From: Lentilactobacillus kribbianus
GTDB lineage: Bacteria > Bacillota > Bacilli > Lactobacillales > Lactobacillaceae
DNA: 64,000 nt
NCBI RefSeq assembly: GCF_013184075.1
Contig: NZ_JABEQQ010000001.1
Coordinates: 248,001-312,000, forward strand
Direction of reading: 5' to 3'
The translations under genes were made by a program, and so were the position numbers. Numbering within the stretch: the first letter of the stretch is position 1; every line of letters starts with the position of its first letter. This document shows positions 1 through 64,000 of this stretch, one piece after another. The notes under the pieces were generated by a model. The model made no database searches. It was given only the letters and a program-made list of their open reading frames with translations, and was not told the origin of the DNA.

Positions 1-290
1 ATAATGGCTTTGCAGACGTTAATATGGGAATTGGCATTATCGTGGTCGCCTTAGCTTCAATCATTATTGGTGAAGTAGTGTTTGGTGAGTTGACTATGAA
101 TCAGCGCCTAGTGGCGACCACTTTAGGTAGTATTTTATATCGCTTCGTAATTTTAATCGTCTTAACTCTTGGCTTTGATGCTAACGATTTGAATTTAATT
201 TCTGCGATTGTTCTTGCCATCTTTATGATGATCCCCGTCTTTGAATCACGCTTTAAAATTCGTCATACTTTTTTAAAGGGAGGTCGATAA
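1..290 (+). CDS. ABC transporter permease, C-terminal part (5' end outside window)
   Basis: The reading frame is open from the first bases of the window (frame beginning at base 3) and runs to a TAA at 288-290, so the ATG at 24 is an internal codon. The fragment contains hydrophobic membrane segments and ends in a short basic tail. It resembles the C-terminus of permeases of the COG4120 type (TrpY-like), which work with a substrate-binding lipoprotein and an ATPase. The next gene begins one base after the stop and encodes the matching COG1101-type ATPase, supporting an operon for import of an amino acid or similar small molecule. The binding protein would lie upstream of the window. The substrate cannot be read from this fragment. 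Confidence 0.8.
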   Translation, partial: NGFADVNMGIGIIVVALASIIIGEVVFGELTMNQRLVATTLGSILYRFVILIVLTLGFDANDLNLISAIVLAIFMMIPVFESRFKIRHTFLKGGR

Positions 291-291
291 T

Positions 292-1065
292 ATGACTACA
301 CCACTTTTAGAATTAAAAGACGTGGTTGTCACCGTTAATAGTGACACCCCAGAAGAATTAAATATTATGGATCACTTAAATCTCACCATCAACGAGGGTG
401 ATTTTATTACCGTGTTAGGTACTAACGGTGCCGGTAAATCAACTTTATTTAACGTCATCGGTGGTGATCTGCCTATTACCAGTGGCCAAATTTTGCTGCG
501 TGGTAAGGATATTACACACTTAAGTGTCGAAAAACGAACTAAATTTTTAAGTCGGGTTTTTCAAGATCCTAAAATGGGAACTGCCCCCCGAATGACGGTA
601 GCCGAAAATTTATTGCTAGCCCAAAAACGAGGTCAACATCGCGGGTTAATACCGCGAAATTTAAAGCAACAACTTCCCTATTTTAAAGAAATTACTCAAA
701 CTATGCCCAACGGCTTAAGTGAGCGCTTAAACACCCCCACTGGTAGTTTATCCGGTGGACAACGCCAAGCGCTAAGCTTTTTAATGGCCACCATCAAAAA
801 ACCAGATCTTTTACTTTTAGATGAACATACCGCCGCACTGGATCCCAAGACATCAACTGATTTAATGCAAATCACTAATCAAAGTATCAATGATGAACAT
901 TTAACCGCCTTAATGATCACTCATCATCTAAATGATGCCTTAGTTTCTGGGAATCGGCTTATTGTTTTAAGTCATGGTCAAATTGTTTTTGATGTGACCG
1001 GTGAACAAAAACAACAACTAACTAGTGAACAACTTTATGATTACTTTAGTGATTTACCCAATTAA
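292..1065 (+). CDS. ABC transporter ATP-binding protein
   Basis: 257-aa nucleotide-binding subunit of an ABC importer. It has Walker A GTNGAGKST near residue 45, signature LSGGQRQ near 155, Walker B LLLLDE near 175, and the switch histidine in ITHH near 210. The Walker B motif is followed by H rather than the usual P (DEHTAALD), as in the COG1101 branch. The start ATG at 292 has AAAGGGAGG upstream, overlapping the end of the permease gene. It supplies ATP hydrolysis to the preceding permease at the inner face of the membrane. A strong terminator follows directly. Confidence 0.88.
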   Translation: MTTPLLELKDVVVTVNSDTPEELNIMDHLNLTINEGDFITVLGTNGAGKSTLFNVIGGDLPITSGQILLRGKDITHLSVEKRTKFLSRVFQDPKMGTAPRMTVAENLLLAQKRGQHRGLIPRNLKQQLPYFKEITQTMPNGLSERLNTPTGSLSGGQRQALSFLMATIKKPDLLLLDEHTAALDPKTSTDLMQITNQSINDEHLTALMITHHLNDALVSGNRLIVLSHGQIVFDVTGEQKQQLTSEQLYDYFSDLPN

Positions 1066-1097
1066 AAAGCAGGTACCCGCCCGGGTACCTGCTTTTT
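1064..1097. terminator. Bidirectional intrinsic terminator
   Basis: A 16-bp arm (AAAAAGCAGGTACCCG) is followed after two bases by its exact complement, with A and T tracts at both ends. It sits between convergent genes (ABC ATPase and uracil permease) and can serve both. Confidence 0.9.
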
Positions 1098-1099
1098 AA

Positions 1100-2398
1100 T
1101 TATTCGACTGATTTGATGACTTTTTCACTGGCTGCTTCTTGTGGCATTACTAGGTTTAAAATAATGGCAATAATGGTGGCCAATGCTAATCCGGTAAATT
1201 GAAATTGACCAATTTGAAGATAAGCATTACCGATCCCAATGACTAATGTGGTTGAAGCAATCATTAAGTTTCTTTTTTTACTCAAATCCACTTTATCGTC
1301 AATCATCACCTGAATTCCGGATGTGGCAATCGTTCCGAACAAAAGAAAACTAATTCCACCAATTACCGGTAATGGCATTTGCATAATTAATACGTTTAGC
1401 TTATTCACAAAGGCAAAAATCATAGCGAAAACGGCGGCCCCAATTAAAACATAAACACTGTGAACTTTAGTAATCATCATGACTCCGATATTTTCACCGT
1501 AACTAGTGACCGCCGGGCCACCAATTAAACCAGCAACTAACGACGCTACCCCATCACCAGCTAAAGTACGATTTAATCCTGGATCTTTGAAAAAATTACG
1601 ATGAGTTAATTCATTTAAGACCATAATGTGGCCCATATGTTCGGTCATGGTTACAAAGGCAATCGGGGCAATTGTAATAATCGCACCAAAATTTAATTTG
1701 AACGGATAAGAAATGCCCGGAAATTCAAATGCCGGAATCTTAAACCATGGTGCGACTGCAATAGCATGCAGATCCACTAATCCCAACGCCATCGAAATTA
1801 GATAACCACCGACAATACCTAACAAGACCGGAATCAAACCAATTAATCCTTTAAACGCCATATTACAAAAAATCGCGATTCCTAAAGTCGCTAAGGCGAT
1901 CATAAAATAAGTTAAATTATAGTGACCATTTTTCATCATGGCATCCGTCGCAGCACTTCCGGCTAAGGAAAGGCCGATTACCATGACAATTGGTCCCACA
2001 ACAATTGGTGGTAAAATTTTGTCAACCCAGTTAGAACCAACGGCCCAAATAATGGCGGCAATAATCAAATAAACAATTCCGACACTTACCACCCCCTGCG
2101 CAATGCCAGGATAGCCAGTAGTTTTCATTAATGCTAACATCGGCGTGATAAACGCAAAACTAGATCCCATGTACGCTGGAATTTTACGTTGCGTAATCAT
2201 AATATGTAACAAGGTGCCAATACCAGAAGAAAATAACGCAATACTAGGACTTAACCCCACCAACAATGGCACGATCACGGTAGATCCAAACATTGAAAAC
2301 ATATGTTGCAGTGATAACCCAGCCCATGCTAATGGTTTTGGTCGATCATGAATATCTAACAATGCATTATCGTCATGAAACTCTGAATTTTGTGACAT
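1100..2398 (-). CDS. pyrP: Uracil permease (NCS2/UraA-PyrP family)
   Basis: 432-aa polytopic membrane protein of the nucleobase-cation symporter-2 family, a uracil:proton symporter. It shows the family's early conserved stretch (LQHMFSMFGSTVIVP), the half-helix region AYMGSSFAFITP, and GGPAVTSYGENIGVM. I chose the ATG at 2398 because a GGGGTG Shine-Dalgarno lies directly upstream; a GTG nine bases earlier sits inside that Shine-Dalgarno. The leader carries a PyrR-type attenuator, which fits a pyrimidine uptake gene shut off when UMP is plentiful. NCS2 also contains xanthine and urate carriers, but the PyrR leader argues for uracil. Confidence 0.93.
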   Translation of the reverse strand: MSQNSEFHDDNALLDIHDRPKPLAWAGLSLQHMFSMFGSTVIVPLLVGLSPSIALFSSGIGTLLHIMITQRKIPAYMGSSFAFITPMLALMKTTGYPGIAQGVVSVGIVYLIIAAIIWAVGSNWVDKILPPIVVGPIVMVIGLSLAGSAATDAMMKNGHYNLTYFMIALATLGIAIFCNMAFKGLIGLIPVLLGIVGGYLISMALGLVDLHAIAVAPWFKIPAFEFPGISYPFKLNFGAIITIAPIAFVTMTEHMGHIMVLNELTHRNFFKDPGLNRTLAGDGVASLVAGLIGGPAVTSYGENIGVMMITKVHSVYVLIGAAVFAMIFAFVNKLNVLIMQMPLPVIGGISFLLFGTIATSGIQVMIDDKVDLSKKRNLMIASTTLVIGIGNAYLQIGQFQFTGLALATIIAIILNLVMPQEAASEKVIKSVE

Positions 2399-2425
2399 TA
2401 ACTTCACCCCGCTATAATTTTAACC

Positions 2426-2540
2426 AAACAAAAACGTCCACTACCAGTAAGGTAGTGGACGCACCAAGGTTTTAGGTATAGTTTTATACACTAATATTTA
2501 GGCGACACGCGCATCTTACTGGCCTCTCCGGACCAAATTA
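2426..2540 (-). promoter_or_regulatory. PyrR-binding attenuator leader of the uracil permease
   Basis: On the minus strand the leader carries GTCCGGAGAGGCC (about 2520-2535), matching the PyrR-binding loop core TCCnGnGAGGCY. It is followed by a terminator with an 11-bp stem (2435-2445 with 2451-2461) and a TTTTTGTTT tract (2426-2434). CCAGTAAG, at the 3' side of the PyrR site (2515-2522), is an exact complement of CTTACTGG in the terminator (2444-2451), giving an alternative antiterminator helix. This is the known Gram-positive pyr attenuation layout: PyrR-UMP binds, the antiterminator cannot form, and transcription stops. PyrR itself is not in the window. Confidence 0.88.
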
Positions 2541-2560
2541 AAGATTGGTTATTAGAAGCC

Positions 2561-2589
2561 ATTGTATGGTTAAATCAGCCATCTGTCAA
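2561..2589 (-). promoter_or_regulatory. Sigma-A promoter of the uracil permease
   Basis: On the minus strand, TTGACA (2584-2589), a 17-base spacer and TACAAT (2561-2566) lie upstream of the PyrR leader. Confidence 0.8.
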
Positions 2590-2634
2590 ATTATTCTTGT
2601 CTGAAAACAGCGATTATGGGATAAATAGGTTTTC

Positions 2635-2643
2635 TGCTATAAT
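2635..2643 (+). promoter_or_regulatory. Extended -10 promoter
   Basis: TGCTATAAT, an extended -10 with perfect TATAAT at 2638-2643, lies 55 bases before the TTG start at 2698. The -35 region is poor. Confidence 0.6.
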
Positions 2644-2697
2644 AATGGTACATTTATATTTGATTAGGAAACAACTTAACTAATAAGGAATTTAACA

Positions 2698-3318
2698 TTG
2701 AAAAATTCAGACGATAAACCACAGTATAAAATTTACAAATTTGGTTCCCGAACAGATGCCCAGAAATCAAAGCGAACTAAAAGTGCCAGTTTTTACGGTT
2801 GGTTGAGTGGCTTAATTATTGTTGGCCTCTCCTTAATTATTGCCATGGGCATTAATAACTGGCAGTTAAGCCACCAAGGCCCTAATACTGCCATCATTTC
2901 CAAGCACACTGCTAAAAGTAAGCAAACCCAAGCCCAATTAAATCGTTCTACCAAAACGAGCGACCAACATTCAACTAGTCGGTCAGTATCACAATTTCGT
3001 GAACAATTAGCTTCATATCAAGATACTGGCCTAACTACTAAACAACGGGCTAAGTTTCAAGCCACCATTGATAGTGAAAAAGATGCAGAGATAGCTAAAC
3101 AAGAACAGACTCTTTTGGATCAAGTTAAGGTCAAAGTTACTAGTAATTCTAATCAACCCAAAACAAATGAGTTCAGTCAATCTCACACTTTCAGCTCCAT
3201 TGATGATGCTAAAAATTGGGCTAATGCTACTAAACAACAATGGTTAAGTGCTGGATATTCTACTTATACCATTACGTCTAACGGTCAGGGATACTATCTA
3301 CTGCACTTCGTTAAATAA
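2698..3318 (+). CDS. Membrane-anchored protein of unknown function
   Basis: 206-aa protein starting at TTG, with AAGGA about 10 bases upstream. It has a basic N-terminal cytoplasmic tail of about 30 residues, one hydrophobic segment (about 38-55, GLIIVGLSLIIAMG), then a Ser/Thr/Lys/Gln-rich external linker. The last 45 residues (about 160-206) form a compact segment with SSIDDAKNWANATK and YTITSNGQGYYLLHF. This looks like a small alpha/beta domain and is reminiscent of SPOR-type domains, but I could not establish homology. It is a single-gene unit with its own promoter and terminator. Topology suggests a cell-envelope role. Confidence 0.7.
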   Translation: MKNSDDKPQYKIYKFGSRTDAQKSKRTKSASFYGWLSGLIIVGLSLIIAMGINNWQLSHQGPNTAIISKHTAKSKQTQAQLNRSTKTSDQHSTSRSVSQFREQLASYQDTGLTTKQRAKFQATIDSEKDAEIAKQEQTLLDQVKVKVTSNSNQPKTNEFSQSHTFSSIDDAKNWANATKQQWLSAGYSTYTITSNGQGYYLLHFVK

Positions 3319-3345
3319 AACGGTCTCAATCAATGGGACCGTTTT
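3317..3345 (+). terminator. Intrinsic terminator
   Basis: AAAACGGTCTC pairs with GGGACCGTTTT (one G-T pair) and is followed by a T-rich end. It overlaps the stop codon of the upstream gene. Confidence 0.8.
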
Positions 3346-3399
3346 ATTGTACTTAAGTTTTAATAAGGTTAAACTATTCATAAAAGGGAGGTCGATTTA

Positions 3400-3909
3400 A
3401 TGAAAATTCAAGTTCCATTAGAAAGTGGTTTACTACCAGATCATTACAACCAATATGCCAATCCTGCCAATAAAATCGATGATATTCCGGTGGTTTCATT
3501 CCCCATTCAAATCAGTGATGTACCAGCCCAAACTAAAACGCTGGCCTTAACTCTATTGGATTGGGATGCCATTCCAGTGGGTGGGTTTGCTTGGATTCAC
3601 TGGATTGCTGCTAACATTCCTGCGGATACGACTGAAATTCCCGCAGATAATAGCCAAAATCCTCAGGTAGCTATGGTTCAAGGGCGTAACAGTACCGCTG
3701 GAAAAATTATTAACAATACTAACCCTATTACTGCCTTTCGTTATAATGGTCCTCAACCACCTGATAAAAACCATAATTATCGCCTAACTATGTTTGCTTT
3801 AGATACCAAGTTAAATCTCAAAAATGGTTTTTGGTTAAACGACATGCAACGCGAAATGCATGGTCATATTATCGACACGGCCGAATTTATTATTCCTTCA
3901 CGAAACTAA
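3400..3909 (+). CDS. YbhB/YbcL family (PEBP/Raf-kinase-inhibitor-like) protein
   Basis: 169-aa cytoplasmic protein of the phosphatidylethanolamine-binding family. The central signature is visible as LLDWDAIPVGGFAWIHW (about 49-65), followed by the strand turning into NIP. Near residue 124 the family's second motif is seen as YNGPQPPDKNHNYRL. Start ATG 3400 follows AAAAGGGAGG. Bacterial members bind a small anionic ligand, but their physiological role is poorly defined. No operon partner is evident; the universal stress gene downstream has its own promoter. Confidence 0.88.
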   Translation: MKIQVPLESGLLPDHYNQYANPANKIDDIPVVSFPIQISDVPAQTKTLALTLLDWDAIPVGGFAWIHWIAANIPADTTEIPADNSQNPQVAMVQGRNSTAGKIINNTNPITAFRYNGPQPPDKNHNYRLTMFALDTKLNLKNGFWLNDMQREMHGHIIDTAEFIIPSRN

Positions 3910-3938
3910 TTTTTATCTTCGAAATTAAAAACAGCTAG

Positions 3939-3947
3939 TGATATAAT
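3939..3947 (+). promoter_or_regulatory. Extended -10 promoter of the universal stress gene
   Basis: TGATATAAT with perfect TATAAT at 3942-3947 lies 34 bases before the ATG. The -35 region is weak. Confidence 0.6.
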
Positions 3948-3980
3948 GAACATATAAAATTCCCATAGGGGGTATTTCTA

Positions 3981-4472
3981 ATGACTATTGGTTACTCACA
4001 TATTATGGTTCCAGTTGACGGTTCAAAGGCTGCCGAAGCTGCTCTAAATAAAGGGGCAAAAATCGCAGTCTCCAATAAGGCTCATTTAGATATTTTAATG
4101 GTACTTAATACATCTCAATACGGCTACTATTATGGTGGTTTAGTAGATGGTGATGTCATCAACGATATGGTTGATGATACCTCTGATTATTTAAATGAAT
4201 TGCGTCAAGAAGTGCAAAAAAAGTATCCTGATTTAAACGCTGATGTCCATATTCGTTTTGGTAATCCCAAAACTGTTATCAGCTTAGAATTTCCCAAAGA
4301 TCATCATACTGATTTAATCATTATGGGAGCTACCGGGATGGGGCGTATTCAAAGAGTAGTGGAAGGATCCGTTACTGCCTTTGTTAACCGTAACGCCCAT
4401 TGTGATGTCATTGTTGTTCGCACTGATGAAAATAACCAACCGCTATTACACGGTAAAGGTAAAAAGAAATAA
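3981..4472 (+). CDS. Universal stress protein, UspA family (ATP-binding type)
   Basis: 163-aa single Usp domain. N-terminal strand IMVPVDGSKAAEAAL carries the conserved Asp. The C-terminal ATP loop follows the G-2x-G-9x-G(S/T) pattern: GATGMGRIQRVVEGSVT near 118-134, so nucleotide binding is expected. Compared with typical 145-aa members it has a short basic tail (HGKGKKK). Start ATG 3981 is preceded by ATAGGGGGT. A second, more distant Usp is encoded at 32962-33408. The partner process is not shown by the context. Confidence 0.92.
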   Translation: MTIGYSHIMVPVDGSKAAEAALNKGAKIAVSNKAHLDILMVLNTSQYGYYYGGLVDGDVINDMVDDTSDYLNELRQEVQKKYPDLNADVHIRFGNPKTVISLEFPKDHHTDLIIMGATGMGRIQRVVEGSVTAFVNRNAHCDVIVVRTDENNQPLLHGKGKKK

Positions 4473-4475
4473 CTA

Positions 4476-4505
4476 AAATTCTAGGTATAATGCCTAGGAT
4501 TTTTT
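4476..4505 (+). terminator. Intrinsic terminator
   Basis: CTAGG and CCTAG arms around TATAATG, flanked by AAAAT and ATTTTT, directly after the universal stress gene. Confidence 0.75.
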
Positions 4506-4601
4506 ATTTGCTCAATTTAGCTCTAAGCACATTTTCCCAGTCGAGTAAAAGATTGCGTTATGATTGATATAGTTAAATTAAATGCAAAGGAGCTATCACT
4601 T

Positions 4602-5468
4602 ATGAAATATGCTGTTACTGGAGCTACCGGCCACTTTGGTCAAGCTGCCATCACTAATTTATTAAAACACGTAGCTGCTAATGAAATTGTCGCCATCGTC
4701 CGAGATGAAGTTAAAGCTCGCAAGCAATTACCATCAGATATTGAAATTAGAACTGCAGCTTATGATCATCCTGCTGATTTAGCGACAGCCTTTTCAGGAA
4801 TTGATCGCTTATTATTTGTCTCCTCCATTCCTGGTCGTGAGATGCCCCGTTTGCAACAACATTTAAATGTCGTGAACGCTGCTCAACAAGCTGGTGTTAA
4901 ATTCATTGCCTACACCAGCTATCCTCACGCCAATACCGCTACCTCACCTCTTTCTGCAGATCATCGAGCTACAGAAACCGCGATTGTTAAAACCGGTATT
5001 GCTCACAGCTTTTTGCGTAATAACTGGTACATGGAAAATGAAATCGGCTTGATTCAAACCGGCCTGATGGGTAAGCCAATTGTTTATTCGGCTGGTGATG
5101 GTAAAGTTGGTTGGGCTTTGGAACGCGATTATGCTGAAGCGGCTGCTTTAGTATTATTAAGCGACCAACCAAAAGAAGTCTATGAATTTACTGGACAACC
5201 TCATACTTTTTCCCAATTAGGTGCTGTCATTAGTGAAATGGCACAAAAGCACGCAGATGTTCGTAGCATTTCAGATCAAGACTATGCTAATTACTTACGA
5301 GATGAAGATGGCTTAGATTCCAAATCAATTGAAAATATTATTGCTATTCAAACTTTAATCCGTAACGGTGATCTTAATGAACAATCCAGTGACCTCACTG
5401 ATGTTTTAAGACGACCCTTGCCTACTCTAGCTGAAATGGTTAAACAAGTAACCACTGAGGATCGATAA
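4602..5468 (+). CDS. NmrA-like NAD(P)-binding protein (SDR family oxidoreductase)
   Basis: 288-aa atypical short-chain dehydrogenase/reductase. The Rossmann loop GATGHFG is at residues 7-13, near the N-terminus. I place the start at ATG 4602, behind AAAGGAG, rather than the in-frame ATG 42 bases upstream, because the glycine loop is then at the usual place. Family relatives include the NAD(P)H:quinone oxidoreductase QOR2 and redox sensors. The YTSYPHA segment lies where the SDR active-site Tyr usually is. Function is probably reduction of quinones or aldehydes, or redox sensing; sequence does not decide. Confidence 0.87.
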   Translation: MKYAVTGATGHFGQAAITNLLKHVAANEIVAIVRDEVKARKQLPSDIEIRTAAYDHPADLATAFSGIDRLLFVSSIPGREMPRLQQHLNVVNAAQQAGVKFIAYTSYPHANTATSPLSADHRATETAIVKTGIAHSFLRNNWYMENEIGLIQTGLMGKPIVYSAGDGKVGWALERDYAEAAALVLLSDQPKEVYEFTGQPHTFSQLGAVISEMAQKHADVRSISDQDYANYLRDEDGLDSKSIENIIAIQTLIRNGDLNEQSSDLTDVLRRPLPTLAEMVKQVTTEDR

Positions 5469-5539
5469 AATATTAAGTTAAACTGATTCGACCAAATACT
5501 GATGTCGTAAAAAGCTGAAATTTTGGGGGAGATATTATT

Positions 5540-6049
5540 ATGGAAGAGAAAATTAATAAGTTTGATCCATTTTCATTAATTATTGGCATTTTAGCCGTAA
5601 TTGTTTCAATCATTAGTCTTCGAAACCCCCTTCCAACGTTTGGTGCAGTAGTTATCATTGCTGGGGTGGTTTCGATATTCATTGGACTATATAAGTTGTT
5701 TAGTGTCCGACCTTATGTCGAAAATTCCGGTTGGCTAACGTTTAATGCCATTTTAGATATTATTATCGGGGCAATCATGTTGTTTAACGGGGCTTTTGGA
5801 TCTCTTTACGTAGCCATTTTCTTTGCGGTTATGTTCATCATGGATTCCTTTACCGCCTTATGGGCGTCTCGTTTGCTCAAACCAATTAATAATGGCCTAT
5901 ATTGGTTAGAAATCATAGTTGCTATTTTAGGCGTTATTTTTGGTTTTGTTCTATTATTTTCACCAATGTTATCCGCCGTTTCTATTTCCTTTATGGTGGC
6001 TTTATTATTTATGACATTTGGTATTGAAATGATTGTTCACTCGTTTTAA
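5540..6049 (+). CDS. HdeD-like (DUF308) membrane protein
   Basis: 169-aa protein made of about six hydrophobic segments in hairpin pairs, with ISLRNPLPTFGAVVIIAGVV typical of HdeD/DUF308. Enterobacterial HdeD is linked to acid resistance at high cell density; the role in lactobacilli is untested. Start ATG 5540 has TTGGGGGAG upstream. A 52-aa membrane peptide gene follows after a terminator. Confidence 0.85.
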   Translation: MEEKINKFDPFSLIIGILAVIVSIISLRNPLPTFGAVVIIAGVVSIFIGLYKLFSVRPYVENSGWLTFNAILDIIIGAIMLFNGAFGSLYVAIFFAVMFIMDSFTALWASRLLKPINNGLYWLEIIVAILGVIFGFVLLFSPMLSAVSISFMVALLFMTFGIEMIVHSF

Positions 6050-6057
6050 TCAATAAC

Positions 6058-6097
6058 AGAATGTTTGATACTAAATAGGTATTGGACATTCTTTTTT
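6058..6097 (+). terminator. Intrinsic terminator
   Basis: AGAATGT pairs with ACATTCT, with extra inner pairing of ATAC and GTAT, and is followed by TTTTTT. Confidence 0.8.
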
Positions 6098-6139
6098 AAT
6101 CGCGAGATAATACGGAAAACTAATAATTGAGGAGACCTC

Positions 6140-6298
6140 ATGATTTTAGAAGTATTAATTTTTGGAGTAGGACTCTTTGCTATTTTATTTGGCTTGTATC
6201 AACTAGTTCGCCCCATTAGTAATAACAATCGACCAGCTATTTTATGGTTGGTTATCGGCGTCATCGTTTTGATTGCCGGAAAAAATCTACTTCAATAA
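6140..6298 (+). CDS. Small membrane peptide, 52 aa
   Basis: A 52-codon frame with a good Shine-Dalgarno (TTGAGGAGACC, 7 bases before ATG). It encodes two hydrophobic segments (about 2-22 and 33-47) joined by a polar turn with RPISNNNRP. It is bracketed by its own upstream and downstream terminators, so it is probably a separate unit. No family is recognised. The arrangement resembles small membrane proteins that sit next to HdeD-like genes, but a partner role is inference. Confidence 0.65.
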   Translation: MILEVLIFGVGLFAILFGLYQLVRPISNNNRPAILWLVIGVIVLIAGKNLLQ

Positions 6299-6299
6299 A

Positions 6300-6328
6300 A
6301 ATCGATCTAATACATAGATCGGTTTTTT
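6300..6328. terminator. Intrinsic terminator, probably bidirectional
   Basis: CGATCTA (6303-6309) pairs with TAGATCG (6315-6321), with an A tract before and T tract after. It lies between convergent genes. Confidence 0.78.
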
Positions 6329-7466
6329 ATTTTAAACTAGCAAATCCTTGCTGCAGATCCCTCATTAGATCATGTTGATCCTCTACTCCTACCGATAGTC
6401 GAATTAACTCGTCTTTAATACCATTAGCTAACCGAGTTGATTTGGGAATAGCCCCATGGGTCATTACAGCGGGAATCTCAATTAAGCTTTCTAAGGCTCC
6501 TAAGCTTTCCGCTAAGGTAATAGTTTGCAGACTTTGAACAAACCTAACTGGGTCTAAACCAGCCTGTAATTCAAAAGAAATCATAGCACCAAAACCGTTC
6601 ATCTGTTTTTTAGCAATTTCATAATCCGGGTTATCTGGATCACCCGGATAATAGATCTTAGCCACCGCCGGTTCATTTTGGAGGTAATCAAAAATGGCAG
6701 TAGTATTTTTCAAATGGGCTTGCATTCGTAACGCTAAAGTTTTCATGCCACGCTGCAATAACCAACTTTCTTGTGGTGCTAAAATGGCCCCAATGGCATT
6801 TTGTAAATAGCGAATTTGTTCACCTAATTGATCCGACTTAGTCACTACTAAGCCCCCGATAACGTCAGAATGGCCTCCCAAATATTTTGACGCACTATGA
6901 ATCACGATGTCCGCCCCCAATTCCAATGGGCGTTGAATGTATGGTGAACTAAACGTATTGTCAACGATGGTCAGCAGATGATGCTCGTGAGCAATACCGG
7001 CAATCGCTGTAATATCCGTTACCCTTAGCAATGGGTTAGTCGGGGTTTCCAAATAAATCGCTTTGGTATGATCAGTAATTGCCTGTTTCACCGCGATTAG
7101 ATCTCTAGTGTCAACCACTGTAAAAGTCATCCCAAACCGCTTTAAGACCGTTTCAATTAAACAAAATGTGCCCCCATATACATCGTTACCGACTACAAGA
7201 TGATCGCCTTGACTAAACAACGAAAAAACAGTATCAATAGCTGCTGACCCAGAAGCGAAGGCAAATCCCGCACGGCCTCCCTCTAAGTCCGCAATTAATG
7301 ATTCGACTGCTGCTCTAGTTGGGTTACCACTACGAGAATATTCATATTGATTAGCCCCGATTTGTTTTTGCCGAAAAGTCGAAGCCATATAGATCGGTAC
7401 TGATGTTGCTCCCGTAGTAGCGTCTTCACTGATACCACCGTGTAATAACTTAGTTGCAAAATTCAT
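6327..7466 (-). CDS. PLP-dependent cystathionine lyase/synthase (Cys/Met metabolism family)
   Basis: 379-aa fold-type I PLP enzyme of the trans-sulfuration family. YEYSRSGNPTR (about 42-52) is the phosphate and substrate loop, and SASKYLGGHSDVIGG holds the Schiff-base lysine (about residue 194). It could be cystathionine gamma-synthase, gamma-lyase or beta-lyase. The closest impression is the lactococcal beta-lyase/gamma-lyase group, but these are not reliably separated by eye. Start ATG follows ACGAGGT. The leader encodes a Cys-rich peptide and an attenuator, implying control by cysteine supply, which would fit cysteine formation from cystathionine. Confidence 0.9.
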   Translation of the reverse strand: MNFATKLLHGGISEDATTGATSVPIYMASTFRQKQIGANQYEYSRSGNPTRAAVESLIADLEGGRAGFAFASGSAAIDTVFSLFSQGDHLVVGNDVYGGTFCLIETVLKRFGMTFTVVDTRDLIAVKQAITDHTKAIYLETPTNPLLRVTDITAIAGIAHEHHLLTIVDNTFSSPYIQRPLELGADIVIHSASKYLGGHSDVIGGLVVTKSDQLGEQIRYLQNAIGAILAPQESWLLQRGMKTLALRMQAHLKNTTAIFDYLQNEPAVAKIYYPGDPDNPDYEIAKKQMNGFGAMISFELQAGLDPVRFVQSLQTITLAESLGALESLIEIPAVMTHGAIPKSTRLANGIKDELIRLSVGVEDQHDLMRDLQQGFASLK

Positions 7467-7509
7467 TTTAATTACCTCGTTTTATTAATTTTTGATTTTT
7501 TAGCCAAAC

Positions 7510-7546
7510 AAAAAAGGCCCGGAATTCCTCAATGAATTCGCGTGCC
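7510..7546 (-). terminator. Leader terminator (attenuator) before the cystathionine enzyme
   Basis: On the minus strand, GGCACGCGAATTC pairs imperfectly with GAATTCCGGGCC (one bulge, one mismatch) and is followed by TTTTTTG. It lies downstream of the Cys-rich leader peptide and 44 bases upstream of the structural gene. GGCCTTTT in its 3' arm (7512-7519) can instead pair with AAAAGGTC (7573-7580). Confidence 0.82.
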
Positions 7547-7607
7547 CCATCTCCGTAGTGGATTATTAATTAGACCTTTTGGAAAATAACTCTAAATCAG
7601 GTCATGC

Positions 7608-7682
7608 TTAACAAGCCAAACATCGTGAGTCACACGGTGTTTGACAACAAATAGTTTTAACATTAACCAACAATTTAGTCAT
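7608..7682 (-). CDS. Cysteine-rich leader peptide, 24 aa (putative attenuation peptide)
   Basis: A 24-codon frame on the minus strand, starting with ATG at 7682, has a near-ideal Shine-Dalgarno (CGGAGG, 7 bases upstream). Five of its codons are TGT cysteine: codons 12, 13, 17, 21 and 24, the last directly before the TAA. It lies between a sigma-A promoter (7713-7741) and a leader terminator (7510-7546), upstream of the sulfur amino acid gene. This is the layout of amino-acid attenuation leaders, with Cys as the sensed residue. CAAACACCGTG and CACGATGTTTG (7633-7643 and 7617-7627) form a hairpin across codons 14-22. GACCT (7599-7603) can pair with AGGTC (7573-7577) as an anti-antiterminator. 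Expression of the peptide and the exact switch are inferred. Confidence 0.72.
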   Translation of the reverse strand: MTKLLVNVKTICCQTPCDSRCLAC

Positions 7683-7712
7683 TATTTTTCCTCCGTAATT
7701 TAACTTGAATAC

Positions 7713-7741
7713 AGTCTATTCACTCACCTGATAATTGTCAA
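7713..7741 (-). promoter_or_regulatory. Promoter of the Cys-leader transcript
   Basis: On the minus strand, TTGACA (7736-7741), 17 bases, then TAGACT (7713-7718). Confidence 0.75.
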
Positions 7742-7763
7742 CTAAAACTTAAAATTCAACAAA

Positions 7764-7804
7764 CAAAAAAAGCCGAAAGATTGTCTAATAACAATCCCTC
7801 AGCT
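7764..7804 (-). terminator. Terminator after tRNA-Arg
   Basis: On the minus strand a hairpin with GATTGT/ACAATC and AGC/GCT arms ends in TTTTTTT, 14 bases after the tRNA. Confidence 0.8.
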
Positions 7805-7817
7805 CTGCCCCTGCCAA

Positions 7818-7889
7818 TGCGTCCCCCGAGAGTCGAACTCGGATCATGAGGACCGAAATCTCATGTGCTATCCATTACACTAAGGACGC
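7818..7889 (-). tRNA. tRNA-Arg (anticodon TCG)
   Basis: A 72-base cloverleaf on the minus strand. The acceptor arms GCGTCCT and GGGACGC pair (one G-T). The anticodon loop TTTCGGT gives anticodon TCG (reads CGA and related codons). The T arm is CGAGT TCGACTC TCGGG-like. The 3' CCA is not encoded and must be added. The closing pair of the anticodon stem is A opposite C, which is unusual. The gene is a single tRNA with its own terminator. Confidence 0.92.
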
Positions 7890-7935
7890 CTAACAGTTAA
7901 ATTTTAGCAGTGCTCTTCAAAAAATACAAGGTCAA

Positions 7936-8259
7936 TTATTGAACAGCAATTTTTTGTGCTTCATCTTCCAAGTAACCAAAGACTTCATCCGCATTATTTT
8001 TAAAATCTACTAGGAAATTTTCATGAAGTGGTGGTACTACCTTAACTACTTTGCCAGTCAACCCTACTACTTCTAAATTAGGCGCTTGAAAACGTGCCGT
8101 ATCGTAATGGCCCTCCTCAGCAGTTTCTAAATAACGTTGCATCGATTCTACGAGTACTTGGTTAAAAAAAGCTACTTCCGTTACTTCTGGAGCATGTACT
8201 CGTCTTACTGCTAGCATTTCTTGAAATTCCGTGACATTGGTAGGTAAATTAGTTAACAT
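7936..8259 (-). CDS. Unknown 107-aa protein
   Basis: A soluble acidic protein starting at ATG 8259 behind AGAAAGGACTG. The N-terminal half is predicted helical (VTEFQEMLAVRRVH, FFNQVLVESMQRYLETAEE), and the C-terminal half has a beta-like stretch (VVGLTGKVVKVVPP) and an acidic helix. No catalytic motif or family is recognised. It is alone between tRNA-Arg and a divergent flavoprotein gene. Confidence 0.65.
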   Translation of the reverse strand: MLTNLPTNVTEFQEMLAVRRVHAPEVTEVAFFNQVLVESMQRYLETAEEGHYDTARFQAPNLEVVGLTGKVVKVVPPLHENFLVDFKNNADEVFGYLEDEAQKIAVQ

Positions 8260-8428
8260 TTCGTTCAGTCCTTTCTGTGGCTTTATCTTATCATTTTTTA
8301 CTTAGCGAATAAATTATAACAGAACTGATTGCACCACCTGCGCCTTTCCCTTATCATGGATATATAAAGCGCTATCTAGTTACTTAACACTTTAATAAAT
8401 ACAGAAACGAACACCTAGGAGAAATAAT

Positions 8429-10306
8429 ATGAAAGTTGCAATTGTGGGGGCCGGCCCACGGGGCATTTTGGCTCTTTCAGCATTGATTAATCAATATAAA
8501 TATAATACTAACAAAGAAAAACCATTAGACATCGGGTTATTTGACACCACTGGGATTGGAGGCCAGGTCTGGAAAAAAGATCAATGGGCTGGTCTTATCA
8601 TGAACACCCCTGCTGATGAGGTTACCCTTTATACCGACGCCTCGGTCACTTTAAGCAGTCCAATTTTTGATGGTCCCTCACTTTTTGAATGGGCCGCTAG
8701 TCCAGTAGCTCAACAATACTTAGTTGCACAAAAATATAGTGAGGAATTGCAACATCTAGCCGCTCAGTTAGGACCAAAAGATTATGCCCCACGAGTGCTT
8801 TATGGCGCTTATATTAACTGGTTTTATGATGATTTATTAGCCCAACTCCCTTATGGGGTTACCGTTAATTTTTATCAAGAAAAAATCATCGGCCTGCAAC
8901 GTTACAAAAACAATGACTTTCAGATTAGTTCAGCAGACCATCATTACACCGTTAATTCTTTGATTGTGAGTTTAGGTCAAATGCCTAACTACTTGAATGA
9001 AGCGGAACAACAATTAGCACTATTTGCTGATGAAAAGAAACTTTTTTATTTACCACCCATCAGTCCTGCTGAAGCTGACTTAAGCAAATTACCAGCAACT
9101 GAAAACGTTATTTTACGAGGACTAGGTTTATCATTTTTTGACTACATTTCAGAGTTAACTCTTGGTCGTGGCGGTCACTATATGAAAAACAGCGATGGTT
9201 CTTTGTCTTACCAACCATCTGGTAGAGAACCTCATATTATTGCGGGATCTAAGCGGGGCTTACCCTTTTATCCCAAAGCTGTCAGTCAAAAAGGCTATGG
9301 TGAACGTTACCAACCCAATTTTTTAACCGTAGCCAATATTCAACAACATTTAGTCAACGGCAAACTACCGTATGACAGTTTCTTGCAAATGCTGCAATCT
9401 GATATCGAGCTTGTGTATTACATGTTATTAATTGATAACCGGTACCCTACCAAAAGCGCTTCTGAATTTAAAAAGCGTTTCATCGCTGGAGAAGATCGTA
9501 ATCAATTAATTGCTGCCTTTAAGTTTGATACGGCCGATATTTGGGATTGGCATTTCACTTTAAACCCACTGGGAACCCCAACAGCTATTTCTACTACTGA
9601 ATACCAAAATGAGGTTATCAATTGGGTCGATGCAATGACTGCTGACGCTAATTTAGGTTCCAAAACGGGTCCCGTAACCTCGTCATTAGAACTACTAAGA
9701 GACTTTCGTGATATTATTCGTGATCTGGTTAATCAACAACTATTTGACGATAATGAATACGTTAATCAATTCTTGCAAGAATTTAACTCGATGAATAATT
9801 TCTTATCTGTTGGTGCACCCGCTTTAAGAACCGCTCAATTATCCGCCCTGATGCGTTCTGGCATTGTCACGGTGATGGCTCCAGATATGGATATTACCAC
9901 CGTAGAAGATCATTTTGTAGCCCAATCTGCTCGAAATAACGACAAGTTCCAAAGCGATTATGTCATTGAAGCTCGGATTCCTAAGCCTAATCTGTCAATG
10001 ACCGCTAATCCTTTATTAGAAGATATGTTGGCTACCAGCACCATTAAACCTGCTAGCGTTATTAAAGACGGTCAACCATTTGCATTACCTGCTGTTCAAG
10101 TAATTCCGGCTAGTGATCAAGTAATGGCCGGTACCGGTCAAGTATTACCTAATCTTTTCATTTGGGGATTACAATTAGAAGGACTTCGTTGGAGCACTAC
10201 TATTAGTTCAAGACCGGGTGTCAACGACTTTAATTTACAAACAGCAGACTATATTGCTGCCCGCTTGCTTCACTTGAATCCAGCGGATAATGTGAATATG
10301 CTTTAA
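8429..10306 (+). CDS. FAD/NAD(P)-binding protein (NAD_binding_9 type)
   Basis: 625-aa cytoplasmic protein. The N-terminal dinucleotide-binding loop is VAIVGAGPRGILAL (residues 3-16), the form found in the FAD/NAD(P)-binding family with an HpcE/YdhS-like N-terminal domain. A second glycine-containing strand is near 224-235 (NVILRGLGLSFFDY). Near the C-terminus, NLFIWGLQLEGLRW is a likely FAD-contact strand. Start ATG 8429 follows CTAGGAG. The substrate is unknown; family members are often called hydroxyacylglutathione hydrolase-like by error. Single-gene unit with terminator. Confidence 0.85.
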   Translation: MKVAIVGAGPRGILALSALINQYKYNTNKEKPLDIGLFDTTGIGGQVWKKDQWAGLIMNTPADEVTLYTDASVTLSSPIFDGPSLFEWAASPVAQQYLVAQKYSEELQHLAAQLGPKDYAPRVLYGAYINWFYDDLLAQLPYGVTVNFYQEKIIGLQRYKNNDFQISSADHHYTVNSLIVSLGQMPNYLNEAEQQLALFADEKKLFYLPPISPAEADLSKLPATENVILRGLGLSFFDYISELTLGRGGHYMKNSDGSLSYQPSGREPHIIAGSKRGLPFYPKAVSQKGYGERYQPNFLTVANIQQHLVNGKLPYDSFLQMLQSDIELVYYMLLIDNRYPTKSASEFKKRFIAGEDRNQLIAAFKFDTADIWDWHFTLNPLGTPTAISTTEYQNEVINWVDAMTADANLGSKTGPVTSSLELLRDFRDIIRDLVNQQLFDDNEYVNQFLQEFNSMNNFLSVGAPALRTAQLSALMRSGIVTVMAPDMDITTVEDHFVAQSARNNDKFQSDYVIEARIPKPNLSMTANPLLEDMLATSTIKPASVIKDGQPFALPAVQVIPASDQVMAGTGQVLPNLFIWGLQLEGLRWSTTISSRPGVNDFNLQTADYIAARLLHLNPADNVNML

Positions 10307-10314
10307 TTTAAAAA

Positions 10315-10348
10315 ATCACTACTATGGGTTAATAGTAGTGATTTCTTT
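10315..10348 (+). terminator. Intrinsic terminator
   Basis: 11-bp perfect stem ATCACTACTAT/ATAGTAGTGAT with a 6-base loop and a T-rich tail. Confidence 0.85.
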
Positions 10349-10352
10349 ATAT

Positions 10353-10390
10353 AAAAAAGATCCTAAGCTATAAAGTTTAGGATCTTTTTT
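10353..10390. terminator. Bidirectional terminator, mainly for the sugar operon
   Basis: AAAAAAGATCCTAA and TTAGGATCTTTTTT are perfect 14-bp arms around a 10-base loop. On the minus strand it ends the rbsD-transporter operon. Confidence 0.88.
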
Positions 10391-10397
10391 ACATTAA

Positions 10398-11747
10398 TTA
10401 TTCAGTAACAGCTTCTGGATGTTTTTGATCGTAACGGTTTTCCAAGAACCAGTAAACAGTAACGAACAAGAAGCAAAGCATTGGTACGATAAATGAGAAT
10501 TGCATGTTAGTCATATCTGAAACAGCACCTTGAATTGCAGGAACTACGGCACCACCAACGATGGCCATAACCACGAAAGCACCGGCAGTTTCATTGTACT
10601 TCTTATCAGTAACAGTATCCAAAGCATGAGCATAAATCGTTGGCCATTGTGGACCAAAGAAGAAGCTAGCAGCGATGGCCATAATAACGGCAGTCATATT
10701 TGGAATACTCATTGTCAAAATCAAAGCAATAGTACCAAAAACTGAGTAGAATGCTAAAACTTTAGTGATTGAGAAACGATTCATTAAGAAGTTAGCTACC
10801 ACTTTACCAGCAAACCAAGCAACGTAACTATAAATCATAAATGTTGAAGCAGCACTATCAGTTAGGTGATCACCCAAGTTCAAGGCCAAACGAATAGTAA
10901 ATGACCATACTGTGGTTTGCATACCAACGTAAACAAATTGGGCAACGATGGCTTTACGGAAACGAGCATTCTTAATTAAGTAACGGAAAGTTTCACCTAA
11001 TGAAGGCTTTTCTTCTTTTTCACCTTCAGTAGTTTGAGCAACAGCCTTAGCTGATGGCATTGGTGTTAATGCCAAGATTACCAACATTACGATTAAAACA
11101 ATCAAGATGTATTTGTAAGGACGCAAAGTTAATTGCAACATCTTTTCACCGTAAGCAACTCGTTCAGCACCGTGCATGTTAGCCATCTTTTCAGAAAGAT
11201 TACCAACGGTACCAAAGATTAAATACTTACCTAAAACGATTCCTAAAATATCACCAAGTGGTACCAAAGTACCGGCAAAGTTAATTCGGAAGTTGGCACT
11301 TTCTTTAGGTCCAAGCATTGAGCTGTAAGTTTCACATGAAGTTTCAAGGAAACTAAGACCAATGGCAATTGCAAAGATTGAAGCTAAAAACATGCCGTAA
11401 GTAGCCACTTGTGAAGCTGGGAAGAATAGCGCACAACCAATAATATAAGCGATTAAACCAATCATAATGGCAAATTTATAACTTAATTTTTTGATAACCA
11501 AAGATGCGGGAATAGCGATTAAGAAGTAACCACCATAAAAGGCACTTTGAACAAAGGCAGTAGCAGCATCATTTAACATGAATACCGTCTTGAATTGAGT
11601 GATTAAAATATCATTTAGTGAGGCAGCAGCTCCCCACATTGGGAAGATTAAACATACTAAGATAAATTGAAAAATTGGGGTTTTGCTTAAATAACCGTCA
11701 GACAACTGAGTCCAACCGTGTTTTGATTCAACAGTTTTTGCTTCCAT
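10398..11747 (-). CDS. FucP-type MFS sugar:H+ symporter
   Basis: 449-aa major facilitator of the fucose/galactose/glucose (FucP) family with about 12 membrane segments. Recognisable stretches are MWGAAASLNDILITQFK (about 37-53) and AIGLSFLETSCETYSSMLGP (about 128-147), corresponding to the LNDIL and LETAANP motifs of FucP. The gene follows rbsD by 26 bases in one operon, so a likely cargo is ribose or another sugar whose ring form RbsD interconverts. It is not the ABC-type RbsABC or the RbsU type. Substrate assignment is inference. Confidence 0.87.
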   Translation of the reverse strand: MEAKTVESKHGWTQLSDGYLSKTPIFQFILVCLIFPMWGAAASLNDILITQFKTVFMLNDAATAFVQSAFYGGYFLIAIPASLVIKKLSYKFAIMIGLIAYIIGCALFFPASQVATYGMFLASIFAIAIGLSFLETSCETYSSMLGPKESANFRINFAGTLVPLGDILGIVLGKYLIFGTVGNLSEKMANMHGAERVAYGEKMLQLTLRPYKYILIVLIVMLVILALTPMPSAKAVAQTTEGEKEEKPSLGETFRYLIKNARFRKAIVAQFVYVGMQTTVWSFTIRLALNLGDHLTDSAASTFMIYSYVAWFAGKVVANFLMNRFSITKVLAFYSVFGTIALILTMSIPNMTAVIMAIAASFFFGPQWPTIYAHALDTVTDKKYNETAGAFVVMAIVGGAVVPAIQGAVSDMTNMQFSFIVPMLCFLFVTVYWFLENRYDQKHPEAVTE

Positions 11748-11773
11748 GTTTTATTTTTCCTCCAAAGTCGTAA

Positions 11774-12169
11774 TTAAAAAGTTACGCCACTTTCTAAAAT
11801 AATGTTTGAATATGGGGTCATTTCACCAGTACGAACGAAAGCGTGAGTCTTGCTTAGATCCTTCTTAAGTTGCGTATGTGGTACGTAAGTAATTTCCACA
11901 TTTGGTAATTCTGCTTTAATAGCTGCCAATTGTTCTGGGTTTTGGTCAACAATTTCTTCCGCTAGGTAGATATGTTGAACTTCCATTTCAGCTAAAACAT
12001 TTTTCAAAACGTCAATAAAGCTAGGTAGTTGCTTAGTTAATGCCAAATCAATTTTTTTAGTGCCCATTGGTACTGGCATTCCAGCATCACCAATTGACAA
12101 CCAATCCATGTGGCCCATGCCAGCAATAACAGTTGATAATTCTGAATTAATTACCGTGGTTTTCTTCAT
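11774..12169 (-). CDS. rbsD: D-ribose pyranase (RbsD/FucU family)
   Basis: 131-aa sugar mutarotase. Key features are [17 protein letters not shown] (about 18-34) with the catalytic His and Asp, YVPHTQLKK (about 95-103), and [17 protein letters not shown] near the C-terminus. It converts beta-pyranose to furanose ribose before phosphorylation. Length matches RbsD. It is the first gene of an operon with a FucP-type transporter; no ribokinase gene is in the window. FucU is the closest alternative. The promoter carries LacI-type operators and a leader terminator. Confidence 0.9.
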
Positions 12170-12236
12170 TACTATGTTCTCCCTTTTCTTTCGAATGAAA
12201 TTTTACGTTTTAGTAAATCATTTTACTTTTTAAGAT

Positions 12237-12262
12237 AAAAAAAGATCCGATTGAGTTCGGAT
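12237..12262 (-). terminator. Leader terminator upstream of rbsD
   Basis: On the minus strand, ATCCGA pairs with TCGGAT (12257-12262 with 12245-12250) and is followed by C and seven T. It lies 33-58 bases after the predicted transcription start and before rbsD, so it could attenuate the operon or end a short RNA. Confidence 0.68.
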
Positions 12263-12280
12263 GACTAAATTTATCTTTTA

Positions 12281-12288
12281 AAACGTTT
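12281..12288. promoter_or_regulatory. Palindromic operator candidate AAACGTTT
   Basis: An 8-bp palindrome centred about 10 bases downstream of the predicted rbs transcription start; its core resembles LacI-family operators with a central CG. Confidence 0.4.
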
Positions 12289-12301
12289 AATCAACTTTTG
12301 T

Positions 12302-12330
12302 ATAATAGCATCACATGCAAACGATTGCAA
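12302..12330 (-). promoter_or_regulatory. rbs operon promoter with overlapping LacI-type operator
   Basis: On the minus strand, TTGCAA (12325-12330), 17 bases, then TATTAT (12302-12307). The palindrome TGCAAACGATTGCA (12316-12329) covers the -35. It fits a LacI-family repressor such as RbsR, and only partly matches the CcpA cre consensus. Confidence 0.7.
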
Positions 12331-12664
12331 CCTCCCGAAAATTATTCACATAGTAGCTTTTTAATGAAAACAATATGAAAAATAGCTCAGTACCTGTTAT
12401 AAATTAAAATCGTTAAAATCATTCAATCCCTTGACTATCAAGATGATATTGATTGCAATAATCCATTGAAAATAATTTACAAAAACTACCAATCATGTGA
12501 CCATTTATGTTATTTTTTTACAATAAAATTATTTTTTTCACAAAGCTCCGTTCCCTTTTACTATAATTTGCTTTTTTAATTCTCTAATTGTCATAAAAAA
12601 CAAGTGCTATCTTCATGATTAGCTTATAATGTTAGTTATTAATTATTTTGCCAGGAGCCCACAT
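12331..12664. other. AT-rich intergenic region
   Basis: About 330 bases between the rbs promoter and the next gene, very AT-rich with homopolymer T and A runs. TATAAT-like hexamers occur at 12562-12567 and 12625-12630 but without convincing -35 partners. I see no RNA gene, repeat or small frame with a credible ribosome site. Confidence 0.5.
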
Positions 12665-14413
12665 ATGAAAGCCACTAAATCAAAACTTTTAAAAATGACT
12701 GCAAGTATCTGTTTATTGACCATCATGATTCTTTTTTTATTATGGCCTCAGTTAATTAAGCAACAATTAATTGTCGGAGTGGATGCCATTTTTCACTTTA
12801 ACCGTTTTTATGACACTATGATGCAAATAAAAACCAACAACTATAATTATTTTTTAACCAATTTTGGCTTTGATCAAACTGGAAGAATTGTAAATGCGTT
12901 ATATGGTCCAATAATGGCTTATTTACAAGGTGGAATATTACTATTAAGTGGTTCCTGGTTACGTTATCAGATTGGTTCAAACATCCTTCTAATCACATTG
13001 AGCTTTTGTAGCATGTTTGTTTTAGCCACCAAATTAAAATTCAATTTTGGGTTAAAGATCCTTTTAGCCAGTCTTTATGCTACCAGTCCAGCAGTAGTGG
13101 TTTGGATTAGTTCTCAACAGTTCACCGGTTGGGGTGCAGCCGTTTTGCCGCTACTTTTTGCTGGAGGTCTAGCCTTTTATGATGATCACCTTAGTTTTCA
13201 AACCAGCTTAGCCTTGGCCGTTCCTATGGCACTGCTGCTTCAAATCCATACTTTAAGTGCTTTAATCGGTACTATTGGGTTAATTCCGTTAATGTTAACC
13301 GCCGTGATTACCAATAAAAGAAAAAGTACCGTAATGTTTTATGGGTTCCTTGCCATTTTAATCACCTTACTTTTAAGTGGTAATGTTTGGGCCGCAATGC
13401 TAGATATTTTGCCCCACAATCACTTGCTAACTCCTTGGCCATACCAAAATATGGCCGATTTTACTAATTCATTTACCCTAGGTTTACCTGATACAACTAA
13501 TTTTGCTTTTACCCATGGTTTAATTTATTGGTTATTAATTATTTCTCAGTTAATCTTAGGTGGGCTCAATTGGCGTAAGGCCTCCGCTATCACTAAAGCA
13601 CTACTGATAACCATTCTTCTTTTTACCATTATTCCCAGTTCGTTTTTACCATGGGATTTAATTAGCAACGCCATCCCTAGTTTACGGGTCCTTTTGCAAT
13701 TTCCACGTCGCCTAAATGTCATTGCCGAAGTGCTTACTCCCGTTTTATTAGGTTTAAATATCACTGAAATTAACTGGTTGAAAAGGCATTATTGGGCTAC
13801 TGTCGGAATAGTTGGTATATGGGCCTTGGCCAGTTTATTTAGTGCTGGTAAAATCATCGCTAATCAAGCTCGTGTGTGGGATACCGATCAGGTCTTAGCT
13901 TATTCACATAATGTTACCTTTACTAAGAGTAAATCAGCTACTAAAATCGCACTTCAATCAGCTAATCTTTCGGCGGGACTAAAAGCCATCAAAAAAAATT
14001 CAGTAGATTATTTACCAACCACCAAAACCGTAAATTATACTGGTAAGAGTCTACAATTTGCCTACCCCAAATACTGGAATTTAGTAAAATATCAACCCGG
14101 CATCAGCAAAATCGTTACCAATGGAACTCTTAATTTAAAGGTTAAGCTAATCACACCAACAACCATAACTCTCCCCGTAGTCCTTTATCAAAATTCACAG
14201 TTAATCATTAATCAGCAACACTTAAAAAAAACGGATTTAGTTCTCAATTCACTAAATCAACCAATCATAAAAAAAGAACGGTCCTCGCTAAACATTCAGC
14301 TAAAGTACCGTTCCTCTGTATTATTTAAACTAGCTGCTAGTATCAGCAGTATTAGTTGGTTAATCATGATTGGTTACTGGTTAATGCGTCTAATTACTCA
14401 TTTTTTTGAATAA
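12665..14413 (+). CDS. Polytopic membrane protein, GT-C-like (PTPS-related/YfhO-type)
   Basis: 582-aa protein starting at ATG 12665 behind CCAGGAGCC; an in-frame ATG 36 bases earlier overlaps a TATAAT and lacks a ribosome site. After the first membrane segment comes GVDAIFHFNRFYD, an acidic first external loop as in GT-C glycosyltransferases, then about ten membrane segments. A soluble external domain spans about 400-560, and a final membrane segment lies near the C-terminus. This fits the membrane family called 6-pyruvoyl-tetrahydropterin synthase-related or YfhO-like. Envelope glycosylation is a reasonable guess. The 3' end overlaps the convergent gene by 20 bases. Confidence 0.75.
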   Translation: MKATKSKLLKMTASICLLTIMILFLLWPQLIKQQLIVGVDAIFHFNRFYDTMMQIKTNNYNYFLTNFGFDQTGRIVNALYGPIMAYLQGGILLLSGSWLRYQIGSNILLITLSFCSMFVLATKLKFNFGLKILLASLYATSPAVVVWISSQQFTGWGAAVLPLLFAGGLAFYDDHLSFQTSLALAVPMALLLQIHTLSALIGTIGLIPLMLTAVITNKRKSTVMFYGFLAILITLLLSGNVWAAMLDILPHNHLLTPWPYQNMADFTNSFTLGLPDTTNFAFTHGLIYWLLIISQLILGGLNWRKASAITKALLITILLFTIIPSSFLPWDLISNAIPSLRVLLQFPRRLNVIAEVLTPVLLGLNITEINWLKRHYWATVGIVGIWALASLFSAGKIIANQARVWDTDQVLAYSHNVTFTKSKSATKIALQSANLSAGLKAIKKNSVDYLPTTKTVNYTGKSLQFAYPKYWNLVKYQPGISKIVTNGTLNLKVKLITPTTITLPVVLYQNSQLIINQQHLKKTDLVLNSLNQPIIKKERSSLNIQLKYRSSVLFKLAASISSISWLIMIGYWLMRLITHFFE

Positions 14414-15020
14414 ATGAATTATCTGGAATTCGAATTAGTTCAAATCGGTTGGCTTGCCGCCCTGCATGTAAGCCAATGCCATTGATAAAGTTCTTCTTGT
14501 ACGTGGTAGTTACTGTAGCCACCCAAGCTCGTTGATATCTAGTATCCATATAATCAAGCTTTTTTTGGTTCCATTTGTACGCAGAGGCTTGCACATTAGT
14601 ATTTTTCTTTCCTGTCACTAATGTTGCTGAAAAACTATCAACATGGTACCGTTCACCATTGACTAAATAAGAATAATGTTGAATGGGCCGCTTTTCACCA
14701 GAATTTTTCACTTGCACATAATAAGACTGATCGCCATCAGAGTCCAAGACCAATGGTTGATATGAATAGGCAGTATCAACTTTCTTATTACTTAATTCAT
14801 TAACGTTTTGAAAGAAGGTCACCTTGCTCATTGCTCCAAAGGCCACCAAAAAAATAGCTAACTCACCGCAAGAAATCCAGAAATTATGCCAAGAAAACCC
14901 CTTCTTGGTTTTAATTATCAATCTAATTCTGCGCATGCGCATATCATGAACCATCCACACACCGTAGATAATTACAATCAACCACAATGCCATTCCGATT
15001 AAATTCCAGGTTGATTTCAT
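14394..15020 (-). CDS. LVIS_2131-like membrane protein
   Basis: 208-aa protein with two N-terminal membrane segments (about 5-25 and 46-66) separated by a basic loop (RMRRIRLIIKTKKGFSW), then an external beta-rich domain of about 140 residues. It resembles the lactobacillus-specific LVIS_2131 family of unknown function. ATG 15020 follows GAGGAG. Its last codons overlap, tail to tail, those of the GT-C-like gene. Confidence 0.72.
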   Translation of the reverse strand: MKSTWNLIGMALWLIVIIYGVWMVHDMRMRRIRLIIKTKKGFSWHNFWISCGELAIFLVAFGAMSKVTFFQNVNELSNKKVDTAYSYQPLVLDSDGDQSYYVQVKNSGEKRPIQHYSYLVNGERYHVDSFSATLVTGKKNTNVQASAYKWNQKKLDYMDTRYQRAWVATVTTTYKKNFINGIGLHAGRQANRFELIRIPDNSFIQKNE

Positions 15021-15109
15021 TGTTAAACTCCTCTTCGTTTCATTATTAGTCTTAGTTTACACTATTTTTTTAGGAATGGAAATGAAACCGGTTTATCAGA
15101 TTTCACTTT

Positions 15110-15928
15110 TTAATGTTCTTGATTTCGTAAAATATCACTAATACTTCTGGTAACCCCATCGTGATTATTATCCCACTTAGTTAAATGGGGGTAACGTTTT
15201 AATAAATTAGGAGCTGCATTTTTCATTGCCAATCCGTGACCTACGCCTGTCAACATTTCGTAATCATTATCGTTATCTCCAAACGCGGCTACCTGGGCTA
15301 ATGGTAACTGCCAAGTATTTAATAGTACTTCAATTCCGCTAAGCTTACTTACCCCATTGGCCATAATATCAATGCCATTAAGGCCACTCATGACGACATT
15401 TACTTGGTGACCAAATTGCTGTTGTAACCCCTGATAAATAGGAGCAATGTTGAAATCACCACAGGTAATATCTAATTTATATACCTTATCTGATACCGCA
15501 TTGATATTAGCGATTGATTGCAAGTCATCATAAAAATAACCAGCAGCTTGGAAAAACTGATCACTAGCGGGAACTTCGGTATAAGTACCATGTTCGCCAA
15601 TTAAAATAATGCGGGCAGCAGGTAGCTGTCCTTGTTGCGTTAGCCACGCTACAATTTGATGCCATTGCCTTGAACTTACTGGTTGTTCCGCAATGGTTTG
15701 GCCTTGCTCATTGACCACATGCCCACCATTATTGGCTACATAGGATATGGGACCATTGAAATCCGCAAATATTTTAACCAAATGGTCCAAATGATTACTA
15801 CTAGCAGCGATAAAATGCATTTGGCGGTGGTTCATTTCCGCTAATTGCGCTTGAAATCCTAAGCGATCAAATTGATCATCATCACTAAAAAAAGTTCCGT
15901 CAATATCAGTCGCTATTACGTTAATCAT
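15110..15928 (-). CDS. HAD-superfamily Cof-type phosphatase
   Basis: 272-aa HAD hydrolase of class IIB. Motif I DIDGTFFSDD is at residues 8-17. Motif II is VAASSNH-like near 41. The motif III lysine is in the GVSKLSGIEVLL segment. Motif IV GDNDNDYEML is near 220. The cap lies between motifs II and III, as in Cof/YidA proteins, which dephosphorylate sugar phosphates or flavin precursors. Start ATG follows GGAGGG. The substrate is not predictable. Confidence 0.9.
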   Translation of the reverse strand: MINVIATDIDGTFFSDDDQFDRLGFQAQLAEMNHRQMHFIAASSNHLDHLVKIFADFNGPISYVANNGGHVVNEQGQTIAEQPVSSRQWHQIVAWLTQQGQLPAARIILIGEHGTYTEVPASDQFFQAAGYFYDDLQSIANINAVSDKVYKLDITCGDFNIAPIYQGLQQQFGHQVNVVMSGLNGIDIMANGVSKLSGIEVLLNTWQLPLAQVAAFGDNDNDYEMLTGVGHGLAMKNAAPNLLKRYPHLTKWDNNHDGVTRSISDILRNQEH

Positions 15929-15978
15929 GAGCTAATCCCTCCATTTTTACCATAAGCATAACCTAAAATTCGTACAAA

Positions 15979-16023
15979 ATAAAACGGTAGCCACCAGATC
16001 TAGCTGGTAGTTACCGGTTTATT
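15979..16023 (-). terminator. Terminator of dacA
   Basis: On the minus strand a long hairpin (ACCGGTAACTACCAG with its near-complement CTGGTGGCTACCGT) is followed by TTTATTTTG. Confidence 0.8.
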
Positions 16024-16025
16024 TT

Positions 16026-17204
16026 TTATTGATAAACATTAGCAGTGTTATATACGTGGTTCATTAATTCATTAGTTTCCGTAAATTCGTTTTGATCATT
16101 TAAAACTACCGTAATCATTCGGTGTTTGCCAGGTTTTTTAGAAGTTCCCACAAAACATAAACCAGCTCGTGGTGTATAACCTGTCTTCAAGCCATCTACA
16201 TTTAAGCTCTTACTATAGAAAGTTTTACCTTTCAGTAACCGGTTTTCATTAGTTAACGTTTGGCCATCAGTTTTAAGCGAAGTAATCTTAGATTCATTTA
16301 AAACTCCTGGATAATCGTTAATTAAATGACGGGCTACGGTAGCTAAATCCTTAGCAGAGATTTTATTACCATCGGTATAACCACCTTTATCCCAGTAACC
16401 AAATGGACTCAAATCATCATTTTCCAACCCTGAAGCTGACACAAAATTAGTTTTACTACTTAAGTTCCATTTATCAGCTTGCTTATTCATCTTCTTTAAA
16501 AAGGCAGCGTTACTACCAGCCACCCAACGTCCCAGTGCAATCGCTGCGTTGTTAGACGATTGAATCAAAGTAGCATTATATAATTGGCGGAAAGTATACT
16601 TGTGACCAGACTTGAATCTAAAACCACCAACAGCATAACTATCACCCATGGCTTTTAAACCTGAGCCAGAAACTGATATTTTTTTATTCCAAGCATGTTC
16701 CTTATTGGCCTTTTGTACTGCCAAGTAAATGGTCATTAATTTACCAGTCGAAGCCACTAATCGTTGTGAATTAGCGCTATGCTGCCATAAAACATCCCCA
16801 TTAGTTGCATCCATTGCTACGGCAGCTTTGGCATATTTAAGTCCAAATTCTGATTCACCTTTAGCTAAATAACTGTGCCAGATCCAGCCGCCAATACCAC
16901 TGTAACTTTTAGCATAATAATAAATGGCTTTATTACCCTTACTATTTCTCATCGTAGCCTGTTTAGTGACATAGTAGGTAGTATAAGGATTGGTCTTTAA
17001 ATCAACCACCTTTTTCGTATGGGTTTGGTTGTAAAAAGCCCCTTTACTGCTCGCCTTGTGGTATGCGGTTTTCTTAACACTCTTAACGCTCAATGTCTTA
17101 TAGGCCTTGGCCGCATGAGCTGGTGTTGCTTGACTAAACATCAAGCCTCCCATTCCCAATGCCATAACAGCTGTTACTTTTGCAAATGTTTTCCATAAAT
17201 TCAT
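16026..17204 (-). CDS. dacA: D-alanyl-D-alanine carboxypeptidase (serine, S11)
   Basis: 392-aa secreted penicillin-binding enzyme. The signal peptide ends at AHA near residue 31. The catalytic motifs are complete: SxxK at S152-K155 (STGK), SxN at 216-218 (SSN), and KTG at 340-342. Between the signal and the catalytic domain lies about 85 residues (35-118) of GW/SH3-like sequence with ATMRNSKGNKAIYYY and GGWIWHSYL. This probably binds the cell wall, and similar sequence occurs in the amidase at 29699. There is no long C-terminal amphipathic anchor. It trims pentapeptide side chains in peptidoglycan. ATG follows AAAGGAG. Confidence 0.92.
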   Translation of the reverse strand: MNLWKTFAKVTAVMALGMGGLMFSQATPAHAAKAYKTLSVKSVKKTAYHKASSKGAFYNQTHTKKVVDLKTNPYTTYYVTKQATMRNSKGNKAIYYYAKSYSGIGGWIWHSYLAKGESEFGLKYAKAAVAMDATNGDVLWQHSANSQRLVASTGKLMTIYLAVQKANKEHAWNKKISVSGSGLKAMGDSYAVGGFRFKSGHKYTFRQLYNATLIQSSNNAAIALGRWVAGSNAAFLKKMNKQADKWNLSSKTNFVSASGLENDDLSPFGYWDKGGYTDGNKISAKDLATVARHLINDYPGVLNESKITSLKTDGQTLTNENRLLKGKTFYSKSLNVDGLKTGYTPRAGLCFVGTSKKPGKHRMITVVLNDQNEFTETNELMNHVYNTANVYQ

Positions 17205-17317
17205 TTCGATTCTCCTTTATATGTTTTCAACTTATCATGATTAACCACCTGCAAACAAGCCAAGACGTCCATTTGTAACTCAACTGTTGCACTGTTAATC
17301 CTATTGTAATTTTTGCT

Positions 17318-17347
17318 TTGGCTAAATAAAACAAAGTGCGCTATAAT
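17318..17347 (+). promoter_or_regulatory. Promoter of the thiamine-transport operon
   Basis: TTGGCT (17318-17323), 18 bases, TATAAT (17342-17347), just upstream of the TPP riboswitch. Confidence 0.65.
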
Positions 17348-17358
17348 AAAAATAATCA

Positions 17359-17451
17359 TACAACTATTATCTGGGGTGCCGAAAGGCTGAGATAACACCC
17401 ATCGAACCTGATCTGGTTAATACCAGCGAAGGGAGAATTTTCCGTTGTATT
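17359..17451 (+). ncRNA. TPP (THI-element) riboswitch
   Basis: The conserved core is present in order: GGGGTGCC, GGCTGAGA, ACCC, GAACCTGATCTGG, TTAATACCAGCGAAGGGA. ACAAC and GTTGT at the ends can close P1. A terminator follows 26 bases later, so TPP binding should stop transcription before ykoE. Confidence 0.96.
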
Positions 17452-17476
17452 CGAATGGATTAGTCTACTGATGTGG

Positions 17477-17511
17477 GGCCCCAGTTTACCTTGGTGAACT
17501 GGGCCTTTTTT
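17477..17511 (+). terminator. Expression-platform terminator of the TPP riboswitch
   Basis: GGCCCCAGTTTACC pairs with GGTGAACTGGGCC and is followed by TTTTTT. Confidence 0.88.
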
Positions 17512-17544
17512 AGTTGCGTGAAATACTTTTAGGAGGTTGCTGCT

Positions 17545-18108
17545 ATGAACAATCGTCAACGATGGTCTTTGCGCAACATAATTTTAATTGCTTTAATTGC
17601 TATTTTTTGTGGAGTTATTTTTTGGGGCGCCGGCTTTTTATATACCGGCTTAACCGTCATGTTAACCCCACTAGGAATGGCACCATTTGCCAATGATATT
17701 TTAATGGGCTTATGGTGTTTAGCCGGTCCCCTTACTGGTTACTTAATTCGCATTCCCGGATCCGCTTTTTTAGGTGAATTTCTGGGTTCAGCTGTCGAAG
17801 TATTTCTCGGTGGCCAATGGGGTGCTAGTGCCTTTATTTCAGGAATTGTGCAAGGTTTTGGTTCAGAACTTGGTTTTACGATGACTGGTTATAAGCGTTA
17901 TAACTGGGGAACCTTATTGCTTTCCTGTTTGACTACTACCATCGTTACCTATCTATGGGACTGGTTTCGGTCCGGATACAACCAATACGGTTTATTAATG
18001 AATCTAGGGTTGTTTGCTACCCGCTTTATTTCTACTTTCGTCTTTGGTGGCGTGTTAACCAAACTTATCGCCAACCTATTAGATCGTAGCCAAGTAATGG
18101 ATAATTAA
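17545..18108 (+). CDS. ykoE: ECF transporter S component, YkoE family
   Basis: 187-aa membrane protein with about five or six helices, the substrate-binding unit of a thiamine or hydroxymethylpyrimidine ECF importer. YkoE-like features include GFLYTGLTVMLTPLG, a GLWCLAGPLTGYLIR stretch, and GGQWGASAFISGIVQGFGSE. ATG follows AGGAGG. It is the first gene of ykoEDC behind a TPP riboswitch, which supports the vitamin assignment. Unlike group II ECF modules, YkoE has its own dedicated T and A units next to it. Confidence 0.92.
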   Translation: MNNRQRWSLRNIILIALIAIFCGVIFWGAGFLYTGLTVMLTPLGMAPFANDILMGLWCLAGPLTGYLIRIPGSAFLGEFLGSAVEVFLGGQWGASAFISGIVQGFGSELGFTMTGYKRYNWGTLLLSCLTTTIVTYLWDWFRSGYNQYGLLMNLGLFATRFISTFVFGGVLTKLIANLLDRSQVMDN

Positions 18109-18125
18109 TAGTTAGGAAGTTATTT

Positions 18126-19556
18126 ATGACTCAAGTAGTTGTTTCGGACTTTACTTTCAAATACCAGCACCAAGAAACCACCGTTTTAAATCACATCAAC
18201 ACAACCTTTGCCTCAGCCGCCTTTAATTTGCTAGTGGGACCATCAGGCAGTGGCAAAACTACCTTGTTAAAGTTTATTGCAGGACTTTATCCTCAATTTA
18301 GTCATAATGCGGCCACCGGTAGTATTTTATTTGATCATTTAGCCATCGACAGTCTGTCAGAACAACAACGCTGTCAGCAAGTTGCGATGGTATTTCAAAA
18401 CCCTAACCAACAGTTTGCAATGGATACTGTGCAAAACGAATTAGTGTTTGTTCTAGAAAATCTACAAACCCCACCAGCTCAAATTAACCAACAGTTAAAT
18501 GCCGCGCTATCCTTTTGTGACATCACTGATTTAAAAAAACGGGAACTCAACACCCTTTCTGGTGGTGAAAAGCAACGGGTAGCCTTGGCCTGTATTGTAG
18601 CAATGAATCCAGCCGTCATTGTATTAGATGAACCTTTCGCTAGTATTGATCCCACTAGTCGCCAAATTTTGATTAAACAACTAAAAGAGTTGCAACTGAA
18701 CCAGCAAAAAACAATTATTTTAGCTGATCATGATTTAAGTGACTATGAAAACATTGTGGATAACGTTCATCAACTAGACAGTACTACCGGCAAAATTCAG
18801 CGCTTAACTCCCAAAGCTAGCCAGGAGTTATTTGCGACATTCAATCAGCAACAACACGATTTACCAGCCGTTAGCTTACCTGATACCACACAGCAACCAA
18901 TTGTTACCCTAAATGATGTCTACGTTGGCCACCCTAAGCGCCAGTTACTTCACCAGGACCACTTTAATTTTTATCCTGGTAAGACGACCTTGATTACCGG
19001 TCATAATGGTATCGGAAAATCCACTTTATTTAATGCCATCACTAAATTAATTAAATATCAGGGTGAAATTAGTTATCAACAGCAAAATATTCAAAAACTA
19101 CGTAATTTAAAATACGCTCAACAAGTAAAATTATTATTTCAAGATGCCGAAAATCAGTTCTTAGAAATCACCGTTCAAGAGGAATTGGCTCTCGCCAAAA
19201 AACACCGAAATAATGCTTTTTACGATGATCAAACTATTCAGCAAATTTTGACGCAACTAAATTTAGCTAACCACTTAAATCAAGTGGTGTACTCCTTAAG
19301 CGAAGGACAAAAAAAGAAGTTACAAATTATGATTATGTTAATCATGGCACCACCAGTGTTATTACTAGATGAACCCCTCAAAGGACTAGACTTACAGTCC
19401 ATTAAAGTCGTAGTGAACCTATTACAAACAGCTAAAGAACAACTCAACCAGACCCAATTGCTGATCAGTCACCAATTAGTGGGCTTAGCCCCATTGGTTG
19501 ATTATCACGTCAACTTTGCTGATCAACATTTAAGTTATGAAGGGGTGAGTGCATGA
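18126..19556 (+). CDS. ykoD: ECF transporter fused double ATPase, YkoD
   Basis: 476-aa protein with two ABC ATPase domains in tandem. Domain 1 has Walker A GPSGSGKTT (about 38), signature LSGGEKQR, and Walker B VIVLDEP. Domain 2 has Walker A GHNGIGKST (about 297), the less usual signature LSEGQKKK, and Walker B VLLLDEP. It powers YkoE with YkoC. Its last four bases overlap the start of ykoC (ATGA), indicating translational coupling. Confidence 0.93.
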   Translation: MTQVVVSDFTFKYQHQETTVLNHINTTFASAAFNLLVGPSGSGKTTLLKFIAGLYPQFSHNAATGSILFDHLAIDSLSEQQRCQQVAMVFQNPNQQFAMDTVQNELVFVLENLQTPPAQINQQLNAALSFCDITDLKKRELNTLSGGEKQRVALACIVAMNPAVIVLDEPFASIDPTSRQILIKQLKELQLNQQKTIILADHDLSDYENIVDNVHQLDSTTGKIQRLTPKASQELFATFNQQQHDLPAVSLPDTTQQPIVTLNDVYVGHPKRQLLHQDHFNFYPGKTTLITGHNGIGKSTLFNAITKLIKYQGEISYQQQNIQKLRNLKYAQQVKLLFQDAENQFLEITVQEELALAKKHRNNAFYDDQTIQQILTQLNLANHLNQVVYSLSEGQKKKLQIMIMLIMAPPVLLLDEPLKGLDLQSIKVVVNLLQTAKEQLNQTQLLISHQLVGLAPLVDYHVNFADQHLSYEGVSA

Positions 19557-20212
19557 ACCCTGGGTTAAAACTACTGCTGACCATCTTGATTGCCTTAGAA
19601 ATTTCGTTTACCACCAATTTGGTGGTGAATTTGGTTTTAATCGGTGCCAGCTTAATTTATTTATTAGCCAAAAAAATTAAATGGCTGTCACTACTTAAGC
19701 TTATCTTGGTACCGTTTATTCCCGCATTTGGTTTGTTAGTATCACAACTATTTTACGGCCACGGTGGCCCCATTTACGCGTGGATTTTATTTAGTCGTAT
19801 CTACGCCTACGTCTTTATCGGTGCCACCTTCACTATTACTAGTGATATTACCGAACTCGCCTTAACTCTAGAACAAAATTTTCATTTACCCGCTAAATTT
19901 GCTTACGGCGTTTTGGCCGCTTTCAACTTGATTCCTAAAATTCAAGCCGAAATCAAAATAATCAAAACTGCCGGAATGATGCGCGGTGTCCCCTTACATT
20001 TTTGGTCACCCAAACTATATTTCAAAGCAATTTTAGCAGCGATTAGCTGGTCCCAAAATTTAGCAGAGGCTATGACTTCTCATGGCTTTGTTGAGGGTCA
20101 AGCTCGCACTTTTTATCAACCAATGTCTTTAACCCTTAAAGACTGGCTTAGTTTCGGCAGCATCTTGGTTCTGGTCCAACTATTGATCATTTTTGCTCCT
20201 ACCCTGCCATAA
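19553..20212 (+). CDS. ykoC: ECF transporter T component, YkoC
   Basis: 219-aa membrane protein of the EcfT/CbiQ family with about five helices. The coupling region contains GMMRGVPLHFWSPKLYFK; EcfT coupling helices normally carry Ala-Arg-Gly-like motifs, here MMRG. A second motif AEAMTSHGF corresponds to the AxxxRGF/G region. It links the YkoD ATPases to YkoE. The operon lacks ykoF, the thiamine/HMP-binding protein present in Bacillus. Confidence 0.9.
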   Translation: MNPGLKLLLTILIALEISFTTNLVVNLVLIGASLIYLLAKKIKWLSLLKLILVPFIPAFGLLVSQLFYGHGGPIYAWILFSRIYAYVFIGATFTITSDITELALTLEQNFHLPAKFAYGVLAAFNLIPKIQAEIKIIKTAGMMRGVPLHFWSPKLYFKAILAAISWSQNLAEAMTSHGFVEGQARTFYQPMSLTLKDWLSFGSILVLVQLLIIFAPTLP

Positions 20213-20229
20213 CCCATTGGCCATGAAAA

Positions 20230-20258
20230 TTACCACCAATCAATTTTATTGGTATACT
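20230..20258 (+). promoter_or_regulatory. Promoter of the 60-aa protein
   Basis: TTACCA, 17 bases, TATACT (20253-20258) with an extended TGG before the -10. Confidence 0.62.
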
Positions 20259-20301
20259 GGAGTTAAGATTAAAATATTAATCCATATTGGAGGAAAATTT
20301 C

Positions 20302-20484
20302 ATGGCTGATCACTTTAGTAACTTAGCAGAAGAAATTATTGATTTTCAAAAGAAACACGATCTGACGGATACCCAATTGGCATTTAACATTCACATGTCG
20401 GTCGAACGCCTCCACGATATTAAATCAATGGAAGTTAATCCTACCAAAGAAGAACAACAAAGTATCGAGGCTTACGTCAGATAA
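20302..20484 (+). CDS. Small LBP_cg2779-like protein, 60 aa
   Basis: 60-aa protein starting at ATG 20302, 8 bases after GGAGGA. It is nearly all helical (LAEEIIDFQKKHDLTDTQLAF, then VERLHDIKSMEVNPTKEE). This pattern resembles a shortened helix-turn-helix like those in the LBP_cg2779 family of lactobacilli. DNA binding has not been shown for the family. The unit is monocistronic with its own promoter and terminator. Confidence 0.75.
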   Translation: MADHFSNLAEEIIDFQKKHDLTDTQLAFNIHMSVERLHDIKSMEVNPTKEEQQSIEAYVR

Positions 20485-20513
20485 GTCTTAGTTCTAAATT
20501 AGAATAAATAATC

Positions 20514-20553
20514 AAAAAGGGATATTGACCTTAAAGTCAATATCCCTTTTTTT
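20514..20553. terminator. Bidirectional terminator
   Basis: 16-bp perfect arms AAAAAGGGATATTGAC and GTCAATATCCCTTTTT, between convergent genes. Confidence 0.9.
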
Positions 20554-20555
20554 GA

Positions 20556-20906
20556 TTAACGTTGTTGGTGATTTAAATTTCGAGCACGCCGTTTGGCCGC
20601 CTGTTGCACCGCCTCTTTTTCTATCTGAGCTTGCTTAATTGCAGCTTGTTGGCGTGCCTGTTGTTGTTTTAGTTTTCGTTGACGTTCTTTATTTTTTTGC
20701 TTAAATTCAAAATAACTCCATAATCCAACCATAATGAGTGCTAATACCACTGAAATTGGTAACGTCCACCACGGAAAATAGGTGCCATGTGGTTTAATCA
20801 TTGGCCCAATCCAATTATATAAAACCATCAGAACGGTTAATGATCCCACAATTTGAAAAGTATTTTGTAGCCACTCTGGTAACTTTCGCTTAGTTGGTTT
20901 GGTCAT
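20556..20906 (-). CDS. Small membrane protein with basic coiled-coil tail
   Basis: 116-aa protein: two membrane segments (about 16-36 and 48-65) followed by a strongly basic, Gln/Ala-rich helix of about 45 residues (KERQRKLKQQQARQQAAI...). The start is probably ATG 20906, six bases after AGGTG; ATG 20909 is also possible. It follows the four-module protein gene by 9 bases, so it is the third gene of the ansA operon. No family is recognised. The basic tail could bind nucleic acid or a membrane. Confidence 0.68.
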   Translation of the reverse strand: MTKPTKRKLPEWLQNTFQIVGSLTVLMVLYNWIGPMIKPHGTYFPWWTLPISVVLALIMVGLWSYFEFKQKNKERQRKLKQQQARQQAAIKQAQIEKEAVQQAAKRRARNLNHQQR

Positions 20907-20915
20907 CATTATCAC

Positions 20916-22070
20916 CTACGCTTTTAATCTTTTTTCTTCTATAAAGGCTTTGACGTACTCAAAAGCCATTTCCACAATTTGTTCAATCATGATTACCCGA
21001 GTGTCCACAATATCTTCATCAGTTGCCTTGACCGTAATTGTATAATTTTGATGATCAAATTCAGTGATAATGCCACTAATATCAGCTTGATTTAGAGCAC
21101 TAATGTGGATAACTCGTTTGAAATAATAAGCTTGTTCCAAAATATGAAACATAATATTATCACCCGCATCAAAGTCACGTTCACCATTTAACACCGCCAC
21201 ATCAAATTGATTAGTCATTTGATTTTTTTGAATGATAGTGGTAATTAGTTGCAAGTAATCGTCAACATTGATAATTTTATGAACTTCGATATAACGAAAC
21301 CAGACGTAACCACCAAACTGACCGTTAGCATCTGCCACCCGAATAACCGCTTCCGCATCGTTAGCCACTACTACTTGACCAATATAAAAAAACTGCTTTT
21401 CATTGGCTAATTGAAAAATGGCCCACTGTTTAGTTTGTGCTAATTGTTTAATAGTAGCCACTGAATCCACTATCGATAATGGTTGAGAGGTTTGATGCTT
21501 GTCAGGTACCATGAGGTCTAATTCTTGAGCCACTAATTTCATTTCTTTGCCAGCAAACTCAGCACCAATCACATCATTTAATGCAATGGTTTCAAACTGA
21601 CGCTTAGTAAAATTAAACTTGTTAATTTGATCAAATTCTAATTTTTCATCATCAATTTGAACAATGACTCCTTCATGATATCGTTTCTTATCATCATCGC
21701 TTTTAACAATTAATTGCACCACTGCTTGTCGTTGCCACAATAACCGTAACGTACTCATGAATAGATTACTATCACCAGCTAATTTAAGCTGTAACGCTTC
21801 GTGATGTAAATTATAGTGATCATTTATGCGGATGAGTCGCTTCATATAGTCCAAATCAAAGCTATCCGTTTCGACAAAATCAACGTTAGATTGGCGCAAT
21901 AAAACCCCGCCATCGCGAATTCCCTGTTCGTTATACGTTTCAAGAATAAAATCAGCATGACTAACACGTCGCACATAGCCGGTATAAACCACTTCTGTAT
22001 TTAGTTGATATATATTCACTAATAAACGCCGTTTACTGGCCGTCATTAGTTCATCTCTTAGTTTAGTCAA
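20916..22070 (-). CDS. Unknown 384-aa protein with four internal modules
   Basis: A soluble protein in which the same beta-rich pattern seems to recur four times (about residues 15-70, 115-175, 215-275 and 315-375). Each unit has a strand pair ending in G-x-V or G-x-I followed by a variable loop and a conserved hydrophobic close: TGYVRRVSHADFILE, EGVIVQIDDEKLEFD, IGQVVVANDAEAVIR, SGIITEFDHQNYTIT. The size suggests Sm-like or SH3-like folds, but I cannot confirm this. No catalytic motif is visible. It lies 14 bases after ansA. Function is unknown. Confidence 0.75.
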   Translation of the reverse strand: MTKLRDELMTASKRRLLVNIYQLNTEVVYTGYVRRVSHADFILETYNEQGIRDGGVLLRQSNVDFVETDSFDLDYMKRLIRINDHYNLHHEALQLKLAGDSNLFMSTLRLLWQRQAVVQLIVKSDDDKKRYHEGVIVQIDDEKLEFDQINKFNFTKRQFETIALNDVIGAEFAGKEMKLVAQELDLMVPDKHQTSQPLSIVDSVATIKQLAQTKQWAIFQLANEKQFFYIGQVVVANDAEAVIRVADANGQFGGYVWFRYIEVHKIINVDDYLQLITTIIQKNQMTNQFDVAVLNGERDFDAGDNIMFHILEQAYYFKRVIHISALNQADISGIITEFDHQNYTITVKATDEDIVDTRVIMIEQIVEMAFEYVKAFIEEKRLKA

Positions 22071-22084
22071 TCAATTACCTATCC

Positions 22085-23059
22085 TTATGAAAGTGCTGTG
22101 CTCATAAATTCAGCTAAATCGGTTCCTTGCTTGCCAGCACTAAGCCCCACAATAAGCTTAATTCTAGCCTTAGGTCCATTTAAACCTTCGCAAAGCGTGA
22201 CGCCGAGTTGCTTTAATTCAATCCCGCCACCTGCATAACCATAAATATCGGCGGCAATTCCATTATTACTTCTAGATACCATTACTACTGGAATTTGTTG
22301 CTCTAATAAGCGTTTTAGGCCTGGTAATGCCAATGGTGGTAAATTACCAGCTCCCGTGCCTTCAATAACTAAGCCCTTAGTAGCCGGTTGATTAATGGCG
22401 TCCAAAAACACACTATCCATCCCAGCGTAAGCTTTTAATAGATAAACTCCATCAATTACGTTATCGATAGGACAGTAACTAGTTTCAATTAATTGTTGGA
22501 AAAAGACTGGTCGGTGTTCTACAATCAAACCAATGGGTCCTGTTAAGGGTGATTTAAAAGTAGCCACGTTAGTAGTATGTGTTTTAATGGCAAATCGAGC
22601 TGTATGAATTTCATCATTTAAAACTACTAAAACACCCTTATTAACCGCATCATCACTAGCTGCCACCGCAATGGCCGCTTGAAAATTAGCAATACCTTCA
22701 GCCCCAATTTGGTTAGAAGAGCGCATTGCTCCAGTAATCACTACGGGCATTGTTGCTGGCAACGTCAAATCTAAAAAATAAGCCGTCTCTTCTAACGTAT
22801 CGGTTCCGTGTGTAACCACGACACCATCAAAACCGTCATCTGTGGCCTGCTTAATTCGTTGACTTAATTGTAACATTGTCGCTGGAGTCATATGTGGTGA
22901 TGGCAAATTAAAGATTTCTTCATTAACTAAATTTACCTGATCGTTCATGGGCCCCTTAGCTGAAGCGATTGGATTATTACTATTAGGCGTAACTTCTCCA
23001 TTTTGATTTTCCGACATTGAAATGGTACCGCCGGTATGAAGTGCTAAAATTCGTTTCAT
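22085..23059 (-). CDS. ansA: L-asparaginase, type I
   Basis: 324-aa cytoplasmic-type asparaginase with no signal peptide. The first catalytic Thr is in HTGGTISM (residues 8-15), the second in VVTHGTDTLEETAYF (about 82-96). The C-terminal GLNGPKARIKLIVGLSAG is family-typical. It hydrolyses asparagine to aspartate and ammonia. ATG follows AGGAGG. It heads an operon with two unknown genes. A divergent unknown gene starts 91 bases away. Confidence 0.93.
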   Translation of the reverse strand: MKRILALHTGGTISMSENQNGEVTPNSNNPIASAKGPMNDQVNLVNEEIFNLPSPHMTPATMLQLSQRIKQATDDGFDGVVVTHGTDTLEETAYFLDLTLPATMPVVITGAMRSSNQIGAEGIANFQAAIAVAASDDAVNKGVLVVLNDEIHTARFAIKTHTTNVATFKSPLTGPIGLIVEHRPVFFQQLIETSYCPIDNVIDGVYLLKAYAGMDSVFLDAINQPATKGLVIEGTGAGNLPPLALPGLKRLLEQQIPVVMVSRSNNGIAADIYGYAGGGIELKQLGVTLCEGLNGPKARIKLIVGLSAGKQGTDLAEFMSTALS

Positions 23060-23150
23060 TTATTTTTCCTCCTGAAAAAAACATCCACCCCTATTGTACA
23101 TTTAATAAAAACCAATTTGAACCTATTTCTACTTTGAAAGAAGGATTACC

Positions 23151-23522
23151 GTGACTAAATCAGAGCGTTATTTTCAACCCCAGAATTCTAAAGAGGCCAT
23201 GCGCCAAATTGAAAAACTGTTTAATCAATATAAAGATGCTCCATTAACCTCAGAGTTAATCAGTTACCATCAAAGTTTATTAAATCGGCTACAGACCGAT
23301 ATTTTAGCCGCTGCTCAACAAGAAAATATTGCACAAAGAATTGCTGCCAATCAATCAATGCAAGACATAATGCAACGCTGGCTGCGAATTCGACTGGCTG
23401 GTAAACCCTATAACGGTAAGATGAAACAGTTTAAATTTGTCGCTGCTAATGCTCAACCGCAATTCAAACGGCACGTCACTAAAATTAAAGGCAATCCTAA
23501 TCATCAATCTACTGGTCATTAA
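23151..23522 (+). CDS. Unknown 123-aa protein
   Basis: GTG start at 23151 behind GAAGGA. The protein is basic and mostly helical, with Gln-rich helices (QSLLNRLQTDILAAAQQENIAQRIAANQ) and a C-terminal tail rich in Lys, His and Asn. No signal peptide, membrane segment or catalytic motif. It is divergent from ansA. Not recognised. Confidence 0.6.
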   Translation: MTKSERYFQPQNSKEAMRQIEKLFNQYKDAPLTSELISYHQSLLNRLQTDILAAAQQENIAQRIAANQSMQDIMQRWLRIRLAGKPYNGKMKQFKFVAANAQPQFKRHVTKIKGNPNHQSTGH

Positions 23523-23581
23523 TTAAATGGGTTGCGACTTAATCCCTTAAAGCATTACACTAGAATAGAGGTGAGACAATA

Positions 23582-23908
23582 ATGGATAAAAAAGCTCGTA
23601 ACAATATTATGATTGATATGAATGAATTCTTAATTACCTACGCCGCTACCATTTTGACTGATACCACTAACGTATCTCAAGTAGTTTTTGACACTGCTCA
23701 AGCCGACTTGACCGATCTAGACGATTTATTGGATGATAATGGTTTTGGTCGTCAAGAAAAGTTCTTTGCCATTGGCGAAGGCTACCTACGTGATAGTGAA
23801 AACATTGCTGATGATGAGCTTAAAGTTGAAGCTGATCAGTTGGCTCACGAAGCCATTGCCTATTTAGGTGAGCATATTAACGATTTTGAACATTGGCGTA
23901 CCGAATAA
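23582..23908 (+). CDS. Unknown 108-aa acidic protein
   Basis: Starts at ATG 23582 with AGAGGTGAG upstream. The protein is acidic and helical, with an Asp-rich centre (DLTDLDDLLDDNGFG) and an Asp/Glu-rich end. It follows the basic 123-aa gene after 59 bases and ends at a strong terminator, so the two may be co-transcribed. No family is recognised. Confidence 0.65.
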   Translation: MDKKARNNIMIDMNEFLITYAATILTDTTNVSQVVFDTAQADLTDLDDLLDDNGFGRQEKFFAIGEGYLRDSENIADDELKVEADQLAHEAIAYLGEHINDFEHWRTE

Positions 23909-23918
23909 TTAATATTTT

Positions 23919-23951
23919 ACCGCTTAGCCATATTGGTTTAGCGGTTTTTTT
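23919..23951 (+). terminator. Intrinsic terminator
   Basis: ACCGCTTAGCC pairs with GGTTTAGCGGT and is followed by a run of T. Confidence 0.8.
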
Positions 23952-24156
23952 ATAGTAAGCCCCACACGTCTTGGTTAATCTGATCTGCTAAAACATCGGT
24001 AATTAACTTAATAAATTGATCCGTCATGTAAGTGCTAGCATCAAATGAAACCTCACGTTGATTAAGACGGGTCACCACCAACCCATCCGTTTGTAAAATA
24101 ATATTATATTGAGCAAATGCTGCGACAATCTTCGCCAATTTAGCTTCCGTAATCAT
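23950..24156 (-). CDS. Unknown 68-aa protein
   Basis: ATG 24156 with AGGGGG about 11 bases upstream. Contains a helical start (EAKLAKIVAAFAQYN) and a beta hairpin (IILQTDGLVVTRLNQREVSF). Its stop falls within the T tract of the convergent terminator. No family known; the frame is short, so confidence is limited. Confidence 0.5.
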   Translation of the reverse strand: MITEAKLAKIVAAFAQYNIILQTDGLVVTRLNQREVSFDASTYMTDQFIKLITDVLADQINQDVWGLL

Positions 24157-24233
24157 TTTTCTGGTTGCCCCCTAGTAACTTGTTCTTTACTAGTATTATA
24201 ATGGTTGCTATCAATAAAGAGGAGTCCTGAATT

Positions 24234-26591
24234 ATGCTTACCCACGTTGGGGTGCGACAACTTGTAGAATTTTTATTAAAAACCGGTGACCTCAACGCTA
24301 CTTTGGGGAGTGATAATAGTCTACAAGCGGGTAGTCGCATTCACCGCAAAATCCAAAAACAACGGTCACAGTCTTATCAAGCTGAAGTACCATTGTCAGA
24401 AACGATTGACTATCTGGGAGATAACTATGTTATTAGTGGTCGGGCTGATGGTATTGACGTTGTGAATGAACAACCGTTAATTGAAGAAATTAAAACCTCA
24501 GATCGTTCCTTTGATGAACTGTCAGAAGGCACTTTGGTTCTTTATTGGGCGCAAGTCAAAGTGTATGCCTATATGTATTTAAAGGACCATCCCGGTGATC
24601 AAGTCACCCTAAAGTTGACCTATGTCCAGACCCCCGTAGAAACAATTACCGAAACCAAACAACAATTTAGTAAAGAAGTAATTGATGCCTTTTTTGCCGA
24701 TCTTTTGGCTCAATACGAACAATGGTTAAAGTTACGCAAAGAACTCAACGAACAACGAATTCACTCTGCTCAATCACTTTCATTTCCGTTTGGCCAATAC
24801 CGTCGTGGTCAACGAGAGCTAGCCGTTTCGGTCTATAAATCCATTTTCTTAGAAACGCCCCTATTAGCCGAGGCCCCTACTGGTACTGGTAAAACCATTT
24901 CGACTCTTTTTCCTACCATTAAGGCCATGGGCGAAGAATTAATTTCACGAGCTTTTTACCTAACTGCTAAGCAAAGTACCAGGCGAGTGGCCGAACAGGC
25001 GATCCAGTTAATGAGTCAAACCGGACTTACCATAAAATCCATCACCTTAACGGCTAAAGATCAAATGATTTTTGATTCCGAACAAGATTTATCTCCTGAA
25101 GAAAATCCATACATGTTAGGGTATTATGACCGCATCAAACCTGCTATTTTAGATATTATTACTAATGAGAGTCAGTTTGATAAAGTAGTGATTCAACAGT
25201 ATGCTCAAAAACACATGGTGGATCCCTTTGAATTCTCGCTAGATATTAGTTTATTTTGTGACGTCATTATTTGTGATTACAATTATTTATTCGATCCCCA
25301 AGTTCACCTCCAGCGTTTTTTTACGGCTCCCGATAAAAATAACGTTTTTTTAATCGACGAAGCCCATAATTTAGTTAAACGATCTCGGCAAATGTACTCA
25401 TCAGCATTAAGTTCTACTCCTATTAATGATTTAATGGCTGAACTCAAGCAACAACCAGCAGACAACGATGCGCTCATTAAACAATTTTCCGCCCTTAAAC
25501 GAGCTTTTTCGCGTTACGGCAAAATTGCCAAAGAAAGTGTCGACCAAGAAGTCTATCAAGCAGCGGTCGTTACTAATTTTAATAAGGCCGTGGGCAAACT
25601 GGCTGATGCTATTTCGGACTGGTTACCCAAACAAGAAAATGGGCCCAACCTAGATCACTTACTGGATTACTTTTTCGCTTGTCGGCGCTATCTTTTAATC
25701 AGCCAATACTACGAAGAAGACCGTTTTATGACCCGAGTTAGTTATAGTGAATGGGGCTATGAATTTAAACAAATTTGTCTAGATCCTAGTTATAACTTGG
25801 CAAATAGTATTGCTCTGGGCCGTTCAGCTATTTTCTTTTCAGCTACTTTAAGTCCCTTAAGTTATTATCAACGCCTCTTTGGCTTAGACGATGAAGATAG
25901 TGGAGTCCAAGCATTACCATCACCATTTGATAGCAAACACCAACAAATTGTTATCACCAATAATATTCAAACCACTTATCGTAAACGACCTGATAGTATC
26001 ACTACTATTTGTCAAACAATTATGACCATGGTAACTGCTAAACCGGGTAATTACCTTATTTTCTTTCCTTCCGGTAAATATCTCGATCAAGTTTATGAAG
26101 CCTTTAGTGCAGCCCATCCAGAAATCAACACCGTCTTGCAAACTGACCATATGAGTGAAGAAGAACGACAAACTTTTTTGAATCAATTTAATGATCAGGT
26201 TCATCCCAAGGTCGGCTTTGCTCTATTAGGTGGCATTTTTTCTGAAGGCATCGATTTAAAGGGGCAACAATTAATTGGAGTTGGAATCGTAAGTGTGGGA
26301 TTACCTCAAATCAATTCAGAAACTAATCTATTAAAAGACTATTTTGACGATCAAGTCGGTGATGGTTTTTCGTTTGCCTACCAACTACCGGGCTTTAATA
26401 ACGTTGCTCAGGCTGTGGGCCGTTTGATTAGAACCGAAAGCGATCTTGGCGTAATCGTTTTAATGGATCAACGCTTTAGCCAAACCCGCTATCGTAATAT
26501 TTACCCAACTCACTGGCAAAACGTTCAACATAGTCACGATACTAATAGCCTGCAAATAATTCTTACCAATTTCTGGAAAAATCAGGCATAA
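24234..26591 (+). CDS. DinG/XPD-type DNA helicase with N-terminal Cas4-like nuclease domain
   Basis: 785-aa fusion. Residues about 60-90 carry a PD-(D/E)XK-type site: GRADGID ... IEEIKTS, as in Cas4/RecB nucleases. The helicase has Walker A EAPTGTGKT (about 216), DEAH box LIDEAHNLV (about 377), SATLSP (about 537), and motif VI QAVGRLIR (about 725). Relatives have four Cys for a 4Fe-4S cluster between Walker A and DEAH. Here only two Cys occur there, both in FCDVIICDYN, and the usual cluster region reads SPEENPYMLGYYDR and HMVDPFEF without Cys. It probably acts in DNA repair. ATG follows GAGGAG. Confidence 0.88.
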   Translation: MLTHVGVRQLVEFLLKTGDLNATLGSDNSLQAGSRIHRKIQKQRSQSYQAEVPLSETIDYLGDNYVISGRADGIDVVNEQPLIEEIKTSDRSFDELSEGTLVLYWAQVKVYAYMYLKDHPGDQVTLKLTYVQTPVETITETKQQFSKEVIDAFFADLLAQYEQWLKLRKELNEQRIHSAQSLSFPFGQYRRGQRELAVSVYKSIFLETPLLAEAPTGTGKTISTLFPTIKAMGEELISRAFYLTAKQSTRRVAEQAIQLMSQTGLTIKSITLTAKDQMIFDSEQDLSPEENPYMLGYYDRIKPAILDIITNESQFDKVVIQQYAQKHMVDPFEFSLDISLFCDVIICDYNYLFDPQVHLQRFFTAPDKNNVFLIDEAHNLVKRSRQMYSSALSSTPINDLMAELKQQPADNDALIKQFSALKRAFSRYGKIAKESVDQEVYQAAVVTNFNKAVGKLADAISDWLPKQENGPNLDHLLDYFFACRRYLLISQYYEEDRFMTRVSYSEWGYEFKQICLDPSYNLANSIALGRSAIFFSATLSPLSYYQRLFGLDDEDSGVQALPSPFDSKHQQIVITNNIQTTYRKRPDSITTICQTIMTMVTAKPGNYLIFFPSGKYLDQVYEAFSAAHPEINTVLQTDHMSEEERQTFLNQFNDQVHPKVGFALLGGIFSEGIDLKGQQLIGVGIVSVGLPQINSETNLLKDYFDDQVGDGFSFAYQLPGFNNVAQAVGRLIRTESDLGVIVLMDQRFSQTRYRNIYPTHWQNVQHSHDTNSLQIILTNFWKNQA

Positions 26592-26663
26592 TATATAATA
26601 GTTTGGACAAATAAGTTTGAAAGTAGTTTAATTAAGAAACGCAAATAAAAGGAGTTAAACACT

Positions 26664-27248
26664 ATGACCTACCCACAATTAGATTTAGCAAACGCAACTG
26701 GTCCTAAGGCGACCATCAAAACCAATCATGGTGACATCACCATTCAACTTTTCCCAGAACAAGCACCCAAAACCGTAGAAAATTTTGTTAAGTTAGCCCA
26801 ACAAGGCTACTATGATGGCATTACTTTTCACCGGGTTATCCCTGAATTTATGATTCAAGGTGGTGATCCCACAGGAACTGGTGCTGGTGGTGAAAGTATC
26901 TATGGTGCATCTTTTGAAGATGAATTTTCACCAGAACTTTTCAACCTCAATGGCGCTTTATCAATGGCTAACGCTGGCCCTAATACCAATGGTAGTCAAT
27001 TTTTCATTGTTTCTAACGAACATATCGATAGCCGAGCTTTACCACAATTAGAAAGTGCCGGTTATCCACAAGAAATTATCGATGCCTATCAAAATGGTGG
27101 TACCCCTTGGTTAGATTTTCGTCACACTGTCTTTGGCCAAGTAATCGATGGCATGGATGTTGTTCGAGCAATATCAATGGTTCCTAAAAACGCTGCTGAT
27201 AAACCTAAAAATGACGTTATCATGCAAACCGTTACTATTAGTGAATAA
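26664..27248 (+). CDS. Peptidyl-prolyl cis-trans isomerase, cyclophilin type
   Basis: 194-aa cytoplasmic cyclophilin with no signal peptide. Catalytic-site sequence [19 protein letters not shown] (about 54-72), then [18 protein letters not shown] (about 98-115) and [14 protein letters not shown]. It helps protein folding by isomerising proline bonds. ATG follows AAAGGAG. The gene is single with its own terminator; it is somewhat longer than the 165-aa minimal type because of a surface insertion ([19 protein letters not shown]). Confidence 0.95.
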
Positions 27249-27250
27249 TC

Positions 27251-27286
27251 AAAAAACGAAACGACAATTGCCGTTTCGTTTTTTTT
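27251..27286. terminator. Bidirectional terminator
   Basis: Perfect arms AAAAAACGAAACG and CGTTTCGTTTTTT around an 8-base loop, between convergent genes. Confidence 0.88.
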
Positions 27287-27288
27287 AA

Positions 27289-28341
27289 TTATTCAGTTCG
27301 GCGAGCAACACAAATACCTTCAGGAACTGAAAAGTCGCGTTGTACTACGCTTAATTGACCAGTTTGAGCATCTCGTTTAAATAACGTTGCATTATTGGAA
27401 TTTTGATGCACCACAATCAAAAGAGATTGATCATCACTGAAGTTAAAATCACGAGGAAAATCACCTAAAGTGTCAGCTAGTTGAACTAATTCAATATGAC
27501 CATTTTCATCAGTTGAAAAGACAGCAATTGTATTATTACCGCGGTTGGAAACATAAACAAACTTGCCATCTCGAGAAATTCGGACTGCCGCCGCTCCATT
27601 ATGAGCACTCCAATCGGCAGGAATAGTAGATTCTATTTGCTTAACCTTTAATTCACCGGCCTCTTCGTTATAATCAAGAACCGCTAAATTACTACTTAAT
27701 TCACCCACCAAGTAAGCAACACCTTTATGCTCATCAAAAGCAATATGACGTGGACCGTAACCTGGTTCCATTTGTAACTCAGAAACCGGGTAAAGTTTAT
27801 TATCTTCACCGATATCATAAAGATAAACTTTATCTAAACCAAGGTCACAAACTACCAAGCGACCGTCTGGCGTCACATTAGCGTAATGGGGATGAGGACC
27901 ATCAGCCTGTTCTTTTCTAGGACCTACTTGGCCAGCATCTAGTACCCGGTCTGTTAATTCAATATCACCGTTTGCTAAAATTTTATAAACACTAACCGTG
28001 GCCATATGATAGTTAGCGGTAAATAATAATTGCCGCTCTTCATCGATTGCAATATAAGCTGGATTAGTTCCTGGATCTAAATGTCGGTATAGTTCTTTAG
28101 CTGGAATTTGGTTATTTAAAACCAATACCCCGCCATGAACGTCATCCTTAATTTCTGCGTTAACAATTTTATCCACCGCGTAAATACGATGGGCTTGTGA
28201 TTCCGCTAAATAAGTCGGATTACCGGCTTGAGCAACTAAGGTTAGATTTTGCATTCGATTAGCTGTAGTATCTAGCTCTAGTTGATAAATTCCTTTACTG
28301 GTATTATGGGTATACGTACCGATTAAATATTTTTCAATCAC
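27289..28341 (-). CDS. Lactonase family protein (6-phosphogluconolactonase-like beta-propeller)
   Basis: 350-aa seven-bladed propeller protein of the YbhE/Pgl lactonase family, which opens 6-phosphogluconolactone in the oxidative pentose phosphate path. Features: YLIGTYTHNTSKGIY at the start, DGPHPHYANVTPDGR and GYGPRHIAFD in the middle, and YVSNRGNNTIAVF late, all family-typical. I chose GTG 28341 because GGAGGGG lies six bases upstream; an upstream ATG in frame has no ribosome site. Enzymatic role is inferred from the family; some members act on other lactones. Confidence 0.88.
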   Translation of the reverse strand: MIEKYLIGTYTHNTSKGIYQLELDTTANRMQNLTLVAQAGNPTYLAESQAHRIYAVDKIVNAEIKDDVHGGVLVLNNQIPAKELYRHLDPGTNPAYIAIDEERQLLFTANYHMATVSVYKILANGDIELTDRVLDAGQVGPRKEQADGPHPHYANVTPDGRLVVCDLGLDKVYLYDIGEDNKLYPVSELQMEPGYGPRHIAFDEHKGVAYLVGELSSNLAVLDYNEEAGELKVKQIESTIPADWSAHNGAAAVRISRDGKFVYVSNRGNNTIAVFSTDENGHIELVQLADTLGDFPRDFNFSDDQSLLIVVHQNSNNATLFKRDAQTGQLSVVQRDFSVPEGICVARRTE

Positions 28342-28427
28342 TAAAATCCCCTCCAATATCTTTAACAATTTCATTATGCCACAAGTAGATTGAAGCGGTA
28401 TCATTTATTCTCAGAAAGGTCGTTTTT

Positions 28428-28934
28428 ATGTCATTATTTGAACAATATCATCCCGTGTTAACCCCTAACTACAAACTGGATTGGTTAACTAAAACCCCCG
28501 TTGTCGAAATGTTAAATTCTTTTAACCTGAAAACCACTATTCATACCATCGATTTTAATTTACCCACCGAAGTAAATCACATCATTACTTTCGTTAATCA
28601 AACCATGAGTCAGGTAATGAATGAACAAGAGTTAACCTGGGCGATTACTGATCGTCATACCAATGCTTTCTTAGGAATTGTAAAAATCACTCAATTAACT
28701 GAGCCCGTCGCTACTATTTCATATGTAATGTTTACTGATAACCGTAAAACTTTAGCCGAAGTATTACAACGAGTAGTTTTATTTATTCAGGATCATTTTG
28801 TTGCTACTAGTATCCAGGTGTTTTTACCCAATGACCAAAATCCTTTAACCACCAACCAATTAGTGGCTATCCAGTTAGGCTTTCAGCCTCAAGGGGCCCA
28901 ACTTTCCTGGATTTTAGAGTTACCATTCGAGTAA
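28428..28934 (+). CDS. GNAT-like acetyltransferase
   Basis: 168-aa protein with a weak GNAT pattern: ELTWAITDRHTNAFLGIVKI, then ISYVMFTDNR, then a helix and LVAIQLGFQPQG near the end, matching the RimJ/RimL-type order. The acetyl-CoA loop (Q/R-x-x-G-x-G/A) is not clear, so catalytic activity is uncertain. ATG 28428 follows AGAAAGGTCG. It is divergent from the lactonase gene and upstream of perR. Confidence 0.62.
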   Translation: MSLFEQYHPVLTPNYKLDWLTKTPVVEMLNSFNLKTTIHTIDFNLPTEVNHIITFVNQTMSQVMNEQELTWAITDRHTNAFLGIVKITQLTEPVATISYVMFTDNRKTLAEVLQRVVLFIQDHFVATSIQVFLPNDQNPLTTNQLVAIQLGFQPQGAQLSWILELPFE

Positions 28935-29019
28935 CAAAATTTGAAATTTAACGATAATGAGTCTAAACTGGGGCTAAATTAGTAATTAAACAGTCAAAGC
29001 TTTATGGGAGAACCTATCA

Positions 29020-29484
29020 ATGAGTGACAATCCGTTAGAAGCAGCAATTCAACATCTAAAGCAGAGTGGTGTCAGAATGACCCCACAGCGTAAATTTATT
29101 TTAGAATATCTAATTACGCACCATAACCACCCAACGGTAGAAACTATTTATGCCGGTGTCGATAACAAGCTACCTAATTTGAGTTTGGCTACCGTTTATA
29201 ACACCCTCAAATTACTAGTGGAAAATGATTTGGTGATTGAACTGCCAGCCACTGAAAATGATACTAGTCTTCACTATGATTATTTTGGGGTCCCTCATTT
29301 TCATGCTATCTGTGAAAATTGCGGTAAAATTACCGATATTTTTGTCGATGAATACAAAAATATTAATCAAAATTTGATTAACTTAACTAAGCAACAATCA
29401 GGTTATTGGGTTAACAACAGCCAGTTTGAAGTTTATGGTTATTGCCCAGAATGTCAAAAAAAATTACAACTAAATAACAATTAA
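29020..29484 (+). CDS. perR: Fur-family peroxide regulator, PerR type
   Basis: 154-aa metalloregulator. The N-terminal winged helix has RMTPQRKFILEYL and the recognition helix LSLATVYNTLKLL. The regulatory metal ligands match PerR: H37, D87, H93, H95 and D106 (Asp at the D85 and D104 positions of Bacillus PerR). The structural zinc site is C98, C101, C142 and C145. Such proteins repress peroxide-defence and metal genes with Mn or Fe and are inactivated by His oxidation. ATG follows ATGGGAG. A PerR box was not found at its own promoter. Confidence 0.88.
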   Translation: MSDNPLEAAIQHLKQSGVRMTPQRKFILEYLITHHNHPTVETIYAGVDNKLPNLSLATVYNTLKLLVENDLVIELPATENDTSLHYDYFGVPHFHAICENCGKITDIFVDEYKNINQNLINLTKQQSGYWVNNSQFEVYGYCPECQKKLQLNNN

Positions 29485-29549
29485 TTATTCACTTTTAGTT
29501 GTATAACAATTTGTTATCAAGATTTAATATGATTGATAACTTCTATGCT

Positions 29550-29593
29550 AAACCCCTTGTAGCATGCAATTACGCGGAATAAGGGGTTTTTTT
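29550..29593 (+). terminator. Terminator after perR
   Basis: AAACCCCTT and AAGGGGTTT arms with a 22-base loop, then TTTTTTT. Confidence 0.7.
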
Positions 29594-29598
29594 AACGC

Positions 29599-29627
29599 TT
29601 GTAATCATCACTAAATGTGCGTATATT
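29599..29627 (+). promoter_or_regulatory. Promoter of the amidase gene
   Basis: TTGTAA (29599-29604), 17 bases, TATATT (29622-29627). Confidence 0.7.
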
Positions 29628-29698
29628 TTACTTCGTTAGAGATAAACTCGAAATTTTAAAAATTGCTTGCTGTTTAACATGTTGGAGGAAATTAATCC

Positions 29699-30952
29699 GT
29701 GAAAAAACAAAACATCTGTACAACCTTGGCCACCATAGTCTTGGCCACTGTTGGTTTGGCATTTGGTACCACCCAAGTTGCCCAAGCTAGCTCTGTGAAT
29801 AATTATATTAGTAGCAAAAACATCAAGCCCGCCAAAATCACCTCTGCTGTTTGGAAGGGATTTCCCAAGTATAAGTACCGTCATGGGAAAGGTAAGCCGG
29901 AAGGTGTGGTTGTTCACGAAACGGCCAATAATAATTCTACCCTCTATAATGAAGTAGCTTATATGAAACGAAACTACAAGAACGCTTTTGTTCATTCATT
30001 TGTTGATGGTAGTAAAATTGTCAATATCGCCAACACCGATTATCTTTCTTGGGGCGTTGGCTATCCTGGTAATGCCCGTTTTATTCAGTTTGAACAAGTG
30101 CGCGTCCACAGTAAAAGTGCCTTCGCCCACGAAATCGCTAATTCGGCATACTATACCGCTTACCTTTTGAATAAATACAACTTAAAACCTAACGATGCTG
30201 CTTATGATGGCAATGGTACCGTTTGGTCTCATCAGTCTGTAGCTAAACACTTAGGTGGATCTGATCATACTGATCCTGTGGATTATTACAAGTCCAACGG
30301 TAAGAAATATTTTGGCTCAGCTTATACCATGTCGGAGTTTTATAAATTAGTCAAAAGTTATTATAACAATCTTCATGGTTCTTCTAACAATGGGTCAATA
30401 ACTTCTCATAATAACAACTCCAAGTTACAAAAGGCCACTTATGTTAGTGGCACTGGTAATGAAGTTGCTAAAGTAACTAAAACATACAAAAATAATGTTT
30501 TATACAATCACCTCAAAAAAACTCGGAAAAATGTCAAATCTTACAAATGGCCTAAAAATGTTAAGGCTGGAAGTAAGGTATGGGTAGATCAACGAGCCAC
30601 TCGGACTGATCATTCTCAATGGTACCGTATTCGTTTTTCTGCTAGTAATAAAGCTAAGCGCTACTGGGTTTACAATAAGTCCGTTCAGTTCCCTAGCGCT
30701 TCTTATAAAGCAAGTAGTCAAACGTTAAGGATTAAAGATAATGTCAACGATTATACTAGAGATCACGTTTTTGACACTCACCTTTTATCCAAAAAGGTAA
30801 CTAACTTGAAATATCTAGGCGGCCAAACTTATACGGCTGATGCCGCTGCTACCATTACTGATAACTCTGGTAAATTTAAAACTTACTATCGTATCTATAT
30901 TAATGATAAAGCCCAATGGATTTATGCTAACGAAACTACTAATTCCTATTAA
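29699..30952 (+). CDS. Secreted N-acetylmuramoyl-L-alanine amidase with GW-like modules
   Basis: 417-aa protein with GTG start eight bases after TTGGAGGAA. Signal peptide ends at AQA-SS near 31. Amidase_2 domain about 60-205: the zinc ligands are in GVVVHETAN and WSHQSVAKHLGG, with HTDP at the third site. From about 235 to the end are two GW/SH3-like wall-binding modules with WVDQRATRTDHSQWYRIRF and YYRIYINDKAQWIYAN. It cuts the amide between MurNAc and L-Ala in peptidoglycan, so it is an autolysin. The module is related to the N-terminal region of DacA at 16026. Confidence 0.92.
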   Translation: MKKQNICTTLATIVLATVGLAFGTTQVAQASSVNNYISSKNIKPAKITSAVWKGFPKYKYRHGKGKPEGVVVHETANNNSTLYNEVAYMKRNYKNAFVHSFVDGSKIVNIANTDYLSWGVGYPGNARFIQFEQVRVHSKSAFAHEIANSAYYTAYLLNKYNLKPNDAAYDGNGTVWSHQSVAKHLGGSDHTDPVDYYKSNGKKYFGSAYTMSEFYKLVKSYYNNLHGSSNNGSITSHNNNSKLQKATYVSGTGNEVAKVTKTYKNNVLYNHLKKTRKNVKSYKWPKNVKAGSKVWVDQRATRTDHSQWYRIRFSASNKAKRYWVYNKSVQFPSASYKASSQTLRIKDNVNDYTRDHVFDTHLLSKKVTNLKYLGGQTYTADAAATITDNSGKFKTYYRIYINDKAQWIYANETTNSY

Positions 30953-30955
30953 ATA

Positions 30956-30988
30956 AAAAAGACCGCCAATTTAATGGTGGTCTTTTTG
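30956..30988. terminator. Bidirectional terminator
   Basis: AAAAAGACCGCCA pairs with TGGTGGTCTTTTT (one G-T), between convergent genes. Confidence 0.85.
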
Positions 30989-31744
30989 TTTATTTATTTT
31001 GTTCTGCCATCGCCGGCTAATAATTATTGTCGTCATAGGAATAATTAAAATAACCCCTAATAATGCAATTAAAATGGCTACTAACTCCGTCACAAACACC
31101 TTATCGTTAATAATCACGCCCCAAGAATAATTTAAGCTATTTAGCCAAATGAAGAGGCCCAATGAGCTCCCAAAAAAGCCAAAAAATAGGGTATTTAGCG
31201 CGGTACCGATAATTTGTTGACCGATTTGACTACCATCTTTTCTAAGTTGGGAGGCCGTAATTTGTGGATGCTGGGCTGTAATTTCAGTTAAACCAGAGGC
31301 AATGGCAATCGCTGCCTCACTAATGGCTCCTAATGAACTCAGTAAAGCCGTCACCATCGCCACTTGTTGAAAACTAATGCCTAATAAAATTGATAATCCT
31401 TCTAATTCATCACTATCTTCTAGGCCAAAACCACCTAAAGCTGCCCATTTAGTAATCACAACAATCAAAATCAACAGAATAAGTAAAACGACCAAAGAAG
31501 CCCCAAAAGCCACCATCGATGCTTCGTCACTGGCACTACTCCAAAAGATAGTAATTGCCAATAAAACCACACTGGCTACTATCCCTACCACTAACGGATT
31601 GAGTTGAAAAGAAATCAGTACAATTGCAAAAAACAAAATGCCAAAATTAACCAATAAGCTTAAAAAGGCACTGACCCCTTCTTGACCCCCTACTACTAAC
31701 ATTAAGATTAGTAAGATCAACCATAAGACCGTAATACTACCCAT
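30971..31744 (-). CDS. YibE/F family membrane protein (second of pair)
   Basis: 257-aa protein with about seven membrane segments. YibE/F core sequence is seen in MVTALLSSLGAISEAAIAIASGL and a conserved GxQIIGTALNTLFFGF. It lacks the N-terminal soluble part present in its upstream neighbour. The two genes overlap by 8 bases; ATG 31744 follows GGGAGGA. The molecular function of the family is unknown. In lactobacilli the two proteins usually occur as a pair and probably form one complex. Confidence 0.86.
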   Translation of the reverse strand: MGSITVLWLILLILMLVVGGQEGVSAFLSLLVNFGILFFAIVLISFQLNPLVVGIVASVVLLAITIFWSSASDEASMVAFGASLVVLLILLILIVVITKWAALGGFGLEDSDELEGLSILLGISFQQVAMVTALLSSLGAISEAAIAIASGLTEITAQHPQITASQLRKDGSQIGQQIIGTALNTLFFGFFGSSLGLFIWLNSLNYSWGVIINDKVFVTELVAILIALLGVILIIPMTTIIISRRWQNKINKQKDHH

Positions 31745-32840
31745 TTTCCGATCCTCCCGTCTTGAGCCACCAGCTAGTCAACAAACTTGCAAAGATGACC
31801 GTTAAAACAATTCCAATAGCGCTAATTAAAGTTGAAGCCATGCCCAGTGACATGTTCATCGCAAATGAATACACCCAAGTATTACCATTTCGCAAATAAA
31901 CTAGGGTCATTGGTAAGGTTGCCGCCATAAAAATGAAAAACAAAACATTAACTAGTGGTCCCATAATCGCTCGGCCAATTTGATTTCCCGATCGATAAAT
32001 TTGTCGCCCGGTTAACTCTGGTCGTTCTTGTTTTAAGGCCACAAGTGACGCGATGATATCGGTCGCAACATCCATTGCTGCTCCCAAGACCCCGATTAAA
32101 ACTTGCGCCACAAATAGTGGTTTCGGTGGTTGAGTTACATAAGCCATCGATTCATAATAAATTCCCTTTGCATCAGTCATTACAATAACTAATTGACTCA
32201 AACCCACGGCCACTCCAGTTGCCAAAACCACCGCTGCCATAGTGATTAACATTTGCCGGTTCCAACCAATCACTAACCATAAAGTAATAAAACAAAAGAT
32301 CAAAGCTAACGTGGCAAACAACAAGATAACATGATCGCCAGATTTAGCTGCATTAATTTTAATCGCCACTATAAATAAGCCCGTATTAATCAAAATACTA
32401 ATAATAGCCAATAAGCCCCCACTTTTAAGCCCAAATAGCATCACCATTAAAGCTAGTACGGTTAAAAACCAAATTGGCGTATCTCGTTTAGCTCCCTTAA
32501 CGGTGGCATGTAGTCGTGGCTTAGTATGTAATGTAATAAAAACATGCTCTCCTATTCGATAAGGTTGATCTAAGCCCCTTGAATCAGAATAAGTATTAGT
32601 AACTCTTAACTGTTTTCCTTGATACTCACCGTTGGTAATGACACCCGTTAATAATTGAGAATGTTCATGATCAACATTATTAAAATCATCCACTACTTTT
32701 TGGGAGTGTGCTTGACTGATCTTGGTAATTTTAAAGAGTGGTTGCTGGTACAATTCATCATCATGATTAACTAAAATCAAACTAATAATTGCTAGTACTA
32801 CCACAATAATTAACGTCCACCACTTTGTTTTTTTTAGCAT
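31737..32840 (-). CDS. YibE/F family membrane protein (first of pair)
   Basis: 367-aa protein with an N-terminal membrane anchor (about 8-25), an external soluble domain of about 95 residues, and then about seven membrane segments. The YibE/F stretch includes VLIGVLGAAMDVATDIIASL, with the family's Asp-rich glycine motif, and RSGNQIGRAIMGPLVN. The first and second proteins share this ...GxQIG... motif, showing they are paralogues. The start context (AGAAAGCTG) is weak. Confidence 0.87.
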   Translation of the reverse strand: MLKKTKWWTLIIVVVLAIISLILVNHDDELYQQPLFKITKISQAHSQKVVDDFNNVDHEHSQLLTGVITNGEYQGKQLRVTNTYSDSRGLDQPYRIGEHVFITLHTKPRLHATVKGAKRDTPIWFLTVLALMVMLFGLKSGGLLAIISILINTGLFIVAIKINAAKSGDHVILLFATLALIFCFITLWLVIGWNRQMLITMAAVVLATGVAVGLSQLVIVMTDAKGIYYESMAYVTQPPKPLFVAQVLIGVLGAAMDVATDIIASLVALKQERPELTGRQIYRSGNQIGRAIMGPLVNVLFFIFMAATLPMTLVYLRNGNTWVYSFAMNMSLGMASTLISAIGIVLTVIFASLLTSWWLKTGGSENG

Positions 32841-32920
32841 AATTAATCAGCTTTCTACTTTGAATAATTTCATTTTAGCACTTTCAAGATTGATCACCGT
32901 AGCTTTTACCCATCATTATA

Positions 32921-32957
32921 AAAAAATAAGGGTACCGATGGACTCGGTCCCTTATTT
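32921..32957 (-). terminator. Terminator of the second universal stress gene
   Basis: On the minus strand AAATAAGGGACCGA pairs with TCGGTACCCTTATTT (one bulge) and ends in T-rich sequence. Confidence 0.8.
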
Positions 32958-32961
32958 GCGC

Positions 32962-33408
32962 TTATTCTCGGCCATCTGCTGGGGTTTCCACCACCAATAC
33001 GTTGGTGGTAGAATGGCGAACTACATATTCGGTAGTGGAACCTAAAAAGGCTCGTGAAATACCATTTACCCCGGATTTACCCATAATGGTTAAAGTAGTT
33101 TCCAATTTTTCTGGTAAAATTTCGGCAATTTGAATTTTAGGTACTCCGACCACAAAATGAGTTTCTACCGGGACATTGGCCGCTTCAATTTCACGGCGGG
33201 CCTTAGCTAATTCTTTGTTGGCACCATCTTCTAAATGCCCCATCACGTCTTGGCCCATGGCTACCCCGTATTGAATGTAAGTTTGATCAACGACCACAAA
33301 AACCACATGCAAGGTGGCTTTATGCACTTGAGCTTGCAAAATGGCTTCTTTGACCGCCAATTCTGCGTTTTCGCTACCATCTATCGGAACTAAAATATTT
33401 TTATACAT
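32962..33408 (-). CDS. Universal stress protein, UspA family (ATP-binding type)
   Basis: 148-aa single Usp domain: ILVPIDGSENAELAV at the start, and the ATP loop GKSGVNGISRAFLGSTT near 111-127, which fits G-2x-G-9x-GST. It is shorter than the copy at 3981 and lacks the basic tail. ATG 33408 follows GGAGGTCG. Role in stress survival is from the family only. Confidence 0.92.
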   Translation of the reverse strand: MYKNILVPIDGSENAELAVKEAILQAQVHKATLHVVFVVVDQTYIQYGVAMGQDVMGHLEDGANKELAKARREIEAANVPVETHFVVGVPKIQIAEILPEKLETTLTIMGKSGVNGISRAFLGSTTEYVVRHSTTNVLVVETPADGRE

Positions 33409-33554
33409 AATCTCGACCTCCGGATGATCTATTTACTTTCAGTATAACATCGAAAAATTGAGGACCGAATTTTAACGCTTTCCTTTGATTATTATTAGTC
33501 GCAACCGGAGTTTGTGATATGATTAAAAATATCATAAATAATGGGGTAATAAAT

Positions 33555-34448
33555 ATGAAATCAAAGAGTTTAATTTTTCCAACTATTTTGTTAGCATTGG
33601 GCTTGGCTGGCTGTGGTAAACAAGAACTAACCACCACTAAAAGTCAGTACCCAATCAATGATATGGCAGCAACAATTAAGGGGACATCATCAGCTAAAAA
33701 GGTAACCTACAAACTCAATAATCAAACAAAGAGTGCCCCGGTTAATTCAGATACTTTCTTCTTCACCGTGCCAGCCAAAACCACCGCTCAATCCATTACC
33801 ATTAAGAGTGGTAATAAAACTAAGACGGTCACCGTTGCTTCTCAAAACGCGCTTGCTAAGTACGATCAATTTGCTAAAAAATACAATAAGAGCGTGACCC
33901 AGTCTAAGTTACCAACTGATTTGGTTGCTCGTTTACAAAAAGCGCAAAAAACACAAAAGCAAAGTATTACTGACCTAAAAGAACTAGCTAAAACTGATCC
34001 TAGCGCAGCTGCAAAACAACAGGCCACAATGAGTGCTGAAGCTCAACAATTAAATAAAGACTACCAACAAGCTACTAAAGCAGCTGCTAAGAAAACCAAA
34101 GGACAAACTTTAAACAGTAACGCTAACGGATTAACTACTCAAGTTAAAACCGCCAACTATCAAATCAGAACCAATGTGGATAACAATCAATTGCTCAGCA
34201 TGGCATTGATCATTCCAACCGCTAAGTTAAAGACCGCTGATGGCCAAAAAGATTTCGGAACCGCCTTGGCCTTAATGGCTAACGCCGCTGGTGCTAATTC
34301 TAAAGAGGTTTTAAAACAATTTGGTGATCAAGTTAAAAAACAAAAAAATAACACTAGCTCAACACAAACTCATACGATTACTAGTAATGGTATTCATTTC
34401 AAGACCGCAGTTTCTGCTGAAAAAATTTACGTCTTTATGACTAAGTAA
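33555..34448 (+). CDS. Putative lipoprotein of unknown function
   Basis: 297-aa protein with a lipobox (LGLAGC, Cys near residue 20) after a short signal, so it should be lipid-anchored outside the cell. A Thr/Lys-rich beta-like domain (about 25-105) has strands TITIKSGNKTKTVTV. This is followed by a helical Gln/Ala/Lys-rich region (about 130-195) and a C-terminal domain starting near YQIRTNVDNNQLL. No enzyme motif. The start is ATG 33555, since the lipobox then lies at the usual distance; an earlier in-frame ATG would make the signal too long. Confidence 0.75.
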   Translation: MKSKSLIFPTILLALGLAGCGKQELTTTKSQYPINDMAATIKGTSSAKKVTYKLNNQTKSAPVNSDTFFFTVPAKTTAQSITIKSGNKTKTVTVASQNALAKYDQFAKKYNKSVTQSKLPTDLVARLQKAQKTQKQSITDLKELAKTDPSAAAKQQATMSAEAQQLNKDYQQATKAAAKKTKGQTLNSNANGLTTQVKTANYQIRTNVDNNQLLSMALIIPTAKLKTADGQKDFGTALALMANAAGANSKEVLKQFGDQVKKQKNNTSSTQTHTITSNGIHFKTAVSAEKIYVFMTK

Positions 34449-34456
34449 TCTCCATT

Positions 34457-34490
34457 AAAAACGGAACGACCAATATCGTTGCGTTTTTTG
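34457..34490 (+). terminator. Intrinsic terminator
   Basis: AAAAACGGAACGA pairs with TCGTTGCGTTTTT (one mismatch). Confidence 0.82.
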
Positions 34491-34564
34491 TTTGCTTTAC
34501 TTTCAATAGTAACCTTAAAGAGCTATACTATTTATCAATATAAACGGAGAAGGAGGATTCTCAT

Positions 34565-36478
34565 TTGGACAAAATTAATCAAGCTCTTTTAAAAGATAAT
34601 CTCTATCAAGCTGTTAACGGTGAATGGCTTAAAACCGCTAAGATTCCAGCTGATCACGCTTCTACTGGTGGTTTCATGGATCTTAACGATAATATTGACA
34701 AACAACTAATGGCCGACTTTGATGATTTAAGTGCCCATATGGATCAAGTTAACGGTCCGTTAGCTGAATTCTTAAAGCTATATCATTTAGCTGCTGATTT
34801 CAAAAAACGGGATCAAGATGGCGCAACCCCATTAAAACCAGTCTTAGAACGTATTGAACATCTTTCTAACTTCGATGAATTAAACAACGAATTGGCAGAC
34901 TGGATCGAAAGTGGGTTGCCACTACCATTTAACTTTGATGTTGATGCTGATATGAAAAATACCAGTGTGAACGCTTTGTTTGCTGGTGTACCTAGCCTCT
35001 TTTTACCAGATAAAACTTATTATGCCGCCGACAACCAATCGGCTGCCCAATTAATGCCCATTTTTACCCAAATGGTGCAGCAACTTTTAGTGCTAGCTGA
35101 TTATAGCGGCGCTGAAGCAGAAGCCATTGTTGCTTCTGCTAAAAAATTCGATGCTTTAATTGCTCCTAACGTCAAATCGGCTGAAGAATCTGCTGACTAC
35201 AGCAAAATGTACAATCCACGTAACTTCGCTGAATTTGCTAAAAGCACCAATTACTTGGACTTAACCGCTTTAAGTCAGGCCCTCTTTAATCAAGTACCGG
35301 AGCAAGTGATTGTCACTGAACCTAAATACTACGATGCTTTAAACGATATTATGAACCCAGCTAATTTTGATGATATGAAGAACTGGATGCTCGTTAAAAC
35401 CATTAATGGCTACTCCAGCCTTTTATCAGAAGAATTTCGGCAAACCGGATCGACTTACGGTCGCGCTCTTTCCGGCCGTAAATCTACTACACCACAGAAA
35501 AAATCAGCCTTTTACCTTGCTAGTGGAGTCTTTGGCCAAACGACCGGTGATTTTTACGCTCATAAATATTTCGGCGAACAAGCTAAGGCTGACGTAGAGC
35601 AGATGGTTCGTAACATGATCGCAGTTTACAAACAACGATTAACCAATAACCAGTGGCTTGGTGAAGCTACCCGAAAAAAGGCAGTTTTGAAATTAGATAA
35701 GCTAGAACTGCAAGTTGGTTTTCCGGATCATATCGATGAACTGGAATATAAATTCAAGATAGTACCAAGTAATCAAGGTGGTTCTTTGCTGACCAATTTA
35801 GATGAAATTTCCCGGATTAGTATCCAACATAGTTTTGCTAAGTTAGGCAAACCCGTTGATCGAACTCACTGGGAAATGAGCGCTAGCACCGTCAACGCTT
35901 ACTACCATCCCTTTAAAAATATTATCGTCTTTCCTGCCGCAATCTTACAGGCACCGTTTTATAGCTTAAAACAATCGCGAAGTCAAAACTACGGCGGCAT
36001 CGGTGCAGTTATTGCCCATGAAATTTCCCATGCGTTTGATAACAACGGTTCGCTCTTTGATGAAAACGGAAACCTAAATAACTGGTGGACTGACGAAGAT
36101 AATGCTCATTTCAAACAATTGGCTCAACAAATGATTGAAGAATTCGATGGAATTCCGTTTGCCGGTAGTAAGGTCAACGGTAAATTAACCGTTTCTGAAA
36201 ATATTGCGGATGCCGGTGGCTTAAGTTGCGCTGAAGAAGCAGCTAAAAATGAGTCCAACTATGATCTCTATGAATTCTTTACTAATTGGGCCCAAGTTTG
36301 GCGGACCAAGTCTACTGAAGAATACAAACAACTACTCTTAAATATCGATGTCCATGCACCAGCTGAACTGCGAGCTAACGTTCAAGTTAAGAATCTTGAT
36401 GACTTTTACGATACTTTCAACGTTCAAGTTGGAGATGGAATGTATTTGGCTCCTGATAAACGAGTTAAAATTTGGTAA
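34565..36478 (+). CDS. pepO: Endopeptidase PepO (M13 zinc metallopeptidase)
   Basis: 637-aa cytoplasmic-type neprilysin relative with no signal peptide or membrane anchor. Zinc site IAHEISHAF (HExxH) and the third ligand in ENIADAGGL (ENxxD) are intact; NAYYHPF is the substrate-binding motif NAYY. It degrades oligopeptides from casein and other proteins. It starts at TTG 34565, with AAGGAGGA eight bases upstream. Ends in the usual CRIW-like tail, here RVKIW. Single-gene unit. Confidence 0.95.
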   Translation: MDKINQALLKDNLYQAVNGEWLKTAKIPADHASTGGFMDLNDNIDKQLMADFDDLSAHMDQVNGPLAEFLKLYHLAADFKKRDQDGATPLKPVLERIEHLSNFDELNNELADWIESGLPLPFNFDVDADMKNTSVNALFAGVPSLFLPDKTYYAADNQSAAQLMPIFTQMVQQLLVLADYSGAEAEAIVASAKKFDALIAPNVKSAEESADYSKMYNPRNFAEFAKSTNYLDLTALSQALFNQVPEQVIVTEPKYYDALNDIMNPANFDDMKNWMLVKTINGYSSLLSEEFRQTGSTYGRALSGRKSTTPQKKSAFYLASGVFGQTTGDFYAHKYFGEQAKADVEQMVRNMIAVYKQRLTNNQWLGEATRKKAVLKLDKLELQVGFPDHIDELEYKFKIVPSNQGGSLLTNLDEISRISIQHSFAKLGKPVDRTHWEMSASTVNAYYHPFKNIIVFPAAILQAPFYSLKQSRSQNYGGIGAVIAHEISHAFDNNGSLFDENGNLNNWWTDEDNAHFKQLAQQMIEEFDGIPFAGSKVNGKLTVSENIADAGGLSCAEEAAKNESNYDLYEFFTNWAQVWRTKSTEEYKQLLLNIDVHAPAELRANVQVKNLDDFYDTFNVQVGDGMYLAPDKRVKIW

Positions 36479-36480
36479 TA

Positions 36481-36517
36481 AAAAAGCTAGAAATCAAATT
36501 GATTTCTAGCTTTTTTT
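36481..36517. terminator. Bidirectional terminator
   Basis: AAAAAGCTAGAAATC pairs with GATTTCTAGCTTTTT, between convergent pepO and the Y-polymerase operon. Confidence 0.88.
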
Positions 36518-36926
36518 ATTGAATAGCATAAGGTTCCGTATCATCCAGCGCCTCAATGATGCCCCTCATATCTAGTAATTCATACGTTTGGTTATTAATT
36601 TGACAATAATGCTCCGTTACCATATCCACCATGCCCACTATGATTAATAAATGATGGGTGTGCTCCTCTAATTGATTAAACTGTACTAACACCGGTAATT
36701 GCTGTTGATAGGCTTGCTTTAGTTTCTGCTTTATTTTAGCAGTGGATTGTTGTTTCAGCTTGGTTTCAAACAGCTGTTGTTGACGTTGCTGTAATCGGCC
36801 TAACGCCGAGGTATGATCAGACAAAAAGTATCCCTGCCACTTTACAATGCCACGATCTAGATATTCATAATCAAAAAAGTGTTGGACCCGCTGATCGTTA
36901 AACGAATCATCGAAAATAACCATCAT
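36516..36926 (-). CDS. YolD-like protein
   Basis: 136-aa protein. LDRGIVKWQGYFLSDHTSAL (about 23-42) fits the YolD pattern DRG-x-x-K-W-...-L-x-x-H. The end, QTYELLDMRGIIEAL, corresponds to the family's last strand-helix. YolD proteins are commonly next to UmuC-type polymerases in Firmicutes and are thought to assist error-prone repair. Its ATG overlaps the stop of the preceding gene (ATGA). Third gene of the SOS operon. Confidence 0.72.
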   Translation of the reverse strand: MMVIFDDSFNDQRVQHFFDYEYLDRGIVKWQGYFLSDHTSALGRLQQRQQQLFETKLKQQSTAKIKQKLKQAYQQQLPVLVQFNQLEEHTHHLLIIVGMVDMVTEHYCQINNQTYELLDMRGIIEALDDTEPYAIQ

Positions 36927-37252
36927 GGCTTCACCACCGTATGTGATTGAATTAACTGTTGGCTAGTAGGCCAGCGCAGTCCTTCAAACCCCACAAAAAT
37001 CATCGTTAAGTGATATTGGTGTCTGATTTGAGCAATAATGGTTTCAATAATATCTAAATCAAGGGTTAACACCATGTGGAGTGGGATGGAATGGGGGCGC
37101 CTGAACTTAGGTTGAATTAACATAAAAAAGTTCACTGACTGGTCAAAGCGATCACGCACAATCCACAAACGATAAATAGTATTAGGGCGGCGTTGAAATG
37201 TTTGATCAATATGTTGTTGTAAAATCTTAACTTCTTGTTCTGGCTTAATCAT
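36923..37252 (-). CDS. Unknown 109-aa protein of the Y-polymerase operon
   Basis: The ATG at 37252 lies 7 bases after GGAGGG, which is inside the 3' end of the polymerase gene; the two genes overlap by 8 bases. The protein appears alpha/beta (TIYRLWIVRDRF, HSIPLHMVLTLDLDIIETIIAQI, LTMIFVGFEGL). No recognised family. It is coupled both to the polymerase and to the YolD-like gene, so a role in translesion synthesis or its control is plausible. Confidence 0.72.
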   Translation of the reverse strand: MIKPEQEVKILQQHIDQTFQRRPNTIYRLWIVRDRFDQSVNFFMLIQPKFRRPHSIPLHMVLTLDLDIIETIIAQIRHQYHLTMIFVGFEGLRWPTSQQLIQSHTVVKP

Positions 37253-38543
37253 AAGCATTCCCTCCATTATGACCACCTACCAGACTGGCCCGATTAATCA
37301 TCGTCGCTCCCGGTAGTAAACTACTGGCTCGTACTAGCGAAGTAATGCCAAACTCAGTTTGAATGCAGTCCACCACCTGATCCACCGCCGTTTGCTTCAG
37401 TTGTTGCTTCACTGGTTGAAATAACGACAGTTGCTCACCAGAATCGTGCATTAAGCCACTAAAACTCACCGCTATATTTCGTACCGGTTCTTCGTTCCAG
37501 TAATCATCAAATAAGGATAGTAACTCGCACACAAGCTCGTGACTGTTATTAGTGGCTTCAATTGTTTTAGTGCAATGAAAGCCACTGCGTTCTCCCTGTT
37601 GGGCTACTGCATAGGAAAAGCCGATACCTAAACTAATTTTAGTGGTTAACCATTGATGAGCGCGAATTCTAGCCGCCACTTGTTCACCAATTTCTTTTAT
37701 TACCACTCGAATTTCAGCATATTTTGAGTAATCTCTAGGCAATACTTGTGAATTACTAAATCCCGGTTCTTTCACCGATCGTTTTTCTGCCAAGGAAGTT
37801 CGATCAATTCCCCAGGCTAAGGCAAATAATTGGTAACCCACAATTCCAAATTCAGCCTTTAACTGGTAAGGATTACTATGAGCTAATTCCGCCATCGTAT
37901 TGATATGTAGTCGTTTTAAACGTTTGGCCGTCCGCTGACCAATACTCCATACATCAGTTAGGTTAGTAATCGGCCAAATAGTTTCAGGCACCGTTTCATA
38001 CTTGATTTCTCCTACCAATTGATCATCGTGTTTGGCATATAAATCCAAAGCTAACTTAGCTTGAACCGGATTTTCACCAATTCCTACCGTCGTGTAGAGG
38101 CCCATTTCTTGTCGAATTCGGTGCTGAATAATCTTAGCCACCGCTTCCGGAGAGTCACCAAATAAACGCCATGATTTGGTCATATCTAATAGTGACTCAT
38201 CAATTGAATACGGTAAAATATCTTCTGCCGCTGCATATTCTTGATAAATTTGGTTAATTTTAAGACTCATTTTAATATAAAGGTTCATTCTCGGCGGAAC
38301 GACTAAAATATCAGCGCGATGAGGAACGTCTCGTTGCCGACTAACATTGGTAATATGATAAAGTTTTTTGGCCATCGGTGAAGTAGCCAACACTAATCCC
38401 CCATTAGTATTAGCCTGTTCTGACATGACTACAATTATGGACTTTAACGGATTTAGTCCCCGTACCACACTCTCACAACTGGCATAAAAAGATTTATTAT
38501 CAATAAAGAAAAAGACCCCATGCGGTTCTTTAGCATAATTCAT
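37245..38543 (-). CDS. Y-family DNA polymerase (UmuC/ImpB-MucB-SamB type)
   Basis: 432-aa translesion polymerase. Catalytic residues are in FFFIDNKSFYASCESV (about 11-26, Asp and steric Phe/Tyr) and LPYSIDESLLDMT (SxDE motif, about 120). Helix-hairpin-helix sequence near 190 (WSIGQRTAKRLKRLHI) and the little-finger domain follow. I chose ATG 38543 because AGGAGGACC lies upstream. A perfect LexA box lies 20 bases upstream, so it is an SOS gene. It is closer to the UvrX/UmuC group of Firmicutes than to DinB. Confidence 0.92.
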   Translation of the reverse strand: MNYAKEPHGVFFFIDNKSFYASCESVVRGLNPLKSIIVVMSEQANTNGGLVLATSPMAKKLYHITNVSRQRDVPHRADILVVPPRMNLYIKMSLKINQIYQEYAAAEDILPYSIDESLLDMTKSWRLFGDSPEAVAKIIQHRIRQEMGLYTTVGIGENPVQAKLALDLYAKHDDQLVGEIKYETVPETIWPITNLTDVWSIGQRTAKRLKRLHINTMAELAHSNPYQLKAEFGIVGYQLFALAWGIDRTSLAEKRSVKEPGFSNSQVLPRDYSKYAEIRVVIKEIGEQVAARIRAHQWLTTKISLGIGFSYAVAQQGERSGFHCTKTIEATNNSHELVCELLSLFDDYWNEEPVRNIAVSFSGLMHDSGEQLSLFQPVKQQLKQTAVDQVVDCIQTEFGITSLVRASSLLPGATMINRASLVGGHNGGNAYD

Positions 38544-38563
38544 CTGTGGTCCTCCTTGATATC

Positions 38564-38577
38564 CAAACGTACGTTCG
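38564..38577 (-). promoter_or_regulatory. LexA (SOS) box
   Basis: CGAACGTACGTTTG on the minus strand matches the Gram-positive LexA consensus CGAACRNRYGTTYG at every position. It sits directly upstream of the polymerase ribosome site. Confidence 0.9.
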
Positions 38578-38618
38578 TATATAATATTAGCACATCCCGC
38601 AATTGATTTCAGCATAAA

Positions 38619-38648
38619 TAAAAAATCGACCTCTACTTGAGATCGATT
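38619..38648 (-). terminator. Intrinsic terminator
   Basis: On the minus strand AATCGATCTC pairs with GAGGTCGATT and is followed by TTTTATTT. It ends the two small membrane protein genes. Confidence 0.8.
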
Positions 38649-38837
38649 CTACTGGTTTTTATTTAATTGCTTAGCTACCATTTCGGTTAGTAATTCAGTT
38701 TGAGCCTGATCAACTTGATTGCTTAAACTCATTAATTTTTTAGCTAGTGCCGCTACTCGAATCATAATCACGCCTACAACCAAAATCAAAGTAACAGTAA
38801 TCCAAGTAATCCAACTACTAATTGTTAAAATATCCAT
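38649..38837 (-). CDS. Small membrane coiled-coil protein, 62 aa
   Basis: One membrane segment (about 5-28) and a C-terminal helix with heptad pattern (LAKKLMSLSNQVDQAQTELL). Its ATG begins directly after the TAG of the preceding small gene, with GGCGGAG as ribosome site inside that gene. Topology matches the preceding 50-aa protein. Unknown function; possible septum or envelope scaffold. Confidence 0.65.
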   Translation of the reverse strand: MDILTISSWITWITVTLILVVGVIMIRVAALAKKLMSLSNQVDQAQTELLTEMVAKQLNKNQ

Positions 38838-38990
38838 CTACTCCGCCTCTTTTAGTTGTTGTTGAAGTTCCTTTAAGTGTTGTAATTGAAGCTTCTTATT
38901 TTCAATTTTTTGATGATATATTTTATTAATTTTGATAGCTAATATCAGCAAAATTATTGAAACAACTAGCATCAGTATTAAAACAATCAT
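38838..38990 (-). CDS. Small membrane coiled-coil protein, 50 aa
   Basis: A 50-codon frame with AAAGGGG upstream and a promoter at 39023-39050. It codes for one membrane helix (about 2-20) and a Lys/Gln/Leu-rich amphipathic helix (ENKKLQLQHLKELQQQL). It is directly abutted by the next gene, so the two form a two-gene operon of similar proteins. No family recognised. Confidence 0.65.
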   Translation of the reverse strand: MIVLILMLVVSIILLILAIKINKIYHQKIENKKLQLQHLKELQQQLKEAE

Positions 38991-39022
38991 TTTGATACCC
39001 CTTTATAATTTGATTTCTTTTA

Positions 39023-39050
39023 ATTCTACTCCTATAATTGACCATTACAA
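39023..39050 (-). promoter_or_regulatory. Promoter of the small membrane protein pair
   Basis: On the minus strand TTGTAA (39045-39050), 16 bases, TAGAAT (39023-39028). Confidence 0.55.
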
Positions 39051-39133
39051 GGTTTCCAGCATTCATTAATGATTAATTGGAACCATTGGTCTATAATAAA
39101 ACTGATACTAACCAGGAAGGAAACGGTGTAATT

Positions 39134-39295
39134 ATGAAATTAACTGAATACCTCCATGATCAGTTGGCCTTTTTAGATGGTCAGCTTCACGAAGCTAAAG
39201 AACAAAATAACGAAACCATGGCCTATCTTGTTGATTCCAAAATTTCAGAAGTGAAATTAATTTTAGAGGCTATCCAAAAAGGCATCATCGATTAA
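39134..39295 (+). CDS. Unknown 53-aa protein upstream of map
   Basis: Helical acidic protein (LTEYLHDQLAFLDGQLHEAKEQ ... SEVKLILEAIQ). ATG 39134 follows GGAAGGAAACGGTG; a TATAAT lies at 39092-39097. It is separated from map by only 34 bases and probably co-transcribed. Not recognised. Confidence 0.65.
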   Translation: MKLTEYLHDQLAFLDGQLHEAKEQNNETMAYLVDSKISEVKLILEAIQKGIID

Positions 39296-39329
39296 TAATA
39301 ACAATTTTATAAAAGGAAGGAATTACACA

Positions 39330-40124
39330 TTGATCACTTTAAAATCTGCTCGCGAAATTGAAAAAATGGCTGCATCCGGGGCCATTTTGGCTGGCGTTCA
39401 CGTTGGTTTGCGCGACCTTATCCAACCCGGCTTAGACACTTGGGACATTGAAACTTTCTCTCGTGACTACATTGAATCACACGGTGCCACCGCATCTGAA
39501 ATCGGTTTTGACGGTTATAAATTCGCTACTTGTGTTTCCATTAACGACGAAGTGGCCCATGGGATCCCTCGGAAGGGCTTAAAACTTAAAAAAGGCGATA
39601 TCGTTAAAGTTGATATGTGTGTTAACTTGGACGGCTTTGAAAGTGACTCCTGCTGGTCATATGCCGTAGGTGAAGTTTCCCCGGAAATTACCAAATTAAT
39701 GGATGTTACTAAAACTGCCCTTTATCTCGGTATTGACCAAGCTGTCATTGGTAATCGGGTTGGTGATATTGGTGCGGCCATGCAACAATATATTGAAGAC
39801 GAAAACGGCTTTGGTGACGTTAAGGAATTAATTGGTCACGGTATTCAACCAACCATTCACGAAGCCCCTAACGTTCCCGGTTATGGTATCGCCGGTAAGG
39901 GTCCTCGTTTGCGTGAAGGAATGACCATTACGATTGAACCAATGGTTAATACCGGTACTTGGCAAATTGCCGATCGTTATGATGCTAAAGATGATTGGAC
40001 TTATTATGTTTCAGCTGATAATACGCCTTCAGCACAATATGAACACACTTTAGCTATTACTAAAGAAGGTCCTAAGATCTTAACTTCTCAAGATCCTGAA
40101 TTTGATAAAAAATACTTACTATAA
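39330..40124 (+). CDS. map: Methionine aminopeptidase, type I
   Basis: 264-aa enzyme that removes the initiator Met. Metal ligands are visible: VDMCVNLDGFESDSCW (two Asp), GHGIQPTIHEAP (His), ITIEPMV (Glu) and YEHTLAI (Glu). The substrate His is in VAHGIPRKG. It starts at TTG 39330 with AAAGGAAGG upstream. No N-terminal zinc finger. Its last residues extend slightly beyond the catalytic fold. Confidence 0.95.
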   Translation: MITLKSAREIEKMAASGAILAGVHVGLRDLIQPGLDTWDIETFSRDYIESHGATASEIGFDGYKFATCVSINDEVAHGIPRKGLKLKKGDIVKVDMCVNLDGFESDSCWSYAVGEVSPEITKLMDVTKTALYLGIDQAVIGNRVGDIGAAMQQYIEDENGFGDVKELIGHGIQPTIHEAPNVPGYGIAGKGPRLREGMTITIEPMVNTGTWQIADRYDAKDDWTYYVSADNTPSAQYEHTLAITKEGPKILTSQDPEFDKKYLL

Positions 40125-40136
40125 AATTCTACAAGG

Positions 40137-40165
40137 CGCGAAGCAACTAATTGCTTCGCGTTTTT
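40137..40165 (+). terminator. Intrinsic terminator
   Basis: Perfect 10-bp stem CGCGAAGCAA/TTGCTTCGCG with a 4-base loop and TTTTT. Confidence 0.88.
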
Positions 40166-40194
40166 GTATAATATAGTTTAAGGATGTGAAAAAA

Positions 40195-40698
40195 ATGAAT
40201 AATAAACAATTTAAATACCCAGATACTGCTGCCTTTGAATATGTTACTAATGCTTTGGCAGCCAGAGGGGTTACTTATAAAGATATTGCTGACATTGCTT
40301 ATCAAATGCAAAGTAATTTTATTGATGATCTAGACATTAAAGAGGTTCAAAAGGATACCATCAGTGTTTTGCATAAACGAGAAGTGTTAAATAATGCCAT
40401 GGTCGGTCTAGAACTGGATCGTTTAGCTACTGAAGGTCAATTAAGTGAACCCCTTGAAGCCATTATTCGAAATGATGCTGGTGTTTTTGGAGTCGATGAA
40501 GGATTAGCCCTAAGTATCGCCAATATTTACGGCACGATTGGGGTTACCAATTATGGCTATATCGATCGTAACAAGGTCGGTATTATTAAGAAACTCGATG
40601 AAGATAAAAATGAACACGTTAGTAACACCTTTATTGACGATTTAATTGGTGCGATTGCTAGTGCGGTTTCTGCCAAAATAGCTCATCGATACAGTTAA
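40195..40698 (+). CDS. pgpA: Phosphatidylglycerophosphatase A family protein
   Basis: 167-aa protein of the PgpA/YutG family, in which the Gram-positive members are soluble rather than membrane-bound. Features: RGVTYKDIADIAYQMQ at the start, LDRLATEGQLSEPL, and the acidic helix FIDDLIGAIASA near the end. It would dephosphorylate phosphatidylglycerophosphate to PG, though YutG-type members are poorly tested. ATG 40195 is preferred to GTG 40186 because AAGGA is then better placed. The stop overlaps that of the convergent gene. Confidence 0.82.
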   Translation: MNNKQFKYPDTAAFEYVTNALAARGVTYKDIADIAYQMQSNFIDDLDIKEVQKDTISVLHKREVLNNAMVGLELDRLATEGQLSEPLEAIIRNDAGVFGVDEGLALSIANIYGTIGVTNYGYIDRNKVGIIKKLDEDKNEHVSNTFIDDLIGAIASAVSAKIAHRYS

Positions 40699-41339
40699 AC
40701 TTGCCAACCATAGTTTATGGCATCTACCTCTTTTTTTCTAATTTTGGAAACATAGGGGTTTCCCGCTACAAAAAAACGTAGTGGCCGATCCGCCCAATCA
40801 CCTTGATGTTCTACTCCAATACGACTACTATGTTGAATTTGCTGCGGTTGTTTGCGTTTAGATAGGTCAATAAATAATGGTGCTTGATTAGCCAAACCAC
40901 CATTTAAAATCAGGTTGTTAATCCCTAGAGCGGCCATTACTTTACCAGGACCATTAGTAAGAGATATCCCGGTTTGGTAGCGATTTAATTCCATTTGTTC
41001 AATGCCTTGTATTGGTTGAATAGCCCGCACTAGAACACCTTGGGGGACACCCTGTGTTTGCGTTGCAACATCGAACAAATAATGACCATAAATCGAATAA
41101 ATATAAATCGTGCCTGGTGGTTCATATAATGGATCGTTAGCAGCCGTATGGCGTCCCTTATAAGCGTGTGCAGCAGTGTCAACTTCACCTAAATAAGCTT
41201 CGGTTTCTACAATAAGGCCGCTGAGAGTAATTCCTTGAGAAGTCACGTAATTTAACGTCGTGCCTAATAAGTTTTGTGCGATTTGACCAGTGGTGCCCGT
41301 TTGATAAAATTTAATGCCAGCTGATTTTGAAATTGTCAC
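40695..41339 (-). CDS. DNA-3-methyladenine glycosylase (AAG/Mpg family)
   Basis: 214-aa base-excision repair enzyme. The active-site part is IVETEAYLGEVDTAAHAYKGR (general-base Glu and Tyr). The intercalating Tyr lies in the GTIYIYSIYGHY segment, and LTNGPGKVMAALGI is family-typical. It starts at GTG 41339, with GAAAGGAT upstream. The next gene, on the other strand, starts only 30 bases away. The stop codon overlaps that of pgpA by 4 bases. Confidence 0.9.
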   Translation of the reverse strand: MTISKSAGIKFYQTGTTGQIAQNLLGTTLNYVTSQGITLSGLIVETEAYLGEVDTAAHAYKGRHTAANDPLYEPPGTIYIYSIYGHYLFDVATQTQGVPQGVLVRAIQPIQGIEQMELNRYQTGISLTNGPGKVMAALGINNLILNGGLANQAPLFIDLSKRKQPQQIQHSSRIGVEHQGDWADRPLRFFVAGNPYVSKIRKKEVDAINYGWQV

Positions 41340-41369
41340 TTTAATATCCTTTCTGTGGAGGCTTTTCTT

Positions 41370-41729
41370 ATGCAAATTGAAATTCAACGAATTTATGATA
41401 AACCAGTAGATACTGATGGTTACCGAATTTTAATCGATAGACTCTGGCCGCGAGGCGTATCTAAGCTTAATGCCCACCTCGATTTATGGGCCAAAGAAAT
41501 TGCTCCATCTAGTGAATTAAGATCTTGGTTTAATCATGATGCTAGTCGGTTTGACGAATTTTGGCAACGTTATTTAGCCGAATTAAATCAAAATCCTGCT
41601 ACTTCATCATTTGTGGCAATGGTTAAACAAAACCTTGTTAAACAAAAGATTATCTTATTATATGGCGCTAAAGATCGCCAACATAATAATGCCCTCGTTT
41701 TACAAGATTATTTAAAGAATAACCTTTAA
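41370..41729 (+). CDS. DUF488 family protein
   Basis: 119-aa protein with the DUF488 signature: YRILIDRLWPRGVSK (about 17-31), WAKEIAPSSELRSWF, and FDEFWQRYLAEL, and LLYGAKDRQHNNALVL at the end. The family is found in many bacteria with uncertain function. ATG 41370 follows GTGGAGG. It is divergent from the glycosylase gene with almost no space for promoters between. Confidence 0.88.
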   Translation: MQIEIQRIYDKPVDTDGYRILIDRLWPRGVSKLNAHLDLWAKEIAPSSELRSWFNHDASRFDEFWQRYLAELNQNPATSSFVAMVKQNLVKQKIILLYGAKDRQHNNALVLQDYLKNNL

Positions 41730-41740
41730 TTGAAAAAGCA

Positions 41741-41784
41741 AAAAACCCGCTAAATTGATTAATTCAATTTAACGGGTTTTTAGT
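41741..41784. terminator. Terminator, probably shared
   Basis: AAAACCCGCTAAATTGA pairs with TCAATTTAACGGGTTTT (one mismatch), with A and T tracts on both sides. Confidence 0.82.
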
Positions 41785-41843
41785 TGCATTGGAAATTAAG
41801 TGGAAGGCTGGACAGCGTTATTTAATATTAATTTCCATTATTA

Positions 41844-42500
41844 TTAAGCTAAAGTCTTTTCAGTTAACTTCATGTCCTTGAACTTAAGAGTAGCGTTCTT
41901 AGCATCTACAGTGTACTTCAAGGTTTGATGTGAATCTTTTTCAGAACCAGTTACAGTTTCATCCATTGGAGTACCAAGGTCCTTCTTAACGGTGTCATAC
42001 ATGTCACCCTTCTTAACCTTGTCGTACTTAGCTTGAGTAAGTTTAGCACCCTTAGTTAAACCCGTAAAGCTCTTAGAAACGGCCTTCTTGTTAACAAATT
42101 CAACTTGAACAGTAGCACCTTTAAGTGATGAATCAACATCGGTCCAAGATAAGATAGTCTTCTTTTCAGATTTAGATTCAGTCTTACTGTCACTAGATAC
42201 ATTTGTATTAGCAGTAGTAGTGCTACTTACCTTTTCTGCTTTAGAACCTAGGTATTCTTTTACCTTAGCTTCAGAGGTTCCGCCCATACCGGTCTTTTCG
42301 TTACCAGTAGTAATCTTGTCAAATTCAGTCAAGCTGGCTTTCTTATCTGATTTCATTGAAGATGAAGAAGCTTTTGATGATGAAGTTTTTTCAGTCTTCA
42401 CTGAACTAGAACTCTTAGCCTTGTCAGAACTCTTAGAACCACAGGCAGTCAAAGTCAAAGTAGCTAATAAAGCGGTTGCAATTGTAATTGTTTTCTTCAT
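41844..42500 (-). CDS. Lipoprotein with DUF3862/BLIP-like domain
   Basis: 218-aa lipoprotein. The lipobox is LTAC with Cys at about 20, followed by a Ser/Lys-rich linker (22-55). The rest holds two copies of a BLIP/DUF3862-type unit: a helix with GNEKTGMGGTSEAKVKEYLG then a beta hairpin (QVEFVNKKAVSKSF), and KVKKGDMYDTVKKDLGTP then YTVDAKNATLKFKD. Such proteins sense or bind unknown partners at the cell surface. The start is ATG 42500, behind GGGGGGAT; the longer frame upstream is not translated from a ribosome site. Confidence 0.85.
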   Translation of the reverse strand: MKKTITIATALLATLTLTACGSKSSDKAKSSSSVKTEKTSSSKASSSSMKSDKKASLTEFDKITTGNEKTGMGGTSEAKVKEYLGSKAEKVSSTTTANTNVSSDSKTESKSEKKTILSWTDVDSSLKGATVQVEFVNKKAVSKSFTGLTKGAKLTQAKYDKVKKGDMYDTVKKDLGTPMDETVTGSEKDSHQTLKYTVDAKNATLKFKDMKLTEKTLA

Positions 42501-42592
42501 AATAAAATCCCCCCGATTATGTACAGCTTTTAAAGACATCAGATTTTGGTCTAGTTTTTGTTCTTTGTTCCTCTTTGTTACTTTCATGTTAA

Positions 42593-42620
42593 ATTCTAGC
42601 TGTATTTTTAAAAAAATCAA
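42593..42620 (-). promoter_or_regulatory. Promoter of the BLIP-like lipoprotein
   Basis: On the minus strand TTGATT (42615-42620), 16 bases, TAGAAT (42593-42598), giving a leader of about 90 bases. Confidence 0.58.
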
Positions 42621-42729
42621 AGCACTTGACTCGCAATCGTAATAAAAGGTTCCAAAAGTTTGCCTGAAAGCCATTACATACTAGGATAATTTCAACTTTT
42701 ATTTTTATGGGTGACTACCTAGCATTTTT

Positions 42730-43791
42730 TTATTTATCTGATACCTGAGTATTACCATAACGTTCAATTAATTTCATTTGATTTGTCTTATTTTGCGTTA
42801 CTTGGACGCCACTGATAGTATGCTGACCAGCAGCAATTAAACGTACTGCCGCTCGGCTTACATGATAGCCATTAAACGAATTATCATCAATTTTAACGTT
42901 CAAGGTGTTAAGCATATGACCATAATGATTAGAAATAATAATACAATCTTCCGGGCGTGAGCGTTTCATAGTTGAATTAAATTGGTTGTGAGAAATATCA
43001 ATGTCACTTGCCGATTCAAAATGAATGGAGGCTCCAAAATAAGCGGTATCAGATCCCATTCCGCTTAATCGGATTGGATCATTAACCGTATTATAAGTGA
43101 ACGTAATGTGATTAATTTCTCGACTATTACTACTAATTGTGTCGTGTTGTCCAATTGGTGATTGAGCTAACGAAACTAAGCGTTTGCCATCATATTCAGG
43201 TTGCCAAGTATTATGGGTCACCGTGATATAAGATGATGGTTCACCGTTAAAGTAGCCCTCACCATATTGATTGAATCGGTTACCGCCACTATCATAATTA
43301 GCATAGTCGGTTTGAATAGTTTCTGCATACTCATCATGATCGCTTATTTCACGAATTCTTTGAGTATCTAAGGTATGGCTGTAACCATAAAAATCATTGT
43401 TGTTAATATTAATATTCTTGCATCCCATTAAATCAAACACATGGCCGCCAATAGCACTGGTTTGGTGAAAACTAATACCACTAATATTGGCATTGGTAGT
43501 TCTTAATAAGCGAAATGTATGACCACCACTACCAATATAGCCACCCTTCCATTGAAGACCACTATTTAAAATGCCATAAAAACAACCTCTTTTTCCCGTA
43601 AAAGAAGCACCGGTAGCGTTGATTTTAACATTTTTAGCCGTTGGCAATTTAACGTCACCGTTCATTTTAAAGTTTCCTACCAAAATAATCGTTTCATTTT
43701 TTCGAGCTCTTTTAAACTTACTATTTAAGGTGCCATTAGTTTGTTGAGTAACCCTTATTTTTAGTTCTTTAAATTGACCACCAAATTCCAA
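42730..43791 (-). CDS. Beta-helix protein, C-terminal part (reached by -1 frameshift)
   Basis: About 350 residues in a right-handed beta-helix pattern, with repeated N-x-I/x-I-x-x-N strands (NINNNDFYGY, INHITFTYNTV, DIDISHNQF, NVKIDDNSF), like pectate lyase-type and other surface-binding proteins. The first possible start is TTG 43791, with no ribosome site. Residues before it (KAGSVTIRLEFGG) are the end of an Ig-like Big_2 domain whose first part is in the upstream frame. So this is the 3' portion of the same gene, in the -1 frame. If joined, the product is about 503 aa and secreted. Substrate unknown. Confidence 0.78.
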   Translation of the reverse strand: MEFGGQFKELKIRVTQQTNGTLNSKFKRARKNETIILVGNFKMNGDVKLPTAKNVKINATGASFTGKRGCFYGILNSGLQWKGGYIGSGGHTFRLLRTTNANISGISFHQTSAIGGHVFDLMGCKNININNNDFYGYSHTLDTQRIREISDHDEYAETIQTDYANYDSGGNRFNQYGEGYFNGEPSSYITVTHNTWQPEYDGKRLVSLAQSPIGQHDTISSNSREINHITFTYNTVNDPIRLSGMGSDTAYFGASIHFESASDIDISHNQFNSTMKRSRPEDCIIISNHYGHMLNTLNVKIDDNSFNGYHVSRAAVRLIAAGQHTISGVQVTQNKTNQMKLIERYGNTQVSDK

Positions 43792-43799
43792 TCGAATAG

Positions 43800-44240
43800 T
43801 TACTGAACCAGCTTTTTTCCCTTAAACGTTCCATTTTGGTTAACCGTAGCTACTTTAACGTTACTCGAACGCCATTTTAATTGTCCCGTCGCGTTTAAAA
43901 TTTGACCATTTAATCGTTGTTTTTGTCCAACTACCAAGTGGTTACTGCCGGTGAGTTTTAACTCCGGTTTGGTGGTTGATGCCGCTTCTTTAGTTGGTTG
44001 ATTAGTCGTGGTGGCTGGTTGATTAACGGTGTTACTACTGGTCGTTGAAGTTTTTTCTTTAGGTTGCTGTGGGAAATTTTGATCTGCACCGATACTATCA
44101 TTAGAATCTGATGGTTGGTGATTATCGCTTACAGTGGTTGCTTCATTAGTCGTAACTGCTTTGGCTAGTGCCGGATCATTAAACCATGACGTTAAAAGTA
44201 ATACCACTGTCAATAAAAACCACCAGCCTACCTTCTTCAT
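43800..44240 (-). CDS. Beta-helix protein, N-terminal part (signal and Ig-like domain)
   Basis: 146 codons from ATG 44240 (behind GGAGATG) to TAA at 43800. It has a signal peptide (about 1-28, ending ALA-KA), a long Ser/Thr/Asn/Gln-rich linker (30-95), and the first half of a Big_2-type Ig domain (LNATGQLKWRSSNVKVATVNQ). The frame ends three codons after a heptamer A AAA AAG. A -1 shift there continues in frame with the beta-helix. It could be a broken gene, a sequence error, or programmed frameshifting. Confidence 0.75.
   Translation of the reverse strand: MKKVGWWFLLTVVLLLTSWFNDPALAKAVTTNEATTVSDNHQPSDSNDSIGADQNFPQQPKEKTSTTSSNTVNQPATTTNQPTKEAASTTKPELKLTGSNHLVVGQKQRLNGQILNATGQLKWRSSNVKVATVNQNGTFKGKKLVQ
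43812..43818 (-). other. Slippery heptamer A AAA AAG at frame junction
   Basis: On the minus strand the upper frame reads GGA AAA AAG. The heptamer A AAA AAG matches the canonical bacterial -1 slip site, in the correct phase. After a -1 shift the next codon is GCT and the frame stays open to 42730. Confidence 0.6.
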
Positions 44241-44391
44241 GTCATCATCTCCTATATATCCATCCCTATCAAATATCACGTTATGAAATTATGTAAGCCC
44301 TTAACAATTTAATGTTAGCACTTTCACGAACTAATAACTTCATTAACGTCTTCTTAAATAATCTATCCTGATCAACTAGCTCATCCTAACA

Positions 44392-44429
44392 AAAAAGCAC
44401 CAATATCTTGTTAGATATTGGTGCTTTTT
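44392..44429 (-). terminator. Terminator of the VOC gene
   Basis: 16-bp perfect arms AAAAAGCACCAATATC and GATATTGGTGCTTTTT with a 6-base loop; on the minus strand it lies just after the VOC gene stop. Confidence 0.88.
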
Positions 44430-44433
44430 ATTA

Positions 44434-44868
44434 TTATTTTACTGCATTAAAAATCCAGGTTACCCCGTATTTATCCACTATTTGACCAAGCTTGTTTCCA
44501 GTTGGTCGCTTTTCATACGAATTAATCACTTTTACTTCATTAGAATTAGATACTTGCTGATATAATTGTTCTAACGCATTAGTTGCCGTGGAATCATCTA
44601 ATTCCACTCGCAACATCAATGATACCAGTGATGATCCTACTGGTTTTCCCAGAAAACTATCAGCACAACATACCTCATGCCCTAAAATTTTAAAACCGGC
44701 ACTCATAGTAAGTTCTTCCAAGTCGATATCGACATTTAATGCCAACTCATCAGCTTGTTTGGGTGTTGGAATATTACGATAAACATCTGTTACTCCAAAC
44801 ACTCGTTGATAATATTCCAGAGCGCTTTTCGTATTTTCAAACATCAAGTACGGAATTAACTCTGCCAT
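44434..44868 (-). CDS. VOC/PhnB-type glyoxalase-fold protein
   Basis: 144-aa single-chain vicinal-oxygen-chelate fold. LIPYLMFENTKSALEYYQRVFG is the typical PhnB N-terminus. The end, GQIVDKYGVTWIFNA, matches its last strand (W-x-x). Substrate and metal unknown; many such proteins give resistance or isomerise small metabolites. Monocistronic. The promoter's -35 lies in a perfect palindrome, suggesting a dedicated repressor. Confidence 0.87.
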   Translation of the reverse strand: MAELIPYLMFENTKSALEYYQRVFGVTDVYRNIPTPKQADELALNVDIDLEELTMSAGFKILGHEVCCADSFLGKPVGSSLVSLMLRVELDDSTATNALEQLYQQVSNSNEVKVINSYEKRPTGNKLGQIVDKYGVTWIFNAVK

Positions 44869-44913
44869 TAAACAAATAACCTCATCTTCTTGTTTAAATT
44901 CAATTACTAATTA

Positions 44914-44950
44914 AGAATATCTCGCCAGGTCTTAATTGTCAATTTGACAA
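44914..44950 (-). promoter_or_regulatory. VOC promoter with palindromic operator
   Basis: On the minus strand TTGACA (44937-44942), 17 bases, TATTCT (44914-44919). The -35 is half of TTGTCAATTTGACAA (44936-44950), a perfect 7+1+7 palindrome. Confidence 0.68.
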
Positions 44951-45041
44951 CTACAAACCAATTCATAAATGCTTAAATCAGCATTTTAAAAATACCAGTG
45001 CTAAACTAAAGATTAAAAGGTCCTGTTTAGGAGGTGAGCAG

Positions 45042-45599
45042 ATGAAATTAGCCGCAACTATTTTCGTCTTAAATGCATTATATATTTCCATTAACACATT
45101 TCGAACAATGTTAGTAGTTAAGGGTCACCGATATTTGGCGCCCATTGTGGCAGTCGTTGAAGAATTAATCTATGTTATGGCCTTGGCCATTGCCCTACAG
45201 CATATTGATAGTAAGTTAAATATCGCTGCTTATGCTATTGGGTTTGGGGTTGGTATCTATATTGGTATCATTATTGAAGATCGGATTGCTTTAGGCTACG
45301 TTAATTTCCAAGTAACCGTTCAAATTGATCCGACTAACCCACTGCATGCTCATAATGAAGAGTTACCAGAAAACCTACGTGAAAAGGGTTATGGTGTTAC
45401 CGTTTCTCATGCTGATGGTCGTAGCGGTCCGCGGTTGGTACTAAGTATTTTAGCACCTCGAAAAGCCGAGCGGAGGCTCATGGAACAAATTAAAGAGCTT
45501 TCGCCAGATGCCTTCATTATGGTTCAAGAACCGATCGAACTTTCTGGTGGTTTTTGGAGTAAAGAAGTCGACAAACGTTATCACAAGGTTAACAAATAA
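45042..45599 (+). CDS. UPF0316 membrane protein (DUF5698/DUF2179)
   Basis: 185-aa protein with three membrane helices in the first 95 residues (for example YAIGFGVGIYIGIIIEDRIALG) and a cytoplasmic ferredoxin-like DUF2179 domain (about 100-185). DUF2179 domains in related YitT-type proteins suggest nucleotide or metabolite sensing. ATG follows TTAGGAGGTGA, a very strong ribosome site. Function unknown; shared by many Firmicutes. Confidence 0.85.
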   Translation: MKLAATIFVLNALYISINTFRTMLVVKGHRYLAPIVAVVEELIYVMALAIALQHIDSKLNIAAYAIGFGVGIYIGIIIEDRIALGYVNFQVTVQIDPTNPLHAHNEELPENLREKGYGVTVSHADGRSGPRLVLSILAPRKAERRLMEQIKELSPDAFIMVQEPIELSGGFWSKEVDKRYHKVNK

Positions 45600-45601
45600 G
45601 A

Positions 45602-46375
45602 TTAGTCATCAAACAAGCCTAGTTGCTTAGTCCCGTGGGTTGATTTATTCACGAAGCTAGTAGCAACGGGCTTTTTATTTGGTGTCATGTCATCCATCGT
45701 TTGGTTTAATAATTGATCGACAAAAACGTTGCCGGAATTATCAGCATGACCTTTAGTCCAAACAAACTGTAAATGATTAAACTGTGATAATAATTGATCT
45801 AATTGACGCCAAAGTTCACTATTTTTTAATTCAGCATTCCCACTACGATGCCAGTTACGCCGTTTCCAACAAGCTAACCAACCCTTATTAATTGCATCTA
45901 ATACATATTTAGAATCCATTACTATGCGAATACTTTCATGTTGTAATTGTCGTTTAGCTAAATACGTCAGGGCTTTTACTAATGCCATAATCTCCATGCG
46001 ATTATTAGTGGCTCCCCATTCACCAGCTGAATCACTAACCACCTCGTTATTAGGTAATTCAAGTCGGTAAGCCCATGCGGCTTTATCACTCGTTAAAACA
46101 TGACCACCAGCAACATTACCGTGATTTCTGGAACCGCCATCCGTAAAAGCAATAATTTGGGCCGACTTTAATGGTTCGGTGGCCATCGGCTGAGACCGTT
46201 TATGAGCTGGCACCCCGGTTTTTGATGATCCTGTCATAAAGGCTCTTGCTTCTGCTCCAGTAGCAAAGCTCTTATACACCGCCCCAGAAAAGCCACTAAC
46301 TTGTTTTTTAGCGGCATCCCAAGTGTTATATACTCCCGGACGCCGCCCCTTTTTCACAGCATAAAACTTGCTCAT
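45602..46375 (-). CDS. rnhA: Ribonuclease HI with N-terminal viroplasmin-like domain
   Basis: 257-aa enzyme. Residues 1-45 (SKFYAVKKGRRPGVYNTW) form the RNase H1 N-terminal hybrid-binding domain. The catalytic domain (about 75-225) has all four acidic residues: FTDGGSRN, NNRMEIMALV, VMDSKYVLDA, and NVFVDQLLN. Substrate-binding WKRRNWHRS and the VWTKGHADNSG loop are intact. It cuts RNA in RNA:DNA hybrids. ATG follows GAGGCAATT. Confidence 0.93.
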   Translation of the reverse strand: MSKFYAVKKGRRPGVYNTWDAAKKQVSGFSGAVYKSFATGAEARAFMTGSSKTGVPAHKRSQPMATEPLKSAQIIAFTDGGSRNHGNVAGGHVLTSDKAAWAYRLELPNNEVVSDSAGEWGATNNRMEIMALVKALTYLAKRQLQHESIRIVMDSKYVLDAINKGWLACWKRRNWHRSGNAELKNSELWRQLDQLLSQFNHLQFVWTKGHADNSGNVFVDQLLNQTMDDMTPNKKPVATSFVNKSTHGTKQLGLFDD

Positions 46376-46493
46376 AATAATTGCCTCCTCAGTTAAAAAA
46401 ATTAATAAATGATAATGAAAGTTGTAATTACTTTAAAATTAATAAATTTTGTGCGAAAATAAAAAGTAAAGCAAAAAGGGGGAGATACCTCAC

Positions 46494-46925
46494 ATGTCCC
46501 AATCTAATGCCCAACTAATTACCATTGATGATGCTCGGGCTCTACTAAAGGATCGTAGTAACCAACTTAATGAACGATTCCCTAAACTAAAGCGACAAGG
46601 TAAATTCATTTTACCTGATTTTCGTTTGACCAGACAACGAAAAGCGTTTAAAATTCGTCGCCATACTTTCTTGCAACATCATGCTCGTTCCTATGTTGCG
46701 TTTGACTCTGAAAATGGTCAAACTTTATGGATGCACAACTTTCCCAGCTTAACGGAAGCCCTATTTTGGTTAAATACCGGCTTAAAGCCCACTGATAGTG
46801 ACACTAATGTTTCATTTCAACAGTGGAAAGCGCAACACGAGGATGATATTTTGGCAATGAAAGATGAACTAAGAGCCCTCTCCAAGCAGCGTAAGGAACA
46901 AGCTCACGCCCACAAGGTAAAATAA
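46494..46925 (+). CDS. Unknown 143-aa protein
   Basis: A basic, helical protein with an aromatic central part (HARSYVAFDSENGQTLWMHNFPSLTEALFWL). It lacks signal and membrane segments. ATG 46494 follows AAGGGGGAG. The centre resembles a small nucleic acid or ligand-binding fold, but I cannot name it. Divergent from rnhA; terminator follows. Confidence 0.65.
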   Translation: MSQSNAQLITIDDARALLKDRSNQLNERFPKLKRQGKFILPDFRLTRQRKAFKIRRHTFLQHHARSYVAFDSENGQTLWMHNFPSLTEALFWLNTGLKPTDSDTNVSFQQWKAQHEDDILAMKDELRALSKQRKEQAHAHKVK

Positions 46926-46975
46926 AGTGGCTGTCTTAGATAGTTAAATTATTTTAAAATAAATCTTCATCAAGT

Positions 46976-47013
46976 AAAAAGGATTCAATATCAATTGATA
47001 TTGAATCCTTTTT
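46976..47013. terminator. Intrinsic terminator
   Basis: 17-bp perfect arms AAAAAGGATTCAATATC and GATATTGAATCCTTTTT with an AATT loop. Confidence 0.9.
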
Positions 47014-47021
47014 TGGAATAT

Positions 47022-47062
47022 AAAAAACACTACGACGACCATGGCTATCGTAGTGTCTTTTT
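47022..47062 (-). terminator. Terminator of the 40-aa gene
   Basis: On the minus strand CACTACGA pairs with TCGTAGTG and is followed by TTTTTT. Confidence 0.85.
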
Positions 47063-47066
47063 TTAA

Positions 47067-47189
47067 TTATTTAGCTGGTGCTTGTTTAAGGAACTTTTGC
47101 AAATCTGCAACTTCCTTGTTACGCTTTTCAGCTTTTTTTACATTAATTGGTCGACGGCCTTGTACACCGTGTGGATGACAAATACGCAT
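47067..47189 (-). CDS. Small basic protein, 40 aa
   Basis: A 40-codon frame with AAGGAG upstream (10-base gap) and a strong terminator immediately downstream. The N-terminus is MRICHPHGVQGRRPINVKK, followed by a helix rich in Lys, Glu and Leu (NKEVADLQKFLKQ). The Cys-His-Pro-His-Gly start suggests metal binding. The frame seems maintained as an independent gene. I do not recognise the family with confidence. Confidence 0.68.
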   Translation of the reverse strand: MRICHPHGVQGRRPINVKKAEKRNKEVADLQKFLKQAPAK

Positions 47190-47397
47190 AATAACAGGTC
47201 TCCTTATCTTAAATGTTGCTTCAGTTAATTCCTAATTTCCAATAGACCTATTAAGTATAATACAGAACCCAATCAAAATGCAAATTTGACCAGGAAGAAA
47301 TTTTATAAGCAAATTTTTTAGCGAAAACGCTTTTTTGGGCTAAACTTATTTTAAATACTATCATTGAACTCAGGCAACCCCATCAGGAGGTTTTATA

Positions 47398-47817
47398 ATG
47401 GGAAAATTAATCGCTCACACCAAGTTAAGAAAAGTGGGCCGACAAGTTCTGAACCAAGTAGGCCCCCACGTTTTCATTACTGATGAACCCCTGTCATTAC
47501 ACGGGACCGATGCTGGTCCTAGCCCGGTGCAGTATTTACTCAGCACGCTGGGGTCTTGTCTGGCTATCAGTGCCAAAAGTATCGCTGAACATGATCCCGA
47601 CCTTGAGCTTAGTCTTTTTAATGTAGATGTCGTGGGCGAAACCACTACTTTTGCCGATAAATCATCTAAGTTGATTCAAGTTACCATGCGTATTACCTGT
47701 CAAACTAACCTGGATCCGGATAGTCAAGCTGAGTTCATTGATCATGCGCTACACATTTGTACGGTTCATAATACTATTAAAGCAGCAGTACCAATTACCA
47801 TTGAAATTCTATCTTAA
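47398..47817 (+). CDS. OsmC/Ohr-family peroxide reductase
   Basis: 139-aa thiol-dependent peroxidase. The two catalytic Cys are in LGSCLAISAKS (peroxidatic) and HICTVHNTIKAAV (resolving), with the usual spacing. It reduces organic peroxides and protects against oxidative or osmotic stress. ATG follows CAGGAGG. An inverted repeat AGCGAAAACGCT lies about 67 bases upstream; its repressor is unknown. Confidence 0.9.
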   Translation: MGKLIAHTKLRKVGRQVLNQVGPHVFITDEPLSLHGTDAGPSPVQYLLSTLGSCLAISAKSIAEHDPDLELSLFNVDVVGETTTFADKSSKLIQVTMRITCQTNLDPDSQAEFIDHALHICTVHNTIKAAVPITIEILS

Positions 47818-47829
47818 TAACTTTTTGTG

Positions 47830-47858
47830 TTAGCACTCTATAATAATTAGTGCTATTT
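47830..47858 (+). terminator. osmC terminator that also resembles a CIRCE element
   Basis: TAGCACT and AGTGCTA arms followed by TTTTTT end the osmC gene. The same sequence, TTAGCACTC-N9-TAGTGCTAT, matches the HrcA-binding CIRCE element in all but two positions (N9 and the GAGTGCTAA arm). Confidence 0.6.
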
Positions 47859-47927
47859 TTTAAAATGTTATATTTGTTCATCGTTGATATAACTATGTTT
47901 TATATCTAAAAAACGTGAGCATATCTT

Positions 47928-47956
47928 TTGTAATCATAACAATAAGGTGATAATAT
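47928..47956 (+). promoter_or_regulatory. Promoter of clpL
   Basis: TTGTAA (47928-47933), 17 bases, TAATAT (47951-47956), giving a leader of about 80 bases. Confidence 0.58.
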
Positions 47957-48040
47957 TTAAGTTGTGTAAAGAAACAAAGCTTTCTTATTGCCGCATCATT
48001 ACAGTCAGACAATCACTCGATTTAAGGGAGGAATTTTTGA

Positions 48041-50110
48041 ATGAATAATAATGATCTTTTCGGATTTAATAATTTAGATGATATTTTAAATGACCCATTT
48101 TTCCGCGACGCCTTTAACAATGGCAACAGTCGCATGACCATTAACGGCCAACCGGTCTCTAAAGACCAATTACGACAAATGCAAGCTAATAATGGTCAAC
48201 AACCAGTACGTCAACAACAGCCTAAAAGCAATCATCCATTGCTTGATGAATACGGTACTGATATGACCCAAATGGCTAAAGACGGTGATTTAGATCCCGT
48301 TATCGGTCGTGATAATGAAATCGAACAAATGGAAGAAGTTTTAAGCCGTCGTAGTAAGAATAACCCTGTGCTCATTGGTGAAGCCGGGGTTGGTAAAACT
48401 GCCGTGGTGGAAGGCTTAGCTCAAAAAATTGTAGATGGTGACGTTTCTGAAAAATTACTGAATAAACGCATCATCTCTATTGACGTCGTTTCCTTAGTAC
48501 AAGGGACTGGAGTTCGGGGTCAATTTGAAGAAAGAATGAAACAATTAATCGACGAAGTATCTGAAAACAGCGATGTTATTCTTTTCATCGATGAAATTCA
48601 TCAAATCGTTGGTGCCGGTTCAACTGGTGAAGGCGATAAAATGGATGCCGGTAATATTTTGAAGCCTAAATTGGCTCGAGGTGATTTCCAATTAATTGGG
48701 GCCACCACTAACGCCGAATTCCGTGATATTGAAAAGGACCAAGCCCTAGCTCGTCGTTTCCAACCTATTACGGTCAACGAACCTAACGAAAAAGATACGA
48801 TTCAAATTTTGGAAGGCTTAGCTCCTAAATACGAAAAGTACCACCACGTTCACTACACTCCAGATGCTTTGCAAGCTGCTGTAGTTTTAGGTAATCGCTA
48901 TATTCAAGATCGAATGAATCCTGATAAAGCAATTGATTTAATCGATCAAGCCGGTGCTAAGGTTGCGATGAGCTCTCATTTATCAAAAGACAAAGCCACC
49001 TTACAACAACAAGCAGAACAATTAGAAGTGCAAAAGAATGAAGCTTCCAATAATGAAGATTTCGAAAAAGCGGCTCAATTAAAGGATAAGTTAGGTAAGA
49101 TTAATCATCAAATTAACGCCATTGACGATGGTGAAGAAGTCGAAGTTCCCGACGTTACCGTGGAACAAATTCAAGCTGTCGTTGAAAAAATTACTGGCGT
49201 CCCAGTTACTAACGTTAACGAAGACGAAGTTAGTCAATTAAAGAACCTGGATAAAGACATGAAGGCTGAAGTTATCGGCCAAAATAAAGCCATTGACTCT
49301 ATTGCTGCTGCCGTTAAACGTAGTCGGGTTGGCTTTACTGAAAGCAATCGTCCAATTGGTAGTTTCTTATTTGTTGGCCCTACCGGGGTTGGTAAAACTC
49401 AAACCGCTAAGGCTTTGGCTAAGGAATTATTTGGTACTGAAGATTCTATGATTCGCTATGATATGTCTGAGTACATGGATAAAATCAGTGCTAGCAAGCT
49501 CATCGGTTCTGCTCCTGGTTATGTGGGTTACGATGAAGGTGGTCGCTTGACCGAAGCTGTTCGTCGTCATCCATATAGCTTGATTTTGATGGACGAAATC
49601 GAAAAAGCTCATCCCGATGTTTTAAACCTCTTATTACAAATTTTAGATGATGGTCGTTTAACTGATGCACACGGTAAAACCGTTGACTTCAGTAATACCG
49701 TTATCATCATGACTAGTAACGCTGGTCAAGACAACATTGAAGAACAACCAGATGTTATCGAACGACTCAAGCCTTACTTTAGAATTGAATTCTTGAACAG
49801 AATTGACGATATTATTCAATTTAAGTCCCTTTCAAGAGAAAACATCCTAAAGATTTTAGACTTGATGTTAGCCGAATTAAGTCAACGAGTAGAAAACGCT
49901 CGAGGCATTACCTTTACGGTGACTAACGATGCTAAGAGTAAGTTAGTTGATTTAGGTTACAACGAACAAATGGGTGCTCGCCCAATGCATCGGGTGATTA
50001 CTAAAGAAATTACCGATCAATTAACCAACGTTTACTTGTCAAATCCTGATGTTAAGGAATACAAGGTTGCTGTTAAAGAAGGCAATATCGTGGTAGAACC
50101 CGCAAAATAA
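48041..50110 (+). CDS. clpL: ATP-dependent Clp-family chaperone ClpL
   Basis: 689-aa AAA+ unfoldase. Instead of a Clp N domain it has an Asn/Gln-rich N-terminus (about 1-75), as in ClpL of lactobacilli. AAA-1: Walker A GEAGVGKT (about 112), Walker [13 protein letters not shown] middle part carries a UVR-like motif ([13 protein letters not shown], about 340). AAA-2: Walker A GPTGVGKT (about 447), [14 protein letters not shown]. No ClpP-binding loop is obvious. It is a heat and stress chaperone that can work without ClpP. ATG follows AAGGGAGGA. Confidence 0.93.
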
Positions 50111-50125
50111 TTAAATAATTTCTAT

Positions 50126-50158
50126 AAGACCGCCAACCCCATAGTCGGCGGTCTTTTA
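50126..50158 (+). terminator. Terminator after clpL
   Basis: AAGACCGCC and GGCGGTCTT arms followed by TTATT. Confidence 0.85.
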
Positions 50159-50214
50159 TTATCAAAAAGTCCGTTAAATATTGTTATTAAAACCTTTTTC
50201 GTGGATTTAATCGT

Positions 50215-50243
50215 TTGACAATCTGGTGGGTTGTTGGTATATT
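50215..50243 (+). promoter_or_regulatory. Promoter of the cold-shock gene
   Basis: TTGACA (50215-50220), 17 bases, TATATT (50238-50243). It gives a leader of about 130 bases (50250-50381), typical of cold-inducible csp genes. Confidence 0.8.
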
Positions 50244-50381
50244 ATTGTCAATGTGTTTTAGAGTTTCACTTTATTAAGGTACTTGTTTTATAGCTTTATG
50301 AAATAACTCCTTAATCATGTTCAACTAGTTAAGATGCATTATAAATATTAAAATGCGCACGGCGCAAGGAGGTTTCATATT

Positions 50382-50585
50382 ATGAAACAAGGTACTGTTA
50401 AATGGTTCAACGCTGATAAAGGTTACGGCTTCATTACTACTGACGATGGTGACGTATTCGTTCACTTCTCAGCTATCAACAAAGATGGTTTCAAGTCACT
50501 TGACGAAGGCCAAAAAGTTACCCTTGACGTTGAAGACAGCGACCGTGGCCCACAAGCTGCTAACGTTTCTGTTGTTGAAGACTAA
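50382..50585 (+). CDS. Cold-shock protein (CspA family)
   Basis: 67-aa single OB-fold RNA chaperone. RNP1-type [11 protein letters not shown] and RNP2-type VFVHFSAI motifs are intact. The gene uses codons of high expression and starts at ATG behind AAGGAGG. It melts RNA structure at low temperature. Confidence 0.97.
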
Positions 50586-50647
50586 TTTTAAAAAACTAAA
50601 ATTAAACTTTACAATTTAAAGGATATATGACATGAGTCATAATTCGT

Positions 50648-50684
50648 AAAAGACCCGATATCAAAGATATCGGGTCTTTTTTGT
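50648..50684 (+). terminator. Terminator of the cold-shock gene
   Basis: 15-bp perfect arms AAAAGACCCGATATC and GATATCGGGTCTTTT with an AAA loop. Confidence 0.9.
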
Positions 50685-50745
50685 TTGCTAATATCAGTGT
50701 CAAATCCCCCTCTTTTTTCTGCCAATGATATTATTAAGTTAACAG

Positions 50746-50775
50746 TTGCATTTATTCCCAGATTAGGAGTATAAT
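50746..50775 (+). promoter_or_regulatory. Promoter of the FMN reductase gene
   Basis: TTGCAT (50746-50751), 18 bases, TATAAT (50770-50775). Confidence 0.62.
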
Positions 50776-50823
50776 AAACTTAACTTATTAAAAGTAAGTA
50801 ACTTTATTTGGAGGTATCACCAT

Positions 50824-51375
50824 ATGACAAATGTAGGTGTAATTGTAGGGAGTTTACGTGAAGGTTCCTTCACTAAAAAAATTGCTAAAGCCGTTGCTGA
50901 TCAACTACCAGCCGACTACAACGTTTCATTAATCGATATCAACTTGGATCTTTACAACGAAGATTTAGATGTTGATGGTAAAGTTCCCGCTTCTTGGACC
51001 AAATTCCGTGAAGCGATGAATAATGTGGACGCCGTTATTTTTGCCACACCAGAATATAACCGTTCTATTCCTGGTGGTTTAAAGAACGCGATTGATGTTG
51101 GTTCTCGTCCAATGGGATCAAGCATTTGGGACAAAAAGCCCGCACTTATCATTAGTGTTTCTCCAGGTGCTATTGGTGGTTTCGGTGCTAATATGGCCCT
51201 ACGTCAATCACTTGTCTTCTTGAATATGCCAGTAGTTCAACAACCCGAAGCTTATATCGGTGGAGTCACTAACATCTTAGATGATAATGGTGAAGTAACC
51301 AGCCAACGTGAGTTATCTTACTTTAAGTCGATTGCTGACACATTTGTTGATTTAATCAATAAAATGAATAGCTAA
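50824..51375 (+). CDS. NAD(P)H-dependent FMN reductase family
   Basis: 183-aa flavodoxin-fold protein. GSLREGSFTKKIAKAV (about 9-24) is the FMN-phosphate loop, and FATPEYNRSIPGGLKNAID (about 76-94) is the family's isoalloxazine motif. It reduces FMN, chromate, quinones or azo compounds using NAD(P)H. ATG follows TTGGAGG. Monocistronic. Confidence 0.92.
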   Translation: MTNVGVIVGSLREGSFTKKIAKAVADQLPADYNVSLIDINLDLYNEDLDVDGKVPASWTKFREAMNNVDAVIFATPEYNRSIPGGLKNAIDVGSRPMGSSIWDKKPALIISVSPGAIGGFGANMALRQSLVFLNMPVVQQPEAYIGGVTNILDDNGEVTSQRELSYFKSIADTFVDLINKMNS

Positions 51376-51384
51376 AATTATAAT

Positions 51385-51421
51385 AAAAAGGTTCGCTATC
51401 AACTGATAGTGAACCTTTTTT
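51385..51421. terminator. Bidirectional terminator
   Basis: AAAAAGGTTCGCTATCA pairs with GATAGTGAACCTTTTT (one G-T), between convergent genes. Confidence 0.88.
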
Positions 51422-51423
51422 AT

Positions 51424-52461
51424 TTATGAAATTAAGCCTTGATTATTTTGCAAACTACTTAAAATAAAGTCAGTTAATTCTTTTTCACTAATATTTCTGA
51501 GTTTACCTGGATAAATGGCCGTTCTAATTCCCTTGGCATCAGCCGTTTGACCAATTAGTTGCTTTGCCACTAAATCCAAATCTCCCTCAACTGGGAAAAA
51601 CGGATTGAATTTAAACCGCAAGAAGTGGTCATCCATTATGGAAAAATTAATTTCCATCTTACCAGCTACTAAGTCGCGGGTAAAGTAACGATCATAGCCC
51701 GGATTACGACCAAAATTCCATTCATCGGTCCCATAAGTATCGGCTAACCGCTTATCAATAATATCCCAATCATCACTATTAATGGCGTAATCTTCAATAT
51801 CATCAAGTTGTTTTACGTCAAAAATAGCTTTTAACAATATATCCCGTAATTCTGCCATCGTCATTCCGGTTGGCAAATAATCGCCTAAATTTATCATCTC
51901 GGCCACTTTAGGATCATCCGTAGTATTCTCATTAAGATGAGTTTCTGCGTCGTTCAAGACGTTTTTAGCGTCATTAAAATCCATATCATATAAAATGGTA
52001 CCGCTAACTTTTACGGTATTATCAAATTGAGCCATATTCAACTTAGCAAATGCTTTATCGTGAAACAGTAACCGGCCACTTTTAACCTCTAACTTAGCAT
52101 CAATTCCTAGGTCTTTTAAGGCGGTTAAAATGGGTTGCGCATAGTAAGCATAATCCCCAAAATGCTTTTCTCCTTCAGTTATGATGGCCTCAAAGATCAA
52201 AGTTCCAAAGTCATGAAGGACTACCCCACTATCAGTAGTTCGCCAGGCTAATTGAAATCCATGTTCGTGTAGATAAGAAATATTGACGGTTTCCCAAACA
52301 TTTTGATTTCGTCCAATGACCACAGCGGGTTGGTTGATATACATCATTAACCCATTTCCAGGTAACTTCAAATCACTAACCAAATAATTTTCAATCGCCT
52401 GATTAACGCGGGCATCATATACTGGTTTATTATTGCGCTTAACATCAACTAAATACATCAT
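51424..52461 (-). CDS. Divergent lipoate--protein ligase (LplA family)
   Basis: 345-aa protein with the whole LplA layout: N-terminal catalytic domain to about 240 and an accessory C-terminal domain. But the lipoate/AMP loop, usually RRxSGGGxVxHDxGN, reads WRTTDSGVVLHDFG. The catalytic Lys loop, usually DGKKxSGNA, reads HDKAFAKLNMAQ. So activity or substrate may differ from typical ligases. It is divergent from a GcvH-like gene 72 bases away, a likely substrate. ATG at 52461 or 52458 follows GAAGGGAG. Confidence 0.82.
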   Translation of the reverse strand: MMYLVDVKRNNKPVYDARVNQAIENYLVSDLKLPGNGLMMYINQPAVVIGRNQNVWETVNISYLHEHGFQLAWRTTDSGVVLHDFGTLIFEAIITEGEKHFGDYAYYAQPILTALKDLGIDAKLEVKSGRLLFHDKAFAKLNMAQFDNTVKVSGTILYDMDFNDAKNVLNDAETHLNENTTDDPKVAEMINLGDYLPTGMTMAELRDILLKAIFDVKQLDDIEDYAINSDDWDIIDKRLADTYGTDEWNFGRNPGYDRYFTRDLVAGKMEINFSIMDDHFLRFKFNPFFPVEGDLDLVAKQLIGQTADAKGIRTAIYPGKLRNISEKELTDFILSSLQNNQGLIS

Positions 52462-52533
52462 AAATCTCCCTTCACTTATGTCTTAATGTCATTATAGTGT
52501 ATAATTATAAGAAAATGTAATGAGGTGACTCTT

Positions 52534-52917
52534 ATGGCACAAACAAGTTGGTGGCAACAAATAAATGATGCTTTAGATGAATCCAAGAGTACTGATGAAT
52601 CTGGACCGATTACGGTCAAAGATGGTATCTGGTACCGCACCTTGCCTAATGGCCATTATTTAATGGGAATTGATCAATCAGTGATTGATCGTCTAGGTGA
52701 ACTCACCTTTGCTGATTTTCCGACCAAGGTGCAAGAAATGGCCGTCGGTGACGATCTCTTAGACGTTGAAGGCGAAAAATCAGTAGAAACCCTTCAAGCC
52801 CCTGTAGCCGGAACGGTTATTTCCCGTAATCAAAATCTATTAAATAATATCGAACAAGCTAGCGCTACTGCTCCGCTACAAAACTGGATTATGGAAATCA
52901 ATCCCCAAAACAATTAA
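52534..52917 (+). CDS. GcvH-like lipoyl-domain protein
   Basis: 127-aa protein that aligns with glycine cleavage H protein: NGHYLMGIDQSVIDRLGEL at the front, then VEGEKSVETLQAPVAGTV, where the Lys matches the lipoylated Lys of VESVKAVSDIYSPVSGTV. The sequence differs from metabolic GcvH, and no gcvP or gcvT is in the window. It may be a lipoyl carrier of another system. ATG 52534 follows GAGGTGA. It is divergent from the LplA-like gene. Confidence 0.82.
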   Translation: MAQTSWWQQINDALDESKSTDESGPITVKDGIWYRTLPNGHYLMGIDQSVIDRLGELTFADFPTKVQEMAVGDDLLDVEGEKSVETLQAPVAGTVISRNQNLLNNIEQASATAPLQNWIMEINPQNN

Positions 52918-52997
52918 TTTTTTGAGCATATTTCACGCCACCTTTTTCATTTAGGCCTACAATAGAATTGTACTAAAAGTTTGAGGAGGTAATTGGA

Positions 52998-53201
52998 ATG
53001 GCAGAATCACCAATTTTGGACAAACATATGAACGAAGTTTTTGATTGGAGCGACAGCGACATGCCAGTTCGTGACGCATTGTGGGATTACTACATGGAAG
53101 CAAATAATCACGACACCAAGGCCACCGGAAAAGCGATGGATAAATACTTGAGCATGTCTACTGAAGACATCAAAGCAGATGCAGAAAAATTACTAAAGTA
53201 A
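52998..53201 (+). CDS. Unknown 67-aa acidic protein
   Basis: A helical, strongly acidic protein (FDWSDSDMPVRDALWDYYMEANNHD). ATG follows GAGGAGGTAA. It has no known family. It follows the GcvH-like gene by 80 bases and has a terminator after it. Confidence 0.68.
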   Translation: MAESPILDKHMNEVFDWSDSDMPVRDALWDYYMEANNHDTKATGKAMDKYLSMSTEDIKADAEKLLK

Positions 53202-53210
53202 TTGCATAAC

Positions 53211-53240
53211 AAAAAGAGCCTGAGTTAAGGCTCTTTTTTT
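53211..53240. terminator. Bidirectional terminator
   Basis: AAAAAGAGCC pairs with GGCTCTTTTT around an 8-base loop. Confidence 0.85.
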
Positions 53241-53553
53241 ATTGGCTTATTTGAGTCATCGCTTGTTCAAGAACCGCAGCGGAAACCATTTCATTGGTGA
53301 ACCGTTGTAGTGGTGTATAAGCATGACGTTTCTTAAATGGAACTGGCCGAGTTTTAATCACCACAACGGACATATCATTTTCAGTGATAAAAACCTGACC
53401 TAACTGTTTAAACTTTCCTTTAGTATGCTTACCCGTTCGCCAGCTATGCAGTCGAAACTGACCATTGTCATCTAATTTTATTTGATAATGACCGGAGTTA
53501 TCCAGGCTAAGTGGTACCCCAATATATTCGGTAACTTCATATTTATCCTTCAT
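53239..53553 (-). CDS. Unknown 104-aa protein
   Basis: A basic protein with a beta-rich first half (GHYQIKLDDNGQFRLHSW) and a helical C-terminus. ATG 53553 follows GGGAGG. No signal or membrane segment. Not recognised. Confidence 0.65.
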   Translation of the reverse strand: MKDKYEVTEYIGVPLSLDNSGHYQIKLDDNGQFRLHSWRTGKHTKGKFKQLGQVFITENDMSVVVIKTRPVPFKKRHAYTPLQRFTNEMVSAAVLEQAMTQISQ

Positions 53554-53666
53554 TTGTACCTCCCATTATTAAAAAGAACGTTATAATAATTATAGACCTA
53601 CAATTTTATTATCTTATCATTATCTAATATACTTAATTTAGGAGCCAAACGAAAGGAGCGATGAGT

Positions 53667-54500
53667 TTGTCTAGGATTAAAATCGTTACTGATGCGGTGG
53701 TAAATGCTACCCAATGGTCTAATGATATTGTAACCGTAATTGATCTTCCCATTATTATTAATGGCCAAGTTTACAGTCATATTAGCAAAATTAGTAATGC
53801 TAAATATTTATCATTATTACAAAGGTCTTCAACTAGCCCCAAAATTGGTACAGTCAGCGTTGAAGAGTTAATTACCTTATATGATCAGTTAGGAGCAGAT
53901 GGCAGCAAAATTTTATCACTGCATCTTAGTGACCGTTTTACAGACACTTACAGTGTCGCTAGACAAGCCGCCGTCCAAAGTCTAGCCGATGTCACCGTGG
54001 TTAACAGCGGAGTCCCCGCAGCCGGTTTAAGCTATCAAATTCAAACCGCAGTGAACCTAATTCAGGCCAACGCTAGTTTTGCCACCGTCATTGCCCAAAT
54101 TAGGCACACCTTAGAAAACACCCGGGTATATTTATCGATTTCTGATAATAGTCAGCTGGTGGCCCAACATCGCATCAGTTGGTTTCGAGCCATCGTAGAA
54201 AATCGCGCCAACGTCAAATATCTAATGCGCTTTAAGGATAACGATTTTCAGTTTATTGAACGAACAACTAATGATGATTACGTCAGTGATTTTTGGCGCA
54301 ATCAAATTCAAAAAATGCACGAACTTAATATCGCAAGTTTAGATATCATTCATACCGGTGATAGTCATCGAGCTTATCTAATTTATGATTTAATGGATCA
54401 AGAGTTTCCCCTCATGCCTATACACTTACGAACTGCCAATCCCGAAATGGCTAATTATTTAGGCCAAAATGCGACTGGCGTCACCTACTTATTAGGCTAA
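53667..54500 (+). CDS. DegV family protein (fatty-acid-binding, divergent)
   Basis: 277 aa from TTG 53667, which has GGAG eight bases upstream; ATG 53661 is too close to the same site. The DegV fold is shown by RIKIVTDAVVN, then SPKIGTVSVEEL, LSLHLSDRFTDTY, and VVNSGVPAAGL. Typical DegV has TSQPS where this reads PKIGTVS, so the fatty-acid site may differ. Members present fatty acids to the kinase FakA. FakA is not in the window. A second DegV is at 61018. Confidence 0.85.
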   Translation: MSRIKIVTDAVVNATQWSNDIVTVIDLPIIINGQVYSHISKISNAKYLSLLQRSSTSPKIGTVSVEELITLYDQLGADGSKILSLHLSDRFTDTYSVARQAAVQSLADVTVVNSGVPAAGLSYQIQTAVNLIQANASFATVIAQIRHTLENTRVYLSISDNSQLVAQHRISWFRAIVENRANVKYLMRFKDNDFQFIERTTNDDYVSDFWRNQIQKMHELNIASLDIIHTGDSHRAYLIYDLMDQEFPLMPIHLRTANPEMANYLGQNATGVTYLLG

Positions 54501-54537
54501 AAAGGACTTCCTTCATTAATTGAAGGAAGTCCTTTTT
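54499..54537. terminator. Bidirectional terminator
   Basis: 17-base perfect arms around TTAAT, with AAAAA and TTTTT ends, between convergent genes. Confidence 0.9.
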
Positions 54538-54548
54538 ATTTATGCTTC

Positions 54549-57299
54549 TTAGTTACTACTTCTAGTAGTTTTATTGGTATCACTGTGTTTACCTGTAGCG
54601 TTCTTGCTCCAAGGGAAAACAAATGGTTCGTAAGTTAATTTGATTAAAGCAGGGAAAACAATTGGAATTGCAATCACAAGAATAATCAAACCAACAATTA
54701 CGGCAACCGCCACTTGAATCAAAGTTAAGACTCCAGAAGGAATCAAGGCTGCAAACGTTCCGCAAAGAATAACGGCTGCAGAGATAACCACTGTTCCAAT
54801 AACTCCGGCAGCTGCCACAATGCGTTGACTTGGAAACATAGTATGATCTGGATCGTTGCGATATTGCATGATCAAGAAAATACTGTAATCCACACCCAAA
54901 GCAATCAACATAATAAATGAGAAGAATGGGGTATTCCAAGTTAACATATCTTGGCCTAGACTCTTACTACTAATCCATTCAGTCAAGCCTAGAGAAGTAA
55001 AGTAAGCAATTACTAACATAGTCATGACATAGAGTGGTTGTAATAATGAACGAGATACAACAATGAGGGCTAAAGTAATCCCAACGATCATAATTGCTGC
55101 TGTTCGAACAAAATCACTAGTGGCAATATTCTTGGTATCGTTTAAGTTGCTTGATTCGCCACCAACAGCTACTGTAGCGTTCTTTAATGATGTACCCTTT
55201 AAGTTATCCTTAACGATCTTTTGTAAGCCAGAAGCTCGTTTCATAGAGGTTTCCGTACTTGGATCAGTCTTCAAGATAACAATCATCTTAGTAGCTTTTT
55301 TGTCTGATGACATGTAAGTGTCAGTAGCCGTCTTAAAGGTATCACTCTTTAACACATTCTTTGGAATGTAGAAAGTATCACCAGCAGCAGATTTAGCCAC
55401 CCCACCAAGGTAGTCATTGGTTTGACCTAAACCTTTTTTAACCGTATCAATACCGTTACCAGCTGCTACCAATTTAGTTTGCATAGCTTCTAGTTCAGTA
55501 GCCAATGCCTGAGCATTTTCACCGATAGATTGAGCATCACTACCTACCCCAGTCAATGAACTCTTCATTCCGGCAGCGGTTTGCGATTGTTGTGCCATTA
55601 CTTGGGTCAATGCTGAAGTTAACGCACTTTGTTGAATAGCATTAAGTGGTTGACCACTAGCACTTAGTTGTTGGTTTAATTGCCCTACCAATTGACTTGG
55701 TGTAGCACTCTTACCAGCTGCAGCAGAACTCCTTTGAATATCAGTTAATTGACTGGCAATACTCTTAGTGGAAGTCCCAATATCGCTTAATGGTTGGGTA
55801 TCAAACTTGGAACTCTTCATTCCTTTAGAAACCTTCTTCAACCCTGATTCCATGCGATCAACGTTACCAGTTAAAGTATCTAATTGATCACTCAAGTAAA
55901 GTTGTTTCAAAGCTACTCCACCTGGTTGAGTTACAGAGTTAACAGAATCAATACCTTTTTCACCCTGAATTTGTTTAGTAACTCGGTCAAGTTCTTTTAA
56001 ATCTTTTTCATTATTTAAAGTGTGTTTAGCTTGAATATAAACCGTAGTTGGTTCAGCCGTTCCCTTTGAGAAATGGTCTTGAACCGTCTTGAAACCTTTT
56101 CGAGCCGTCACACTCTTAGGTAATTCAGCCACATTATCGTAACTCAAGTGACCGTTATATTGTAATGCAAATGGGACAGTAGCTACTAAAGCAATCAACA
56201 AAGCAATGATTGGATGTGCCACTGAATGCTTAGATAAGAAACTCCAAGTCTTGTTGTCGCTTTCGCCCTTTAAACTCTTTGAAGGCCAGAAAATCTTTTG
56301 ACCCAAAGTAGCCATAAAGAACGGATTGAATGTTAACAAGACTAATAGTAAAACAGCTACCCCAATAGCAACACCGACAGCTGATTTGTAAATGGAGAAG
56401 CGAGCCAAGCCCAAAGCAGAAAAACCAATCAATAGTGATAAACCACTGTATAAGATGGTACGTCCCGCATTCTTGCGAGCACCAATTGTGGCTTCAACCT
56501 TATCTTTACCAGCAGCTAATTGACTCTTAAATTCATTTAACATCAAAATGTTATAGTCAGTCCCAATCCCAAATAAGACAACCACCATAAAGATTTGGGT
56601 GTAACTAGAAATTGGGAAATCAAATTTATCTGCTAAATTCATAACGATACTTTGAGAAATCAAGAATGAAATCCCAACTGATATCAAGGAAATGAATGGC
56701 ACAATCAATGAACGGAATACAATAATTAAAACTAAGAAAATAAAGACAATCGTAATTGCTTCTGTTTTATGCAATCCTTGTTCGGTAACCACACGGAAAT
56801 CATCATTTAAAATGTCACTACCAGTGACGTAAGTTTTAACCCCTTGGGTTTTAACCGCCTTAGTAATATCCTTGTTCATTTGTGAAACCGAATCTTTTTT
56901 ACCTACGTCTAGTTGCATCAACTGCGTAGTTTTATCTTTGGAAATCAATTGTTTCTTAGTAACTGCATTTTGGTTAGGACTAGTAATTTTTTTAATATCA
57001 TAACGAGATTTATGGGCATTTAAATCACTAATCGTGGAATTAATTGCATCAATCTGTGTATTAGTTAACTTATCATCGCCATTATTAAAGACCACGACCA
57101 CTTGTCTAGTATTACCAATTTTATGACCCCAATGGGATTGAATGGTATTGGCAACTTGACTTTGGGCCGACTTAGGAATTTCAGTTTGGCCTTTATTAGC
57201 AATCAAGTTCGAGACGTTTGGCAACATCAACACACTTGCTACTAAGACTACCAGCCATAGTATAAAGCTGACAGTATACCTTTTTACAAATTTATTCAT
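54549..57299 (-). CDS. MMPL/RND-family membrane transporter
   Basis: 916-aa protein with the RND duplicated plan: one N-terminal helix, a periplasm-side (extracellular) loop, five more helices (around 175-340), a second large external domain of about 330 residues with long coiled-coil-like stretches, and six helices at the C-terminus. Key motifs are GIGTDYNILMLNEF (about 245-258) and ALGVDYSIFLIMQYR (about 787), the GxxxDY proton site. It likely exports a lipid or toxic amphiphile. It is preceded by its TetR regulator with 13 bases between. Confidence 0.92.
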   Translation of the reverse strand: MNKFVKRYTVSFILWLVVLVASVLMLPNVSNLIANKGQTEIPKSAQSQVANTIQSHWGHKIGNTRQVVVVFNNGDDKLTNTQIDAINSTISDLNAHKSRYDIKKITSPNQNAVTKKQLISKDKTTQLMQLDVGKKDSVSQMNKDITKAVKTQGVKTYVTGSDILNDDFRVVTEQGLHKTEAITIVFIFLVLIIVFRSLIVPFISLISVGISFLISQSIVMNLADKFDFPISSYTQIFMVVVLFGIGTDYNILMLNEFKSQLAAGKDKVEATIGARKNAGRTILYSGLSLLIGFSALGLARFSIYKSAVGVAIGVAVLLLVLLTFNPFFMATLGQKIFWPSKSLKGESDNKTWSFLSKHSVAHPIIALLIALVATVPFALQYNGHLSYDNVAELPKSVTARKGFKTVQDHFSKGTAEPTTVYIQAKHTLNNEKDLKELDRVTKQIQGEKGIDSVNSVTQPGGVALKQLYLSDQLDTLTGNVDRMESGLKKVSKGMKSSKFDTQPLSDIGTSTKSIASQLTDIQRSSAAAGKSATPSQLVGQLNQQLSASGQPLNAIQQSALTSALTQVMAQQSQTAAGMKSSLTGVGSDAQSIGENAQALATELEAMQTKLVAAGNGIDTVKKGLGQTNDYLGGVAKSAAGDTFYIPKNVLKSDTFKTATDTYMSSDKKATKMIVILKTDPSTETSMKRASGLQKIVKDNLKGTSLKNATVAVGGESSNLNDTKNIATSDFVRTAAIMIVGITLALIVVSRSLLQPLYVMTMLVIAYFTSLGLTEWISSKSLGQDMLTWNTPFFSFIMLIALGVDYSIFLIMQYRNDPDHTMFPSQRIVAAAGVIGTVVISAAVILCGTFAALIPSGVLTLIQVAVAVIVGLIILVIAIPIVFPALIKLTYEPFVFPWSKNATGKHSDTNKTTRSSN

Positions 57300-57312
57300 T
57301 CTTCAACCTCTT

Positions 57313-57924
57313 CTAATCAATTTTAATCCAATTTTGTGGAGCGGTAACTCGATACTGCAAAATAATCTGGGCTACTTCAGCTGCTGGCTCTGGATTATCC
57401 TTTGATAGCCAGTGCAAGACGATGCCCATTAAGGTATCTAGTACCATTTCTTCAATATAGTCTTTTGGAATAACAGCATCATAAGTTACTGTGCCATTAA
57501 ATTCTAAAAACTTCTTGCGAATTTCGGTGCTAAATAATCCTTTTAGCTGTGATAAAAACGCCGGATCACCCTGATTACTAAGTAGCGAGGTCAACAATTC
57601 ACGGTCATTAAAGAACTGACTTAGTGTTGAAATAACCATTTGATACGGAAAAGTTTCAACATTATCTTCATCTTTTAACTGCTTAATTGCTTTTGGAATC
57701 ATATCATCCAACGTTTGTTGCAGCTTACCTAATAATTCGGCTTCCACTTGATGGAGTAAATCAAATTTATCTAGGTAATGAATATAGAACGTCCCCCGAC
57801 TAATGCCAGCTCGCCGAGAAATATCGGTCACGTTAATATCATTAAAGCCCTTCTCGTTAATAAGCTCAATTAACGCGGCAATAATTCGCTGCTTAGTCTG
57901 AGCCGTTCGCTTATCAACTGCCAT
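57313..57924 (-). CDS. TetR/AcrR family repressor
   Basis: 203-aa regulator. The HTH is at about 25-50 (VTDISRRAGISRGTFYIHYLDKFDLL). The C-terminal helical domain binds an unknown ligand. It is the first gene of the MMPL operon, so probably represses it and itself. ATG follows AAAGGGGGA. The -35/-10 region lies at the end of the preceding gene. Confidence 0.9.
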   Translation of the reverse strand: MAVDKRTAQTKQRIIAALIELINEKGFNDINVTDISRRAGISRGTFYIHYLDKFDLLHQVEAELLGKLQQTLDDMIPKAIKQLKDEDNVETFPYQMVISTLSQFFNDRELLTSLLSNQGDPAFLSQLKGLFSTEIRKKFLEFNGTVTYDAVIPKDYIEEMVLDTLMGIVLHWLSKDNPEPAAEVAQIILQYRVTAPQNWIKID

Positions 57925-57960
57925 TAAAATCCCCCTTTCTATCTAAACCTAACAGTATAA

Positions 57961-57988
57961 ATTATAGAGAATTTCATCAGTAAGTCAA
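57961..57988 (-). promoter_or_regulatory. Promoter of the TetR-MMPL operon
   Basis: On the minus strand TTGACT (57983-57988), 16 bases, TATAAT (57961-57966). No obvious palindrome was found in it. Confidence 0.72.
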
Positions 57989-57996
57989 CACGTTGT

Positions 57997-58911
57997 TCAT
58001 AATTTTTTCTTACTGGGAAATCGAAACGGCAACGCCAAAATAAACACGGTGCTAATCGTTAAAATAGCCCCAATTGTTTCCGCCCCACTAAAGGAAGTAT
58101 TTAGAAATAACACTGCACCTAAAGTGGCCGATAATGGTTCAAAAACATCCAGTAATCCCGCCACGGTTGGTGAAATATACTTTAGGCTGGCAGTAAAACA
58201 AAGATAAGCTAAAATAGTGCCAAATAAAACAATAAAACCAACTCCTAGAATAACACTTAACGTTAGTGGCGGGGTGTTTTGCCACACCGGATTAATTACA
58301 GAAAAAATAAGACCACCAAGTAGCATCCCCCAACCAATCACCATTAACGAACCATAACGATTAATTAATTTAATTGGAATCAAAGTCTGCATTGCACCAC
58401 TCAATGCCAAAACCAAACCAATCAATAAAGCATGTGGTGAAATAGCCAAATGAGCCAGATTACCCTTGGTAACCAACAACCACGTTCCCAGTAAGGCTAC
58501 TAAAACAGCTGTGGTTTCTTGCCACCGGGGATACTTGCGATAAAACACAACCGTAATTATCACAATCATTACCGTTCCTAAACTCTGCATAACGGTTGCC
58601 GTCGCAGCATTACTGGCTTGTACCATTAAGAGATAGGCATATTGAACCGCTGCTAGCCCGAATATAACGTAGGCAATTAAATGAAATCCATCCCCCGGGC
58701 GTTTGAAAATAGTCGTAATTGGCTGACGTTGTCCAATTCGAACATATAATAAAATGGCTAAACCGGCTAATAACATTTTAACTGCCATTAGCCATTCTGG
58801 TGATAAGTTAACCGCCGCAAATAAATATTGTGATACTGGCCCTTGAATGCCCCAAAAAATACCAGCACTACTGGCTAATAGAATACCTTTTTGAGTATTT
58901 GACACAACCAT
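57997..58911 (-). CDS. EamA/DMT family transporter
   Basis: 304-aa protein with ten membrane segments in two repeats of five. The first repeat starts SSAGIFWGIQGPVSQYLF, and the second has GLLDVFEPLSATLGAVLFLN near the end, typical of EamA. It is probably a metabolite or amino acid exporter. ATG 58911 follows AAAGGAG. It is transcribed in the same direction as the TetR gene but ends before that promoter. Confidence 0.9.
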   Translation of the reverse strand: MVVSNTQKGILLASSAGIFWGIQGPVSQYLFAAVNLSPEWLMAVKMLLAGLAILLYVRIGQRQPITTIFKRPGDGFHLIAYVIFGLAAVQYAYLLMVQASNAATATVMQSLGTVMIVIITVVFYRKYPRWQETTAVLVALLGTWLLVTKGNLAHLAISPHALLIGLVLALSGAMQTLIPIKLINRYGSLMVIGWGMLLGGLIFSVINPVWQNTPPLTLSVILGVGFIVLFGTILAYLCFTASLKYISPTVAGLLDVFEPLSATLGAVLFLNTSFSGAETIGAILTISTVFILALPFRFPSKKKL

Positions 58912-59023
58912 TCTCCTTTACTACTCATCAAAATTATTAACCTAAAAAGTTTAGCATATTTTCAGCATCATTTTGCCAATTCTTCTATAATAAGGAAGAT
59001 TGTTATTTTTATGCCTAATAAAA

Positions 59024-59052
59024 TTGACGCGTTTCTAGATAGTTTCTATAAT
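59024..59052 (+). promoter_or_regulatory. Promoter of the phosphoglucomutase gene
   Basis: TTGACG (59024-59029), 17 bases, TATAAT (59047-59052). Confidence 0.78.
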
Positions 59053-59095
59053 GAGACTAACGCTTAACGTAAAAACATTCTCGGAGGATAAAATA

Positions 59096-60838
59096 TTGAC
59101 TGAAACAGCTGAACAGTTGTACCAAAATTGGTTAAGCCAACCAAACTTACCAGTTGATTTATTAAATGAACTTAAGGAAATGAATAACCATCCTGATCAA
59201 ATCGCTGATGCGTTTGCTGCTCCCCTTTCATTTGGAACGGCCGGCATGCGTGGTGTCATTGGCGCTGGTATTAATCGGATGAATATTTACACCGTTCGTC
59301 AAGCTGCCGAAGGTTTAGCTCGTTTTATGGATACCTTAGATGCGGCCACTAAAAATCGTGGTGTCGCCATCAGCTTTGACTCACGTTACTTCTCCAAAGA
59401 ATTTGCTCATGAATCTGCTAAGGTTTTGGGACACCATGGCATTAATACTTTTGTTTTTGACGAGATGCGGCCCACCCCAGAATTATCCTTTGCCGTTCGC
59501 CACTTACATACATACGCCGGTATCATGATTACTGCTAGCCATAATCCTAAACAATATAACGGCTTTAAGATTTACGGCCAAGATGGCGGCCAAATGCCAC
59601 CTAAGGAATCAGATATGATCACCCAATATATTCGTCAAGCAAGTGACTTGTTTGCAATTGAGGTAACTACAGAACCACAACTACGTGCTGATAACGTCAT
59701 GCAACTAATCGGTGAATATGTGGATGTCGCTTACCTCGATAACTTAAAGACGGTTAATATTGACCATGAACTTATCAAATCTGCTGGTGCTGACATGAAG
59801 TTTGTATACACTCCGCTTCATGGTACCGGTAAAGTAATTGCCAGAAGAGCTTTGGAAGAAATTGGTTTTAGTGATTATGAAGTGGTACCAGCCCAAACTA
59901 TTGCTGATCCAGAATTTGCTACGGTACCCTTCCCTAATCCTGAATTTCCCCAAGCATTTGATTTAGCCATTAAGTTAGGTACTAAAATCAACGCTGATGT
60001 CTTAATTGCTACCGATCCAGATGCTGATCGTTTAGGAGCGGCTGTTCGTCAACCAGATGGTAGTTACAAACTATTAACCGGAAATCAAATTGCCAGCGTT
60101 TTATTAAACTACATTTTAACCGCTAAAAAAGCGGCTAATGATCTTCCAGCTAATGGTACGATTGTTAAATCTATCGTTTCCACCGAATTAGCTGCTGATA
60201 TTGCTGCTTCTTACGGAATTGCTACTCAAAATGTTTTAACCGGCTTTAAGTATATTGCTGAAGCAATTCAAAACTACGAAAATGATCATAGTAACACTTT
60301 CTTATTTGGTTTTGAAGAAAGCTTCGGTTATTTAATTCAACCATTCGTACGCGATAAAGATGCCATTCAAACATTACTTTTATTGGCCGAAGTAGCTGCT
60401 TACTACAAGAGTCAAGGCCAAACTCTTTACGATGGTGTGCAAGCTATGTACCAAAAATTTGGTTACTTTGATGAAAAGACCATTTCAAAAGAAATGGATG
60501 GCTTGGCCGGCAAACAAAAGATTGCCGATATGCTAACTCAATTACGCGAACAACCATTAAAAGAACTCAATGGTGAAGCTGTTGTAGCTTATGCTGATTA
60601 CCAAACTGATCAATATACTGATCAAGATGGCAACGTTACTACCACTGGCTTACCTACTTCTAACGTTTTAAAGTATTGGTTTGCTGATGGAACCTGGCTA
60701 GCCGTTCGGCCTTCTGGGACTGAACCCAAAATCAAATTCTATCTGGGCACTAAAGATAAAACTCAAGCTGCTGTTGATCAACGCCTTCATAATTATGAAG
60801 AAGCAGTTAACCAATTAATCGCCAAATTATTAGCTTAA
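59096..60838 (+). CDS. Phosphoglucomutase/phosphomannomutase (alpha-D-phosphohexomutase)
   Basis: 580-aa enzyme that interconverts glucose 1- and 6-phosphate. Active phosphoserine loop TASHNPKQYNG (Ser near 143), metal loop DPDADRLG, sugar loop GFEESFGY, and phosphate loop RPSGTEPKIK are all intact. Starts at TTG 59096, with GGAGG eight bases upstream; the in-frame ATG at 59051 lies inside the -10. Length fits PgcA-type mutases of Firmicutes. It feeds UDP-glucose and cell-wall polymers. Confidence 0.94.
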   Translation: MTETAEQLYQNWLSQPNLPVDLLNELKEMNNHPDQIADAFAAPLSFGTAGMRGVIGAGINRMNIYTVRQAAEGLARFMDTLDAATKNRGVAISFDSRYFSKEFAHESAKVLGHHGINTFVFDEMRPTPELSFAVRHLHTYAGIMITASHNPKQYNGFKIYGQDGGQMPPKESDMITQYIRQASDLFAIEVTTEPQLRADNVMQLIGEYVDVAYLDNLKTVNIDHELIKSAGADMKFVYTPLHGTGKVIARRALEEIGFSDYEVVPAQTIADPEFATVPFPNPEFPQAFDLAIKLGTKINADVLIATDPDADRLGAAVRQPDGSYKLLTGNQIASVLLNYILTAKKAANDLPANGTIVKSIVSTELAADIAASYGIATQNVLTGFKYIAEAIQNYENDHSNTFLFGFEESFGYLIQPFVRDKDAIQTLLLLAEVAAYYKSQGQTLYDGVQAMYQKFGYFDEKTISKEMDGLAGKQKIADMLTQLREQPLKELNGEAVVAYADYQTDQYTDQDGNVTTTGLPTSNVLKYWFADGTWLAVRPSGTEPKIKFYLGTKDKTQAAVDQRLHNYEEAVNQLIAKLLA

Positions 60839-60847
60839 TAATAAAAT

Positions 60848-60883
60848 AAAAACAGGAACTGAATTCATCAGCTCCTGTTTTTT
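60848..60883 (+). terminator. Intrinsic terminator
   Basis: AAAAACAGGAACTGA pairs with CAGCTCCTGTTTTT (one mismatch). Confidence 0.85.
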
Positions 60884-61017
60884 AATTATTAAGTTGAATT
60901 ACTTTTAGTTTCCCTGTTCTTTTAATATCTGTATAATACAAGATAATTGTAACCATCGAGTGAAACTCTTGCAAATATTTCCGTTTCACGAACCTCAAGT
61001 AGAAAAGAGAATTTAAA

Positions 61018-61890
61018 ATGAAAACTGCTGTAATTACCGACAGTGCCAGTTATTTAACCGCGGAGCAAGCTCAACAATATCACATTACAGTCCTACCCAT
61101 TACTATTATCTTTGGCATGACTCAATATGCCGAAGGCGTAGACATCACGGCCGCAGAATTTTTATCCAAATTAGCCGCCAGTGACAAATTACCGACGACC
61201 GCCCAAGTTTCTATGGGGCAAATGCAGGCGGCCTTTGATCAGTTAAGTGCCGCGGGTTACGATGAAGTTATTTGTGTGAACTTATCATCTGGTATTACCA
61301 CTTTTTACCAAAATCTAGTAGCTTACGCTGCTCAAGTTGCCAATATTAAGGTCTATCCTTTTGACTCTAAAATCGCCAGTGCTGGAGAAGCTGACTTAAC
61401 TTTACTGGCTGCCAAAATGGCTCTGGCCGGCAAAAATGCTGCAGAAATCTTACCCAAACTAGCCATTTTGCGAGATTCCATCAACGTTACTTTGGTCGTG
61501 GATAGTCTAACGCATCTATTAAGAACCGGACGAATTTCCAATACCTCTGCCTTTATTGGCAGTATGTTACGAATCAAGCCGCTTTTAACCTTTGATGACG
61601 ATGGTAAAATCGTTCCTCAAGGCAAAGAGCGCACGATGAAAGCCGCTTTTAACAAAATTTTAAGTCACTTAGAACAATCAATTCCCACGTATGATACTCC
61701 CGTGCGAATTTCAATTGTAGATGCTAATAATCCTAAAGCGCTTAAGGAATGGCAGGCAACTATTCAAGCTAAGTTTCCTAATGCCACTATTCAAATCAGC
61801 AAAATTGGACCATCCATTAGCGTTCATACCGGTGAAAAAGCGATGGCAGTGCTATGGGATATCGATTGGCAATATTTAAGTGAAAACTAA
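61018..61890 (+). CDS. DegV family protein
   Basis: 290-aa fatty-acid-binding protein. The N-terminus is TAVITDSASYL (about 2-12), with Asp-Ser near the lipid carboxylate site. PTTAQVSMGQM (about 59) and VNLSSGITTFYQN follow, and RTGRISNTSAFIGSMLRIKPL (about 163) is the family's most conserved segment. It may supply host or exogenous fatty acids to FakA. It is more typical than the copy at 53667. Ribosome site AAAAGAGA is weak. Confidence 0.92.
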   Translation: MKTAVITDSASYLTAEQAQQYHITVLPITIIFGMTQYAEGVDITAAEFLSKLAASDKLPTTAQVSMGQMQAAFDQLSAAGYDEVICVNLSSGITTFYQNLVAYAAQVANIKVYPFDSKIASAGEADLTLLAAKMALAGKNAAEILPKLAILRDSINVTLVVDSLTHLLRTGRISNTSAFIGSMLRIKPLLTFDDDGKIVPQGKERTMKAAFNKILSHLEQSIPTYDTPVRISIVDANNPKALKEWQATIQAKFPNATIQISKIGPSISVHTGEKAMAVLWDIDWQYLSEN

Positions 61891-61892
61891 AG

Positions 61893-61935
61893 AAAAATCC
61901 TGATAACCACTAAATTCGGTTACCAGGATTTTTTT
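61893..61935. terminator. Bidirectional terminator
   Basis: AAAAATCCTGATAACC pairs with GGTTACCAGGATTTTT (one mismatch). Confidence 0.88.
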
Positions 61936-63562
61936 AATCATTATAAAGATCTTCTAATTGTTTCTTCACTTCTGGATGAGCAATAAAGTCATCATAAGTA
62001 ATTTCACGACGATCAATAATTCCATTAGATGATACTTCGATAATATGGTTAGCAATGGTTTGAATAAATTCGTGATCATGAGACGTAAAAATTAATGAGC
62101 CTGGGAAGTTAACTAAGGCTTCATTTAAGGCTGTGATAGATTCTAGATCCAAATGATTGGTCGGATCATCTAATAGCAAAACGTTATCTTTTTGCAACAT
62201 CAGTTTGGATAACATCACCCGAACTTTTTCCCCACCTGACAAGACATTAACGTTTTTATTAACGTCATCACCAGAAAAGAGCATCCGACCTAAAAAGCCC
62301 CGTAAAAAGGCATCGTCATCGGCCCCCTTTTCTGCATATTGCCGAAGCCAATCTAAAATGCGTAAATCATTACCGTCAAATTCAGCAGTAAAATCACGTG
62401 GTAAATAACCTTGAGAAGTGGTTTGACCCCAAGTAACGGTACCTTCATCTGGTTTCATTTCGCCAGCAATAATTTGCATCAAGGTCGTCGTAGCCAAATC
62501 AGAGCGACTAACCAAGGCTGTTTTATCGCCGGGACGTAAGGTGAAAGTAACGTTACTTAAAATTTGGTTACCATCAATGGACTTACTAACGTTATCAACT
62601 CGAAGTAAGTCATTACCAATTGGCCGATTTTCTTCGAATTTGATGAACGGATATTTTCGAGATGATGGCTTAATATCATCCAAAGAAATCTTGTCCAATT
62701 GCTTTTTCCGTGAAGTGGCTTGTTTAGACTTAGAAGCATTGGCACTAAACCGCGCAATAAATTCTTGTAATTCCTTGATTTGATCAGCTTTTTTAGCGTT
62801 AGCATCGGCCTTTAGTTTAGCAGCCAATTGACTGGATTGTAGCCAGAAATCGTAATTACCTACGTACATCTGAATCTTACCAAAGTCGACATCACACATC
62901 ATTGTGCAGACGGCGTTTAAGAAATGCCGGTCATGAGAAACCACAATGGTAATTTTAGGATAATCAGCTAAAAAGTTTTCGAGCCATTGAATGGTATAAA
63001 CATCTAGTCCGTTGGTTGGTTCATCCAAGAGCAAAATATCGGGTTCACCAAACAAGGCACGAGCTAATAATACCTTCACTTTTTGCCCTTCGTTTAATTC
63101 ACTCATTAGTTCTTGATGTAAATCTTCTGGAATTTCCAATGATTGTAACAACGAAGAGGCGTCTGCTTCTGCATTCCAGCCATCCATTTCAGCAAATTCA
63201 CCTTCGAGTTCAGCCGCCTTTAACCCATCTGCTTCTGAAAAATCAGGTTTAGCATAAAGAGCGTCTTTTTCACTCATAATATCAAACAGTTTTTGGTTCC
63301 CCTGAATAACTGTTTGCATCACGGTTTGATCTTCAAAGCCATAATGATCCTGGCTCAAACTAGACATTCGTTCATTTTTATCAATGTGAATATTACCAGT
63401 GGTAGGTTGAATTTGTCCTTGAAGTAATTTTAAAAATGTTGATTTACCGGCTCCGTTGGCACCAATAATGCCATAACAATTGCCCGGCGTGAATTTAAGG
63501 TTTACGTCTTCATAAAGCTTCTTACCAGAAAATTGTAAACCCATGTCGGTTACTGTAATCAT
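61934..63562 (-). CDS. ABC-F family ATPase (YbiT/YkpA-like)
   Basis: 542-aa soluble protein with two ABC domains and no membrane part. Domain 1: Walker A GANGAGKST (about 35), signature LNEGQKVK (instead of LSGGQ), LLLDEPTNGLD. A linker with charged helices (about 240-300) follows. Domain 2: atypical Walker A VSRSDLATTT, signature LSGGEKVR, LLLDDPTNHLD. ABC-F proteins act on the ribosome's E site and relieve stalling. The domain-2 Walker A lacks GxxGxGK, as in some YbiT-type members. ATG follows AAGAAAGG. Confidence 0.9.
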   Translation of the reverse strand: MITVTDMGLQFSGKKLYEDVNLKFTPGNCYGIIGANGAGKSTFLKLLQGQIQPTTGNIHIDKNERMSSLSQDHYGFEDQTVMQTVIQGNQKLFDIMSEKDALYAKPDFSEADGLKAAELEGEFAEMDGWNAEADASSLLQSLEIPEDLHQELMSELNEGQKVKVLLARALFGEPDILLLDEPTNGLDVYTIQWLENFLADYPKITIVVSHDRHFLNAVCTMMCDVDFGKIQMYVGNYDFWLQSSQLAAKLKADANAKKADQIKELQEFIARFSANASKSKQATSRKKQLDKISLDDIKPSSRKYPFIKFEENRPIGNDLLRVDNVSKSIDGNQILSNVTFTLRPGDKTALVSRSDLATTTLMQIIAGEMKPDEGTVTWGQTTSQGYLPRDFTAEFDGNDLRILDWLRQYAEKGADDDAFLRGFLGRMLFSGDDVNKNVNVLSGGEKVRVMLSKLMLQKDNVLLLDDPTNHLDLESITALNEALVNFPGSLIFTSHDHEFIQTIANHIIEVSSNGIIDRREITYDDFIAHPEVKKQLEDLYND

Positions 63563-63587
63563 ATTTTTTCGTACCTTTCTTCAATCA

Positions 63588-63619
63588 CAAAAATGACCAG
63601 CTATTAACGCCGGTCATTT
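63588..63619 (-). terminator. Terminator of the histidine phosphatase gene
   Basis: On the minus strand AAATGACC and GGTCATTT arms, then TTTGTG. Confidence 0.65.
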
Positions 63620-63672
63620 AGCAACAATAGTCATTTCACGATACCATAATTAATTCCAACTCTCAACCGCTT

Positions 63673-64000
63673 TTAAACCGTGTCCAGGTTGTTGAAATAC
63701 TCTACTTGAATATCGTCATCTGTAATAGTTAATTTGGTAACACTACCATTAGCGGTCGCTACTCCTAAATCTAATTCAGGTGCATAACGATCTACAATCG
63801 AACGAATAGTCATGCCATGAGAAACCACTAAAACTTGATCACCATCTTTAGTGTTTTGCCGAATTTTGTCAAAGCCGCGGTCTAAACGATGCCAAAACAT
63901 ATCGTTATTTTCAGCTTGGTCATATAAGTCAGCTCGGGCAATTAAGTCTCGAGCCCGTTCCAAACCATACTTATTTAAGACTCCCGCTTCGGTGGTAGTT
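63673..64000 (-). CDS. Histidine phosphatase family protein, C-terminal part (5' end outside window)
   Basis: The frame is open to the window edge (64000) and its upstream part, with the catalytic RHG motif, is missing. The visible 109 residues contain the second catalytic His in VLVVSHGMTIRSIVDRYAPE and the preceding MFWHRLDRGFDKI. This fits phosphoglycerate-mutase-like phosphatases. An in-frame TTG at 63963 is internal. It lies upstream of the ABC-F gene, with a terminator between. Confidence 0.82.
   Translation of the reverse strand, partial: TTTEAGVLNKYGLERARDLIARADLYDQAENNDMFWHRLDRGFDKIRQNTKDGDQVLVVSHGMTIRSIVDRYAPELDLGVATANGSVTKLTITDDDIQVEYFNNLDTV

Follow-up and report, generated by a model that had tools for sequence, protein, structure and literature searches.

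A conserved Cys-codon leader upstream of ctl and cysK-ctl-cysE in Lactobacillales: a probable ribosome-mediated transcription attenuator

Introduction

Ribosome-mediated attenuators of the trp, his, and leu type are established control elements in enterobacteria. The locus reported here resembles them in its consecutive codons for the amino acid of the pathway and in a pause helix, an antiterminator, and a terminator that are mutually exclusive. It differs from them in that the amino acid is cysteine, the hosts are Lactobacillales, and the antiterminator strand lies inside the open reading frame (ORF), just past the control codons.

Cys codons in leaders have been described in other phyla. The uORFC-8-2 motif of Rhodobacterales usually carries tandem Cys codons at positions 14-15 within a first stem that is followed by an intrinsic terminator (PMC8632094, in part). 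This motif, however, precedes cysS in alphaproteobacteria, and the portion of PMC8632094 considered here describes no antiterminator, the comparison being by description only. Runs of Cys codons also occur in leader peptides upstream of actinobacterial cys or cbs genes, but those leaders, according to the excerpted text of PMC1262725, have no conserved terminator hairpin, and Rho-dependent termination was suggested for them. Among Firmicutes, the ilv leader Rli60 of Listeria is a ribosome-mediated attenuator with mutational support; it differs from our locus in responding to branched-chain amino acids, in its 13-aa peptide, and in having its alternative hairpins 3′ of the peptide (PMC5864092, in part). 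A predicted His leader peptide before hisS paralogues likewise belongs to Firmicutes that otherwise use T-boxes, but it concerns histidine, is found in Bacillus, and is presented as a prediction only (PMC2965389, in part). T-box leaders (RF00230) themselves sense how far tRNA is charged, and their outcome is likewise a terminator that forms or does not; unlike in those systems, no T-box is present at the locus studied here or at 35 related loci.

Results

Anatomy of the leader

The window, that is, the whole 64,000-nt stretch of Lentilactobacillus kribbianus DNA analyzed, carries the locus on its minus strand (Table 1). A preliminary description of this DNA had proposed a promoter, a near-perfect Shine-Dalgarno sequence, and a 24-codon frame with five Cys codons, and all of these were located where it had placed them, with Cys at codons 12, 13, 17, 21, and 24 of MTKLLVNVKTICCQTPCDSRCLAC. 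The promoter scores 10 of 12 matches, in a region of 401 bases that holds 3 promoter-like sites against 1.4 expected from shuffles. Its TTGACA occupies the same position in aligned relatives, whose leaders are also preceded by similar Shine-Dalgarno motifs. The terminator hairpin reported ahead of a cystathionine lyase/synthase gene is indeed a GC-rich hairpin with a T run in front of a PLP gene. RNAfold gives −15.9 kcal/mol for the 50-nt stretch containing it, and a simple terminator scan of the locus did not return it.

The hairpin said to span the Cys codons is present as well, over the codons that follow Cys12-13 (P1). For the switch itself, the earlier assignments needed correction. GACCT/AGGTC does form a hairpin (P2), and a hairpin is seen by eye at the matching place in relatives, its pairs being uncounted; but the antiterminator consists instead of codons 16-19 and the terminator 5′ arm. 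Apart from a single mismatch, CGTGTGACTCA (7636-7626) and TGGGGCACGCG (7549-7539) pair along their whole length in the window. The other suggested pairing, AAAAGGTC with GGCCTTTT, can be drawn in the window, but no conservation of it was seen by eye and it is not the antiterminator.

Table 1. Features of the leader and its gene, in window coordinates
Feature	Position	Strand	Evidence or detail
Promoter, sigma-70-like, TTGACA-17-TAGACT	7713..7741	−	TTGACA 7741-7736, TAGACT 7718-7713
Shine-Dalgarno GGAGG of the leader	7690..7694	−	7 nt upstream of ATG
Leader ORF, 24 codons, MTKLLVNVKTICCQTPCDSRCLAC	7608..7682	−	Homologous leaders in 60/62 model matches
Tandem Cys codons 12-13 (TGT TGT), proposed stall site	7644..7649	−	Run kept in 60 leaders
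P1 hairpin CAAACACCGTG-TGACT-CACGATGTTTG	7617..7643, arms 7643-7633 / 7627-7617	−	Covariation
Antiterminator strand CGTGTGACTCA, codons 16-19, within leader ORF	7626..7636	−	Pairing energies, covariation, masked folds
P2 hairpin, 3′ of stop codon, GACCT 7603-7599 / AGGTC 7577-7573	7573..7603	−	Sequence
Terminator 5′ arm TGGGGCACGCG, partner of antiterminator strand or of terminator 3′ arm	7539..7549	−	
Intrinsic terminator hairpin and T run, ending at 7510	7510..7548	−	RNAfold, covariation
Regulated gene, cystathionine gamma-lyase (ctl) orthologue, PLP gene	6327..7466	−	Closest solved structure

How often would such an ORF arise by chance? The window holds 595 ATG-started ORFs of 15-40 aa; a Shine-Dalgarno-like motif precedes 25, and 2 of the 25 have at least four Cys codons, the second being, by its coordinates, antisense within the PLP gene. 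When the window was divided into 2542 overlapping stretches of 450 nt, 18 contained the start of a short, CC-bearing ORF with a Shine-Dalgarno motif ahead of it, a base rate that is partly due to MTKLLVNVKTICCQTPCDSRCLAC itself and was obtained with a rule slightly unlike that of the leader script used on the gene side (below).

In agreement with the preliminary description, a search of the whole window with Rfam at the gathering score turned up neither T-box nor SAM elements, and no T-box (RF00230) or SAM/S-box was placed at the leader by covariance models. The window matches at that score are a tRNA and three elements away from the leader, namely, a PyrR binding site (2427-2548, minus strand), a TPP riboswitch (17362-17451, plus strand), and a cspA thermoregulator (50274-50613, plus strand), the last barely above its cutoff (78.1 versus 78 bits). 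A tRNA-Arg gene (anticodon tcg; 7818-7889, minus strand) lies immediately upstream of the leader and is followed by a terminator-like hairpin at 7800-7775. A 107-aa ORF (7936-8259, minus strand) has no Pfam or NCBIfam match at E up to 0.001.

Conservation of the leader

A DNA similarity search of 301 family genomes returned mostly short chance matches but indicated homologous leaders in one other genus. A covariance model built from nine sequences (R1) matched 62 times, in 53 of the 397 Lactobacillaceae genomes searched and in 8 of 40 genera. A tandem-Cys leader ORF is present in 60 of the 62, representing 51 genomes and 7 genera; the two weak matches without a Cys leader (L120 and L121) were dropped before later counts, together with their 2 genomes and genus g37. 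A typical leader reads MTQSMFNAINCCCRTTRFWRCSAC. Among the 60 leaders, 54 start with ATG and 6 with GTG, at least five letters of AAGGAGGTG lie upstream in 57, and the Cys run is two codons long in 26 leaders, three in 28 (6 of these with CFC), and four in 6. Thus, the comparison across species, which had been set beforehand as a possible refutation, found the start codon, the Shine-Dalgarno sequence, and the tandem Cys run kept across genera. Variation of the Cys codons had also been proposed as a check. Same-genus leaders could be compared in 26 pairs, which show 29 differences within the run, every one of them synonymous and at a third codon position; the third-position share of differences in the same pairs is 173/377 before the run and 138/330 after it.

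Within the genus of the window, 13 of 24 genomes matched a larger covariance model (R2), counting a weak and unchecked match in G217, as did 16 of 295 genomes sampled from the order. Reading of these 16, all but G449, found a tandem-Cys leader in 11, four of them belonging to one genus in another family, and no leader of this kind at four order-search loci (L248, L252, L253, and L254). Leader-bearing genera include Lentilactobacillus, Secundilactobacillus, Ligilactobacillus, Lactiplantibacillus, Lacticaseibacillus, and Weissella. Among the at least 118 contig stretches listed, 30 match R2, all from Lactobacillaceae; the other 88 (Bradyrhizobium, Pantoea, and others) gave no R2 match at E up to 0.01 and were taken as unrelated.

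The leader was also approached from the gene side. A CysK-like protein query matched 58 of 151 family genomes at E up to 1e-60, and 35 CysK-like places scored better than 1e-115, of which 30, from 11 genera, were examined (some overlap loci from R1 or R2). A script detected a tandem-Cys leader at 27 of the 30, 174-216 nt upstream of the protein match. L265 is the locus of leader L064, which lies just beyond the scanned stretch, and L280 and L281 are R2 matches in which, by reading, TGC TGC TGC lies in a frame that opens with ATG behind a weak Shine-Dalgarno sequence. At the gathering score, Rfam reported no T-box or other cis-regulator, tRNAs aside, in 35 loci (15 leader loci and 20 of these 30). 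The genome of the window has 16 T-box matches, 6 of them above the cutoff, and none at the leader.

Genes downstream of the leader

Compared with solved structures, the PLP gene product is closest to 6ldo, a cystathionine gamma-lyase (654 bits; next best, 505), which we take to be the L. plantarum enzyme treated in PMC7483736. Its best NCBIfam model is cystathionine gamma-synthase, at a score under the cutoff of that model. In the window ctl stands alone, and neither cysK nor cysE was detected in the genome by a search run without a positive control.

When the downstream genes of the 60 leaders were classed by sequence motifs, 47 leaders were followed by a CysK-like gene. Thirty of these loci continue with ctl and a cysE motif, 13 have ctl with no cysE motif in view, and the remaining ones are cut or altered. 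ctl lies directly downstream of 7 leaders (the window, L095, L101, L104, L109, L117, and L118), an OppA-like lipoprotein gene downstream of 5, all in Ligilactobacillus, and 1 leader is at a contig end. A protein scan with one protein per kind returned the cysteine synthase family, serine O-acetyltransferase, and OppA.

The OppA-like oligopeptide-binding lipoprotein loci of Ligilactobacillus are L103 (two copies), L080, L092, and L097; the presence of a Cys leader there suggests that peptide uptake is under cysteine control. In L249 (genus g37), a Cys leader stands, by reading, upstream of apparent ABC amino-acid transporter genes. A near-identity search with the L. casei copy as query matched 32 plasmid records, all from Lacticaseibacillus. 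On two plasmids (L295 and L296), the leader and cysK-ctl-cysE adjoin IS transposase genes.

Three competing helices

P1, the antiterminator, and the terminator are three mutually competing helices that covary. In an alignment of 57 distinct leaders (A3), P1 is paired in 91.2% of cells, with both-sided changes in 6 of 11 pairs and a covariation score of 0.333 versus 0.197 for shuffles, its number of pair types being no higher than in shuffles. The core of the antiterminator with the terminator 5′ arm is paired in 83.8% of cells (both-sided changes in 6 of 10 pairs; score 0.332 versus 0.205 shuffled), and the terminator in 93.9% (8 of 10 pairs). Slid controls were lower throughout; the highest, the antiterminator slid by two, reached 68.2% paired and a score of 0.155, the pairing being due to its CG repeats. 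A second antiterminator helix (AT2) exceeds the shuffles in cells and score but not in pair counts, and AT3 is weakly above the shuffles but not clearly above the controls. An outer helix, AATGC/GCATT, first read by eye as an extension of P1, was at shuffle level and is not claimed. The spacers between the hairpins differ in both length and sequence in A3, while the Cys codons hardly vary.

Pairing energies offer a further view, as models R1 and R2 do not encode the antiterminator pairing. Over 49 unique pairs, a leader and its own terminator arm pair with −15.6 kcal/mol, a same-genus partner with −13.9, and an other-genus partner with −11.7; permuted arms average −12.05 (sd 0.35; 0 of 20000 as good) and shuffled arms −8.2. 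Loci outside A3 gave −16.6 versus −11.8 (sd 0.54) kcal/mol (0 of 20000) over 27 unique pairs, a set that includes one mis-picked ORF (L291) and for which no ORF was picked in L280 and L281. The permutation and shuffle controls for all of these helices ignore kinship among loci. Weak antiterminators are found in L088 (−9.0 kcal/mol), L091 (−8.5), and L109 (−9.3). In L088 and L091, one codon of the antiterminator strand is altered, with His or Leu in place of Arg, and this cuts the pairing to about −9 kcal/mol.

Folding under a ribosome mask

Folding the RNA in both states, another check named by the preliminary description, indicated that masking just past the Cys codons swaps P1 for the antiterminator. 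The RNA was masked through 12 nt from the first base of the A-site Cys codon, in line with the size of a ribosome footprint, and was truncated at the terminator 5′ arm. Averaged over the 60 leaders, the antiterminator had 3.5 pairs with no ribosome, 11.0 with a stall at the first Cys codon, 8.2 with one at the last Cys codon of the run, and 5.8 with the ribosome at the stop codon; the corresponding P1 means were 7.9, 0.05, 0.08, and 0.23. The antiterminator exceeded P1 in 17, 60, 59, and 57 of the 60 leaders, respectively, and 35 of 60 retained at least six antiterminator pairs with the ribosome on the stop codon. For the window, the antiterminator rose from 0.3 pairs in the free RNA to 10.7 in the stalled one, and P1 fell from 11.6 to 0.0. 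In the consensus fold, P1 is retained when the mask ends at the last Cys codon, and the antiterminator replaces it when the mask reaches 3 or 6 nt farther.

When the full-length RNA is folded to equilibrium, the terminator prevails whatever the state (mean probability 0.91-0.94), and its probability falls below 0.5 under the first-Cys stall in just 2 of 60 leaders. Therefore, the choice must fall while the leader is being transcribed. Moreover, since 17 of 60 leaders favor the antiterminator ribosome-free and 35 of 60 hold it with the ribosome at the stop codon, shut-off needs P1 to form first and the ribosome to be released in time. In the 17 leaders, P1, once made, would have to hold kinetically.

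Discussion

We consider it highly probable that this locus is a ribosome-mediated, cysteine-specific transcription attenuator. When Cys-tRNA is sufficient, the ribosome would pass the Cys codons and leave at the stop codon; P1 would then form over codons 14-22 and hide the antiterminator strand, and the terminator would end transcription. When Cys-tRNA is scarce, the ribosome would stall at codons 12-13 and cover the P1 5′ arm immediately 3′ of them. With P1 blocked, the strand of codons 16-19 would pair with the terminator 5′ arm as the latter emerges, the terminator would be prevented, and ctl (cysK-ctl-cysE in most relatives) would be transcribed. If the leader were untranslated, P1 would be the first to form and the gene would be off. 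We infer the stalling at the tandem Cys codons, its role as the cause of induction under cysteine starvation, and the off state without leader translation; the direction of the stall effect is drawn from the anatomy, because a stalled ribosome would cover the P1 5′ arm and so leave the antiterminator strand free to pair.

The locus combines the parts expected of an attenuator: a conserved short ORF with a Shine-Dalgarno sequence, putatively translated; repeated codons for the amino acid that the regulated genes produce, here tandem Cys, with cysK-ctl-cysE downstream in most cases; an intrinsic terminator separating leader and gene; and an antiterminator exclusive with the terminator and with a pause or protector hairpin, subject to the equilibrium behavior noted above. 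The original proposal of Cys leader attenuation thus finds support in the sequences, with its switch pairing corrected.

Could the leader instead yield a functional Cys-rich peptide, acting in metal or redox sensing or as an arrest peptide, beyond metering Cys-tRNA? The RCxAC end is conserved in many leaders, as such a peptide would suggest. However, of the five Cys codons highlighted in the preliminary description, only the tandem run is kept throughout. In L243-L246, the frame is shifted after CC and the RCxAC end is gone, yet P1 and the antiterminator are retained (L243 and L245 keep one other Cys after the frame change). L247, L249, and L250 are reduced to the CCC run and the RNA pairings, L251 to CCC and the last Cys, and L090, L098, and L117 have lost the last Cys. 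Residues past the run track the pairing of P1 and of the antiterminator. A functional peptide is therefore very improbable, and these natural variants, which lose RCxAC but keep the RNA, make the tandem Cys run the likely sensor, the codons after it being kept, in all likelihood, for RNA pairing.

We see equally little chance that a transcription factor uses the palindrome of the operon as its DNA site, with the short ORF being incidental. Liu et al. 2012, as quoted in the part of PMC6004538 considered here, counts in favor of a DNA site. But in L. paracasei FAM18149 the palindrome, AAGGGCGCGAAA-N16-TTTCGCGCCCTT, is the terminator hairpin of the leader, at 4163-4202 of L295; a T run follows it, and 69 nt separate it from where the leader stop codon begins. 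The letters of the palindrome covary with leader codons ~70 to 105 nt upstream, which a DNA site would not need, and the Shine-Dalgarno sequence, the start codon, and the Cys codons are conserved. A metabolite-binding riboswitch or an antisense RNA that decides termination, with the ORF merely helping, is also most unlikely. An antisense RNA has been reported at the 3′ end of the L. paracasei operon (PMC6004538, in part), whereas Rfam gives only tRNAs in the 35 loci, and just a tRNA and three elements elsewhere in the window. The spacers between hairpins, which differ in length and sequence while the Cys codons stay nearly constant, also speak against this reading.

The strain FAM18149 also links the attenuator to published expression data. 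Plasmid pFAM18149.25 (L295) encodes the leader MMSQSMFNAINCCCRTTRFWRCSAC, and its gene table, incomplete by its own description, has no feature over it. Compared with methionine-deficient medium, cysteine-deficient medium raised cysK2-ctl1-cysE2 transcripts by log2 2.9-3.2, and the Cq of ctl1 was 21.4 under cysteine deficiency against 25.7 under methionine deficiency (PMC6004538, in part). According to the same portion of that source, the operon has high 5′-UTR coverage and a predicted terminator but no T-box or S-box; coverage of structured RNA may have been inflated by RNase III fragmentation, as discussed for T-box leaders; and the control mechanism is "yet to be discovered" (Wuthrich et al. 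2018). Its authors report the 3′ antisense RNA and consider its role, which makes it a possible co-regulator. The published cysteine response could instead stem from another regulator or from the antisense RNA. Nevertheless, the leader very likely acts as such a switch, and this would account for the control step left open in that study of cheese bacteria.

Taken as one joint reading, we think it probable that the leaders make up a cis-regulatory family that is new and spans two or more families of Lactobacillales; that the short ORF is doubly coded, its post-Cys codons serving as protector hairpin and antiterminator strand; that under a stall all of the leader between codon 16 and the terminator arm refolds into a single long antiterminator; that the cysteine regulon extends to OppA uptake in Ligilactobacillus and to an ABC transporter in L249; and that the host bacteria otherwise rely on T-boxes. 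As far as the literature searched and Rfam 15 show, the attenuator is new as a family, its kind of mechanism being known. Among the literature matches listed, mostly from outside subscription journals, there was no Cys leader peptide of lactobacilli and no experiment on the leader itself.

The operon that leads from methionine to cysteine in lactobacilli is relevant to cheese flavor and H2S. A leader in the very strain FAM18149 provides a directly testable answer to its open control mechanism. In a broader sense, T-box-rich Firmicutes would here use a peptide-leader attenuator for one amino acid.
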